Assembly: GCF_051622035.1 (NCBI RefSeq)
Contig: NC_135355.1
Coordinates: 36,251,986 to 36,315,985, forward strand
Reading direction: 5' to 3'
From: Arctopsyche grandis
Taxonomy: Eukaryota; Arthropoda; Insecta; Trichoptera; Hydropsychidae
Length of the DNA stretch: 64,000 nt
Below are positions 1 to 64,000 of the stretch, piece after piece; within the stretch, counting starts at the first letter, position 1; every line of letters begins with the position of its first letter. The notes under the pieces are model-generated. The model was not told where the DNA came from and did not search any database. It was given only the letters and a program-made list of their open reading frames with translations. The translations under genes were made by a program, and so were the position numbers.

Positions 1-511
1 AATGAGAGTTAAAAAATTAAAAATATTCAAAGTGAATAATTTGCCTCATTTGAACACAAATAATATACATTATTCATAGCACATTACTAATTATGTAATT
101 TTGAATTGGGAATTGCTGAGTATATTTACGAGTCACAAAGGACATATAATTCAATAACATATAGCCAAAATTATAATAATAACGAACTCGTTATAATAAT
201 TTCACATGAAAGGATTGAAAATTTCATACGAAACGCTACTAAATATAACATACATACATATGTATATAACAATCAAAATTAGAACGTATCACTATCAACA
301 GATTTATATACATACATACTATATAGATGCGACACATGAAATTTTGACACTTTATATTATATTTTACACACGTCAGTATTTTAATTAAAATATAAATAAA
401 TTTATAACGATGTCAAGCGCATGTGCTCGAACGAACGACGTAAAATTAACAAGCACACTACAAATATGATTAATTATTGTAAACAGTATCTATTGCTATT
501 CACTTCATATT
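1..511. other. AT-rich sequence, no gene seen
   Basis: Only short ORFs and small ATACATACATATGTAT-type tracts are visible. No coding or structured element could be supported. Confidence 0.5.
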
Positions 512-930
512 CAACCAGCAACGTGGACTAGTGGTTAGCATATTATGTTTCGAGCAGAGTGGTCACGGGTTTGAGTCCAACTAGAGTCCCGCTGCTGGCC
601 AGATCTTGGTTTGTGACTACAGGTCGATCGTTTCCTTTCAGAGTTTGCCAATTTTTCTGATTTTCATTGAAACGATTCCCGTACATTAGCATTTCCTTTA
701 CAATCTCTCTTGCAAAGTTCAAGTTATTCAGCGTCTTGAGGTTGGTAAATTTCTATAATAAAATGACGCAAAAATTTCTCCATATATGTATGTCACTGTT
801 GATGATGTTTGTATAAATTCACATTGTATAAAAATGCTTGTATGAATTGTATTGTATCTGTATTAGTACACTCGTCGCTTTAGAGCTATTTGTAAAAGCA
901 AGTGCACATGTACGATTGAAATAAAAATAA
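512..930 (+). repeat. tRNA-derived SINE, full-length copy
   Basis: The head begins with CCAGCA and carries a pol III A-box-like segment (GGACTAGTGGTTAGC) and a B-box-like GGGTTTGAGTCC. The body has the family motif GATCGTTTCCTTTCAGAGTT and then a region ending CTCGTCGCTTTAGAGC and an A-rich tail with AATAAAAATAA. The same head and body recur at least ten times in the window, so this is a dispersed family and not a tRNA gene. The tail type differs from the GGCGCATTGGGG tail of most other copies and resembles those at 13142 and 59285. Confidence 0.8.
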
Positions 931-934
931 TATA

Positions 935-1505
935 CAGTACCCGGCCATATTACTTGTTATACTTTCTTTCACATTTTTTTTTTCTAATCTGAGAGATTTC
1001 CCAAATAATTGAAGTATCCGTCAATTCTGTGAGGCGAATAGCGAAGAAAGTTGCATTCATAGCTTCCCAGATTCCAAAAGTCCCTTAATGGCCGCTTTTT
1101 ATCATCTGAGATATCTGGACCACCCATTTTTTCTTTAAAATTGATTTTTAAACACATAATATTTGATAAAATAAATTTAACTCATCAGAAATATTCAAAG
1201 ACAACGCTGAGTGATATAAAATCACTAAAATCGGCAGTTGATTTCGCGTAAAAACAATGTAGATGTGTTTTCTTCAGCAGACGCTCGAACACTGTTTTGA
1301 GGATACATTTGATGCATTTCTTGCAAAATGAAAAAAAAGGGTCTGATTTTTTTTTGTATGGTCACCAGAAGTCACGCAATAAATTAAGGAGTAATGGGTG
1401 CATACAAAAAAAAAGCATTCAGTTGACAAGAGTGTTCTCAGATGGAAAAAAAATGTCAAAGTTTACGCATATGGCAAGTATAACAAGTAATATGGCCGGG
1501 TACTG
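935..1505. mobile_element. TIR MITE with TA target site
   Basis: The ends are perfect inverted copies of about 30 bp starting CAGTACCCGGCCATATTACT. Each end is flanked by TA (933-934 and 1506-1507). A second, weaker inverted pair (CTAATCTGAGAG versus CTCAGATGG) lies inside. There is no transposase ORF. TA target and CAGT-type ends point to a non-autonomous Tc1/mariner-type element. It sits directly after the A-rich tail of the preceding SINE. Confidence 0.75.
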
Positions 1506-1559
1506 TATATAAAAATGGACGCGATGTACATATGTATGTATGTTTGTGGATGTGATTGT

Positions 1560-1790
1560 GTTTATGCGGCGAACGCGTCGACCAGTCGTGTCGAGAAGAC
1601 GCGGAGAAGCGGGGAAGTGGGGGGTGTGGAGCGTCTGACATGTGCTCCTGATATTGAGCGCCAAGCAACGGGTGACGTCAGCGTCAAATACCCTGCACGG
1701 AAGCGTACACACATACACACATCCATGAAGCCGCAAACGCACATTCATTCATCATTTCGAACGGGTGAACGGGTTGGATCGGTGAGCGTG
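1560..1790 (+). repeat. GC-richer dispersed repeat, unclassified
   Basis: This block is homologous, in inverse orientation, to 30985-31150. Shared stretches include ATGTGCTCCTGATATTGAGC and GGGTGACGTCAGCGTCA, the latter holding a CRE-type TGACGTCA. It is clearly less AT-rich than its surroundings. No ORF is convincing. It could be part of an LTR or of a SINE I do not recognise. Confidence 0.5.
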
Positions 1791-1883
1791 TAATGCGCGA
1801 ATAAAGAATTGCAGACGAACGGTTGAATAATTTATTTTAATATTCGGTACAAGAGTTGATTACGGACTAACTTAAATTCTAAC

Positions 1884-2720
1884 CAGTGGCGGCTCGTGAT
1901 AATTTTTAGTGGCGGGGCTGCACTGAAAAGATGTCTAAAAAATGTCTTATTCTATCATGTCATAACAGGACATAATTAACACAATTTTTGGCGTATGACC
2001 ACTTACATGTGGATTTAAGTATTATTGAAAAAAAAACTAGCAAAATTCACCACCCATTAAAGGGGTGCGTCCAAACGCGATGAAGATTTCGAAAAATACG
2101 CTGGTACTCCAGTAAGATTCGCGACGCGGATTAAAAAAACCCCAAAACCTTTCAAAAACTTAACCCCCTAATTCGTAACGAAAAACATTAACCTGTTGAC
2201 AATGCATCGATACATCGGTTGTTTCATCTGCCATAACAGCTAGATAAGTTGCTTTTTTTATTTCAGCACTTATTTGTTCCCTTCACACGTTCAAAATACA
2301 ATCTAAAAGTTCATTTTGAATAGTTTTTGATGTCCCTTTAAAAACCGAAGAAGTTTGAAAATGTTTTTTTAAAGAATCGTCGAAATTTTGTGAATATTCT
2401 AGAAGCCCCCGAAAAACTCCTGGATCTTTTGAATTATCTGTTTCATTGTGTCCCCTCATTGGCATTTCAAATTTGCCGCAAAATTTAACGCAATCAATAA
2501 TTTTAAATAAAACATCCCAATTTTTTTTGACGTTTTCATTATGCTTATCTATTTCCCACCGACAAGCTTCCCAAAATCGTGAGATTACACACATTTTTTA
2601 AATTTATCGTTTAAATGTTTTAAGTCAATAACTCCTGTTTTCGTCCAAGATGCTTCGCCTGGCGACTCGCCTCCAAACAAAAGACACGGATAACAAAATA
2701 ACGCGTTTTTTTCTGTACTA
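1884..2720 (-). pseudogene. Decayed hAT transposon (ZMYM1/DUF4371-like transposase)
   Basis: The left end CAGTGGCGGCTCG matches the TIR of the intact hAT element at 43461. On the - strand the remains read in order: a TTF-zinc-finger region at about 2720-2600 (LFCYPCLLFGG), a central part at 2594-2283 (GHNETDNSKDPGVFRGLLEY, then KKHFQTSSVFKGTSKTIQNE), and the first catalytic region at about 2280-2160 (LAVMADETTDVS, with the acidic D). Frameshifts and a stop after the DETTDVS block break the frame, so the copy is inactive. Only the N-terminal half is kept. Confidence 0.8.
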
Positions 2721-4590
2721 TAATTGTTCTGTTATAATTGTTCTGTATAATTGTTCTGTACTATAAACTGTTCAATAATGTTAGAATTTCTAACATTATT
2801 GAATTTATATACTCTTTAGCAAACAATGAATGTGTTGAAGACACGTGTTGTACAATCTTGGTTAGTCAGTGCGTGGGTGTGGTGGATATAATAGTGTTAT
2901 TCATTAACTACGTGTGTCATTAATCAATGGCGCACTTATAAAATTAGGTGTCTTATCTCTGCTGGTTAGTCGTTTGTTCTTTATATTAATCATGTGACAA
3001 CGATGGAGTCATATGATGGCGTCATAGAAATGACGAATTTGCGAGTACATGAGTACAATGGTAGAGGGTTGTCTTCAGCCCTTAATTCGCGCACTCAAGG
3101 TTTCCTTTTAATTAAAAATTATCTTACATTATATTTTATTATAACTTTATTTTCATTTGTATATCAATTCCTTTCCGAAACCACCCGTTGCCATCAACGA
3201 GCACAACTTAATATATTAATATGTATAATATACAAAATTTCCCCCAAAAGTATCCCACACTGGCCCGAACTCTTTCATATATAATCGTATATAAAACGAA
3301 AACGAGCAAAGAAGTTCAGCTTGGAGGTAATACGAGTGTTTATCGGGTTGTTGTAGTCCAGAAGTCTAAATTAGTTACAGTTTTCCCGAGAAGCAATAAG
3401 ACGCCGGAAAAGTCAGAAGTCAGTCTCGCGCCGATGAAAACGTCGTGAAACTTTTCCCCCGCAACTTATTTTACGGCCCGTGCAGCCTCTTTTAATCAAA
3501 ATTATTACAATCGCAGACTAATTTTCCCATCGGGAGTTCTCACGGCGAGGAAAATTTCCACTCGACCGGCCAGGTATTTTCCACCCCGCGCTGGACCACC
3601 GCTCAATCAACGAAACAAAACAAATCTGCAACCCTTATCAATCACAGATATCACAGCGTGTCGGGTCTACTCCGTGTGCGCTCGAATTAATACGGACGAA
3701 AACCGAAACCTACCCGAAATATCCTCGACAGTTTCCAAATCAATTATGTACAACATTATGGAATATATTTGTTTTGCGATTAATTTCAAACAGTCGCACC
3801 GTCGAGAGTGCGATAAGTGAATCTGCGTCTAGCAAAAATCGCGTAATTATGAAACGACCGAACGAATTTATAGTTTTGTCCAAAGTCGATTTCCGTGCCA
3901 AAATTTTGATTTATTATACGGCATTTGTCGTATAAACCTACAGTTCACCTCGCAAATATCGATCGAATGTCGATAAAAAATAATTAAATAATCAACAAAA
4001 CTTGTGTACTACGACTTGTGTACAAGTCCTGTGAGAATTGAGCTCGACGCAACCACAGGTTTTCCTTGTTGTCAACATATGTACACTTCCCAGACAATTA
4101 ATTTTTGCGCAGACGGCAAAAACTTGTTTCTCAGTACTTACTTTGAGAGCTTAAACGACGTGCATACTAACGCGACGTGGTGCGATGCAATGCGATGTGC
4201 CCAACTTGTACACTCAAATCTTATACTATCAATCTCGCAAATCTTCATTAAAGTCGCTTCACAATACTTATTCAACGATTCGGAAAGTCCACACGCAACC
4301 AACGAATATCTGCTCTACCGTATGTAACTCCTTATTAAGGACGAGTTGTACAGCACAGCTTCCCCGATCCGTTGGTGTGTCCACGTAAAGTTCTACCCTG
4401 GCGAATCTATTGTTCACGCACGAACTCGCCAAGGTCTGTGAGAACTCCAGCATATCCATTGTTCGGGCACTTGCTGTGTCGCGTTAGCATAATCCGGGGT
4501 ATCTATTGTTCATTCATAAATCCACTTAGACAGTGGATACTATCTAATAGTGGATGTTCCCACGTTAAAATAGCAAACAACAACAATTAT
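2721..4590. other. No gene seen; Helitron-type tail fragment inside
   Basis: Mostly AT-rich sequence with short ORFs that lack homology I recognise. At 3162-3216 lies TCCGAAACCACCCGTTG, a degraded copy of the hairpin-bearing 3' end seen in the Helitron-like elements at 50108 and 54374. The remainder was not classified. Confidence 0.4.
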
Positions 4591-4599
4591 CGTCGTAAT

Positions 4600-4740
4600 G
4601 GTAACTGAAATCGCAACTGGAATAGTAAATCGGAATCCGAAACGGAACTGATAAAGGAATCGGAGTCACAATTGGAACCAGGGCCCGAATAGGAATTGGA
4701 ATCTAAATCGGAACCGAAATTGGTATCGGGAATATAATAC
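4600..4740. repeat. Degenerate GGAATC/GGAACC hexamer-type repeat
   Basis: The stretch is built from diverged GGAATC, GGAACC and GAAATC units. It yields a spurious Ser/Asp-rich peptide on the - strand. Confidence 0.6.
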
Positions 4741-5005
4741 TCGTTTCGTACTATAATATTTCGTATAATAATCGTTTCCGTACTATAATACTCGTTTCGA
4801 TTCGACATATACATATAAGTCACAGCTAAACAAGTATAATGGTGTTACTTTATTGTTCGATTGTCCGGAGCATATTGGAGTTTGGGTCTGTAATTTAGAG
4901 TCCCACTGAAATTAAATTCTCTCTCTTGATAGAAAGAGTTGAAAAAAAATTCTTAGATGCCTTTATATGAAGAAATAAAAATAATACCCCTATTTATTTC
5001 CCACT

Positions 5006-5470
5006 GTGGCCTTTTTACAAGGTATGCTAGGCTTTGACTCACTATCTTCGAGAAGAATTATTGCCATTTCCAAATATTTCTTTGGAGTATTAAAGGGAAG
5101 AATCGACAACCCTTCGATTTTATTGCAATTTAAATTTTCGGCGCCTGAATGCGGTAGAGCTTTGCGTCATCATTTACTTTTCCAACCTATTCCTGCGAAA
5201 ACGTCTGCTTTCAATAACTCGTCTCTTGTAAAGGCTATCCGGTTCCTTAATGTGATAAATGAACATTTGGACCTTTTGATTGTCATGTTGATGAACTGGT
5301 CAGTTTCATGAGATTCAACACTAGTCTATTTTAATGAGTTGAATGATTGCCAATTTTTATTGTTCTTTTCTTTTTTTTTGTAAGACTGGTGTGACGCATT
5401 GGGGCAACCTGCCAGGTCACATTGGTCATAATATTATTATTTATCCATTTACATAATGTATTTATTATAA
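5006..5470 (+). pseudogene. LINE ORF2 C-terminal remnant with 3' tail
   Basis: The + frame gives LGFDSLSSRRIIAISKYFFG followed by an ILLQFKFSAPECGRALRHHL-type stretch, the usual end of a Jockey/CR1-type reverse transcriptase ORF. The frame ends at 5311. A T-rich 3' region follows, then the tail CGCATTGGGGCAACCTGCCAG at about 5398-5420. That tail closely resembles the 3' end of the SINE family in this window. The element is strongly 5'-truncated and dead. Confidence 0.6.
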
Positions 5471-5533
5471 TAATAAATCAAATATAAAATAAAATTTTCT
5501 GTCGTTTAATAGACGATAAAATGATTTTTATAG

Positions 5534-5806
5534 CTAATTAATGTGATTGATGAGCATTTGGACCCGTTTCCTCACATTCAAAATTGCACGCATTGCTCTA
5601 CTCTGCACCTCCTGCAGTTTATCAACGCACAATCCACTAAATAGATTACTACATAGCATGCAGAAAACTCTTGCAACACTAATCCACATTGCGGTGTATA
5701 CAATTGGCGTCACACAACCATTCATCATGCAGAAAATAAAGTGCAAAAGTATGATTCGGCGCCCAGCAATATATTTTAATGATCGCAATCGAGAGCTTAA
5801 AGACAA
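5534..5806 (-). pseudogene. LINE ORF2 C-terminal fragment
   Basis: The - strand frame contains LQEVQSRAMRAILNVRK, the conserved motif near the C-terminus of Jockey/R1-type LINE polyproteins, preceded by a plausible PIVYTAMW region. No other part of the element remains in frame. The family is not resolved. Confidence 0.5.
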
Positions 5807-6435
5807 TTTATGGACCCATATATTTCATTTAGTCCGTGCGGCGGCTATAATTGAAAACTTTTTATTGCATTTAATAATTCAATATATGTATGTATTAATA
5901 CCACGTAGCTTCTTCTTCCACCCACGCAAACGAACAATCAACATATTACTCGAATGCCGTTTTTTTTTTCTGTTTCGTATTGTTTTTAAATGAAAAAATA
6001 TAGCACAAAGAGTATCCAACAAAGGCTTTAAGAGATAATGAAAGTGTATGTACATTGTACGGAATAGTTCAAATACATATACATACATACAGCGGGTGTG
6101 CTCGGGCCTCTCAATAGTCTAAACCGGAGAGACTGTGTAACAATGGCCAGATAAAACGCTAATGCTATGGCCCACGTCCGACGTTGGCCCTTTGAGTCTT
6201 GGCGACCGACAGCCCTATCTTAAGCGCCTCTTCTTAACCCTTACATGCCCGGATTCACTCCGTGAATTATCCCACGACAATAGCGCAAATTTCAAATTCA
6301 ATATTGGCCCCAGTGCGATAGTAGAATATTCGCTGTGCATGCATAACAAACATGCACAATGCCTTTGAATATCTGACAATGTATAGCTACAGATTTCCAC
6401 GAAATTGATTTCGATTTATGACGTTCGAATTGTGA
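5807..6435. other. No gene seen
   Basis: AT-rich sequence. At 6238 a TTAACCCTTACATGCC block recalls the TTAA-element ends near 14692, but no partner end was found. Confidence 0.4.
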
Positions 6436-7497
6436 AACTGTGAAATGAAATGAATCACATAACGGATCAATGTCTCAAACGAAAGTTGGAACTAAGACTG
6501 AATGCACTTTTCCTTTGATATGCCGTAAAAAAGGAACTTGTGGTTTTTCCCTTATTTCGAAAAGGTAGCGTTAAAAGTCCACTATCGCTGAAATGTATTA
6601 CATAATGTTTTCCAGGAATCGACTCACCATTATCATATTTGGATCGGGTTTGGTGCATCCGCTCTAAAATCGCCAGATTAACAGAACGGCAGCTTTAAAC
6701 GTAATTCTCGTTTTCTCCAATGATAGATTGCACATCAGATGACGAGTGATCTTTCAATGTGCACAGATGCAATTATTAAAATTGAGTTGGATATTTCTGG
6801 CGAGTTTAAAATGAAATGTGAAATGAAATGAATCACATAACGGATCAATGTCTCAAACGAAAGTTGGAACTAAGACTGAATGCACTTTTCCTTTGATATG
6901 CCGTAAAAAAGGAACTTGTGGTTTTTCCCTTATTTCGAAAAGGTAGCGTTAAAAGTCCACTATCGCTGAAATATATTACATAATGTTTTCCAGGAATCGA
7001 CTCACGATTATCATATTTGGATCGGGTTTGGTGCATCCGCTCTAAAATCGCCAGATTAACAGAACGGCAGCTTTAAACGTAATTCTCGTTTTCTCCAATG
7101 ATAGATTGCACATCAGATGACGAGTGATCTTTCGATGTGCACAGATGCAATTATTAAAATTGAGTTGGATCTTTGAGGTGAGTTTAAAATGAAATGTGAA
7201 ATGAAATGAATCACATAACGGATGAATGTCTCAAACGAAAGTTGGAACTAAGACTGAATGCACTTTTCCTATGATATACCGTAAAAAAGGAACTTGTGGT
7301 TTTTCCCTTATTTCGAAAAGGTAGCGTTAAAAGTCCACTATCGCTAAAATGTATTACATAATGTTTTCCAGGAATCGACTCACCATTATCATATTTGGAT
7401 CGGGTTTGGTTTTCTCCAATGATAGATTGCACATCAGATGACGAGTGATCTTTCGATGTGCACAGATGCAATTATTAAAATTGAGTTGGATATTTCT
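6436..7497. repeat. 378-bp tandem repeat, three units
   Basis: The marker TGAATCACATAACGGAT occurs at 6451, 6829 and 7207, an exact period of 378 bp. Units 1 and 2 are almost identical. Unit 3 has lost about 55 bp near 7409 (the GCATCCGCTCTAAAATCGCC part). The 60-70 residue ORFs repeated on the - strand are products of the array. Part of the unit also occurs alone inside the MITE at 20062. Confidence 0.9.
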
Positions 7498-7588
7498 GGC
7501 GAGTTTAATAAGGCAAGATTCGGAACTTATCGAATCTTGCCTTATTAAACTCGCCTGAAAGATCCAACTCAATTTTAATAATCACCAT
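7466..7588. repeat. Long hairpin closing the 378-bp array
   Basis: A perfect 25-bp inverted pair (7498-7522 and 7531-7555) with an 8-nt loop carries GGCGAGTTTAATAAGGCAAG on its left arm. Outside it the arms continue with few mismatches through the AATTGAGTTGGAT block, so the array turns back on itself. An inverted partial unit follows to about 7700. Confidence 0.9.
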
Positions 7589-7700
7589 TTTAATAATTGC
7601 ATCTGTGCACATTGAAAGGTTACCCGTCATCTGATCTGCAATCTATCATTCGAGAAGACGAGAATTGCATTTAATTGAATTTGATTTTAGAGCGGATGCA

Positions 7701-8620
7701 CCGCATCCATTTGGATCACCCATTAGACATTTTAGTATATTCAATTTAGTATATATGCTTTGGTAAAACCATGGAAAATGTGAAATTACATTTAAAATCA
7801 TCAATATTTCAAACATCTATATTTCTATAATAATATCTATATTTCTAACATCTATATTTCTCATCTATATTTCATATATATTTCAAACATCTATATTTCT
7901 ATAAAAACTATATTTCTTGAATAATGTAAAAAAAAACAGTAAATAATATTACATATGTAAAATTTAAAATAGAGAGTGTATTCTCTTAACATACACTCTT
8001 TGACATTGCCTATTAGCAAGTGGTGAACGTAGTTTTTCGAAACTTGAAACTTTAATTGAAACTTATCCCTGGTCTACGGTGTCACAAAAAAGACTTTCCA
8101 CTTTGGGAACTCGGTCTATTTAAAATGATAGGAAATGAAATCATGATTTTTCAGTTTTAATTAAAGATTTTGCCGAAAAAATGGCTCGGAAAGTTCACTT
8201 CTGAAATATGATTTTATTTATTTTTAACTCCCCAATGGGGTTGGGAAACCTTGTTAACCACTTTTCTGCCGGTCCCAAGACCGGAAAAAGGAGGATGTTA
8301 ACGCATTTTTTAATTTTTTTTACTAGGGGCTCTTAGAAAAAATTGTCCGAAGGCGCTGCCTATTAGCACTAAATACTAAAAAACCTTAATAAAAAAAACA
8401 CCGTATTCTAATACGAAATGCTCAAATTGATTCGACAGCTTTTGTAATTAAATTACAGACAATTTCGACGCCGAGAAAACCCCATTTCAATAAATAGCAA
8501 CATATTATACAAAGCATAAATTCAAACGTATAACATTTTTCAAAAGCTAGAAATTTACGACATTAGCGACTATGCACTTGGCAACGAACATTGACCGTAC
8601 GCTCAATTGAACTATGTATG
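7701..8620. other. No gene seen
   Basis: AT-rich, with a short array of CATCTATATTTC units at about 7810-7915. No coding evidence. Confidence 0.45.
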
Positions 8621-8624
8621 TATG

Positions 8625-9040
8625 ATACTTTATTTTTATTTTAATTTATACCAGGAAAGCCTAACAGGTAACACCAATCCGCCTTCTTGACTAGAAACAT
8701 TGTACATTTGGTATAATTAGTATTATACAAAGTAAAGACATATTAATTAACAACCACAGAGACATCTATGGTCAATTTTGTAAATTTGCATCATTTAATA
8801 CAATTCAACGACATTCCGGATTGCTGAAAACTCGAGATTTGCAAGGAAATGGGTAAAGTTGTCAATTCGTTGGAACTGTTTGAATTAAAATCAAATAAAT
8901 TGGAAAACTCTGATAGGAAACGATCGGCCTGGAGTCATAAATCCAAAGTCTAGCCAGCAGAAACCAATGGATTTGAACTCGTGACCACTCTGTTCAAAGC
9001 ATTATATGCTAACTATACTAGTCTATTCTGCTGGTTAATT
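8625..9040 (-). repeat. SINE copy, minus orientation
   Basis: Read on the - strand: head CCAGCAGAATAGACTAG, a B-box-like GAGTTCAAATCC, body with GATCGTTTCCTATCAGAGTT, then tail with the AAGGCG(C/G)ATTGG(T/G) element and GGTATAAATTAAAATAAAA. Essentially full length. Confidence 0.85.
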
Positions 9041-9145
9041 TGAGGTCTATTCATACTATCCAACACTGAAAGGCAACAGAGTCAATTTTTATTTTTCTCA
9101 TCTCTCTGTATTTTTTCGACCATTTTAGCGCATTAAACTTAAACT

Positions 9146-9370
9146 TATTTTTTTTTATTTATACCAGAAAGGCCTAACAAGTAATCCCAATGCGCCTTCC
9201 TGGCCAGAAACATTGTACATTTGATACAAATATTATTAGTATTGTACAAAGTACATAAATACATATCAATTCATTTTCACAGAGACATCATATTTTCAAA
9301 TTTGTAAATTTGCAAGATTTTAAACAATTCAGCGAAATTCATTTAATACATATCAACACACCATAATTGG
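9146..9370 (-). repeat. SINE 3' fragment
   Basis: Only the tail half is present: AGGAAGGCGCATTGGGATT and upstream body. The tRNA-like head is missing. Confidence 0.75.
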
Positions 9371-9499
9371 AGGTGATGTGAAGTGAATTTTGATCTTCTC
9401 ACTTCCATTCAAGCCCCACAGGGATGTTTCGTATTCACAGCTCGTTCTTGTACTTATGTACATATGTATATTGATGCAAGACATTCCTAATTTTTATCA

Positions 9500-9893
9500 T
9501 TATTTATTTATTTCAAATTATACCGAGAAGGCCTAACAGGTAACCCCAATGCACCTTCTTGGCCAGAAACACTATACATTTGATGCAAGTATTAGAACTA
9601 AATAAAGTAAAGACATATCGATTAACACCCACAGAGACATTTATGGTCAAATTTGTAAATTTGCAGCATTTTATACAATTCAGCGAAATTCCAGATGGCT
9701 GAAAACGCGAGATTTGCAAGGAAATGGGTAAAGTTGCCAATTCGTTCAATGAAGATCAGATAAATTGGCAGACACTGATCGACCTGCAATCACAAACCAA
9801 GGTCTGGTCAACAGAAACCAGTTGGATTTGAACCCGTGACCACTTTGTTCACAGCATTATATGCTAACCACTAGTCAATTATGCTGGTTAAAC
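9500..9893 (-). repeat. SINE copy, minus orientation
   Basis: Full-length member of the same family, with tail AAGGTGCATTGGGGTTACC and head CCAGCATAATTGACTAGTGG on the - strand. Confidence 0.85.
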
Positions 9894-10769
9894 ATATGTG
9901 TATTTCAATTTTTATTTTATATACAACAAAAAAAAACATCAAACATTTACACCCACTCTCAATGAATCAATTACAGCGACGTATTTGACCGTGAAAATTT
10001 CCAACGACAATTTAAAAAGATCACCTGACGTAATCCTATTACTTTAAGCATTCTATCTCTAGTTTTTTCCACGACTAATGTGCAATATTAAAAATGCAAC
10101 GAGGAAAATCGCACGTGAGGACGTCGACCGCCATTTGTCCATTGCGTTTTCAACCGTTGTTATCTACGAGGATTGACGACCTGGCCGCTTCCTGCAAAAT
10201 TTAAATTAGGACCCCTTCCTTCCGGACGAATAAATAAACAACCCTATTTCCAACCCTGGGAAAAACCCTGTGGTTGTTTTTTTTTATTTTATTTAATTCT
10301 GTTTACACCCTCCTTGTTATCTATCAGAATCCGGCGAACACGCACGCGTTAACTTCACGCCATAAAACTTCCGAAAGACATTAATTCGAGTAGCCATTAT
10401 CTAAGCGTAGTATTTTTGTTTTTTTGCCATCGTAATCTCAATACACACACACAGGTATACAGGTATGCACTGAGAAATACGATTCATACGCCTTGTCGTG
10501 CGAAATAAAAGTTTGATTGTAAACATAGGAGTGCTTTTAGCGCGGTAAATAGATTAATAGTGTTCGGTGGGATACTCTCTCGACCGATTTTTATCACATA
10601 AAAGCAACCCCCAACAGTACAATTCCATCCTAGGCTTTGTTTAGGGGATGGAAATAAATCGGTTAGGCTTTTTTTACACAATGGCGTTCATACACTAGGG
10701 GCCTAATATCGAGAATCATAATCTATGTACCTACAACAAAATGAATGTTATTGTTCGATATGGAAAAAC
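9894..10769. other. No gene seen
   Basis: Mixed AT-rich sequence without recognisable coding or repeat structure. Confidence 0.4.
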
Positions 10770-11415
10770 TCACTGCATACATATTCTAATAGTTCTTTAT
10801 CAACTCAAAATAAAATAAAATTATATCGCGCGCTCATATTACCATTATTAACCTATGCTTCACCTGTATGGAATAACGCCTCGAATACTAATCTTTCCAA
10901 GCTCCAAGTAATACAAAATAAATCCCTAAAAATAATTTATAATACACCCATATATACTAACTTGAAAAAACTGCATGCCATATATAATATTCCGTTTGTT
11001 ACAGACATTACTAACAAACTAACCAGTAGATTCTATGACAGAATCACTAATAACCATACTAACACACTTGTGAACAGTCTCGTTGATTACAACAAAATTT
11101 CTATACCCTTCAGGTATAACACACAGATTACCTAAACACAATCTGCTTTAGGTCATCGACTTTAGAGAGTCTTTAATTAATATTCTGTATTAGATGTATT
11201 ATGAACATTTATAAGGATTGTAAATAGGATTTTGAGTTCTTTTTCCTATTATGCTGTAGATTAACATTAGAATAATATAATACTATGATTACTAACCAAA
11301 TTAAATTAAATTGTAAAATAGAAAATGATCAGGAGATCAGTAGCTATTAAAATAGATATAAGATGTATTGTGAACATAATTTCGTAATAATAAAAAGCAT
11401 TAAAAAATCAAAAAA
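10770..11415 (+). pseudogene. 5'-truncated Jockey-type LINE copy
   Basis: Nearly identical to 60195-60830, the end of the larger Jockey element. It encodes the ORF2 C-terminus (LYRALILPLLTYASPVWNNA, then KLQVIQNKSLKIIYNTPIYT) and loses frame close to the end (a base lost in the AGGTATAACACAC stretch near 11113). The 3' UTR with AATAATAAAAAGCATTAAAA follows. A typical truncated insertion. Confidence 0.85.
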
Positions 11416-12520
11416 TATTCTAATATAAAATACATTATACAATAATAACTCTTTTATTTAATAAAGCAACTTTGGGTGCATGATTTAGATAAATTTTTCT
11501 CATTTCGTTTGTAAATAAAAAATTTAAAAACATATGCAGTAGAACTTGTTTGTAAATGAGTGCAAATTGAAACTTTCTTTTTCATTGATACCCAGACGCG
11601 ATGAATGCATTTAATATGTGATCAAATTGAATTCAATATTGAATATTGGATGCAGAAAAATAAGAGGCACATTCTTAGATATCAAATTTATTATGAACAT
11701 TATGGGTTTTGAGTTATTCTTCGATATATGTATATATAAATGTATCTAAAGTTATTCATATTGAAATAACACAAAAAATTAAGCCGTTATATGTATTTAA
11801 AAGTAGCATAAGTCAACTTTTCTTTTATGTTTTGCGTTTAACAATATTTAAAAATACTATTCGCATGTAATACGTTTATTCTGCTTTCCCGAAATTCTGG
11901 ACATATTGAATTAAAAGAAGTGATAATAATTTGTGAATTAAGTCAAACGGAAACAGTGTTTTTGGAACTGAAAATTGGACTATCAAATATAACGGCTCAT
12001 ATTATAAATAAAGCAACAACAACAATGTTTGTAAAATATATACATAGATTAGTAGACCTTAGATTTATTTTAGACATACCTAATAAACAGTAAAAGCTTA
12101 AAATTAATATAAAAAAGTTGTCAAACGAAATAAATACATTTTAATTCGGAAAATGTCTAAAACATGCCATAAATATGGGAAATCATTGGTTTGTTAAAAG
12201 TTTTTGAAAAAAAATGACTTAGTAAATAAATACATAGTAAATAAAATTCGAATAAAATATTCAAAAACAAAAGAAAACACGTAATATAGTGAAACAAAAC
12301 AAACTGAAAAAAAGCGGAAGATTTTCCGAAAAATGACTTTCGTTTTCAGCGTGATAATACAATACACACGCCCCTTTTTTTGAACGTCGTGTACGCATGT
12401 TCGCCGGCGGAAAAACTGCGAGTTTTCCGACGTGGAAAAACGGTTGCACATTTACATAACCTTCAAATTTTCCAACGGAAAATTGAGCATGGTAGGGATT
12501 GTTTATATGTGAGAGACACT
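11416..12520. other. AT-rich, no gene seen
   Basis: Very AT-rich sequence with no convincing ORF or repeat. Confidence 0.4.
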
Positions 12521-12523
12521 TAC

Positions 12524-12980
12524 GGTGGTGGATGGGCGGCCGCGATGCAGGGGGGCGCAGCGAGGGGTGCTGGTCGAACAGGGGGGCGGCGGCCGCAGCG
12601 GACCGGCGGGGGCGAGGGGCGGCGGGCAGGGAGGCGCGGAGCCCGAGGCAAAACTGAACTGAGCAGGTCGACGAAAGCCGTTGAGTTTTAAAATGTGGAA
12701 ATGCAAAGAGGGGGGACGTCACCCCTCACGTTAGGCACGACAACGTGACAGCGCGCGGCTCTGTGCAGCGCCCGCCGCTACCGAACGCCTGTACGTGACC
12801 GCAACGCGCGCGCAACTGCCGCCCTGCAACCGAACCTCTCGTCCCCGACCTCGTACCGCTCTGTCCTCTCCCCTGCTCTATCTGTGCCGCCCCTCTACGG
12901 CCGCCCCTTGCCACTGCCGCCCCCTCTGCTCCACCCCCACCGCCCGATTACTTTTCCGATCTTTTCCCGCCCGTTCGCTC
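12524..12980 (-). promoter_or_regulatory. GC-rich island with possible first exon on the - strand
   Basis: About 450 bp of CpG-rich sequence stand out sharply from the AT-rich surroundings, as often seen at arthropod promoters. On the - strand a strong donor, GTAAGT, lies at 12523-12518 just after CCCATCCACCACC. An exon ending at 12524 is therefore plausible. The frames through it are Pro/Ala/Arg-rich low-complexity and overlap in both directions, so I do not call a protein. No downstream exon was identified between here and the left edge. It could be a 5' UTR exon of a gene lying to the left, or an old GC-rich insertion. Confidence 0.3.
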
Positions 12981-13141
12981 AACTAAACTCGCAACTTGCA
13001 CATCGCGATTTTTCCCCCGCCGGAAATTTCACTTTTGGATTGAATGTATCGAATTTTCCACAAATACAAACATACATACAAACATATTTTATCGTATATA
13101 GAAGTCCGAAAGCAGATTTACCCTTTCTGCTTTGGTGGTAA

Positions 13142-13610
13142 ACAACCAGCAGCGTGGTCAAGTGCTATATTCTCTCATGCTAGGGGTCATGAGTTCGCTT
13201 CCCACTGGAGTCTCGTTGCTGGCCAGACCTTAGTTTATCAAGGTCGGTCGTTTCTTATCAGAATTTGTCAAGTTTTCTGATTTGAAACGATTCCTTTAAA
13301 ATTAGCTTTCTTATCCAATTTTCTATTGCAAAAACCTTGAGTTATTATTATATCTTAGGTTTCGCCAGATGTCTCTATGGATGATTATCGAAATATAAAT
13401 ATTTCGTATTTTTACATAATAAAAAATGTTAATATTCGTATTGTTCACGATGTTTATAATGTCTGAACATAGATGGCAAGTGTTGTTTCGATTTGTTTTT
13501 ATGTTTAATTATGTATTTAATAATATATGTATTATATAATTTATCGATTCGCACATTCGCCACTTTGGAGCAATCGTTAGGTGAGTGTGCATGATAAATT
13601 AAAAAAAATA
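13142..13610 (+). repeat. SINE copy with CGCCACTTTGGAGC tail
   Basis: Head CCAGCAGCGTGGTCAAGTG, B-box-like GAGTTCGCTTCCC, body with TCGGTCGTTTCTTATCAGAA. The tail carries CATTCGCCACTTTGGAGC and GTGAGTGTG and then A-rich DNA. Same tail type as 59285-59735. Confidence 0.8.
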
Positions 13611-13620
13611 AAATAAAAAA

Positions 13621-14695
13621 ATAAAGACTCGTTTACGTCGGAATTTACATTTTAACAACAATGAAGAAGGTGGAACTTGTTTTGGAATAATACATTAATT
13701 AACCCTTTGAATGTTGACCAACGCCGATCGGCGTCTTGCTGACAAATCCATGGTCCTGAAGTACGCCGATGTGCGTTGTACATTTTGCACGTATAAAATA
13801 AACAAGAATACTACCTGCTAAACCTTCCCAAGTAGTATTGAAAAACATCGATAAAGAAAAATGCATTCAACATGAATCTTATAATCTGTGGAATTGCTTT
13901 GTCTACGTTTATAAAGACTCGTTTACACCGAAATTTACATTTTAACAACAACGAAGAAGATGGAACTTGTTTTGGAAAAATACATTAATTAACCCTTTGA
14001 ATGCTAACCAACGCCGATCGGTTGCCAATCGCCAATCGCCGATTGCCAACAGGTCCACGAGCTTGAAATACGCCTATAGGCTTTGTTTTTTGAGTATGTA
14101 AATTATCAACTAGAAAAATACCCGCTAAGCCTTTCCAGATGAATTTTGAGCATGTACAAAGTAAACTCCCTGCCAAGCCTTTACTAACCTACCCTAAGCT
14201 AAGAATACTACCTGCTAAGCCTTTCCAGGTAGCATTGAAAAAAAATGCATTGAACATGGGTCGTGTAATCCGTGTCAATGTTTATAAAGACTGGTTTACA
14301 CCGAAATTTCTGAATTTATAACCGTAGCAGAATTCCTCGATGGAAATCCTTAACTGCTGAGTATTTTAGATTGTGGCTGGGCATTTAGATTGTGAGCATT
14401 ACATTTTAACAACAATGAAGAAGATGGAACTAGTTTTGGAAAAATACCTTTATTAATAAACTTCTTTCGTTTATTTTATATTGTTGCAAGATATATTAGA
14501 GAGTCTAAACACACCTTTACAAAACTCGAAATCCTCGGCGGTAGTGATCTAAACTTTGTTTGGATTAACGACAATTTTTATACCTGCTTTCTATTGGATT
14601 TCTAAATAATTCTGGTTGGAAATGTGGGTGAAATTTTTAGCGTAGCGAGCTTTCAACAAAAATGACTTTGATGACCTGAGCACACAAAGGGTTAA
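13621..14695. mobile_element. TTAA-flanked (piggyBac-type) non-autonomous repeat cluster
   Basis: TTAACCCTTTGAATG occurs at 13699 and 13989, and the inverse AAAGGGTTAA closes the block at 14692-14695. TTAA with CCCTTTG ends is the pattern of piggyBac-type MITEs. The marker ATAAAGACTSGTTTAC recurs at 13621, 13911 and 14284, so the cluster consists of three related units of 290-370 bp. The palindrome GCCGATCGGC is next to the first end. No transposase is present. Confidence 0.6.
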
Positions 14696-15756
14696 TCCTT
14701 ACATGCCTTTAGGTTTTTGATAAATGAAAGTAAAATTTCATTTTCAGAAATAGAAGAGAAGATGAATAAATGATTAGGTTGACATGTTTGGATCGAGTAT
14801 ATGTACATATATTGACACTTGTCGCACTGTGATAGATAGCTAGTGGCCAGGACTTATTATATTTTATTTTATATCACCAAATATATAATACTGAATGCAG
14901 GATTTTCATATTTTATATATTCTTCATCAAGACCTCTATGATTTGAATTATGTATATCAATAAGAAATAAAATAATTAATCAATATCAACAGAAATAATT
15001 ATTTTCGTGGGAAGCTCCTTGTACACGTTCCTCGCAGATGCGAAAGGGAGAAGGGGAATTCAGTACGCGCCATTCAACGGTGAGTTTGAGAATGATATCC
15101 ACTTAAGAATGACGGCTCTGCTTCAGCCGTTGGTTCTTGCACTTATTTTATATGATTCGACTTTAATACATGATAAAATGATTTTTATAGCCAATTATGT
15201 ACAATAATTTACCCTGCAGATTTTGTATTATTTTAACTACAGATCGGCGCCATAGTGCAAAAATGGGCTCACCATTGTCAATTTCTACATTCGACCTTTT
15301 GTTTTGCTCTCTTTGCTTTGTAGTTTGCCCTCTTTCCTGGAAAATAGCACCATCCTTTAATTTTAACTTAAAACATACATACTGGACGCTTGGTGTCCAG
15401 CACAGTGTTCAGCGGATTTTTAGCACAGTAAGGCAATTGTTAAAGTTCGTATGTTGCCTAACAATGTGACAAAACTATAATTTGAGCCCCAATTGAGTCT
15501 CATTGACCATTTGCACTACGTATCCTTTAACTAATTGAATCTTAGATGTATTAAATATAAGCCAATTGCTAAAAAAATTATACACAGTTATATATATGTA
15601 CATATATGCATTTTTCTTAATAATTGACGTTTTTCCTGTTGATTTTTGAATAATTTCGGGTGGTTTTTTTAATAACTTTTTTTCTTCGTTTCAGAATAAA
15701 ATCTGTTGTGAATTATCAATGCAAAAACGCACCGATGTGAAATATAAGTATAGTAT
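14696..15756. other. No gene seen
   Basis: AT-rich, with a short non-repetitive segment at 15005-15190 giving a 66-residue ORF without recognised homology. Confidence 0.4.
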
Positions 15757-16109
15757 TGTTGCGTTGGGGCGGGCTCAGGGATCCAAATGGTTGGGATCAA
15801 GAATCCAAATGGTTGGGATCAGGAATCCAAATGGTTGGGATCAGGAATCCAAATGGTTGGGATCAGGGATCCAAATCGCTTCACAGCATTTATTCTACGA
15901 CTCAGGAGGTACATACGGAACGGCCGCTTGCTCAGGAGTGTCAAGTCTACCATATCTCTCTCATTTTAATGGCAGGTAGCCGAGTGTTCAGACATGCAGT
16001 AATCAGAATAGGCCCGGCATTCCCCATAAACAATATTTCCCACAAACTCAGAATTCCCTACAAACTAGGAAGTCTCCACTGTATATTGGTCCGGAATTCT
16101 AATGATACA
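15757..16109 (-). mobile_element. Solo LTR with internal 22-bp tandem repeat
   Basis: The 353-bp unit starts TGTTGCGTTGGGGCGGG and ends AATGATACA. It is flanked by a 4-bp target duplication GTAT (15753-15756 and 16110-16113). Its start and the CTTCACAGCATTTATT block match the LTRs at 37211 and 40005, whose PBS and PPT put the sense strand on the minus. Inside, ATCCAAATGGTTGGGATCAG is repeated four times (about 15780-15875). The ORFs here are repeat artefacts. Confidence 0.75.
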
Positions 16110-16113
16110 GTAT

Positions 16114-17120
16114 AATATATGTACATATACAATATAAAATTATTTTAAAAATTGATACATTTGTATGTAATTCTACATTTACGTTTGACAATGTATATTC
16201 CCAATATTACGCTAAAAGCACGTGATGCTGAGAGCCAACTTTATCATATTTGTATTGAGCCGCATGCGGCTCCGAAGCCTTCAGTTCCCGAACACAGAAT
16301 TTGTTAACAATTCAAACATTTGAAATAAATATGTATGTTCTCATTAAAAACAATTTTTGTTTATTGTCAATGCCAACAACTAATATACATACATATTTGA
16401 AATTGATAAAAGCGCTTTTAAGGCTTCGCTTAAACCCTTTAAAACAAATTAAATGCAAACCCAAAACCTCGATACTACTATAAAACAATATAATAGCATC
16501 GGTATGAAATTTGAAGCTGAAAACAATAAATTTTCAAGATGTTTTTGATTAAATTTCATCATCTCCATATTGAAAATTCAATATCACTTCAAGCGTTTCT
16601 CAAACGAATTTTTCGTTTGAAATATGTTTACACGACAACTTTCATCTTATGTATTACAAATTAGTCAAAATAATTTAAATAATCACATATGAAATTTTAA
16701 ATTAATAATAGCAATATACAAAAGTCTAGTGTTTTAGACGGTATAATTGTGTGTTCAAGTCAAGACGACTATAATTCATACGCTTATATGAACAATTTTT
16801 CCTCCAACAAAGCAGCTCAATTCGAATACTCTTAAACAACTTACTAGTTTAAATCACGTCCAATTCAAGAACTTCTTAGAGTGGTCCTCAAAGCTCAAAT
16901 ACTAAGTTTAATTGTGAACGGAAAGTTAGTAGTACTAACTCTGAGAGCTCTCTCGCTATCTACGAACATCAAAACCAAATTACATTTTAATTCAAACCAA
17001 CGCATATATCGATCAATAAGACAAAACATAAGCATAAGATATAAACCAAAATTTTCAACTTATTGTTTGAGATCCTATTCATACCTATTGTAAATTGATG
17101 TATGTCAGTATATACTAGGT
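16114..17120. other. AT-rich, no gene seen
   Basis: No coding or repeat structure that I can support. Confidence 0.4.
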
Positions 17121-17124
17121 ACAT

Positions 17125-17470
17125 AAGCCACAGCGTAGTGCACTGGTAGAGCTTTTGCACACCAGTAGAGGGTCGTGGGTTTAAGTCCCGGCCAAATACG
17201 CTGCTAGCGAGATCTTGTGGAAGTCAAAACACAGATCAACCGTCTCCTGTTAGAATTTTTCGATTATTCTAACTGAATTGCTTAGACGGATTCAATTAAT
17301 CGATATCCTCCCCCTCAGTTTCCCACAAAATCGAATTAATAGCATCTCGAATTTATTGAATCGTATAAAATGCTACCTACATCTTGAAAATCTTGCAAAT
17401 TTTCTCTGTATCAAAGTTTTGTTGATTGTCCATAGATGTCTCTATTGTATTATATGTTATGTTTGAAAAA
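17125..17470 (+). repeat. SINE, divergent subfamily
   Basis: The head contains AGTGCACTGGTAGAGC (A box) and GTGGGTTTAAGTCCC (B box), then the family body with ACCGTCTCCTGTTAGAATTT and a tail at the TAGATGTCTCTATTGTA motif. More diverged from the main family in its head. Confidence 0.7.
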
Positions 17471-17505
17471 TTGTTAATACTTTAATACATATATATATAT
17501 ATATA

Positions 17506-18888
<1,383 letters not shown>

Positions 18889-19194
18889 TGTACATATGTA
18901 TATACAAAAAATGTATATATGTACATACATATGCACAAAATTAAAAAAAATGTACAAAAAATCTAACCATATGTATTCCTGTTATGACACATTTAATATA
19001 TGTTTAACATTAATAATAATTATAACTTTTAATTCCAGACTTTATGGAGAATATTGCAATCCCCATCGGCCATATAAATAATATAAAGATAATACGAACG
19101 AATGATAAAATATACATAATATAATAATAATGATTTTAATAATATAGTACATATGCTCATATAATAATAATATCAAATGATATATATATTAACT

Positions 19195-19615
19195 AGCTGA
19201 ACCCGGCATGCGTTGTAATGCCACAATAACGCATGCTATTCCCGTTCCTGTTCCCGTTTCTCGATGTGTCTCGATAAGTTAATGTTTCAATTTAAAATTA
19301 ATACTTAATAATCAAATTAAATCACAATAATGATAATTTGTCGGGAAAACGCAGGAGGTGAATACATTTTAAAGTATTCAATTGTTTTTTTATTTTACCC
19401 TAAAAACGCAGGTGGCGATGCGAATACATTTGAAATTATTGCGTTCCAATGCCACTCATTCCTGTTTTCCCGTTCCCACTCCCGTTTTGTGGGCATGCAC
19501 ACAATAATTCATGTAAGTTTCATCGCAATCGGTTGAATGGTATAGGAACGTATACGTGACAGACAGACAGACCGACAAACATTGATTTTGATTGTATGTA
19601 TATAGATAATAATTT
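19195..19615 (+). repeat. Dispersed element, possibly the 3' end of an RTE-type LINE or its SINE
   Basis: It begins CTAGCTGAACCCGGCATGCG and ends with GCAATCGGTTGAATGG followed by GACAGACAGACAGACCGACA. That combination is widespread in arthropod genomes as a LINE 3' end. An inner block, CCCGTTCCTGTTCCCGTTTC, is partly repeated near 19468. Assignment to a named family is a guess. Confidence 0.45.
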
Positions 19616-20061
19616 TATAATTAATTAATTAATTTAAAGTCAATTTATGGCAGTCAATGAAGTAGCTCCATCCACCAAACATACAGAGATGAGCGGAAAT
19701 GAGAAGATGTGACGGCAAGAAAACAATTTGACGATACAAATTCAGGACGACGTAGAGAGGCTGCTCTCATCCGGAGAATGGCCTCAAAGTGAGGCATGTA
19801 CGTGTAAAATAAAATAAAATAAAATAAATTGGAGGGTGAAATTAACCATTCAATAAAATGATTAGAAACTTCAATTTAACGGAAAATTTTTTAAAGGTTT
19901 CCTGACATACTAAAGATTTTCCGAGTTATTTTTATAATTGCAGGTTTTTTTTTCAAATAATCAATATTAGAGAATTTACATTACATTACGTTAAGTTAGT
20001 TGAAACTTTTATTATTTTATATTCAATGAACCATATATGTACATACATACATACTCGATGC

Positions 20062-20417
20062 GGTGAAAACGATCGAAAAGCGCCAGACAGACTGAACCAC
20101 AGATTAATGACACGTGTACCTTATGCGTGCGCACTGCTCGCACTTACACTAAGCGAAATCTACCCGAAGTCCCGACATACCTACCCTGTATACGTTATGT
20201 GCTTCTGATACTTTAGTTCCGAATTTTTCCTTATTAAATTATTAAAAACACGCCAGAAAGATCCAACTCAATTTTAATAATTGCATCTGTGCACATCGAA
20301 AGGTTACTCGTCATCTGATGTGCAATTTTTCATTCGTGAAGTCGAGAATTGCGTTGAAAGCAGCCATCCAGTTAATCTGTGGTTCAATCAGTCTGGCGCT
20401 TTTCGATCGTTTGCACC
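20062..20417. mobile_element. MITE with about 45-bp TIRs
   Basis: Left end GATCGAAAAGCGCCAGACAG (20071) and right end CTGGCGCTTTTCGATC (20394-20409) are inverted copies, extending inward through CTGAACCACAGATTAA. The interior shares TCCAACTCAATTTTAATAAT and neighbouring sequence with the 378-bp array at 6436. No ORF of note. Confidence 0.75.
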
Positions 20418-21281
20418 AAACCCATACATACTTTGTCAATTGAAATAAAATTTAGTATGTTTACATATTTTAATTTTACCCATTTCTCAATCGTCTCAAC
20501 ATTCTAATTTAAACAAGTCTATTCAAAGAATCTTGTTGTGGAATTTACACAATGCCGTGTTTTCTTTTTCAAATTCCGTGACTGAAATTTTTCCTTAAAA
20601 GTAAGTGGAATGAAATTTTTTCTCAAAGGCTTTTTTTACTGAATGGGTATAGTAGGCATTCTCAACGCTAATTGACTTCTTTCAATTTAATAAATGTTGT
20701 GGACTACTTACTGAACCTCAATTGACGAAAGCAATATAATTTTGTTTTTTTATTCGAACACCTTTAGTCGTTCTTTAACATTCATCTTCAATAGCTTTCG
20801 TTGTCATATATATTTAGTTATTATAACGCGTTTTATTCGCTGCCGCTGCTTTCACGTTATTAGTACCTACTAACCAAGCGGTAGTTATTATTCACTTTGA
20901 TCAAAATAACATATTAACGTTTATAAAACCCCTTCACAATCTTTATTTGAATACATCTATCGTTAATGGGAATAGTCCCATTTATTATATAAATTTTATA
21001 ATTAAAAAGGGATAGCTAAAAAATAATTAATTCCCGGCCCCTAAAATTTTTTTTTTCTAGTTAAAAGATTTATTTGGCAGTAATTATTACAATTATAATA
21101 CACATGTTTATATTCAGCATAAAATTATAGGAACTTGCTCGCTAATTGCGATCTGTACAACAACGCGTCGTTATTAGCTTAAAGGTCGACAGTTTTGAGC
21201 TTTTGAACGAGCTTTTAAACCAGAAAACTTCCAGTATATCGACGTATGCATGCAAAGTCAAAATGGAAAATTAAAATAAAA

Positions 21282-21283
<2 letters not shown>
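20418..21283. other. AT-rich, no gene seen
   Basis: No supported feature. Confidence 0.4.
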
Positions 21284-21357
<74 letters not shown>

Positions 21358-21362
21358 GGAGA
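21284..21362. repeat. (GA)n microsatellite
   Basis: GA dinucleotide run with a few AAA and GGG interruptions. Confidence 0.95.
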
Positions 21363-21621
21363 AAGAAATCGAGTTCGACTTCACGATGTCGTTATAACGA
21401 GCTTTCGACTATTGAAAATGACACAAGTTTACCTATATGATTTTCAGATAACTTCCGCACTTACTCATTATTCTTTAAAATTCAAATAAAAAATTGGTCG
21501 AATTCAATTTCATATACGTACTGGTTCAGTGATTACTGGTCACAAAGTCACTAAAATCTCTATAACGGAACATCTGGCAGCCGAAAAGTCCATCATACTA
21601 ACGATAACTATCATAGTGTTG

Positions 21622-21840
21622 CTAACTAACACAGCATTTATTGATGATTAAGGAGATACACGCACTGTCACTGCTCAGTCCAGAATGACCTGATATCGCC
21701 TGCGTACCGCCTTATAAGGGGTAGATCTCTCAGGACGTCTAATCTGTTTACCTACTGTATAGTCACGTATTCGGATATGTATTCCCACGGTATGAGAAGT
21801 GCAATCATTGTTTAGCTTTCATGCACTTAGCTTGTCGCTA
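21622..21840 (-). mobile_element. Diverged LTR fragment of the 37211 family
   Basis: Matches the LTRs at 37211 and 40005 over AGCATTTATTGATGATTAAG, CCTGATATCGCCT and CACGTATTCGGATATGT. Both LTR ends are missing or unrecognisable. Confidence 0.75.
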
Positions 21841-21959
21841 ATCCTTAAAACCACTTACCCCGACCACACGGTCTCTCAGGACGCTACCCGGCCTACTCCG
21901 ATCGTAATTCTTCTTTGTGGCTGCGTTTTATCGATAGTTTATAGGGTAGTGACATTCCC

Positions 21960-22440
21960 TTAACCTATCTATCGAACGTGTTGTATGGGATCGGACTCTC
22001 GGTGATGTTTGTGGTGCGGGCTGGCGGCTGCTCGCTTGTGGAGTGTTTGTCGATCTGGAACACTAAGCAAAATTAGTGCAACATCTGTGGGATACTGTCG
22101 GGGCTAGTGTGTTAGTGGGTGGTTAACGGGTATGGACCGTTTGGAGGTGGTTGAGTCTGGTTAGTTAAATGGATGCTAATTTTAGCCTATACCCATCTTC
22201 AGAATGTCGATGGGCCTTTGGTTAATTATTAGTTTAGTCTTGCTGAGGGAATTTATTAATGGATTGTTTGTGTACGTGTTTGTCAAGGTAGTCGATGTTT
22301 AGGTCATTGTGAATTATAGTGTTTCTTGTGTACCAGTCGTAGTTGCCCGCGGCACGCAAGAATTTGTTTTGTACTGTCTGTAGTCTAAGTATGGATCTGT
22401 TGGAGATGGTAGTGTGAGCCCACACGGGGCCCGATCGTAA
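21960..22440 (-). pseudogene. Jockey-type LINE 3' fragment, second family
   Basis: On the - strand 22425-22234 encodes SILRLQTVQNKFLRAAGNYD and then NTIIHNDLNIDYLDKHVHKQ, the typical ORF2 C-terminus of Jockey elements (LQxxQNKxLR…TIHxDLxI), and ends in a stop. A G/T-rich 3' UTR follows to about 21960. It differs clearly from the element at 57544. The fragment abuts the PHF14 promoter region. Confidence 0.7.
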
Positions 22441-22620
22441 TTACTCGGCGGCTCTGTTTAGTATACGTAACAATAGTAACGAGAACTTGAGTGCCAAATA
22501 TTGTGTGTTCGCGATTTTCATGGCAAAAATTGTCTTTGTGACCACCCCAATGTGACGAATAGTCCAATTACCATTCAGATGACAAGGGTTGCAAGGGTGC
22601 GCGACATGCAATTTTGTAAT
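22441..22620 (+). promoter_or_regulatory. Probable PHF14 promoter and 5' UTR
   Basis: This is the interval between the LINE fragment and the first good start codon. The sequence turns GC-rich from about 22630 onward. Two in-frame upstream ATGs (22579 and 22606) precede the chosen ATG at 22621. No TATA box is evident. The transcription start is inferred, not seen. Confidence 0.4.
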
Positions 22621-23062
22621 ATGGCAGCCGTAGAAAATATAGTCGAGTGGCAACACCGCGCCGTTGTCAGTTTGCCGGCGTCTGCGTCTGGCGTGCCAGC
22701 GTGCGCTGCCAGAATGAGTGCTGACGAATTGAACGGCGTGGGGGGCGCCGGCGGGGGCGCGGGGGGAGGGGGCGCAGCTGACGCCGACCCCGACCCGGAA
22801 CCGGAACCGGAAACCGGAGAAGGAGCGTCCGGCGGGGAAGTGGAAGTGGAAGTGGGCTCGACGATGAGTTCGGTGGGTGGGCGAGGGCAAGGGCGAGGGG
22901 CGCACAAGAGGCGGGTGAAGCCGCCCGGCGTGGGAGCTGGTCTTCTGGATCTGGGGCTGGACCTCGCCGAGAGCTCCGACGACTCCGACTTCCGCATCGA
23001 AGACCACCCCGACGAGAGCGACGACTGCTCGATCGATTCCGACGACAACGGCAACCAAAACG
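22621..23062 (+). CDS. PHF14: PHF14 coding exon 1 (acidic N-terminus)
   Basis: Residues 1-147. Ala/Gly/Glu-rich low-complexity start, then KRRVKPPGVGAGLLDLGLDL followed by AESSDDSDFRI, which fits the conserved N-terminal motif of PHF14 proteins. The exon is GC-rich, unlike the rest of the gene. The donor ACG|GTAGCC is weak, but it leaves one G that joins the AT of exon 2 to give Asp, and the acidic tract continues across the junction. The open frame running on to 23139 is intron. Confidence 0.8.
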
Positions 23063-26000
23063 GTAGCCACACGACCACCTCCACCACCACCTCCACCTAC
23101 ACCTACACCACCATCCTCTCCCCTCCAAATCATCAATGAAAACCCTCGACTTGGCTCCGACTGATCGGCAGCTAACACCCTCTGAAATGTGAAGAACGGA
23201 CTAAGATTGTACACAATATTTGGTCTATCAAAATACATGTGAACTTTCGTACCATAGACAATTTTCCGCATGATATTGAATATATATGTACATATAATTA
23301 TACATCTGATTATTATTTTTATATTAACAACTATTTGAATCGAATGTGTGAAAACGATATACCTTCTATATGCAAAATTTTGTTTTGATTTTTAAATGCT
23401 TTTTATTATTACTAAATTATATTCACAGTACATCTTATATATATGTATATATATATTTTTTTTTAATAGCTACTGATCTACTGATCATTTTCTATTTTAC
23501 AATTTTAATTTAATTTTGTTAGTAATCATAGTATTATCATTACTTTTTTAATTTGAATGTGATGAATGAGTGGAATCTTAATCTACTCTCTTCCATTTGG
23601 GCCTCGCTGTGATTTTATTTTTATTTATATTTTGTTTTATTTTATTTTACTTTTTCTTTCTCCTTTGTATATTTTTATATACTATTTTAATTTTGTTCAG
23701 TGTAAACAAAGAATGGGATTTATGGATTTCATTTTTAATTTTTACACTTTTGTTATTTTTTTTTCTCTCTGAATGATGTATTATTTTCCTTTTGTTACTT
23801 TTTTTTTATTATTTTTTTTTACCATGTTTTCTGCTTTTGCTTTTTTCCTTTATTTACAGTTTACTTGTTTTTATATATTTTTCAAATGTAGACCATTGTG
23901 GCGCATTAGGTTCTTCCTGTAATGCCACAATGGTCCAAAACTATTAAATAAATTATATCATTCTAATGTTAATGTACAGCATGATAGGAAATAGAGCTCA
24001 AAAATCTATTTACAATTCTTATAAATGCTCATAATACATTATATTAATTAAAGACTTTCTTAAGTCGGCGATCTAAAGCAGATTGTGTTTATACCTGAAG
24101 GGTATAGATATTTTGTAGTAATCACAGAGACTCCTCACAAGTGTGTTAGTATTGTAATTAATGATTCTATCATATAATCTATTGGTTAGCGAATCTATCT
24201 GTGAAGCGAATTTTATGAAAAATTCACTTCCAATATAAAATTGAAGAAATAATTCAATTAAATCTTCATTTCCATGTGTGATATTTGATCTGGAATTTCC
24301 ATCTAATTTCGACTTTTTTTTACTTATTTATTTAACCAGCAGAATAGACTAATGGTTAGCATATAATACTTTGAACAGAATGGTCATGGGTTCAAATCCC
24401 ACTGGTGTCTGCTGGGGAGATCTTAGATTTGTGACTCCAGGTCGATCGTTTCCTATCAGAGTTTGTCAATGTATCTGATTTTCTCTGAAACGGTTCCAAC
24501 AAATTGGCAACCTTGACCATTTTCTCGCAAAATATCGAGTTTTCAGCAATCTCGATTTCGCTGAACTGTATAACATTTCGAAATTTGACCATAGATGTAT
24601 CTGTGAATATTAATTGATATGTATTTATGTACTTTGTATGATACTATTAATATTTGTATCAAATGTACAATGTTTCTGGACAGGAAGGCGCATTGGGGCT
24701 ACCTGTTAGACCTTGCTGGTATAAATTAAAAATAAAGTTTAAGTTTGGACCATTGCGGCATTACAGGAGTCCCTAATGCGCCACAATGTTCGGAAAAATA
24801 CAGAGAGTTGAGAAAAATAAAATATATACTGACAAAAAATGCATTTATAAATAATTATAAAACACGATAGCATTATAATAATGGCAGATTAAGTATAAAT
24901 ATCAAAAAATAAGATACAAAGTAGGGAATGTTTTGCACCTATAGCCAGCACCGATATATAAGAACCAGCCGCAAATCCAAAACATCTCTGTGAGACCCAA
25001 ATGTAAGAGAGAATATCAAAATTCCACTAATACGTCACATTTAATTGTGAATATATTGATGAGCGCAGGCTATCAGACGAATAGGTTAAAATAATTTCCG
25101 ATAACCTACTCTCACTAAGGTGGAAATATCACATTGAAGCTCAGCAACAACGATTTTATTGAAAAGTCGAACAAATTATCCGATTCCTATCCCAAAATGT
25201 ATATATTTTTCAACTATTTTATAAATAAAGACCTAAAACTTAAAGCTTCCAAATGTATTTGAAACAATTTCAAATAAGATTTGAAAACAAATACATAGTT
25301 TTATCTTCATTTTATTGAAAAACTACTAAAAATTGAGTCATACTGGCGAATAGTAATATTACTTTACATCAAATCGATTTTTTAATAAATAATACTTATA
25401 ACTTACCACATAAAAACTTATTAATAGTTTTATACTATACATTCAAGATAAAATTTAATGTGAAATATATTCATTTTCTATTTGTAGTGTATCATAATAA
25501 TAATACATGCTGAATAAATCGACCTGAAAAGTCAACCGACTTACTTTTCACCGTATTTATTTGGACTCGGCTTATAAACAACGGTTGCCGTTTTATCAAT
25601 AACGAAATGTCTTATCATATGTTTCAATTCAATGAACTATGGCAAACGATTATACCATTCTTTTACACTTGTCTTTAACATTCCAGATGGTGAAAATTGC
25701 GACGAGGAGGACTCGGACGATTCAGCCGAATCTTCGCTGATTAAAAACATAGGCGGAAATGATCCAAAAGTCAGCCTTAAAAAATTAACAGTCAACGAAC
25801 TACTCAAAAATGCATCGATCAACAACAATTTTAAAGTATTGACTAACTTCACGATGTAAATCATATTCAAACAATACGGTATTTAGAATGCTTCTCTTTT
25901 TCAGGACATAATACCAGGCTTAACGGATATGTTGATATGCGCAGGCTGTCTCGGCTCTCGCAGCGACGATGCTAACGAGATAGTCGAATGTGATGGATGC

Positions 26001-29000
26001 GGTGTCACTGTACATGAAGGTATCATCTCATCCACCCTTCATTTGCACCAATATATCATTTGCAATTTTACCCCAAGACTAATTGATTGTAGTATTGATG
26101 AATTTGGTTGTAGACATATATAGACCTTTAAAATCACAGATATTATTGAAGTTTATGGAATCTAAGTTGATTTGGATATCACTTTTGATCCTCAACTCAC
26201 GTTTCACAACCACATCAAGACAGTTGCTGGTGTTTCCTTTCGTCGACTCGAAGGTTATTCTCCAAACCTTTATCGTATCACTTGCTTTTCAACTCGGGCT
26301 AGAGTAGTATAGCAAATTACTCTGTAGTGATTGAGAAAGTGCTGCCTACACAGTTCTTCAAGGAAACTCTCTACCTCTATCTATCATATCTCTACCCTAA
26401 TCCTTTCCTTTTGGGCTTGCTTGGGTATAATTCCCTTGAACTTTGAAGAAACTTCTCATTTATTCGTTTTGTTCTCTAGATTCTACGTGGTAATACCCGT
26501 CTGTTCCAGCCCGTTGTTGCTGCAGCAGTTGGGACTATCGTTTTCTATATAGGAAATAGTATGGGTTTTACCCATTTCTCTACCCTACTCCTTTCTTTTT
26601 GTGCATGCTTGGGTTTAATTCCCTTGAATTCGTTTTGCTTTCAAGCTTGTACGTGGTAATACGTCATACCCGTCGTTGCTGGAATAGTTGGGACATAATT
26701 ATTATGTTCCTAATAATTATGTGCGTGGTAGACATCATCATTTGATGGTTGTACCTCCTACCCGCACAGCTCTGTCGAATGGCTCCTGTTTCAAGAACTA
26801 CCTGACTTGTCAATGAAATTGTTGCTGCCGTGCCTGAATGTGATATATTCCACATCAGTGAGAGTAGATTATCAGAAATTTTTTAATCTATTTGTCTGGT
26901 AGTCTGCGCTCATCATTATTTCCATAATTCGAAGTGATTTATGAGTAAATTTTGATCTTCTCACCTCCATTCTGCCCTCACAGGGATGTTTTGTATTCGC
27001 GGCTTGTTCTTGCACTTACATATATTAATGCAAGACATTACCAATTTATTTTAATTTACACCGCGAAGCCCTAACAGCTAATCCCAATGCGCCTTCTTGG
27101 CCAGAACCATTGTACATTTGATACAAGTATTATTAGAATTATACAAAGTAAATACTTATCAAATTAACATCTACAAAGACATTTATGGTCAAATTTGTGA
27201 ATTTGCCGCATTTTATACAATTCAGCTAAATTTGAGATTGCTGAAAACTCGAAATTTGCGAGAAAATGGGTAAGGTTGCCAGTTTGTTGGAACCGTTTCA
27301 ATGAAAATCAGATAAATTGGCAAACTCTGATAGGAAACAATCGACCTGGAGTCACAAATCCAAGGTCTGGCCAGCAGAAACCAGTGGGATTTGAACCCGT
27401 AACCACTTTGTTCAAAGCATTATATGCTAACCACTAGTCTATTCTGCTAAATTTGAGATTGAAACTCGAGATTTGCGAGAAAATGGGTAAGGTTGCCAGT
27501 TTTTTGGAACCGTTTCAATGAAAATCAGATAAATTGGCAAACTCTGATAGGAAACAATCAACCTGGAGTCACAAATCCAAGGTCTCGCCAGCAGAAACCA
27601 GTGGGATTTGAACCCGTGACCACTTTGTTCAAAGCATTATATACTAACCAATAGTCTATTCTGCTAAATTTGAGATTGAAACTCGAGATTTGCGAGAAAA
27701 TGGGTAAGGTTGCCAGTTTGTTGGAACCGTTTCAATGAAAATCAGATAAATTGGCAAACTCTGATAGGAAACAATCGACCTGGAGTCACAAATCCAAGGT
27801 CTCGCCAGCAGAAACCAGTGTGATTTGAACCCGTGACCACTTTGTTTAAAGCATTATATACTAACCAATAGTCTATTCTGCTAAATTTGAGATTGAAACT
27901 CGAGATTTGCGAGAAAATGGGTAAGGTTGCCAGTTTGTTGGAACCGTTTCAATGAAAATCAGATAAATTGGCAAACTCTGATAGGAAACAATCGACCTGG
28001 AGTCACAAATCCAAGGTCTCGCCAGCAGAAACCAGTGGGATTAGAACCCGTGACCACTTTGTTCAAAGCATTATATGCTAACCAATAGTCTATTCTGCTG
28101 GTTATATTTAACCATTATTATATATGTTGTAACTACTTCAATTATTGTTTGAACTTTTACATATAATATGTATTTTCGACTATTGTGGCGCATTAAGAAT
28201 GCCTGTAATGCCAAAATGGTCCAAACTTTACATAAATAAAAGTACTTATACTGTGCAAATATTTCAGGTTGTTACGGCGTGTCTGACGTGACGAGTGAGT
28301 CGAGTACCGTCAGCTCTGCGTCGACCGAACCCTGGTTTTGTGACGCTTGCAAAGCAGGCGTCATGAATCCGACTTGCGAACTTTGTCCGAATACTGGTGG
28401 TATTTTTAAGGAAACCGAAGTCGGTGCTTGGGTTCATCTTGTTTGTGCGTTGTACGTGCCCGGAGTCGCCTTTTCGGAGGTTTGGATGCTTCTCTTGAAT
28501 GCTCGTGTAGCTCTGTATCGTTTTTTTTCTTTATTATATTTTCTTCAGGTTGATAAATTGTCTGGAGTTACTCTTTTCGAGATGGCTTATAACAGGTGGG
28601 GTGCTCGAGCGTGTTGTCTTTGCGAAGATGAACGATTTTCGAGGACCGGAATCTGCGTCGGTTGCGATGCTGGCTTGTGCAGAACTTATTTCCACGTTAC
28701 CTGGTAAACATGAATGCTGTTTAAAGTACATGCGTATTTTTTTCTAGTTTTTTTTTTATATATATTTGTTATTTTAGTGGTCAACGTGAAGGACTATTAG
28801 CCGAAGCACACACTGAAGAAGTCGAACAGGCCGATCCGTTCTACGCTCATTGTAAACTACATTCCGATAAGATGCTTATTAAAAAACAGAAACGAAACTG
28901 GTTAGCTTTGCAACTTCGTACCAATCACAGGTATTTTTTTATATTCAGTAGACTTATAATATATATATATTGTTTATTTACTGACGTCAACCAATCATTT

Positions 29001-31720
29001 TTGTATTATAAAATGCTTACTAAACAAAACATTTACATGTAGCGTTTATGTTTAGAACCGAGAGGCTACCAGGTTCGATCCCGTGCTAATCTTTAATGCT
29101 GCTGGTCAGATTTGGATATTTGTGACTCCGATTCGATCGTTTCCTATCATAGTTTGTCAATTTCTCTGATATCATTGTTGAAACGGTTCCTCCATCAAAT
29201 TGGCAAAAATCACCCTACCTGCTATGTCACAAATATCTGAATTCGATTTATGTACAAGTCTAAATCCATAGATGTCTCTGTGAATTTATCCATTAATTAA
29301 TTAATGGTTAACTTCGTCCTCTCCAGCCTCTCGAAATACAGCGTTTATGTAATAAAAAATGCTGCAATGTTTGTAATTTATTGTCTAGGAAGGCGCATTG
29401 GGGTTTACCTGTTAGACTTTCCTGGTATATGTAAAATAAATATCAAAAAGTTAAAAGTTTCTGCATATACATGATTTATATTATATATGTTGAACTTAAT
29501 GTGCGGTATTATAGATAAAATTTCATACATTTAATATGTCTGTATTTTTTAATGAAACATGTACAATTTTTAATTTATTTTCCAGGAAAATAGAGATACA
29601 AAACAATGCCGATAGTGCGTCACAAATCAGAACTCTTAGAAAGCTTGAAAAATATAGAAAAAAATTCATTTTGATGAAAGAACTCAAAAATGCTCCTTGG
29701 GGTGAATATTTGTATTCCTTTAAATCAAACATGGGTTTAGTATTCTGTTTAAAAACACTATTCCGTTATAGTTCCTACGCAAAAAATGCCCCGACTGTTG
29801 CCGACGAGTGCCACAGCGTGTCGAAAGCTATTACAAAAAGCCAAAATGATGGGAATCGATACGGTCGCTTTAGAAATGCAAGATGCACAGGTGACAAAAA
29901 TTATAACTCAGTTCTTAAAACACCGTGCGAACGTCTCGTATTTCATTTTTTTTATTGATTGCTTCTTACAGCTAGCGGCATTGACAGACGTGAGAAAAAA
30001 ATGGCACATACCGCCAGCGTTCAGTGTCGAATTTATCGGATATTACCTGGAGAGGAACAATCGCATGGACACTATGAAGCATTGCCTGCAGAAGCTAATC
30101 GACGCCAATTCGGAACTGTTGAGTGAACAAAAGGAACTTCGAGAAGAATACGAAGCTGTAATTATAATCATTTAATTTAAGAATGTATATGTATATATTA
30201 AATGACTGTTTGTAATTAAAATTTCGTTGTTTAAGACGTCTAAGGAGAGCGTCGAATCTGGACGGGAAGTTGTCGAGTTGAAACAAAACATACTGAAGTT
30301 GCATAGTTGCATATCTGCGATGTGTCCAACAAAAGTGTTACCTGACGTTGAAGCTATTGCTATTGCTTCGATACCGATACAACCACCTGCCGGATCTAGA
30401 CGGTAATTTTTTTCGCTCCGGAATCATATAACCGGACTTTGTTGCCCAAGGGCAGTTGATCTTGGTCACCAAACTCGGGTAGCAAACATCCCTTCATTAA
30501 TACCTATAAGAGTTTTCAATACGTGACGATACAGTAGTCGCCGGCAACTTATTACCGAGTGTGAACCCCTCAATACATTAAGTCACTCGAGCAATTAGAT
30601 CACTGAACGCCGGCTGATTGAGTGACTTTATATCTTGGGCAACCTGTGAACCGACTGGTGCGGCATGCTCCATACAACTGCATACATTTGATCTGGTCGC
30701 GCAACAGAGTCACCCTCGAGTTCATTCATCTGACCTTGTTTTCTTCAATGTTCTCTCGGATACCATTAAAGTATCTTCTGCTCGATATTCTAACCGTATA
30801 TCCCACCTGTTGCCATTAATTTGCTGTCTCTCCTCGTTATATCAAGTACTTCTCTGAATGCTCATACTAATGTTGTGTCCGTTGATTTCAACAGGTGGTT
30901 TCGGAAAGGAATTGATACACGAGATAAAATAATGTTTTATATAAATATGGTATTAGGTAATTTATAGGCGCGCGCGCGTATTAATGCGCCTTTCGCCCGC
31001 GTCGAAATGATGAATTAATGTATGTGTGTACGCTCCAGCGCAGCGCATCTGACGCTGACGTCACCCATTCCAAGTCAGGTGCTCAATATCAGGAGCACAT
31101 GCCAGACGCTTCATACCCCACTTCCCTGCATCTCCTCGACAGTGGATGCTTAAAATTCACCCATTGATCAGAATGTATCGTCGTTGCTCTAATTCAGAGC
31201 ATCGCAACCCAGTGGTTGCGGCCCTTTTATGTAGTACCGTACGCACCACTTTGATCTAACGCGTGTGAGGGAGAAAACCGATGTTAGTTAACGTTTTGTC
31301 ACCTATGTATGTAGGGAGTAGCTAGCGACTGCCGATAAACTCGTAAGTCGTAAACAACGTGTTCCGCGAATACCAAAAGGTTGCGTGGCTCTGCTCTTAA
31401 TTGGTCAAATGTTTTTCCACTTCACGTTGATTGGTTGTGTGCTTGTATTTATTTTGTTAACCACTTAGTCGCCATAAGTGCACCGGTGCGCGCTTCTTCG
31501 TATTTGAGGCTATGACTCGGTTTCTTCACAGTGACATTTAAAATATCCTGTGATATATTCAAGAGGTAGTGTCAAGGGTTGGCACTAAACACATATAATA
31601 AAACAATCGAATCGGTTTTCTATTAAGTCGTGGCGATTAACCACTTATTTGCCACGCGTTTTTAGACACTGATTCGATTATTTTATGTTTGTGCTTAGTG
31701 TCAACCCTTGACACAACCTC

Positions 31721-31790
<70 letters not shown>

Positions 31791-34700
31791 CAGAAACTAA
31801 GGAAAAATATTGACTTTTTTCAATTTCATTAGTATCACAGGATATTTTTAGATGTCACTGTAAAGAAACCAAAATTAATTTTGAATCATAGTCTTATATA
31901 AGAAAGAGCGCGCACCGGTGCACATTTGACGATTAAGTAGTTAAATACCTCTAGGCGCAGCATATACTACTGGCATTCTAAAATTTGTTATTTTGAAATC
32001 TCCATACTTGTTGACGCGTCTGCCACATACATACATACGTCAAGTCCGTTTTTATATACATATATAATTGTATAATATTAATTTCTCATTTAATTACAAC
32101 AGACAGGGTTTTCCAACTGCTGCTGCCCTTAAAATGGGTTGTGGTTTTCCCTTACATTCAAATCCAGAGGAACATGTCGGAAAAGTTCTATCGACGTCTC
32201 GGCAAGGTAAATACAACACTCCCGTTTTAATACTCCAATAGAATGACTTATGTTGAATCGATTATTTATTTTAGCTGTTGTTGTAGGTGAAAATACGATT
32301 TCGCTGAACAACGAATGTGGAATATGTCGCCTTAAAACCGACCAACATTTGCTTGCTAAATGTGACACATGCCACTTATACTACCATCTCGGATGCTTAA
32401 AACCACCTTTGACTAGACTACCAAAAAAATCCAAGTTATACGGATGGTTAGTTCAAACACATGACATATTCGAATTCACTATCGTTGATTTGTTTATTGG
32501 AAATTTTTTTTTTTTTTTTATCTGCAGGCAGTGTTCGGAATGTGATAAAAGCTCGGAATCAGAAGCTGACGTTACGGAGCGTAAAATAGCGAGACGTTCA
32601 CGAGCGCGGTACAGTAAAGACGGCACCATCATACCCGCCGCGAACCGTTCACCCAGCGAGCTAAACACCGAGGTGAAAAACGACATAAAACCTGTAAAAC
32701 TCCACGCCATCAAAACAAAATGCGACAGCATGTCGACTTTGAAAGTGACAATCAAACCGGTGGAGCCTCCACCTCCTCCTCAAGATCCTCTGGACGTGTT
32801 TTCGACACTCGACCACCTGATGGACATCCAAGCTGTGGACCCGATAGCCATAAACTGCGAAAGCAAGCCATCCAAGAAAGAGAAAAAGATGAGGAAAACC
32901 AAAAAGCAAAACTTCGGCTACGCTTCCAGCTCGGCCAGTGACACACCGTCTAAGAAATCGCGAAAGCGAAGCTTCACGTCTCCCGCCTTGACGAATACTC
33001 CTCTCATGTCGATCACGCCTATCGTAGCCGACAGTCCTCACGATTCGCCGTCGCAGTTGGAGTGCTCGAACATGTCCGTCAACATCGAACAGATCAACAC
33101 GAACCAGATAACGTCGGACACGTCGTTTCTCTCGCCGAATTCCACGTTTTCAACCCTCCTGGCGAACAGTACGCTGAGCGCGTCCAATGCCAACAACGAA
33201 GAACACAATCCTCTTCTGATGACGCAGGAAGAGCAGCAGACTTACAAATCGAACAGAAAACGGCGAAAAGAAAAGCACCGCTCCAGATACTCTCCGGATT
33301 TGATGAGATCAACTAAAAGTCACAAGCATAAACGTAAAAAGAGATCGCTGTCGAAGGAGTGCCCCGATATTCCGCATCCAAGAATCACCATTAAAGTCAG
33401 CACTCTCAACTTTTCACATTCACGTATTCAGTATGCAGTAGTAGTTGTGCTAGATTTGTAATCGATTTTTAATTTTAGATAAAACCTATACCCAAACCAG
33501 ACGGTTCCGAAGATCCTCAGCTGTTTTACGTACCCACTGATAGCAATGACGGTCCTCCGCCTGATTTATTGAAACGGCAGTCTTCGAAAGTATGAATAGT
33601 TATATATTTTTTTTTGTACTTATTTTGTGATGAATTCTTATTTGAACGTGGCTTTTTTTTTTAGCATAAACATCAAGAGGAAACTATTACAGTATTTGAA
33701 CCGCCGCCAATTATTGCAGTAAGTTTTGTACAACTCGGTTATGAAATTGCAATTCAATTTCTTCAAGGAAAATTTGGTTTAATCTCAATTTGGATATGTA
33801 TTTTTATGTTTCCTTGTTTCGTAAACCTTTATTTTCTGCTTAAAAATATTAAAATTTCTTATTTAATGATTCGTTATGTTTCTTGAATCATATTTTTTTA
33901 TTTGAATTAACAATTTTCAAACCATATTTCTTGGTTTACAGTCGCCTATTAAGGATGATATTGTAAAGCCCGGTTCTTCCACTAGAAAAAAAAAGGTATT
34001 TTGGTTGCACACTAGGTTTAGTATGTATATATGAAATTAACATTTTAATTGAAGAGATTGTTCTTTTCACTGCATGTGCCTTCAAATTTCATCCAAATTA
34101 TAGAAAACAAATGCTTTTACATTTGTTTTCTATTATAATTTTTAACTTAAATTGAATGCAACAGTTCTGCAAACAAGATCCAACCCATGGATAGCCAGCA
34201 GTACGGCTCGGTGGTTGCCTTTATGTTTAGCATTGAGAGATTACCAGGTTCGACCCCATGCTAATCTTCAATACTGCTGGTCAAACTTGGATATTTGTGC
34301 CTCCAAGTCGATCATTTCCTATTTATGAGTTTGCCAATTGATCTGATTTCATTGTTGAAACGGTTCCTATAAAATTGGCAAAAACCATCCTACCCGCTAT
34401 ATCACAAATATCTGAATTTGATTTATGTACAAGTCTAAATCCATAGATGTCTCTATGGATTAATTAATTAATTGATTTTTCTTCCGCCTCTCGAAATACA
34501 GCTGCAATGTTTATAATTAATTGTCTAGGAAGGCGCATTGGGGTTTACTTGATAGGCCTTCCTGGTATATATCTATGTAAAAAAATAAAATAAAAATATG
34601 AATAGTATTTGCTCAAAATTACTACTCAAATTGGGTTGGATCTTATTGTTAAAATCAAACCCAACTAGCCGATTCAGTATTGTCTTTCACATTAGTATTT

Positions 34701-37083
34701 ATTAGTGATTTTGTAAGTCTACTTGTATTTTAGCCGTTCCTTTTTCGTATTTTGATATTGCATGTTTTTTTTAATGTATGATTTGATCTGATCTGAGCAT
34801 GTCACAATAGAGCTAAAGTTTTCTTCCAACACTAGCCCCAATTCTAAAGGAAAACATATGGTAAATCTGAACTCGGCTAATACACTGTTTGACACGAAAA
34901 ATGGTTCAGAGACGCGATATGACTTTTCTTATAGATCTATGCCCAGTAAACACGAATCTGGTAATAAAAAATGTTGATTGGCTCGAGATTCGGAGATGTC
35001 GTGTTTTTTAAATCGCGCGATTTTTCTATATCTTCGTGTTGTTTGGTCGATGTCTCAAAATCTGTCAATTTCCTGTTCAAAATGAATATTGGAATCTATA
35101 GTCGGGTATTTTAATCTTTCATTTGTAGTACTTTTCAGCTTCAAATCTCTCTAAGTAGTCGTCCAGTTTAAATCAAAAGTCAAAAGTACGTATTTTCACT
35201 TGGGATTTTTTCCCACTGGTAATACTATTTTATATTGAGTATTTTCTATTGAAACATGTTTATTGGGATAGTTTTCTGGCCACACTATTTTTTGTTTTCG
35301 TTTAAAAGGGTTAATTGGAAGTGTGCTGAATTTTAAATCGGTAAAATTGCGAGCTAAAAGCTTTTGATTTGAACTGGACGACTACTTAGCGAGATTTGAA
35401 AGCTGAAAAGTAATACAAATGAAAGATAAAATACCCAACTATAGATTCCAGTATTCATTTTGAACAGGAAATTGACAGATTTTGAGACATCGACTGAACA
35501 ACACCAAGATATAGAAAAATCGCACGATTTAAAAAACACATATATTTCCGAATCTCGAGCCAATCAACATTTTTTATTACCAGATTCGTATTCACTGGGC
35601 ATAAATCTATAAGAAAAGATATACAGTGAGCGACAAAAATAGGTATGCAGTAGCAAAATTTCATTTTATTCGTATATATCGCAATATTTTTGATTTAAAA
35701 GTTTCTGAAATCATGACTAGGATCATTAAGATAATAAAACAAGACAAATTATTAATTATATTGATGTATTTATTGAGATATTGGAATTATTTACGAAATG
35801 GACAAAGTTGGGAAAAAAGTATTGGCAGTTCTTCGGGCGTTTTTAATTTAATTTAAAGCGGTTTTCACGGTATAAATTTTTTAAATGTTTCCTATTAATA
35901 ATATATATACATAAAACAATAATATATAAATAAAATAAAGCTTAATATTTAGTAATTCCCCCTTTGTTTTTGATTACTGCCTCAATTCTTCTGGGCGTAG
36001 AATAAAACAATTTTTTTATAACCTCTGGGGAAATATCCTTTTCCCATGCCTCCGTTATTATGTTTTCCAGCTCCTGAAGCGTTTTTGGATTGCGGGCTCT
36101 TACTTTCCTCTTCAAAATTAAATTTTCGATAATGTTCAGGTCTGGACTGTTCCCGGGCCAGATAAGGGATTTAATTCCCAAACTTTCTTTATAATTGGTT
36201 ATCTTAAACAAGTCGATGATATTTACCACATAAAAAAAAAACAATTTAATGATAGAAAAACGGTTTGATAACTTACAGAACGAGCTCTACGTGCGTACCT
36301 ATTTTTGTCGCTCACTGTATCTCGTCTCTGAACCAAAAAAAAAAGTCGTCATTTGTCGAACAGTGTTATATACTTCTTATTATAAACTTCAGTTTGATTT
36401 ACCAAATGTTTTCTGAAGTCTGCTCTAATATCAGGTCTAAGTTGTAGTTCTAGTTCAGTATTCTTCCTCTGGTTGTTGTTATATGCAGTGCTTGAAATCA
36501 AATTAGATGTTTTTTGTTGACTAAATAATGATATTTTGCAGATGAGTGAAAATCGTTTGAGTATTGAACCAGCACCAACACCTAGTCGACGAAGTGGGGC
36601 TTCAAACACAACTCTTAACTCGTCTAACACGGAGCTTACGCAGTGTGATGTATGCTCTCAGGCCGGTACCAGTGTCAACCTTGTCAGGTGTGATTTCCGA
36701 ACGTCTGCAATGCTCCAAATTCAATATCATGACATATGTATATACTTATAACACTTCCAAATCTATTTAAGGTGTGACGAATGTGCGAAGCGATATCACT
36801 TCACTTGTTTGGAACCTCCGTTGAATAAGAATCCCAAAAAGCGTGGTTATTCTTGGCACTGTGCAGACTGTGATCCAACGGTATATTGAACAATGTTTTA
36901 ACTAGGATTTTCAGTTGAATTCAGACTATTGCGTGTTCTATTCAAAATTTGAAAACTTGCAATCCTCAAATGTTTTATCTGATTCGATGTAATACATAAT
37001 GCATAATGTGAATTATATGTATATATTTCGATTATTATACCTGTCTGACGATTTTTTATTTTTAGGAAACTGATTCTAGCTGA
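22621..37083 (+). CDS. PHF14: PHD finger protein 14 (PHF14), 19 coding exons
   Basis: Nuclear chromatin reader. Coding exons: 22621-23062, 25687-25835, 25905-26019, 28268-28479, 28549-28703, 28778-28930, 29586-29701, 29772-29890, 29972-30157, 30236-30402, 32103-32206, 32275-32446, 32528-33395, 33479-33589, 33665-33718, 33942-33995, 36542-36687, 36772-36880, 37066-37083. The sum is 3450 nt, giving 1149 residues; all phases agree and every intron is GT-AG. Domain order: acidic N-terminus, PHD1 (about 206-265), extended PHD (about 272-390), coiled segment (about 505-585), PHD3 (about 651-701), a long basic linker, and PHD4 (about 1092-1142). This is the PHF14 architecture; in vertebrates PHF14 acts with HMG20A, RAI1 and TCF20 at chromatin. 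The start codon could also be 22579, 22606 or 22714. Introns 1, 3, 6, 10 and 16 carry mobile elements. Confidence 0.92.
23425..24215 (-). pseudogene. Jockey LINE 3' end in PHF14 intron 1, split by an insertion
   Basis: Reverse-strand copy of the 60545-60830 tail (AAATTGTAAAATAGAAAATG block at 23510-23485) and of the ORF2 end (about 24215-24070, with ACCTTTAGGTATAAACACA-type sequence). The two halves are separated by about 23560-23945, a T-rich insertion ending in the hairpin motif GACCATTGTGGCGCATTAGG. Confidence 0.75.
24330..24735 (+). repeat. SINE in PHF14 intron 1
   Basis: Complete member: head CCAGCAGAATAGACTAATGG, B box GGGTTCAAATCCC, tail AAGGCGCATTGGGGCTACC and GGTATAAATTAAAAATAAA. 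It is followed at 24743-24790 by an inverted copy of the GACCATTGTGGC hairpin. Confidence 0.85.
25687..26019 (+). CDS. PHF14: PHF14 coding exons 2-3 (acidic tract, start of PHD1)
   Basis: Exon 2 (25687-25835) codes GENCDEEDSDDSAESSLIKN and then a KKLTVNELLKNASINNNFK linker. Exon 3 (25905-26019) starts DIIPGLTDMLICAGCLG and carries the first zinc ligands of PHD1 (CAGC, CDGC, H of VHEG). The 69-nt intron between them is 25836-25904. Exon 3 ends in phase 1 at GAAG|GTATC. Confidence 0.92.
27040..28100 (-). repeat. SINE with its body amplified as a 217-bp tandem array, in PHF14 intron 3
   Basis: A - strand SINE (tail at 27040-27110) is followed by four head-bearing units. The marker ATTTGAGATT lies at 27230, 27451, 27668 and 27885, giving periods of 221, 217 and 217 bp. 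Each unit keeps the B-box-like GGGTTCAAATCCCAC and the tRNA-like head. The units are nearly identical, so amplification is recent. Transposition would not give head-to-tail units with identical junctions; unequal exchange or replication slippage would. Confidence 0.9.
28165..28245 (+). repeat. Short hairpin element GACCATTGTGGCGCATTA
   Basis: Near-palindrome ATTGTGGCGCATTAAG … CTGTAATGCCAAAATGG followed by an A-rich tail. Similar copies lie at 23889, 24743 (inverse) and 55758 (inverse). It looks like the 3' end of a SINE or LINE family, about 20 bp upstream of PHF14 exon 4. Confidence 0.6.
28268..28930 (+). CDS. PHF14: PHF14 coding exons 4-6 (end of PHD1, extended PHD)
   Basis: Exon 4 (28268-28479) completes PHD1 (CYGV … EPWFCDACKAG) and opens the extended PHD (CELCPNTGGIFKETEVGAWV, HLVCALYVPGVAF). 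Exon 5 (28549-28703) codes VDKLSGVTLFEM and the Zn ligands CCLCEDERFSRTGICVGCD. Exon 6 (28778-28930) completes the domain (C GQREGLL … HCKLH). Introns are 69 and 74 nt. The first has length 3n and no in-frame stop. Confidence 0.93.
29041..29450 (+). repeat. SINE in PHF14 intron 6
   Basis: B box CAGGTTCGATCCC, CTGCTGGTCAGATTTGGATA body, tail AAGGCGCATTGGGGTTTACC and GGTATATGTAAAATAAA. Same subfamily as the copies in the CutA blocks. The first part of the head (A box) is shortened. Confidence 0.8.
29586..30402 (+). CDS. PHF14: PHF14 coding exons 7-10 (central linker and helical region)
   Basis: Exon 7 (29586-29701) is Lys/Arg/Glu-rich and ends in APW. Exon 8 (29772-29890) continues VPTQKMPRLLPTSATACRKL, the conserved W-V-P … L-P-R-L-L-T-S block of PHF14. 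Exon 9 (29972-30157) has FSVEFIGYYLERNNRMDTMK and a Glu/Leu-rich helical stretch. Exon 10 (30236-30402) extends it with SGREVVELKQNILKLHSC, probably coiled coil. Introns are 70, 81 and 78 nt. Confidence 0.9.
30870..30950 (-). mobile_element. Helitron-type 3' end fragment
   Basis: On the - strand the sequence reads CTTTCCGAAACCACCTGTTG then AAATCAACGGACACAACATTAG, the same hairpin-plus-terminus as at 50108 and 55253. Only the last 80 bp or so are recognisable. Confidence 0.55.
30985..31150 (-). repeat. GC-richer dispersed repeat, second copy
   Basis: Inverse copy of 1560-1790 in PHF14 intron 10, including TGACGCTGACGTCACCC and GCTCAATATCAGGAGCACAT. Homology ends near GAAGTGGGG on one side and the ACACACATACA run on the other. 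Confidence 0.55.
31457..31944. mobile_element. TTAA-flanked foldback element in PHF14 intron 10
   Basis: TTAACCACTTAGTCG at 31457 and the inverse CGATTAAGTAGTTAA ending at 31944 enclose two long inverted arms. Both arms contain the palindrome GCACCGGTGC followed by GCGC. Further in, the arms match around CACAGTGACATTTAAAATAT and ATATCACAGGATATTTTTAG. A second TTAACCACTTATTTGCCAC lies inside at 31657, and (TA)n occupies 31726-31790. No coding capacity; piggyBac-type target site. Confidence 0.75.
32103..32446 (+). CDS. PHF14: PHF14 coding exons 11-12 (PHD3)
   Basis: Exon 11 (32103-32206) codes a linker with ALKMGCGFPLHSNPEEH. Exon 12 (32275-32446) holds PHD3: CGIC, CDTC, YYHLGCLKPPLTRLPKKSK. 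A second in-frame acceptor 12 nt downstream (exon start 32287) would drop four residues. The domain is finished by QCSECD at the start of exon 13. Confidence 0.9.
32528..33395 (+). CDS. PHF14: PHF14 coding exon 13 (long basic linker)
   Basis: Residues 697-986. It starts with the last PHD3 ligands (QCSECD). The rest is a Ser/Lys/Arg-rich, probably disordered stretch: KKEKKMRKTKKQNFGYASSS, KKSRKRSFTSPAL, KSNRKRRKEKHRSRYSPDL and KSHKHKRKKRSLSKE are likely nuclear localisation or DNA-contact patches. This exon is the main reason the protein is longer than vertebrate PHF14. Confidence 0.9.
33479..33995 (+). CDS. PHF14: PHF14 coding exons 14-16 (linker microexons)
   Basis: Three short phase-0 exons: 33479-33589 (IKPIPKPDGSEDPQLFYVPT …), 33665-33718 (HKHQEETITVFEPPPIIA) and 33942-33995 (SPIKDDIVKPGSSTRKKK). 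Each is a whole number of codons, so any of them could be skipped without shifting the frame. No domain is recognised. Confidence 0.82.
34195..34595 (+). repeat. SINE in PHF14 intron 16
   Basis: Head AGCCAGCAGTACGGCTCGG, B box CAGGTTCGACCCC, tail AAGGCGCATTGGGGTTTACT and GGTATATATCTATGTAAAAA. Full length. Confidence 0.85.
34883..36365. mobile_element. Foldback element with arms of about 300 bp, carrying a nested Tc1 copy
   Basis: The left arm (34883 to about 35183) and right arm (about 35366-35631, continued at 36318-36365) are inverted copies; for example ATCTATGCCCAGTAAACACG pairs with the inverse near 35600. The outermost TIR is CACTGTTTGACAC on the left and CACTGTTCGACA on the right. The right arm is cut by the Tc1-type element at 35634. 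It lies wholly in PHF14 intron 16 and would form a large hairpin in the pre-mRNA. Confidence 0.8.
35634..36317 (-). mobile_element. Tc1-type element with truncated transposase
   Basis: Inverted ends CAGTGAGCGACAAAAATAGG are flanked by TA (35632-35633 and 36318-36319). On the - strand 36244-35942 keeps only the transposase C-terminus: WPGNSPDLNIIENLILKRKV (the region with the last catalytic acidic residue), then a STPRRIEAVIKNKGGITKY end with its own stop. The N-terminal DNA-binding part and the first two catalytic Asp are gone. It is inactive but could be mobilised in trans. Confidence 0.85.
36542..37083 (+). CDS. PHF14: PHF14 coding exons 17-19 (PHD4 and C-terminus)
   Basis: Exon 17 (36542-36687) codes a Ser/Thr-rich lead and the first ligands of PHD4 (CDVCSQAGTSVNLVR). 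Exon 18 (36772-36880) completes it (CDECAKRYHFTCLEPPLNKN … WHCADCD). Exon 19 (37066-37083) adds ETDSS and stop TGA. Part of exon 17 with its upstream intron is duplicated at 46939. Confidence 0.93.
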
Positions 37084-37158
37084 AGAAATATTGAGCTTTG
37101 ATGTGCTAGTAAATAGGAAAACTTTTCATCGTTATGTATATTTTGTAAATTTTTGTGT

Positions 37159-37164
37159 AATAAA
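37159..37164 (+). terminator. PHF14 polyadenylation signal
   Basis: AATAAA 76 bp after the stop codon, in an AT-rich 3' UTR. Confidence 0.6.
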
Positions 37165-37734
37165 TTCAACAATACTACTTTTGTTTTTTACTATGTGTAA
37201 TCGTATATATTGTTGCGTAGGGGTGGGTGGAGGATCCAAGTAAAAGGCCCACAGTCGTTTCACAGCATTTATTGATGATTAAGGAGTTACACGCACTGTC
37301 ACTGCTCCGTCCAGAATGCCCTGATATCGCCTACGTACCGCCTTATAAAGGGTAGATCTCTCAGGACGCCTAATCTGTTTACCTGTTGTATAGTCACGTA
37401 TTCGGATATGTGTTTCCACGACATTGGGTCTCCCCGTACCGATTCTGAGAAATAACTAATAACGGTCATTGTTTAGCCTAAATGCACTTAGAGTCCAGAT
37501 ATAATCTTTGGAAGTAAGTGCATGTATTTAGTTAATCCGATAACAGATATCCGTTGGTCTAAGTGCAATTCGCTCAATCCACGGCGTACGTAACATTGCC
37601 TCCCTCTTAGGTCAAATCGTCCCGATTGACCAACAAATCATAACTGATAAATCTACAGTAGTTACATTTATCTCCGATATCAGTCACAGTTACATTTACA
37701 ATTACAGCTGTTATCTTTACAGTTACAATGGAAA

Positions 37735-38060
37735 CAATGACATTTAAAATCTATTACCGTTACATTAACGTTACCTTTCCAATTTAAATTATGTTACAGT
37801 TAGATTAACGCTACCTTTACAATGGAAACAATTACATTAAACTTTCGTTAAACTTCAATTTACGACACCTTTACAATGTAAACAATTACATTAAACTTTC
37901 GTTACACTTCAATTTACGCCACCTTTACAATGGAAACAAAAACATTTAAAATTTCGTTACACTACGATTTACGTCATCTTTACAATGGAAACAATTACAT
38001 TAAACTTTCGTTACATTTCAATTTACGTCACCTTTACAATGGAAACAATTACAGTTATAT
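37735..38060. repeat. About 54-bp tandem repeat inside the LTR element
   Basis: ACCTTTACAATGGAAACAAT recurs about every 54-56 bp (for example 37813, 37867, 37921, 38029), each followed by TACATTAAACTTTCGTTAC-type sequence. Units differ by a few bases. Confidence 0.85.
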
Positions 38061-38139
38061 TTCTAATCCCCTAAAATTAGTCATCCGATGTTCTACATTT
38101 GGAAATCATTATTTGTTAGCTCTGCGGTCCAAAATTTTC

Positions 38140-39800
38140 TCACGTGTTTGGTCCATGTTGCTCGTATCACCAAAGTCCAAATTTGCTATGGCAGCCCCGT
38201 ATTCCTGTCATGTGGTCCAGCATCCTGCTGCAGACCAACGTTCAACCCAGAACGTGCTCCAAAGCCATGTCCCACAAGAATCGCTCCCATCCTCACAAAA
38301 GTGACTTCGTCTATGTCTCTCGTGTCACCATCGTCCAAATTTGCTACGGTGGCCCAGTGTTCCTATGTCATGTGGCCCAGCATCCTGCTGCAGACCAACG
38401 TTCAACCCAGAACGTGCTCCAAAGCCATGTCCCACAAGAATCGCCACCATCCTCACAAAAGTGACGGTTGACCCTGGAAAATTTGCACCCCTCAGTCTGC
38501 CACTCTGTTGGTGGTGCTTCTTTTCCGTTCCCTTGACCCTGGAAAATGTGCACACCTCAGTCTGCCACTCTGCTGGTTGTGTTTCTTTTCTGTTCCATTG
38601 ACCTTGGTAAATGTGCACCCAACAGTCTGCCACTCTGTTGAATGTGCTTCTTTTCCGTTCCATTGACCCAACTGAAATCCATTTCTTTCTGATGTATTTT
38701 CCCGTTACATCTGCGAGATAATCTAAACACTGCTGCAACTGTCCATGCATTTTTTCAGGTACTCGTGCTTCCACTAGTTTCCAACTAGATTTTCTTCGAT
38801 GTTGACGTATATCAATTGTTCCGCTCTCTCTCGTTGAAGTCGCGATCTGGCGTTTCTTCGGTTTCAAATGCCCTCACGTGGTTGATCCAAGTCGCTCGTT
38901 TCCCCAACGTCCAAATTTGTTGCGGTGGCCCCGTCTTCCTGTCATGTGGCCCAGCATCCTGCTGCAGACCAACGTTCCACCCAGAACGTGCTTCCGTTGC
39001 CATTCCCTCTGAAGCGATGCCTCTATCCTCCCAAAAGTGACTTGATTGACTCCGCCGACTGACCAACCAACATTTATCCAATCTGATAAATGTGCCTCTC
39101 TGCCGTTGCATGGTTCCGATTGAATTCCATTTCAATCCGTTTACTTTCCGACTCTTCCAATTAGACTCGACTAGTTTCCAATTAGATTTTTTTCCAGTTT
39201 GTTGACATCTGCCGTCAACAAACAGTTGAAGGGAATAGTGGCTTGTTATCGACATCTCTCAGTTGTAGTCGATCTCCGCTCCTCTTCTGACGACGATGCT
39301 TTCCCGTGGATCGTCGTCACCTACAGCCGCTAATTCTTGCTACTTGCGGCGAATTAGCGAACTGCCCTCGTCCCGGTCGCCCTTTGGATGACTCTGCAAT
39401 TGCCGGATGCTGCTCTCCGATGTTGCCCTTGACAACGCCTTAAGTTGTCCTCTCCCGGCAGCACTTGTACGAAACCTCCCGTTTCGTAACCTCCTTCCGT
39501 CATCCCGATGAATTCTTGCTCCTCCGCATTCCTGCTCTCCGCTCCTCTTCTGACAGCGATGCTTTCCCGTGGATCGTCGTCCCCAACAGCCGCTAATTCT
39601 TGGTACTTGCGGCGTAAGTGGACCGGTGAGCTGCATTCGTCCCGGTCGACCTTTGGATCACTCTGCCTCTGCCGGATCCTGCCCCTCGTCGACAGTGTCT
39701 CCAGTTGTCCTCTCCCGGCAGCGCCTGTACGAATGCTTCGTGTCCCCCTTACGTCATCCCAATGGATTCTTGGCGGCCACCGCCGATAATGTCAAAGTCG
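38140..39800. repeat. Nested longer tandem repeats inside the LTR element
   Basis: CCAGCATCCTGCTGCAGACC recurs at about 38217, 38376 and 38948. GACCCTGGAAAATTTGCAC-type units recur three times between 38467 and 38625. The CTCCTCTTCTGAC … GCTTTCCCGTGGATCGTCGT block occurs at about 39275 and 39541. ORFs of up to 180 codons on the - strand (38867-38325) result from these repeats; I do not recognise a protein. Confidence 0.75.
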
Positions 39801-40439
39801 AGTTGCAGTGATAACTGCAATTCGACAACCGAATATGTGATGACCGATTCTGTGTGTTGCAGTGAAAACTGCATTTTTTTATTTCGTGTCTCCATGGCTC
39901 GAACTCTCTCCTACAGCTCCCGAGGATGGCTTCGCTGTAGCTTCTCTTCCTTCGCTGGTGACTTTGTTCCACGGCTCATCTTGGATCCCACTTCTGACGA
40001 CCAGTGTTGCGTAGGGGTGGGTGGAGGATCCAAGTAAAAGGCCAACAGTCGTTTCACAGCATTTATTGATGATTAAGGAGTTACAACCACTGTCACTGCT
40101 CCGTCCAGAATGCCCTGATATCGCCTACGTACCGCCTTATAAACGGTAGATCTCTCAGGACGACTAATCTGTTTACCTGTTGTATAGTCACGTATTCGGA
40201 TATGTGTTTCCACGACATTGGGTCTCCCCGTACCGATTCTGATAAATAACTAATAACGGTCATTGTTTAGCCTAAATGCACTTAGAGTCCAGATATAATC
40301 TTTGGAAGTAAGTGCATGCATTTAGTTAATCCGAAAACAGATATCCGTTGGTCTAAGTGCAATTCGCTCAATCCACGGCGTACGTAACAATATGTTTGGT
40401 CTACATTCCATACTGTGATCCAAAAGCTGATATACAACA

Positions 40440-40860
40440 TTCATTAGCCAGCAACATGGCTCGGTCGTTAAGCTTCTGCTTAACACCGAGAGGCACCGGG
40501 TTCAATCCCATGAACTGATCTCGGTTGAAAAGAAATTTTCTGAGTACATCTGTAGTTCTGCTGGTCAGACTTGGATATTTGTGACTCCAGGTCGATCGTT
40601 TCCTATCAGAATTTGCCAATTTTCTCTGATTTCATTGTTGAAACGGTTCCCATTTAAAATTGGCTAAAAATCTTCCTACCAACTATGTCACCACTGTTTG
40701 AGTATGATTAATGTACAATAAAATTTATGTACAAGTTTTTCAGTGTTTCGTAATATAAATGCTGCATTGTTTGTAATTGACCAGGAAGGCGCATTGGGGT
40801 TTTCCCTGTAAGACCTTCCTGGTATATATGTAAAATAAATATACCCAAATAATATGCTGA
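40440..40860 (+). repeat. SINE, first of a pair upstream of CutA copy 1
   Basis: Head AGCCAGCAACATGGCTCGG, B box GGGTTCAATCCC, tail AAGGCGCATTGGGGTTTTCC and GGTATATATGTAAAATAAA. Its tail half recurs at 47575, and its head at 61395. Confidence 0.8.
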
Positions 40861-40934
40861 TTAATTGTGTTAACATTCTGACAGCTTTATAAACGCTACA
40901 GTTGCATATCGTATAGTTATTGGCCATATATAAG

Positions 40935-41385
40935 TATTAGCCAGCAGTGTGGCTCGGTGTTTGCCTTTATGTTTAGCACCAAGAGGTTGCCAGGTTCGAT
41001 GCCGTGCTAATCTTCAATGCTGCTGGTCAGACTTGGATATTTGTGACTCCAAGTCGATCGTTTCCTATCAGAGTTTGCCAATTTCCTGATTTCATATTTG
41101 AAACGGTTCGTCCATCAAATTGGCAAAATTCATACTATCGCTATGTCACAAATATCTGAATTTGATTTATTTACAATATGTATGTAAAAATTTATGTACA
41201 AGTTTAAATCCATAGATGTCTATGAATGAATTAATTAATTGTTAATATCATGTTCTTCAGCCTCTTGAAATACAGCGATTTATCTAATAAAAAATGCTGC
41301 AATGTTTATAATTAATTGTCTAGGAAGGCGCATTGGGATTTACCGATTATGCCTTCCTGATATATATCTATATAAAAAAAAAAAC
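40935..41385 (+). repeat. SINE, second of the pair upstream of CutA copy 1
   Basis: Head TAGCCAGCAGTGTGGCTCGG, B box CAGGTTCGATGCC, tail AAGGCGCATTGGGATTTACC. Orthologous insertions at 47750 and 61627 show that it was present before the segment was duplicated. Confidence 0.85.
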
Positions 41386-41389
41386 AAGA

Positions 41390-42312
41390 TATTGTGTATT
41401 AACTAGAAGAATAGGCAATTTAATACACAAGTTGTAGAAGTACGAGTAGTTCTACGTAAGGGGTCTACCTCACGGCACCGAAAGTGAAAAGGTCGAAAAA
41501 ACAAATATCGGAAGGCAAAGATCGAAAAAAAAGGGTGCATGATAAACGGTACTATGTATATATAATATATATGAGTGACATGCGGTGAAATTATCTCTCT
41601 TTTTGTCATACAGCCTTGTTTAATGTGCGCGCGCAGGATACGGGAGGAAAAGACTGTTCCGCTTGTTCCTGTTGTATCCTGCTCGCATAAATTAAGTGAG
41701 GATGTACGACGGGGGGAGAGAGAGCTTTACCGCACGCCACTGATATACATATATACTAACCGTTTTTCATATATATGCATGGTAAATGAACATTTTCAAC
41801 TTTTTTGCGGTCACCCCTACTAAAGGTAGTGTTTTTATATTTTTTGTATTGAAATCTAAGTGGCCAAATGTGTTTTCTGGTAAACGGATTATTTCGCACA
41901 GTGCAATCGCGCAATCGTTGCCACGAAAATCGCGAATACGGGATATTTGGCACTCGAGTTTTCATTAGTATGATAGTTCGCCTGATTGTCTCTCGATGGA
42001 TAGAATTTTCGAGTGCCAGATGTTCCGTTCAAACGGTCACGAGAAAACTGGTTGACCGATTTTAGGGTGTGACCAATTTCTCGTGACATTTTCGAAATCG
42101 TTTTATGCGGAATAATCACAACCGTGTTTTCTATACAATTTGAAAATCACTATCGGTCAGTGTTGCCTAAGAGAATTTTTTAATAAAATCAATACTCTCG
42201 ACTTGTACTGGCAGCACACGCACTTTGCACACTGTCAGATCTGTAAAAATGTAAGAACCCCGTTTTCGTTGCTAGCTGCTGCTTTCATATGGCATTAACT
42301 CATTACACTGCA
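41390..42312 (+). promoter_or_regulatory. Duplicated 5' flank of CutA copy 1
   Basis: Shared with 48200-49232 and with 62845-64000. It contains TACCGCACGCCACTG (41731-41745), which is an inverted hAT-type end (CAGTGGCGTGCGGT). It also contains AACATTTTCAACTTTTTTGC near 41787, the empty version of the solo-LTR site in the other two blocks. The 80 bp before the ATG are well conserved between copies 1 and 2 and presumably hold the core promoter; no TATA box is evident. Confidence 0.5.
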
Positions 42313-42985
42313 ATGGCTGAAGGTATTTGCAGGGTCTATTGATAATTTGTTTATATTTATATTACAAAAATTGCATTGTTGGTGCAACTATTTTAAAACT
42401 GACTGGTGAATAAATACCCGTCCCATACTTTTGTATTATACTTTCCTTTTCAATCGACTGGTGTGTGTTGTATCAGTTTGAACAAATTTCAGGTATGTAC
42501 TCTATAGTTTACGTGATAGTACCAACCGACGGTGTGGGCAAAAACATAGCACGGAAGATAATCGAAAATCAACTTGCAGCTTCTGTCAATATCATACCCG
42601 ATGTCATCTCTTTTTTTAACCGGAATCAAGTACTAATCGAAAAGCCCGAGGTAGCCATCACTAGTATAACATTATGATCATTGAAATCGCATCAAAAAAA
42701 TAATTGAATTTGTTTTTTTTTCGCTCATAGAAAATAATAAGTTGTATTGTTCACTACTTTGTTTTGAAAAGTTATATAAAAATAGTAATTATAAAAACTA
42801 ATATTGAGGATGATATCTTGTAGGTTCTGATGATGATGAAGACGCGTACGTCCAGAGTGAACGATCTAATAGAATTTGTCAAAGAAAACCATCCGTTCTT
42901 TGTCGCCGATATTATATCGACCCCTATCCAATATGGAAATCGGCCATATCTGAAATGGATAAGTGATTCAGTACCAGAAATTTAA
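42313..42985 (+). CDS. CutA: CutA family protein, copy 1 (three exons)
   Basis: Exons 42313-42322 (MAE plus one base), 42493-42650 and 42824-42985 give 109 residues; all introns are GT-AG with phases 1 and 0. CutA proteins are small cytosolic ferredoxin-like trimers linked to divalent-metal tolerance. Family hallmarks are seen in order: MYSIVYVIVPTDGVGKNIAR, the ENQLAASVNIIP helix-strand block, VLMMMKTRTSRVNDLIEFVK, and ENHPFFVADIIS then YLKWISDSV. The usual Cys of the AACVN motif is Ser here, the Trp of the hairpin (IYEWKG in typical members) is lost, and the Glu after HPY is Phe. The length equals bacterial CutA, with no signal peptide. Upstream and intron sequence are shared with copy 2. 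AATAAA signals follow near 43021. It is probably functional, because an intact frame survives strong change. Confidence 0.85.
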
Positions 42986-43109
42986 AAAATAATACTCTTC
43001 CTTTTATGATTTAATTATAAAATAAATAAATATTATTGAAAAAATCTGACTTTTATTTTAATGGTGTTGTGAACTTTGTTCAATTGTTTTTAATTAAAAT
43101 CCTTTCATG

Positions 43110-43460
43110 ACCAACGGTATATATACTATATATAAAAACGGACTGTCGCTAAATATATATATTTGTATTTTTGTATATTTGTATGTGACGTACGATCAAC
43201 CATCAACCAGTATGGGGAACAAATTTTTTTTTTTTCATTTTTTTCAGTTTTTTCTTTTTTTTCATTTTTTCAGTTTTTTCATTTTTTCAGGTTTTTCATT
43301 TTTTTCACTTTCAGTTTTTTCATTTTTTTCATTTTTTCAGTTTTTTCATTTTTTTTCATTTTTTCAGTTTTATATATATATATATATTTATAAATAAAAA
43401 AAAAATAAAAATTCTATTAAAAATTTAAAAAATTCGAAATATATATATATATATATATAT
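43110..43460 (+). mobile_element. Helitron-like element, left part (split by hAT)
   Basis: It starts TATATAAAAACGGACTGTCG, passes GATCAACCATCAACCAGTAT and GGGGAAC, then a run of CAGTTTTTTCATTTTTT units (43230-43368). An AT-rich arm reaching the hAT TIR at 43461 follows. The inverse of that arm continues after the hAT (46356-46445), so the hAT sits in the (AT)n loop of a palindrome. Confidence 0.6.
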
Positions 43461-46352
43461 CAGTGGCGGGCGGTGACTTTTCAAACAAGGGATGCTGTCC
43501 CTTGTTTGAAAAAAAAAACCGACCAATTTATTTTTTTAAATTTAATTTTATTCTTCGTTCCTTTTTACAAAATTCATCGATAACCGCATCATAGAATTTT
43601 TTATTGTTTTTTAAATTTGACATTATTTTCTTTTCGATTGCAATTAAAGCAAGACCAGAGAGTCTTTCTTCACTTTGACTACTTCTGGTGAACGTTTTAA
43701 TTCTTTTCATAGTCGAAAATGATCGTTCAGCCGATGCGCTCGTGGAAGGTATCGTACAAATTAATTGTATTAAACTAAATACTTGTTCCAAAACGTCTAT
43801 TAGATCATCTTTCACAATTAATTCCTTTACGTCATTTATAGATTTCAAATGAAAATCTTGCGTTGAGTACATGTAAATTAATTCGCTTTTTAATTTCATA
43901 AAATCAAAGTATTTTCCATAAGTTAGGTGGAGTGATTTAAATAGGATATCTGGAAAATTATTTTCATATTCTTTAAATTTTTTGACGTTAAAAAAAATTA
44001 AAAGAAATTTTAAATTTTCGATATCTCGAAATCGATTGGTTGTATTTACTGAAAGAGTTTCTAAAATTTCAGAATAGTGAAGTTTATACGTTGTTTTCAC
44101 ATCTTCTTCACATTCAGCATATTTTCTTTTTCTATTAAAATTTTTAGTTATTACTTTGTTCCACAATGAATCAAAATCGTCTTTTTTGTTACCTAAATAT
44201 TTTACAATTTTTTTAATTTCACTTACGCAATACGATATGTCAAAGGTTTTTTTTTGTAAAATTTCAAATAAAAAATCTGCCGAATTAAATATTGCAGAAA
44301 ATAAATGCAAATTGAAATTGAATTCAAACTCTTTTAAATAACGATGAAGGACTTCAGCATTTATGACAGCATCAGTATCCCATTCGTCTTCGTCATTAAT
44401 TATTTGATTAAATATTTCCATTAATTCTGTTTGATATTCTAATATCATATTTAAAATTTTGCTATTGTAGTTCCATCGTGTAGGGGCAGCAGTGGGAAAT
44501 CGTTTTTTTATTTGACAATCGAGAAGGGAAATTCTTCTTGAAGACTTACAAAAAAAAGTTGAAAATGACAACATACGGCTGAAAAAACGTTTGCATCCGG
44601 ATATATGTTTAACAGATTGCGACAAAACTAAATTCAATCTGTGAGCGTAACAATGGACAAATAAAGAATTAGGACAAATATCTCGAATTTTTCGTTGCAC
44701 TCCATTATGCTCCCCGGACATTACAGCCGCTCCATCGTACGTTTGTGCAATTAATTTGTCCAAACAACCAAATTCTTCCAAGGTCTCACGTATGTGCTGA
44801 AAAAGAGCATTAGCTGTTCTATTGGGACTAACATCGACAAATCCAACAAATCTCTCCTGAATTTCATTATTTTCATCTACATATCTAAAAATAGTAGATA
44901 GCTGAGCTTTGCGACTGATATCTGTAGATTCGTCCACAATTATGGAAACAAATTTTGATGCACGTATTTCAGTTTTAATCTCATCTAGCAAGACTTTTGA
45001 TATTGCGGATACCAAGTCATTTTGTATATGGTTCGATAGTCCAGTAAACACCGTAGAGTTATCTAAATGAGTTTTCAATTTTATGTCTGATTCACTCAAC
45101 AGATACAGCAATTCAATATAATTCCCTCTATTTTCCGATTCCTGGTGCTCAAAATGTCCTCGTAAAGGTTGTTCTTGTTTTGCTAAAAAATAGATCGCGC
45201 TTATTAATTTCGACAAAATGTATCTATTTGCAGTAACTTCTTTGTTGTGCATTTCAATATTTGCTTTAAATTGAGCACTTAAAAAATTTTCTATACGAGG
45301 TCCCTTTCCAAATTTTTTAAATTGAGCAGCAGAACATATGTGAGCTTGAGAACATTCATGTCTCTTGCGCGATTTACTTAAATTGTTTAGGTCAGAAAAT
45401 CCAAATTTACTCCAGACATTCACTTCTTGAGAAAATAAAATACATGGCCAACAGAATAATTTCGTTAAGTGAGCACATCCACAAATCCATGAAATTTTTT
45501 CGTATGTTTCTGTGTTAAAATACCTTTTAAATGTTTTTGTTTTAGACTGAATATTTAATATTGGTGTGGGTTTGGGGCTCTTAACAATAATCTCCTTTTC
45601 ATTAAATGGGAGAGAAGCAAATCTTCTTTTCAGCACATTTTCAATTAAACAATTGCAATTATTATTGATCTCGACGACAAGTCCACTCTCATTGTTATTT
45701 TCGATATCCATATTAAAGGCAATAATGAAAACTCGTAAGTAGTGGAACGTAAACTAAAAATAAAGTTAGACGAAACTAATTTAAATGAAAACTTAATTCA
45801 AAAGTAAAAAATAACCAACTTACAGTATAAATGATTAACTTCGTCTAAAGAAATGAATCGGCTAGCTTTTTGATAAATAACTTGGGGCGTAGCGTGCGGA
45901 AATATCGATCAACAGCGGCTTCCAAGTGAAACTCAATAGATAAGCAAACAGAGAAACCGAATCCACCGTAGAGGTTAAACAAGTGTCAACGCGTCCGCGC
46001 GAATAAGACAGCCTCATAGTGCGCATGCGCAAATGGGATCGGTCGCGACTCCGAATCCATGACGCGCGCGCACTTCACTCAGCGTCTACTCGCCAGCGTC
46101 ACTCGCCTGTGGCCGGCCTATGCGAATGCGGCCTATGCGAATCCTTAATAAAAATTATCAAAAGATCCTATATAATGCATCATGTAACAAAAAACACGTG
46201 ATATGTGAAATATATATCATATACTACATCATAATCACGTACATCACTAAGAATACATCGAAGCGAAATTCAAATATTTATTAAAAATACTCTTGGCTTT
46301 TTAAAGTTATAGGGGATGCGCCGCATCCACCGCATCCATGGACCGCACGCCA

Positions 46353-46355
<3 letters not shown>
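43461..46355 (-). mobile_element. Complete hAT transposon, 2895 bp
   Basis: Ends CAGTGGCGGGCGGTGAC and (inverse) CAGTGGCGTGCGGTCC enclose one intact transposase gene. Flanks on both sides are (AT)n, so an ATATATAT 8-bp duplication is compatible but not demonstrable. Near the left end is a perfect hairpin: TTTTCAAACAAGGGA, a 5-nt loop, then the inverse (about 43477-43511). With both ends and an open transposase, the copy may be recently active. Confidence 0.88.
43528..45711 (-). CDS. hAT transposase, ZMYM1/DUF4371-like, 727 aa
   Basis: Cut-and-paste transposase acting on the hAT ends around it. Order: N-terminal TTF-type zinc finger (about residues 70-130; SWICGCAHLTKLFCWPCILF and HECSQAH), DUF4371-type region (EQPLRGHFEHQESENRGNYI), and the RNase-H-like catalytic fold with VSIIVDESTDISRKAQLST (first acidic residue) and TYDGAAVMSGEHNGVQ (second). 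The CYAHRLNLVL motif follows, then a helical insertion. The C-terminal dimerisation domain has SASAERSFSTMKRIKTFTRS and a SGLALIAIEKK end. No stop or frameshift. The start MDIENNN at 45711 is the first ATG with a clear downstream domain. Mobile-element gene, not a host gene. Confidence 0.92.
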   Translation of the reverse strand: MDIENNNESGLVVEINNNCNCLIENVLKRRFASLPFNEKEIIVKSPKPTPILNIQSKTKTFKRYFNTETYEKISWICGCAHLTKLFCWPCILFSQEVNVWSKFGFSDLNNLSKSRKRHECSQAHICSAAQFKKFGKGPRIENFLSAQFKANIEMHNKEVTANRYILSKLISAIYFLAKQEQPLRGHFEHQESENRGNYIELLYLLSESDIKLKTHLDNSTVFTGLSNHIQNDLVSAISKVLLDEIKTEIRASKFVSIIVDESTDISRKAQLSTIFRYVDENNEIQERFVGFVDVSPNRTANALFQHIRETLEEFGCLDKLIAQTYDGAAVMSGEHNGVQRKIRDICPNSLFVHCYAHRLNLVLSQSVKHISGCKRFFSRMLSFSTFFCKSSRRISLLDCQIKKRFPTAAPTRWNYNSKILNMILEYQTELMEIFNQIINDEDEWDTDAVINAEVLHRYLKEFEFNFNLHLFSAIFNSADFLFEILQKKTFDISYCVSEIKKIVKYLGNKKDDFDSLWNKVITKNFNRKRKYAECEEDVKTTYKLHYSEILETLSVNTTNRFRDIENLKFLLIFFNVKKFKEYENNFPDILFKSLHLTYGKYFDFMKLKSELIYMYSTQDFHLKSINDVKELIVKDDLIDVLEQVFSLIQLICTIPSTSASAERSFSTMKRIKTFTRSSQSEERLSGLALIAIEKKIMSNLKNNKKFYDAVIDEFCKKERRIKLNLKK

Positions 46356-46399
<44 letters not shown>

Positions 46400-46610
46400 C
46401 GAATTTTTTTAATTTTTAATAGAATTTTTATTTTTTTTTTATTTCACAACAATCAACGTCGTTCCCCATACATCAACCAGTATGGGGAACAATTTTTTTT
46501 TTCATTTTTTTCATATTTTTCAGTTTTTTTTCAGTTTTTTTCAGGTTTTTTCAGTTTTTTTCATTTTTTTCATAATTTTCATAATTTTCATTTTGTTCAT
46601 TACAATTAAA
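46356..46610. mobile_element. Helitron-like element, right part (split by hAT)
   Basis: (AT)n, then ATTTCGAATTTTTTTAATTT, the inverse of the sequence left of the hAT. It continues with CAACCAGTATGGGGAACAAT and another CAGTTTTTTTC-type array to about 46600. The orientation change suggests two Helitron copies head to head, or one palindromic one. Confidence 0.55.
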
Positions 46611-46938
46611 TATTACAAAAGAGTTAAATTAATAACATCCAGTGGTATTTATACATGTACAGATTTTGATTTTTGATCAAACAGGCACAATTGACAGAGG
46701 GAAAAAAAGCATAATTGTAAACAATAAGCCAGCAGTATTCGTAATGGTTGGTTTTTTTTTTTATTAAATCACAAACGGCATATAATTTTCTATAATTGGA
46801 TTGAAATGCTTGAGCAATATAAGAATCGTCATCCCGAACATCACTGCAACATGTCTTTATTTCAATTTCCTAATACAAGTTTAATTATATTATTCCGTGA
46901 CACTAAAATACTTCTATAATGAATTTGAAGAATAACAT
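46611..46938. other. No gene seen
   Basis: AT-rich, with a bare SINE-head-like AAGCCAGCAGTATTCG at 46727. No further feature supported. Confidence 0.4.
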
Positions 46939-47190
46939 TGTTATATACTTCTTATTATAAACTTCAGTTTGATTTACCAAATGTTTTCTGAAATCTGCTC
47001 TAATATCAGGTCTAAGTTGTAGTTCTAGTTCAGTATTCTTCCTCTGGTTGTTGTTATATGCAGTGCTTGATTTTTTTTGTTGACTAAATAATGATATTTT
47101 GCAGATGAGTGAAAATCGTTTGAGTATTGAACCAGCACCAACACCTAGTCGACGAAGCGGGGCCTCAAACACAACTCTTAATTCGTCTAA
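46939..47190 (+). pseudogene. Duplicated fragment of PHF14 intron 16 and exon 17
   Basis: Nearly identical to 36364-36627 apart from a roughly 13-bp intron deletion and a few substitutions. It keeps the acceptor TTTTGCAG and the codons for MSENRLSIEPAPTPSRRSGA, then breaks off after TCGTCTAA, before the PHD4 zinc ligands. The copy is orphaned 9.8 kb downstream of the gene end, but its acceptor is intact and could act as a cryptic exon. Confidence 0.9.
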
Positions 47191-47560
47191 TGGTCCGTAC
47201 CCACCAAACCAACGACGATTTTGGGCCAACTTTTAAAACCAGTAGCGTAAAAAATATCGAAATAAAAATTAAATTAAAAAATTGAAATTAAATATCAAAA
47301 TTAAGCTAAAGAGCGAGATTGAGCTAAAATTAGATCATCGTTGATGTTTTGAATTACAACAATGTTTTGAATTACGACGATACGCATTACAACCCGAGAA
47401 ATATTATAATTTCTCTGATTACCTTGTTGTTATTTCTTATTAAAAGTCGTCACGATATACTACTGTGTTTCCGCCATCGATGAAACATTTAACAAAAAAA
47501 CTGTCGGTGATTTGTCAAAGGGTTTTTTTTTCTTTCGTCTCGTTAATTTCAGTGTCTCGT
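47191..47560. other. Unclassified segment
   Basis: AT-rich sequence between the PHF14 fragment and the SINE tail of the CutA copy 2 block. Not found elsewhere in the window. Confidence 0.4.
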
Positions 47561-47569
47561 AATTCAACG

Positions 47570-48195
47570 ACTTATAATATAAATGCTGCATTGTTTGTAA
47601 TTGACCAGGAAGGCGCATTTGGGTTTTAAGTAAGGCTTCCTGGTATATATGTAAAATAAATAAATAAATATACCCAGATAATATGCTGGTTATTTGTGTT
47701 AACATTCTGGCAGCTTTATAAACGCTACAGTTGCATATCGTATAGTTATTGGCCAGCAGTGTGCCTCGGTGTTTGCCTTTATGTTTAGCACCAAGAGGTT
47801 GCCAGGTTCGATGCCGTGCTAATCTTCAATGCTGCTGGTCAGACTTGGATATTTGTGACTCCAAGTCGATCGTTTCCTATCAGAGTTTGCCAATTTCCTG
47901 ATTTCATATTTGAAACGGTTCCTCCATCAAATTGGTAAAAATCATCCTATCGCTATTTCACAAATATCTGAATTTGATTTATTTACAATATGTAAAAATG
48001 TATGTACAAGTATAAATCCATAGATGTCTCTATGAATGAATTAATTAATTGTTAATATCATGTTCTTCAGCCTCTCGAAATACTGCGATTTATCTAATAA
48101 AAAATGCTGCAATGTTTATAATTAATTGTCTAGGAAGGCGCATTGGGGTTTACCGGTTATGCCTTCCTGATATATATCTATATAAAAAAAAAACA
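47570..48195 (+). repeat. SINE tail plus full SINE upstream of CutA copy 2
   Basis: 47570-47665 matches the 3' end of the SINE at 40440, and 47750-48190 matches the SINE at 40935. The order and spacing equal those of the copy 1 block. Confidence 0.85.
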
Positions 48196-48520
48196 ATATA
48201 TTGTGTATTAACTAGAAGAATAGGCAATCTAATACACAAGTTGTAGAAGTACGAGTAGTTCTACGTAAGGGGTCTCCCTCACGACACCGAAATTGAAAAG
48301 GTCGAAAAAACAAATATCGGAAGGCAAAGATCGAAAATCATACAGCCTTGTTTAATGTGCGCGCGCAGGTTGCGGGAGGAAAAGACTGCTCCGCTTGTTC
48401 CTGTTGTATCCTGATCGCACAAATTAAGTGAGGATGTACGACGAGGGGAGAGAGAGTTTTACCGCACGCCACTGATATATATACTAACCGTTTTTCATAT
48501 GTTTGCATGGTAAATGAACA

Positions 48521-49049
48521 TGTAAGACAGGGAAGGTATGTTGACCGTATCCCGGTCTAACGAAACACATGTTGTGTAGTTTGAAAGAGAATGGTTTATT
48601 TTCGTTCAATTTGGTACAATGGTTATTGTATGTACGAAGAGGTTTCTTCGTAGAAGTGATCTGTATGAACTCCAGAGGCTCACTCTGCCAGTGGAGCTTG
48701 CTGCGTTGCTTTATAAACGTTTTGGGTTGGAGCGTGTCGTGTGCAAATCCTTTGTTCTTGGTACTCTTGATGTAAGCGATGACCTGTTTCGAGCACGTGT
48801 ACATGTGACACGTGTTGAGTGCATTTTCCTTTGTTCCTGGTACTCGCGCTGGCCTAGTTATGCTGCGAGCGTGGTTTTTATGGGTTCAGTGCCAGGACGT
48901 GGTCCGTTGGGTAATGGGATCGTGCACCGAGCGTATGGTGCACCGACCTCTTTATGAGGCGATCGAGGAACACTTGCGGTATTACGACTTTTCTGGATAT
49001 GTGTCGCAGTGGCCTGATGAGATCATATGAGTTGTACTATATGCCTACA
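48521..49049 (-). mobile_element. Solo LTR, 529 bp, in the CutA copy 2 flank
   Basis: TGTAAGACAG … GCCTACA with AACA duplicated on both sides (48517-48520 and 49050-49053). The same insertion is present at 63226 and absent at about 41787. Sense is the - strand: TTTATAAAGC resembles a TATA box and AATAAACCATTCTC a polyadenylation signal. GTTTCGTTAGACCGGGATAC is shared with the LTR at 62055. ORFs of 60-112 codons inside are not supported as genes. Confidence 0.85.
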
Positions 49050-49232
49050 AACATTTTCAACTTTTCCACTGTCGACTTTTTTACGGTCACCCCGAGAGTA
49101 TTAAAAAATCAATACTTTCGACTTGTACTGGCAACACTCGCACATTGCATACTGTCAGATCTGTAAAAATGTAAGAACCCCGCTTTCGTTGCTAGCTGCT
49201 GCTTTCATATTTCATTAACTCATTACACTGCC

Positions 49233-49949
49233 ATGGCTGAAGGTATTTGCAGGGTCTATTGATAATTTGTTTATATTTATATTCTCAGGTCAAAAATTGC
49301 ATTGTTGGTGCAACTATTTTAAAACTGACAGGTGAATAAATAACCCGTCGCATACTTTTGTATTATACTTTCCTTTTCAATCGACTGGTGTGTGTTGTAT
49401 CAGTTTGAACAAATCAATGTTGGTAATTTCAGGTATTTACTCTATAACTTACGTGACAATACCAAACGAAGAGGTGGGCAAAACCCTAGCATGGAAGATA
49501 ATGGAAAATAAACTAGCAGTTTGTGTCAATATCATACCCAAAGTCATCTCTATATATAAATTGAAAAATCAACTAATCGAAGATTCCGAGGTAGCCATCA
49601 CTAGTATAATATTATGATCATTGAAATCGCATCAAAAAAATAATTTAATTTTTTTATTATTTTTCATTTGTTTTTTTTTCGCTCATATAAAATAATAAGT
49701 TGTATTGTTCACTACTTTGTTTTGAAAAGTTATATAAAAATAGTAATTATAAAAACTAATATTGAGGATGATATCTTGTAGGTTCTGTTGATGATCAAGA
49801 CGCGTACGTCCAGAGTGAACTATCTAGTAAAATTTGTCCGAGAAAACCATCCGTACTTTGCCTGCGAAGTTATATCGACCCCTATCCAATATGGAAATCG
49901 GATATATCTGAAATTGATAAGTGATTCAGTACCAGAAATTAAAAAATAA
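49233..49949 (+). CDS. CutA: CutA family protein, copy 2 (three exons)
   Basis: Exons 49233-49242 (MAE plus one base), 49433-49590 and 49782-49949 give 111 residues, with splice sites and phases identical to copy 1. Motifs: IYSITYVTIPNEEVGKTLAW, ENKLAVCVNIIPKVISIY, IEDSEVLLMIKTRTSRVNYL and ENHPYFACEVISTPIQYGNR. This copy keeps the Cys of the CVN motif and the IEDSEV block of typical CutA, but has lost the Arg of IARKI (Trp here) and the Trp of YLKWI (Leu here). A 1-base deletion at the end adds two Lys before the stop. Against copy 1 there are 38 changed codons, 37 of them amino-acid changing, whereas the introns are almost identical. It is presumably expressed from the duplicated promoter. 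Confidence 0.83.
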
Positions 49950-50107
49950 TACTCTTTCTTTTAGGATTTAATTCTAAAATAAATAAATATTATTGAAAAA
50001 ATCTGACTTTTATTTGAATGGAACTTTGTTCAATTGTGAATTTGTGAATGTGAACTTTGTTCAATTGTTTTTAATTTAAATCCTTTCATGACCAACGGTA
50101 TATATAA

Positions 50108-50451
50108 CTAGTGTTGGGCCCGTTGATTTCAACGGGTGGTTTCGAAAAGGAATTGAAACTCGAATAAAAATATATTGAATCGACAGCACCGCCGACGCCT
50201 CCGGTGAACTGAAAAAATTAAAAAATTAAAAAAAATTAAAATTATGAAAAAAATGAAAAAACTGAAAAAATGAAAAAAATAAAAAAACTGAAAAAATGAA
50301 AAAAATGAAGAAACTGAAAAAATGAAAAAAATGAAAAAAATGAAAAAACAAAAAATGAAAAAATGAAAAAAACGAAAAATATGAAAAAAATGAAGAAAAA
50401 AAAAAAATTGTTCCCCATACTGGTTGATGGTTGATCGTCCGTCACATATAT

Positions 50452-50455
<4 letters not shown>
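50108..50455 (-). mobile_element. Short Helitron-like element, minus orientation
   Basis: On the - strand the 3' end is GAAACCACCCGTTGAAATCA then ACGGGCCCAACACTAG: a stem-loop about 10 nt before a terminal CTAG, followed by T, as in Helitrons. It includes the CATTTTTTCAGTTTTTT array and ends at the GATCAACCATCAACCAGTAT block. A short remnant (GACGCCTCCGGTGAACTG, 50190-50210) is all that remains of the GC-rich part seen at 54721. No Rep/helicase gene. Confidence 0.65.

Positions 50456-50531
<76 letters not shown>
50456..50531. repeat. (TA)n microsatellite
   Basis: TA run at the 5' side of the Helitron-like element. Confidence 0.95.
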
Positions 50532-50536
<5 letters not shown>

Positions 50537-50747
50537 AGATTATCAAAGTTTTTCACTAAGAGCTCGAATTAAAAAATATTCTTTAATCTTCAAATTCTAA
50601 AATTTTAAAATTCAAATCCCTTAGATTATCAAAGTTTTTCATTAAGAGCTCGAATTAAAAAATATTCTTTAATCTGCTTTAGAAATTATATTTCTCTTAT
50701 TCAAAATAATATTAAAACTAATCCCAAATCATTTTGGTCAAAATGAT
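50532..50747. repeat. Inverted and duplicated 5' part of the LINE
   Basis: A 60-bp block (ATCCCTTAGATTATCAAAGT …) occurs twice (50531 and 50618). Then about 48 bp up to 50737 are the inverse of the sequence just after it; the core AACTAATCCCAAATCATTTT pairs with AAAATGATTTGGGATTAGTT. This looks like a 5' inversion made during LINE insertion. Confidence 0.75.
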
Positions 50748-52408
50748 TTGGGATTAGTTTTAATATTATTTGGAATAAGAGAAATAAATTCAAAAAAAAA
50801 TACCTCCTCTTCATATCCTTCCGTAATGTATTATGGAAATAAGTCGGCTTCACATGGTTCTGAAATCTGTACCATTTTTGCTGACTATTTTGACTCCACT
50901 TTCAATAGTGATTCTACCATTAACCTTTCTATCTCTAATACAGATACTTCTTCTTGTAACTTATCTACTTTTCATTTTGACTTATCTACTGTACTCAGTC
51001 ACATCAACTCTCTCAATGATAATCTTGGTGCGGGTTGTGATGGTTTGCCTTATTTTTTTCTTGTTAAATGTGCTGTCCCATTATCTCTTCCCATAACAAT
51101 CCTTTTCAATCTTTCTATGTCTAACGGTAAATTTCCTGACTATTGGAAATTATCTTACATCACCTCTATTTTTAAAAAAGGTGATAAGAATCTTATTGAG
51201 AATGACCGTCCTATATCTAAACTATCTGTCATTAGTAAAATCTTTGAAAAAATTATCTATAATTTCCTTTTCTCCAATTTCAAAAACTACATTATACCTG
51301 AACAACATGGTTTTTTTAAGGGGAGATCGGTAGAGACTAACCTGCTTAATTTCACTAGTACTCTCACATCTTATATGGACAAACGAATCCAAATAGACGT
51401 CGTTTATACGGATTTCTCTAAAGCTTTTGATAAAATCAATCACAACCTATTACTCAATAAACTTTGGTCCCTCGGAATCCGAGGAAATTTATTTCGTTGG
51501 ATCTCTTCGTATATACTAAATCGTCACCAAATCATAATTCTCAATGGTTTTAGATCATCACTTAGACATATTCCTTCCGGTGTCCCACAAGGGTCGCATA
51601 TAGGTCCCTTATTCTTTTTACTCTATATTAATGATATCTCATACATCTTCAAACATTCCTTTATACTTCTTTACGCTGATGATTTAAAAATTTACAAACC
51701 TATATACACCATAGACGATTGTCATAAGATACAAGAAGATCTAGATAGATTATCTATATATTGTTTAAATAATGATCTTTTTATTAATCTAGAAAAATGC
51801 TCTATTTTAAATTTCACTAGAAATAAGTCAATTATTACTAATCAATATCAATTAAATCATTCAATCCTTAACACGTCATCTTCTATTAAAGATCTTGGTG
51901 TAATACTCAATAATAAACTAGATTTCTCTGAACATATTTCTTTTATTACCAACAAAGCATTTAAATCTCTTGGATTCCTACTCCGCTCAACAAAACCCTT
52001 TAATGATCCTTATGTACTAAAATTACTTTATTTTTCCTTTGTAAGGTCTCACCTTGAATTTGCCTCAATTATCTGGTCACCTTTTTATTTATCCCATATT
52101 AATTGTATTGAGAAAGTTCAACTTAAATTTATTAAATCCTTACGCTACCTTTTTCCTACCTATACCCATTCTACTGTTTCCGACATTTTAAAAATCCTTT
52201 CTTTTAACAATCTTTCTGTCAGGCGACGACATACTGATGCTATATTCTTCTTTAAGCTCATAAATGATTTCCTTGATTGTTCTGATTTACTGAATAAGGT
52301 TAATTTCAGAATCCCAGTTCGATACTCTAGACGCGTTGCACTCTTTTCACTTGATCCTTTCAATACTAATTCCCAAAAATATTTTTATCTGCAGCGCGTT
52401 TATCGTAT
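50748..52408 (+). pseudogene. Non-LTR retrotransposon reverse transcriptase, 5'- and 3'-incomplete
   Basis: One open frame covers nearly the whole RT: fingers (DYWKLSYITSIFKKGDKNLI), the SVISKIFEKIIYN block, DVVYTDFSKAFDKINHNLLL with the first catalytic Asp, GVPQGSHIGPLFFLLYINDI, and the second catalytic site YADDLKIY. The thumb and C-terminal region follow (SSIKDLGVILNNKLDFSEHI). The palm motifs fit the Jockey/CR1 group. The endonuclease is missing (5' truncation with inversion), and the frame is cut at 52408 by the TRIM insertion, whose sequence supplies the last 56 false codons. The catalytic core itself is undamaged, which suggests a young insertion. Confidence 0.88.
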
Positions 52409-53458
52409 TGTGGCGGCTCGCTTATACGACATGGTCGAGTTTGGTTGCCTTCCTGCGAGTGGGGACCAACCCGGCTGGGTTCGGAGAGCCGCTACTCACT
52501 CTGTCTTCAGCTGTCATATAATAAACACGTGCATTAACATGCCAGTCGTCTCATTCGTTCATCCCCTATACTGGTGACCCCCGACATCGAGCCACGCAGC
52601 CTCGATCAATTTCAACATGCCGCTCATCCCTGCCTCGCCGAGCCCCCATCGCCATCAACACAGCACGCCGCGGCCCGCGGGTGACAATAAACGAGCAGAC
52701 ACGGCTACCTACCTACCTACCTACCTGGAGTCCAGCCACAACGTCGATGACAGGTGCTTAAAAAAATGGGGGAGCGAATGAGACGACGATCTTGACAGCT
52801 GGATGTGGAGTCATGCGCGATCCACTACACATAGAACGGTCATCCAGCACCACAAGACATACACCACCTCAGCACCATCATCATCATCAAGGCCCCGTCC
52901 GTCCCCACGAGCGTCGTCACGCCGAGACGGGCGGTAGCGCTACAACACCTCCACGAGCCACAACGACTCACAGTCCAGCTCGGAGTATCATCAACCACAT
53001 CGATGCCCCTGCCGCCCCCGCCGCCCCACCAACCAACATCAGCCTCGGAAGAGCGGCGCCGCCGCAGCATCGCATCGGCGCGACCATCGGACCAGCCACC
53101 GTCCTGCTCGCGACGTCACCGCCCTCGAATCTACCGACCATTCAGGGCGGTACACCTACACAGCAGATGACCCACGTCAACAATTTTTTTCTCCCCACTC
53201 AATAATTTTTTTTCTCTTTGTGTAACAATAATTTTTTTCTTTTGTAAAATTTGTTTCTTTGTAATTTTGGTATCGCTGATGCTGGGGGAGGAGTGATGTG
53301 GCGGCTCGCTTATACGACATGGTCGAGTTTGGTTGCCTTCCTGCGAGTGGGGACCAACCCGGCTGGGTTCGGAGAGCCGCTACTCACTCTGTCTTCAGCT
53401 GTCATATAATAAACACGTGCATTAACATGCCAGTCGTCTCATTCGTTCATCCCCTATA
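52409..53458 (+). mobile_element. TRIM (miniature LTR retroelement), 1050 bp
   Basis: Two virtually identical 162-bp LTRs (52409-52570 and 53297-53458) start TGTGGCGGCTCGC and end CATCCCCTATA. A tRNA-primer-like TGGTGACCCCCGACATCG follows the first LTR, and a purine tract GGGGGAGGAG precedes the second. The interior (about 725 bp, GC-rich) has one 137-codon Pro/His/Thr-rich frame (52792-53205) with no retroviral motif. It is inserted in the LINE reverse transcriptase. The target duplication is unclear (GTAT left, GTGT right). Confidence 0.82.
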
Positions 53459-53898
53459 GTGTCCTTCGGTGTTGAAATTTTGACTGGGTCTCTTAATCCT
53501 TCTTGTGATTTAGCCATATCTTTCTCTTTGTCTTTATGTTTCTCCTTTTCTTTATTCTCATCTTAAGAATTCTTCAAATGACTATAATCCTTAGATCCTT
53601 TTCCAAATTGATCATCGGGTGGTTCATCTGTATTTGAAAATGATATGTCTCCGTAGTCCCAAAGTCTTCCTCTTTGCAAACCATCACCGTCCATACTTCC
53701 ATCAGCCAGGTTTGCACCTCCATCAGCCAATTAATTGTACTAATTTTATTCTGAAGACATATAACAAGAAGAAATCCATCACATTGATTAATTTTTTTTT
53801 TACGATGGTGTAAATTAAGCAAAAAATCTAAATAAGGCATTTGAAGTCATTTACCATTAATTTTTTTTTTAAATAATAAAATCTCTAAAATAATTTAC
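53459..53898. other. No gene seen
   Basis: AT-rich. It may contain the rest of the LINE, but I could not extend the protein homology across the TRIM. Confidence 0.35.
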
Positions 53899-54373
53899 TG
53901 TAACGCGACGTTCTCCCATCGCCCCATAGGGCAACACTCGCCTTTTATTTCGAGTGGCCACCCAGGGAAAAGCCTTATAGGCGCGCGCGCATGTAGCGCG
54001 CGCTCCATTACCCGCCAACCGCCGCCGAAGAAAGATCTCTCCTGTGCACGTCTCCAGGGGGAGACGGGGCCCAGAGATCCATCACCATCAGTACTGAAGA
54101 ACCGCTGCGAGGTCGAGTGTAGCATCTCTCCCTCCCCTGAGTTCCAGCACAACTTCCCCTGCATTCCTCACGCTGTTTCCGGAGAAACCTCAGCCGTGAG
54201 ACGACGAGGAAGCTATTATCAACGAAGACGAATTGCAGTCAGGAAGCTCCCCGACTATATACATATATATAACTATCCCAAGGTTAGTCCACGTTTCTAC
54301 ATAACCCGATCCTTGGAAGAATAACGACGTATAACGCCCTCTGCATCACGCGCGCGTAAATCTGTTCGTTACA
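53899..54373. mobile_element. LTR-like unit, 475 bp
   Basis: Starts TGTAACGCGACG and ends CTGTTCGTTACA, giving 7-bp inverted ends (TGTAACG/CGTTACA) as in LTRs. It is GC-rich relative to the flanks. No matching target duplication was seen, so the boundary on the right, where a Helitron-like element begins, may be rearranged. Confidence 0.45.
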
Positions 54374-55253
54374 ATATAATATATATAAAAACGGACTGTC
54401 GCTAAATATATATATTTGTATATATGTGACGGACGATCAACCGTCAACCAGTATGGGGAACAAATTTTTTTTTTTTTCATATTTTTAATTTTTTTCATAT
54501 TTTTCATTTTTTCAGTTTTTTCATTTTTTTCATTTTTTCAGTTTTTTTCATTTTTTTCATTTTTTCAGTTTTTTCATTTTTTTCATTTTTTCAGTTTTTT
54601 CATTTTTTTCATTTTTTTCAGTTTTTTTCAGTTTTTTCATATTTTTCATTTTTTCAGTTTTTTCATTTTTTCAGTTTTTTTATTTTTTCAGTTTTTTCGT
54701 TTTTTTCATATTTTTCATTTTAGTGCGTCGGTGGCGCCGGGGGCGCTGGGGGCGAAGCCCCCGGGGTGCCGAAGGCATCGGGGCGGGGGGGGCGCCGGAG
54801 GCGTCGGGGGCGCTGGGGGCGAAGCCCCCGGGGTGCCGAAGGCATCGGGGGTGCTGGGAGCGAAGCCCCCGGGATGCCGAAGGCATCGGGGGCGCTGTGG
54901 GCGAAGCCCCCGGGGTGCCGAAGGCATCGGGGGTGCTGGGGGCGCCGGAGGCGTCGGCGGCGCTGGGGGCAAAGCCCCCGGGGTGCCGAAGGCATCGGGG
55001 GCGCTGGGGGCGTCGGCGGCGCTGGGGCCGAAGGCCCCGGAGCGACGGAGGCATCGGGGGCGCTGGGGGCAAAGGCGTCGGGAGGTCGGCGATGCACAAA
55101 ACGTATTTCGTAATTCGTAATCACTTCGTAATTTGTCATTCGTGCATCAATTTCTTTCCGAAACCAGTCGATTCAATATCTTTAACTTTTTTTTTATTCA
55201 AGTTTCAATTCCTTTTCGAAACCACCCGTTGAAATCAACGGGTCCAACACTAT
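54374..55253 (+). mobile_element. Helitron-like element with two internal minisatellites
   Basis: Starts ATATAAAAACGGACTGTCGC, then GATCAACCGTCAACCAGTAT. It ends with GAAACCACCCGTTGAAATCA, ACGGGT and CCAACACTA, the hairpin-bearing 3' end also seen at 50108. Between lie the CAGTTTTTTCATTTTTT array (54466-54720) and a GC-rich array (54721-55085). No transposase. Ends agree with a non-autonomous Helitron, but the 3' CTRR motif is imperfect here (CTAT). Confidence 0.65.
54721..55085. repeat. GC-rich minisatellite
   Basis: Units of about 40-60 bp built from GGGGGCGAAGCCCCCGGGGT and GCCGAAGGCATCGGGG. Both parts are themselves palindromic. The array is extremely G+C-rich inside an AT-rich genome. 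Long Gly/Ala/Pro/Arg frames on both strands are by-products. Confidence 0.9.
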
Positions 55254-55299
55254 ACATATATAATATAGTATATTAGTATCAATTCATACAACACAGGTG

Positions 55300-55555
55300 A
55301 GATTAATAACACTGAGCAACAAAAAAAATTACCGGAGCGGAGACTAGCCAATCTTTACTAAGTTTGACCCACTAAATTCGAATATGATATTGATTTTTGT
55401 TGGTGCGTGATCGTTTACGAGATATGAGCGTTTAAAAAAATCCGCGATTTTTACAGTTTTTTGGCTTTTGCGGTCTTTAACTCAAAATTTAGGATTGTTA
55501 CGCTCAAAGTGAGTATCGGAATCAATAGTCAGATATTTTTCCTATAAATTTTTGC
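55300..55555 (+). repeat. Dispersed repeat, arm 1
   Basis: Contains ACTAGCCAATCTTTACTAAG, GACCCACTAAATTCGAATAT and GCGGTCTTTAACTCAAAATT. The inverse of these blocks lies at 57265-57500. It begins near AACACTGAGCAACAAAAA. Confidence 0.75.
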
Positions 55556-55559
55556 AATG

Positions 55560-55741
<182 letters not shown>

Positions 55742-55744
55742 TTA

Positions 55745-55860
55745 TTTATAATAAACAGACCATTGTGGCATAACAGGAATTCCTAAAGCGCCACAATGGT
55801 CAAAAAATATAACACAAAAAATAAATAAATAAATAAAAATAACAATTAAACATAAACATA
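55745..55860 (-). repeat. Short hairpin SINE/LINE 3' end
   Basis: Inverse copy of the GACCATTGTGGCGCATTAGG hairpin element, with an ATAAATAAATAAATAAA tail in the - orientation. Confidence 0.6.
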
Positions 55861-55934
55861 AATACATCCATACATAAACATAAATAATTATTTAAAAAGC
55901 ATAATTTTCAACAATAACCATAGAACTAGAGGTT

Positions 55935-56090
55935 GTGATCGAGAAATCTTGTCTCGAGATTTCTCAAGAATTCTCGAGAAATTTTGATTCTCGTTTCTCG
56001 AGAATATTTTATTGTAAAATTTCGAGATTCTCATTTCTCGAGAATATTTTATTATGAAAATTCGAGATTCTCGTATCTCGTGCTTATTTT
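55935..56090. repeat. Palindromic tandem repeat with TTCTCGAGAA
   Basis: About 48-bp units (TTCTCGAGAATATTTTATTR …) in two to three copies, each with one or two TTCTCGAGAA or CTCGAGATT palindromes. Confidence 0.8.
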
Positions 56091-57060
56091 TAATCTTACG
56101 AAAATCCCAAACGTGTAAAATTTGTAACTCTCAACATTAAATCAATTCTAGAATCGCCAGTATTTAGTATATTCATCAAATCATAGTATTAATAAAGTTT
56201 TTTGATTTACTTTTCATTGATGAATAATGAAAATAAATATTAAATTGAAAATTTTCAAAATAACATATGTACATATGTATGTACATGCATTCATACAACA
56301 CATACATACATTGAAAAAATTATTTCCATGCTAATTATAACATTTGAAAATTACAAGGTTTATCTTAGTTTTGGACAAACCTCCTAAAACTTTTCCGATC
56401 GCTTTGAAACTTTGCCATTTTTTTTGGAATAAAAAACGTTTATTTTATCGGAGAGGTTTTGAAAAAACGATGAAAACCATTTCAGAATAATTTGAATTTA
56501 ATAAAAGGATAAAGGGTATAAAATCATTTACGTCATTGCATTATTTTAAACCAAATTTGAGGGCCATGAATTTATGATACCGCAAAAACCCGTTGAAAAA
56601 CCTTACATATGTATGTATAACATGTCATGTAAAACAATCAAGAAAAAAAGTAGTTAGAGAAACAGTTGTCAAAAGTCGTTTTGAGAACTCTTTTATCGAA
56701 ACGACTTGCAGAGCATCTGTAGTCTAGCCTACGAGGCGCGGTATTATTTATCTTTAGGCAATAAAACTGCCACTCATAGTAAAAAATAACGTTTTGAATG
56801 AGTTCGTTCATTCGGTCCAAATATTTGAAAATATATAATTTCTTGTAAGGTCTTTGTAATATTTTATACGTATAAAATATTATTAAAGAAATTATACATT
56901 AGATGAACAGATGAGCGCTGGATGACAGTTATAGATGTAAACATAATTCGTTATACATATGTATGTATGTTTCGAATTTACAAAAGCAAAAGATATTAAT
57001 TAGTAAAAATATACCTTATTAAATTATTGATAAACGAAATGAGCCTTAATTACTATAAAC
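56091..57060. other. AT-rich, no gene seen
   Basis: No supported feature. Confidence 0.4.
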
Positions 57061-57079
57061 TATCATATAGATTTTAATG

Positions 57080-57530
57080 TGACTAATAACATTGAGCAAC
57101 AAAAACGAAAGCATTTAAATTGCAATTACCGCTCGAGTTAGTACGTTTAGATAAAAATAAAAAATATTGAAATAGAAAACCAATCCTTATAAACGAGGTG
57201 AAATAAAAAAATTGCCAAATAAATGCAAAATAGCACGGAGAAAAAATACATAAAAAATCCGTACATAAAAAAATATATTTTTGACTTTTAAAATTCGCTA
57301 GACAATTAATTATAAGTATTTTAAAGTAATGCAATATCACAATCAATAGGAAAAACACCTGACTATTGATTCCAATACTCACTTTGAGCACAGCAATACT
57401 AGGTTTTGAGTTAAAGACCGCAAAAGCCAAAAATCAATATCATATTCGAATTCAGTGGGTCAAAGTTAGTAAAGATTGGTTAGTCTCCGATCTGGTAACT
57501 AAAAAACGTGATTTTTTAGTTGTGTTTTTA
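57080..57530 (-). repeat. Dispersed repeat, arm 2
   Basis: The right half (about 57265-57500) is the inverse of 55300-55555, for example GACTATTGATTCCAATACTC. The left end AACATTGAGCAACAAAAACG repeats the arm 1 end in direct orientation. The pair may be two copies of one TIR element; the boundaries are unclear. Confidence 0.65.
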
Positions 57531-58929
57531 GTTTTTAGTTGTTCAAACGTGATAAACACTGACCAACAAGGCACAACTCTTTTTAAATACATTCAACTAA
57601 CAGATACAATCTTACTTCATCCGGATACATACACACACTATCCCACAAATAACTCACAACTGCCCAAAACTCCCAAAGAACTGCCCAAAAATATCGACAC
57701 CAAATGCCCTTCAAACCCTGTCGTCTGATCATCTCCCGATAATCTTCTCAATCGACGGGAAACCCGAGGAAATCAACAAGCATAGTCGGGATTACGGGAA
57801 AGCTAACTGGCGAGAGTTCAAGTCGTACATAAATGACCAAACCATTCTAACTTCTACCACACTCACAAACAAAACCGAAATCGACAGCTCCATAATACAC
57901 CTGACGGAATCAATAACTCGATCCAAACACCTTCAAATACCTAAGACACAATACATTGAACACAAACTAGAGATAACTGACTTTGTTGCAAATCTAATTA
58001 AAAGTAAAAATAAACTCCGTAAAATTTGGCAAACATCAAAAAATCCAGCATTGAAAACATTAATAAATAAGCTCACATTTCAAATTAAAATTAGAATCAA
58101 AGAAATCAAAAATGAAGCTTGGTCTAAAAAATTAGAAAAATTAAGCTCAGTTGATGGCTCTCTATGGAAATTAGCTAAAGCGATTCGCAGGACAAAAAAC
58201 TCGATTCCTCCATTAGATGATGCAGGAATCTCAGTGACGCGTGATTGCGACAAAGCAGAACTATTATAAAAATCTTTCCAAAAACATCACACACTCACAC
58301 AACATTACAATCACATACCAACGCATAATAAAGTCAACCGGTCCATTAAAATCATCACAAAAACTCCCACTAACAGTACTAAAAATATAAAATTGGTGCA
58401 TCCGTGTGAAATCCAAAATATAATACGTAATTTAAAAAATAAAAAGGCACCTGGGAGAGATTCAATAGATAACATCATAATCAAACAACTTCCGTTTAAA
58501 GTTTTAGTCTCACTATCTAAAATATTCAACGCGTGTTTACTCACCGGGTATTTCCCAGAATACTGGAAAACAGCCAACGTAATTCCCATACTTAAGCCCG
58601 ATAAAAGCTCAAAAAACCCGGCCAATTATCGACCCAGGAGCTTACTTTGCACGCTTTCAAAAATTCAGGAAAAAATAATCTACACTCGTTTACTTAAAGT
58701 CGTAAATAAGAAATAAATAAATGAACAATTTGGATTTCGCACTGGACATTTCGCGACCCAACAACTAACAAGATTAACTAAACACGTGAAGAAGAACTTT
58801 AATATGAAGAGAAGTACCGGAATGGTATGTCTCGACATAGAAAAGGCCTTCGACACGGTTTGGCACGATGGACTCATTCATAAGCTCCTTATTAACAAAA
58901 TACCAATATACACCAAAATACCAAAATAC

Positions 58930-59185
<256 letters not shown>

Positions 59186-59284
59186 AGAACAAGAGTGGGC
59201 CAAGCAAGCTCCCCTGCGGAACGCCAGCTGCGATTATTTTTGGAGACGATAATTCATTATTTACGCTAACCACTAGCTTTCTAC

Positions 59285-59726
59285 GAGTTAGCCAGCAGTT
59301 TGGCTTAGTGATAGCGTATATATTTAGCATCACTGAGGTCATAGGTTCGTGTGCTCGCCACTGCTGGTTAGATTTGGGGGTTTTGTGACTCCAAATCGAT
59401 CGTTTCTCTATCAGAGTTTGCCAATTTTATCTGATCATTGCTGAAACGGTTCCTGAAAATTGGTATTAAAAAATCTAATCCTGTTGTCACAAAAATCTGC
59501 CTGTGTATAATTTGTATTAATTATACACAGTAATCTGAAATCCATAGATGTCACTATGATTATTATTTCTGATTAATTGTTATATTCTATATATTCTGAT
59601 TCTATATGTATGTATTACTGTATTTCTGATTTCTGATTGTTTATGTATTTCATTAACGTACACCCGTCGCATTGGAGCAAATCTGTAATGGCGAGTGTGT
59701 ATTGATTGTGACAATAAAATAATAAT

Positions 59727-59735
<9 letters not shown>
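59285..59735 (+). repeat. SINE inserted in the Jockey element
   Basis: Head GTTAGCCAGCAGTTTGGCTT, B-box-like ATAGGTTCGTGTG, body GATCGTTTCTCTATCAGAGT, tail CCGTCGCATTGGAGCAAATC with GTGAGTGTG-like sequence and (AAT)n. Confidence 0.8.

Positions 59736-59802
<67 letters not shown>
59736..59802. repeat. (TA)n microsatellite
   Basis: TA run between the SINE tail and the resumed LINE frame. Confidence 0.95.
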
Positions 59803-59807
<5 letters not shown>

Positions 59808-60830
59808 AATGACATACCTATTCCAAAAAACTGTCACATTGCCCTATATGCAGATGATACAGCTTGCTTCACAAGTAGCAAAAAACCAGACACTATTCTT
59901 AAAAATCTTGAATTTGCAATTAAAACAATGACTGGACACTAAGTGGAAAATTCAAATTCAAAAACTTCGCTAAGTGGAAAATTCAAATAAATCAAACCAA
60001 AAACAGACGCCATATTCTTTAGTGTTAGAAAACATAAGCCAAGTTCAGATCTGAAAATCCCCTCTGGAGAAAGTCTGAAATGGCAGTCAGTAATAAAATA
60101 TTTAGGAGTAACGTTTGATAAAAGAATGAGATGGGCATTGAGGCAGCGAAATGCAAGGCGATGCGGGGTATATCCTCAATATATCCAAAAATTAATCGCC
60201 ATAGTTCTTTATCAACGCTAAATAAAATAAAATTATATCGCGCGTTCATATTACCATTTTTAACCTATGCTTCACTTGTATGGAATAACGCCTCGAATAC
60301 TAACCTTTCCAAGCTCCAAGTAATACAAAAGAAATCCCTAAAAATAATTTATAATACACCCATATATACTAACCTGAAAAAACTGCATGCCATATATAAT
60401 ATTCCGTTTGTTACAGACATTACTAACAAACTAACCAGTAGATTCTATGACAGAATCACTAATAACCATACTAACACAATTGTGAAGAGTCTCGGTGATT
60501 ACAACAAAATGTCTATACCCTTCAGGTATAAACACAGATTACCTAAACACAATCTGCTTTAGGTCATCGACTTAGAGAGTCTTTAATTAATATTATGTAT
60601 TAGATGTATAATGAACATTTATAAGTATTGTAAATAGGTTTTTGAGCTCTTTTTCCTATTATGCTTTAGATTAACATTAGAATAATATAATACTGTGATT
60701 ACTAACCAAATTAAATTAAAATTGTAAAATAGAAAATGATCAGTAGATCAGTAGCTATTAAAATAGATATAAGATGTATTGTGAACATAATTTCGTGATA
60801 ATAAAAAGCATTTAAAAATCAAAAAAATAT

Positions 60831-61317
60831 ATATTTATTGCCGCGGGCAACGGGTTAATGAAAGCGGTCTAAAACGTTTTAAAAAATAATTCAGACTAAT
60901 TTCAAATCAACTTTAACAATCAAAATGGACACGTTTGAAATAAATCTATGTGTAAAGCACATTTGAGCGTGAAACAAAATGAATGTATAATATTTATAAG
61001 AATAAAAACACTATTAAATATGTAGATTTTTGAATCGTTATGCCTCAGAAATGGTGGCTCTTAGGAAAAAAGTATTTATACATTTTTTATAGATAATTTT
61101 ATGATCTACAATTTTTGTCTGAAGTAATTTTATGATAGAACTTACCGTTTTGCTGAAAATCGCGAAAAACCCATATTTTTGACCTTTGACCTCAGGTAAA
61201 TTTTTTTCAGGTATCGGAACGATGAAGAGTTTTGACATGTCATTTATAATTATGTTTTGAACAATTTTACTGACTTTCAGCTTGTTGTGAATTTATGTAT
61301 CCTTAATGTCTAATTTG
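60831..61317. other. No gene seen
   Basis: AT-rich sequence before the third duplicated block. Confidence 0.4.
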
Positions 61318-61619
61318 ACCGGACTATATGTGTAATCGTATATATGTTTGGTCTACATTCAATACTGTGATCAAAAAGCTGCTAGACCACATTCATTAGC
61401 CAGCAACATAGCTCGGTCGTTAAGCTTCTGCTTAACACCGAGAGGCGCCGGGTTCGATCCCATGAGCTGACCTCGGTTGATAAGAAATTTTCAGGTCAGA
61501 CTTGGATATTTGTGACTCCAGGTCGATCGTTTCCTATCAGAATGCTGGTTAATTGTGTTAACATTCTGGCAGCTTTATAAACGCCACAGTTGTATATCGT
61601 ATAGTTATTGGCCATATAT

Positions 61620-62054
61620 AAGTATTAGCCAGCAGTGTGGCTCGGTGTTTGCGTTTATTTTTAGCAACAAGAGGTTGCCAGGTTCGATGCCGTGCTAATC
61701 TTCAATGCTGCTGGTCAGACTTGGATATTTGTGACTCCAAGTCGATCGTTTCCTATCAGAGTTTGCCAATTTCCTGATTTCATATTTGAAACGGTTCCTC
61801 CATCAAATTGGTAAAAATCATCCTATCGCTATGTCGCAAATATCTGAATTTGATTTAATTACAATATGTAAAAATGTAAGTACAAGTTTAAATCCATAGA
61901 TGTCTCTATGAATGAATTAATTAATTGTTAATATCATGTTATTCAGCCTCTCGAAATACTGCGATTTATCTAATAAAAAATGCTGCAATGTTTATAATTA
62001 ATTGTCTAGGAAGGCGCATTGGGGTTTACCGGTTATGCCTTCCTGATATATATC
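61620..62054 (+). repeat. SINE in the third duplicated block
   Basis: Same insertion as at 40935 and 47750. Its tail is interrupted by the LTR at 62055; the rest of the tail (TATCTATATAAAAAAAA) resumes at 62831. Confidence 0.85.
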
Positions 62055-62830
62055 TGTAGGAATCTCGTCGTCGTCATCGTCATCGAAACATTCGAGAATA
62101 TTCCGCAACAACAAACTACATTCCCGAAAACCAGACGTCGTACACCTGCAGTCATTATATTAAACTCAAGCGGAACGCCCCTACCAGTCGAGTGGAACCA
62201 AAACGGTCGAAACACGCCGCCACCATTAAACCACATCGAGCGGAACGGCGCCAATCATTCCAGAAAATTCTACGCCTCGACAAAAGTGCATTCCTCGTTC
62301 ACGCATCAACAACCACATGCGCTTACGCATCAACAACCACTTCCATCAATCGTTCCAGAAAATTCTACGCCTCGACAAAAGTGCATTCCTTTCTTACGCA
62401 TCAACAAACCACCACCATCGGTCAGGCGATTCCAGAAACACTATAAAAGGAGGTACAACCCAAACAACGCCAGTCGACCCACAGCAGCAAGCGTCGACAT
62501 ACAGCTCCTGACCAGCCACCACTACACTACGCGGACTTGGAAGATCAACCAGCCGGACGAGCCAGCAACACACTGCCGTATCCAGAGACCTTCCGAACAT
62601 AACCGAACAACGAGCCAGCAACACACTGCCGCATCCAGAGACCTTCTGAACATAGCTGAATGCCGAGCCAGCGACACTCTACCATATCCAGAGACCGCTG
62701 AACGACATACTTTTGCCCACAAATACCATACCTTTGTACAACCATAGGCAAACAATAAAACTTTATAAAACTAGCACAACAGTGTTTCGTTAGGCCGGGA
62801 TACGGTCAACATACATGTACCCCGCCTACA
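62055..62830 (+). mobile_element. Solo LTR, 776 bp
   Basis: TGTAGGAATC … CGCCTACA with TATC duplicated at 62051-62054 and 62831-62834. Promoter and end signals are in the expected order: TATAAAAGG at about 62442, AATAAAAC at about 62753, then GTGTTTCGTTAGGCCGGGAT near the 3' end. Internal direct repeats include AGAAAATTCTACGCCTCGAC (62262 and 62350). The 242-codon frame across it (62019-62747) is a repeat-derived artefact. It is related to the 529-bp LTRs through the GTTTCGTTAG…CCGGGATACGGTCAACATAC end. Confidence 0.85.
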
Positions 62831-63225
62831 TATCTATATAAAAAAAAGCAATATATTGTGTATTAACTAGAAGAATAGGCAATCTAATACACAAGTTGTA
62901 GAAGTACGAGTAGTTCTACGTAAGGGATATACCTCACGGCACCGAAAGTGAAAAGACAAAGATCGAAAATAAAAGGGTGCATGATAAACGGTACTATGTA
63001 TATATAATATATATGAGTGGCATACGGTGAAATTATCTCTCTTTTTGTCATACAGCCTTGTTTAATGTGCAGGATACGGGAGAAAAAGACTGCTCCGCTT
63101 GTTCCTGTTGTATCCTGATCGCACAAATTAAGTGAAGATGTACGACGGGGGGGAGAGAGAGTTTTACCGCACGCCACTGATATATATACTAACCGTTTTT
63201 CATATGTTTGCATGGTAAATGAACA

Positions 63226-63754
63226 TGTAAGACAGGGTAGGTATGTTGACCGTATCCCGGTCTAACGAAACACATGTTGTGTAGTTTGAAAGAGAATGGT
63301 TTATTTTCGTTCAATTTGGTACAATGGTTATTGTATGTACGAAGAGGTTTCTTCGGAGAAGTGATCTGTATGAACTCCAGAGGCTCACTCTGCCAGTGGA
63401 GCTTGCTGCGTTGCTTTATAAACGTTTTGGGTTGGAGCGTGTCGTGTGCAAATCCTTTGTTCTTGGTACTCTTGATGTAAGCGATGACCTGTTTCGAGCA
63501 CGTGTACATGTGACACGTGTTGAGTGCATTTTCTTTTGTTCCTGGTACTCGCGCTGGCCTAGTTATGCTGCGAGCGTGGTTTTTATGGGTTCAGTGCCAG
63601 GACGTGGTCCGTTGGGTAATGGGATCGTGCACCGAGCGTATGGTGCACCGACCTCTTTATGAGGCGATCGAGGAACACTTGCGGTATTACGACTTTTCTG
63701 GATATGTGTCGCAGTGGCCTGATGAGATCATATGAGTTGTACTATATGCCTACA
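63226..63754 (-). mobile_element. Solo LTR, 529 bp, in the third duplicated block
   Basis: Same insertion, length and AACA duplication (63222-63225 and 63755-63758) as at 48521, differing by only a few bases. Confidence 0.88.
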
Positions 63755-64000
63755 AACATTTTCAACTTTTCCACTGTCGACTTTTTTACGGTCACCCCTA
63801 CTAAAGGTAGTGTTTTTATATTTTTTGTATTGAAATCTAAGTGGCCAAATGTGTTTTCTGGTAAACGGATTATTTCGCACATTGCGATCGCGCACACGAC
63901 AATCATTGCCACGAAAATCGCGAATACGGGATATTTGGCACTCGAGTTTTCATTAGTAGGATAGTTCGCCTGGTTACCTCTCGATGGATAGAATTTTCGG

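Follow-up and report, generated by a model that had tools for sequence, protein, structure and literature searches.

Replacement changes outnumber silent changes in tandem CutA genes of the caddisfly Arctopsyche grandis, probably through positive selection

CutA is an ancient gene and is normally very conserved. In the caddisfly Arctopsyche grandis, two neighbouring CutA copies have introns that are almost the same and exons that are not, which raises the question of what has driven the exons apart. The first-pass annotation of the window (the whole stretch of 64,000 nucleotides that was analysed) read this contrast as the work of selection, and here we assess that reading using all three CutA copies of the genome. 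CutA proteins are described, in an extract from a 2010 account, as occurring from bacteria to mammals and as unusually stable, with functions that were not well clarified at that date (PMC3004244), while expression variants of human CUTA are the subject of a further paper, again available as an extract (PMC5522412).

A whole-genome search with the Pfam family PF03091 (6 exon matches among 7 candidates) places the three CutA genes of this genome within one cluster. Two of them, c1 and c2, lie inside the window and the third, c3, the copy closest to the family consensus, lies past its end, at 5257-5973 of region L007, which would be window positions 64272-64988. They have a common three-exon layout with GT...AG introns throughout. 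Copy c1, on the + strand, consists of exon 1 (42313..42322, ATG GCT GAA G), intron 1 (42323..42492, GT...AG, 170 bases, the c2 and c3 counterparts being 20 longer), exon 2 with the first half of CutA (42493..42650, 31.4 bits against PF03091), intron 2 (42651..42823, GT...AG, 173 bases) and exon 3 with the second half and the stop (42824..42985, 45.2 bits). Copy c2, also on the + strand, consists of exon 1 (49233..49242, part of the public-set protein P0002), intron 1 (49243..49432, GT...AG, 190 bases), exon 2 (49433..49590, 44 bits), intron 2 (49591..49781, GT...AG, 191 bases) and exon 3 with the stop (49782..49949, 37.7 bits). The c3 exons score 59.9 and 51.9 bits, and all three copies lie above the curated cut-off of 22.4 bits, exon by exon, as members of the CutA1 family. 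The frames of c1 and c2 are both open, and the exon coordinates, intact frames and intact splice sites first proposed for these two genes are confirmed. An alternative possible start for c1 is the in-frame ATG at 42289, 8 codons 5' of the exon 1 ATG and different from the leader ATG of c3. Because of one extra T at its stop, c1 ends two codons earlier than c2 and c3, and the sole exon gap in the alignment used is of one base, at the c1 stop. Among known proteins, P0002 (111 aa) is identical to c2 and P0001 (135 aa) to c3 including its leader of 24 residues, both being from Arctopsyche grandis (Trichoptera, Hydropsychidae); c1 is absent from the best 120 of the 2270 proteins matched by an alignment headed by c1, and is probably missing from that public protein set.

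The window holds several other open frames. A repeat-flanked insert between c1 and c2 holds a 741-codon hAT-type transposase frame (43528-45753, - strand, with DUF4371 and a hAT dimerisation domain), a 634-codon frame that encodes a reverse transcriptase domain (RVT_1) lies a short way downstream of c2 (50673-52577, + strand), and frames with PHD-type zinc-finger domains are found at 28240-28707 and 32247-33461, both on the + strand.

The N-terminus divides the copies. That of c3 is extended in frame by a leader, MLCATNVRTPFSLLAATFICRYTA ahead of MAEG (P0001; region L007 5068-5266), which by eye resembles the leaders of moth CutA proteins. Copies c1 and c2 are leaderless, the leader ATG being missing, the frame shifted and 8 extra bases present at that spot. 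The leaders of moth CutA suggest the direction of this change, namely that the leader would have been lost on the branch to c1 and c2, perhaps sending their products to a different compartment.

Between c1 and c2, differences affect 38 of the 109 sense codons, with 37 replacements and 1 silent change, and 49 of 327 bases, while the introns differ at 3/170 and 3/173 bases (6/343 in total) and the 3' flank at 8/128. A recount thus bears out the figures originally given for this pair (37 replacement, 1 silent, about 49 substitutions and few intron changes). Pathway resolution of the codons with multiple changes gives about 46 replacement against 3 silent substitutions, a less extreme contrast, counted per substitution, than 37:1. 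The other pairs point in the same direction, with 36 replacement and 4 silent codons for c1 against c3 and 22 and 3 for c2 against c3. By the Nei–Gojobori method, dN and dS are 0.208 and 0.042 for c1-c2 (dN/dS 4.9), 0.185 and 0.079 for c1-c3, and 0.097 and 0.042 for c2-c3; intron divergence is 0.018, 0.018 and 0.016 in the same order, and that of all local non-coding DNA is 0.043 to 0.045. The three-way counts and the joint model described below cover only columns without gaps, and exclude the stop codon as well as the two final codons of c2 and c3. With only some 73 silent sites per pair, Fisher tests of replacement against silent sites give p 0.0012 for c1-c2, a marginal 0.048 for c1-c3 and a non-significant 0.13 for c2-c3, and tests of replacement sites against introns give 8e-13, 2e-11 and 1e-5, respectively. 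Identity to c3 is 67% for c1 and 80% for c2, and among the 118 homologues used the best match to c3 is 70% identical (the moth Ostrinia) and the median 65%; on these sequence identities, c1 stands about as far from c3 as the caddisfly gene stands from the genes of other species.

Codon models lead to the same excess. The first-pass annotation had proposed a dN/dS check, and on exons alone the ratio is above 1, a model of the three copies together with one omega giving 4.2 (LRT 11.4 against omega 1, p 7e-4). With three free omegas (p 5e-4) the estimates are 9.2 for c1 and 0.9 for the stem/c3 branch, that for c2 lying at its bound because c2 has no silent change. Omega is 3.1 (p 0.012) without codons 44-55, the densest cluster, 3.4 (p 0.019) for exon 2 and 6.6 (p 0.014) for exon 3. 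A joint model of the exons with the 5' flank, introns and 3' flank estimates omega as 9.4 for c1, 3.3 for c2 and 1.5 for stem/c3; fixing omega at 1 on c1 and c2 is tested with an LRT of 56.5 under one shared neutral rate and, when the exon rate is left free, of 21.4 (p 2e-5), and the fitted silent rate of the exons is 0.92 of the non-coding rate. In a further count, changes at most 2 bases apart were fused and two sites at which all three copies differ, both replacements, were set aside, which leaves replacement to silent ratios of 20:1 for c1, 12:0 for c2 and 8:3 for the stem, or 32:1 on the terminal branches of c1 and c2 together (p 0.0012). The replacement excess therefore survives both the masking of codons 44-55 and the merging of neighbouring changes. 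Neutral simulation from c3 yielded one silent codon or fewer between c1 and c2 in 27, 27 and 12 of 20,000 runs (kappa 1.0, 1.4 and 3.0).

Positive selection on the branches of c1 and c2 is thus probably the main cause of the replacement excess. The view that both lineages had moved also holds, since c1 and c2 have their own changes, mostly at different sites. The first-pass annotation went further and likened the process to the diversifying selection of venom and immune genes; here selection is supported statistically, and three copies from one genome would fit diversifying and one-off directional selection alike.

The places where the changes fall were assessed over positions 7-106, using 118 of the best 120 of 401 homologues, P0001 and P0002 having been removed. 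There are 27 own changes in c1 and 14 in c2, with 5 sites at which all three copies differ counted for both, and 15 of those in c1 and 8 of those in c2 introduce residues seen at that site in none of the 118 homologues. Sites conserved at 95% or more make up 42 of the 100 and take 10 of the 27 changes in c1 and 5 of the 14 in c2; the mean conservation of changed sites is not significantly below random (p 0.11 for c1, 0.18 for c2), and such random-like changes at conserved sites resemble those of unconstrained genes and are compatible, too, with the old function having been lost in the process. The changes of c1 are clustered in codons 44-55 (9 changes in 12 codons, p 0.01), a stretch that includes Y45 and W47, and some of them may be multi-base events; by eye, an alternative alignment of c1 with in-frame gaps is possible at codons 48-50. 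Those of c2 show no clustering beyond chance (p 0.76), and the overlap of 5 sites changed in both copies is not above chance (p 0.27). Copy c1 has no cysteine, and c2 and c3 have two each.

The altered sites include a group of aromatic residues. Residue numbers here follow chain 3ahp, which we take to be the SIB1 structure and whose residues 8-107 align with 8-107 of c3. In SIB1-CutA1 of Shewanella, Y45, W47, Y81, Y98 and W101 are reported, in the extract cited above, as residues at the interfaces between subunits, and the proposal there is that they lock the trimer (PMC3004244). All five are present in c3 under identical numbers. In c1 there are three replacements, Y45F, W47R and Y81F, with Y98 and W101 kept, and in c2 there are two, W47L and W101L, with Y45, Y81 and Y98 kept, so that the aromatic cluster that characterises CutA1 is intact in c3 and broken in c1 and c2. 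Four of the five are altered in one or both copies, against 5 of 23 other sites conserved at 99% or more (p 0.026, for a set of residues chosen post hoc). This loss makes it less likely that the two copies work as ordinary CutA trimers, and leaves the case for their CutA descent where it was. A tentative reading of the residue pattern, in itself less probable than not, is that selection may have rebuilt the subunit interface or the ligand site beside it, which would be its most likely target.

The non-coding surroundings are less orderly. A duplicated flank lies 5' of c1 (40751..41793, + strand) in two pieces that match 47575-48337 and 48338-48521 of its counterpart 5' of c2 (47575..48521, + strand), with 25 and 9 substitutions over 788 and 188 aligned positions, gaps counted in. 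A short repeat occurs twice 5' of c1 (40548-40669 and 41010-41129) and once 5' of c2 (47822-47941), and falls into families D11 and D16. Upstream of c2 there is also an element that we read as a solo LTR (48521..49049, strand not assigned), 529 bases long with TG...CA ends and 4-base AACA flanking repeats, and it recurs upstream of c3 with 3 differences in 528. The counterpart site at c1, in a 19-base stretch from 41782, contains AACA just once and lacks the element, and after it comes a second, separate gap some 18 bases long. A simple tree of the three copies was rejected, as the LTR joins c2 with c3 and the leaderless state joins c1 with c2, together with residues that these two share away from the family majority (L51, N69, Y93 and R96). 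From these conflicting groupings the CutA locus looks like a mosaic whose copies have exchanged sequence, and the similarity of the introns is no pure clock.

This exchange, visible in an LTR shared by c2 and c3 alone, is an argument for exons that are old and introns that are young, conversion having kept introns and flanks alike while selection purged the tracts that covered exons. Silent sites (4.2, 7.9 and 4.2% for c1-c2, c1-c3 and c2-c3) do exceed introns (1.6 to 1.8%), with p 0.20, 0.0097 and 0.16, respectively, and the c1-c2 introns also lie below the upstream flanks, although not significantly (p 0.10, approximate counts). Since the copies have exchanged sequence and their introns fall below their silent sites, the raw contrast of exons and introns overstates the effect, and part of the near-identity of the introns may be due to conversion or chance. 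Conversion could in this way explain some 2.4- to 4.5-fold (silent sites over introns) of the contrast between exons and introns, but not the contrast of replacement with silent changes: old exons predict a silent density at least equal to that of replacements, whereas per site silent changes are 2.3 to 4.9 times rarer. Conversion would moreover need to halt near four exon edges, and the exon silent rate in the joint fit, at 0.92 of the local non-coding rate, led us to reject old exons with converted introns as the sole or main cause; we consider this explanation unlikely. Mosaicism is thus a weakness of the exon and intron argument and leaves the replacement and silent argument untouched, and of the original case for selection the excess on exons alone stands and the use of introns as a clean neutral clock does not.

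Relaxed constraint in decaying copies, combined with a raised exon mutation rate or multi-base mutation clusters, would account for changes that largely disregard conservation and, in c1, are clustered. Open frames are weak evidence against it, as chance alone leaves both open in a fraction of 0.105 to 0.178 of the neutral simulations, and with omega held at 1 a 3.4-fold rate in the exons improves the fit greatly (lnL -1695.27 against -1712.85). Freeing the omegas along with the rate nevertheless fits better still, by 11.5 log units (lnL -1683.78), and the replacement excess persists when neighbouring changes are merged and when codons 44-55 are masked; nor is any process known to us by which mutation would rise in the exons of a pseudogene only. 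Simple decay was rejected as the cause on account of the replacement excess and the worse fit of the omega 1 models, and even its compound form seems improbable to us. A mistake of assembly, or unpurged haplotypes taken for tandem copies, might be suspected from the 2.97% of duplicated BUSCOs listed, in an extract from a survey of caddisflies, for A. grandis assembly GCA_029955255.1, which may not be the assembly analysed (PMC11381090). The three copies share a single contig of 42.7 Mb and are separated by inserts that differ, and errors or alleles would have no reason to favour replacement over silent changes; the differing inserts and the replacement bias led us to reject a haplotype artefact, which we regard as very improbable.

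Under positive selection, the favoured explanation, one CutA gene with a leader, of which c3 would be the best present-day representative, would have been tandemly duplicated in the Arctopsyche lineage. After the split of c1 and c2, selection would have fixed many replacements in both copies, with its strongest effect on c1. Silent sites and non-coding DNA would meanwhile have drifted at an ordinary rate. Unequal crossing-over or gene conversion would have swapped some non-coding stretches, so that the introns may look still more alike. The paralogues of a homotrimer will assemble with one another as long as the interface stays the same, so that separate assembly or a separate ligand would need a rebuilt interface, and we infer as the target and benefit of selection a protein that may no longer mix with c3 or no longer bind its ligand. 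It is a doubtful further step, and we put it forward as speculation from sequence, that c1 and c2, leaderless and with a broken aromatic lock, might stand outside the CutA homotrimer as a new, fast-evolving cytosolic sub-family with an arms-race-like role in caddisflies, evolving faster than its own introns; this analysis found no sign of a toxin or immune role for either copy.

Selection would here have pushed c1 and c2 through nearly invariant sites within some 2 to 8% of intron, flank or silent divergence. The locus would be a natural experiment in how a duplicated homotrimer parts from its parent and which sites matter, and a test case for a conserved three-part protein escaping its constraints, with a set of proteins (c1, c2 and c3) that is directly expressible and testable. 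No earlier report of such CutA copies was found in a literature search of titles and the starts of abstracts, with subscription journals mostly outside its scope.

Compared with the CutA1/CUTA family (PF03091), all copies match and c3 keeps the five aromatics and, by eye, a moth-like leader, whereas c1 and c2 are leaderless with 3 and 2 of the 5 aromatics altered, and c1 is cysteine-free. Work on paralogue interference holds, in the extract available, that duplicates of homomers co-assemble initially and that heteromer loss may be needed for independent function (PMC6711710), and the residue pattern of c1 and c2 would be consistent with such a course. A parallel in rate is the accelerated evolution of tandem genes in snakes, where, in the part of the account available, the small serum protein array of the habu has a KA/KS of 1.739 between SSP-1 and SSP-2 with an intron divergence of 0.0649 (PMC6609765). 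As in the CutA cluster, the replacement rate exceeds the silent rate in recent tandem copies; unlike the habu array, the CutA pair c1 and c2 reaches a dN/dS of 4.9, and does so in a normally conserved family.
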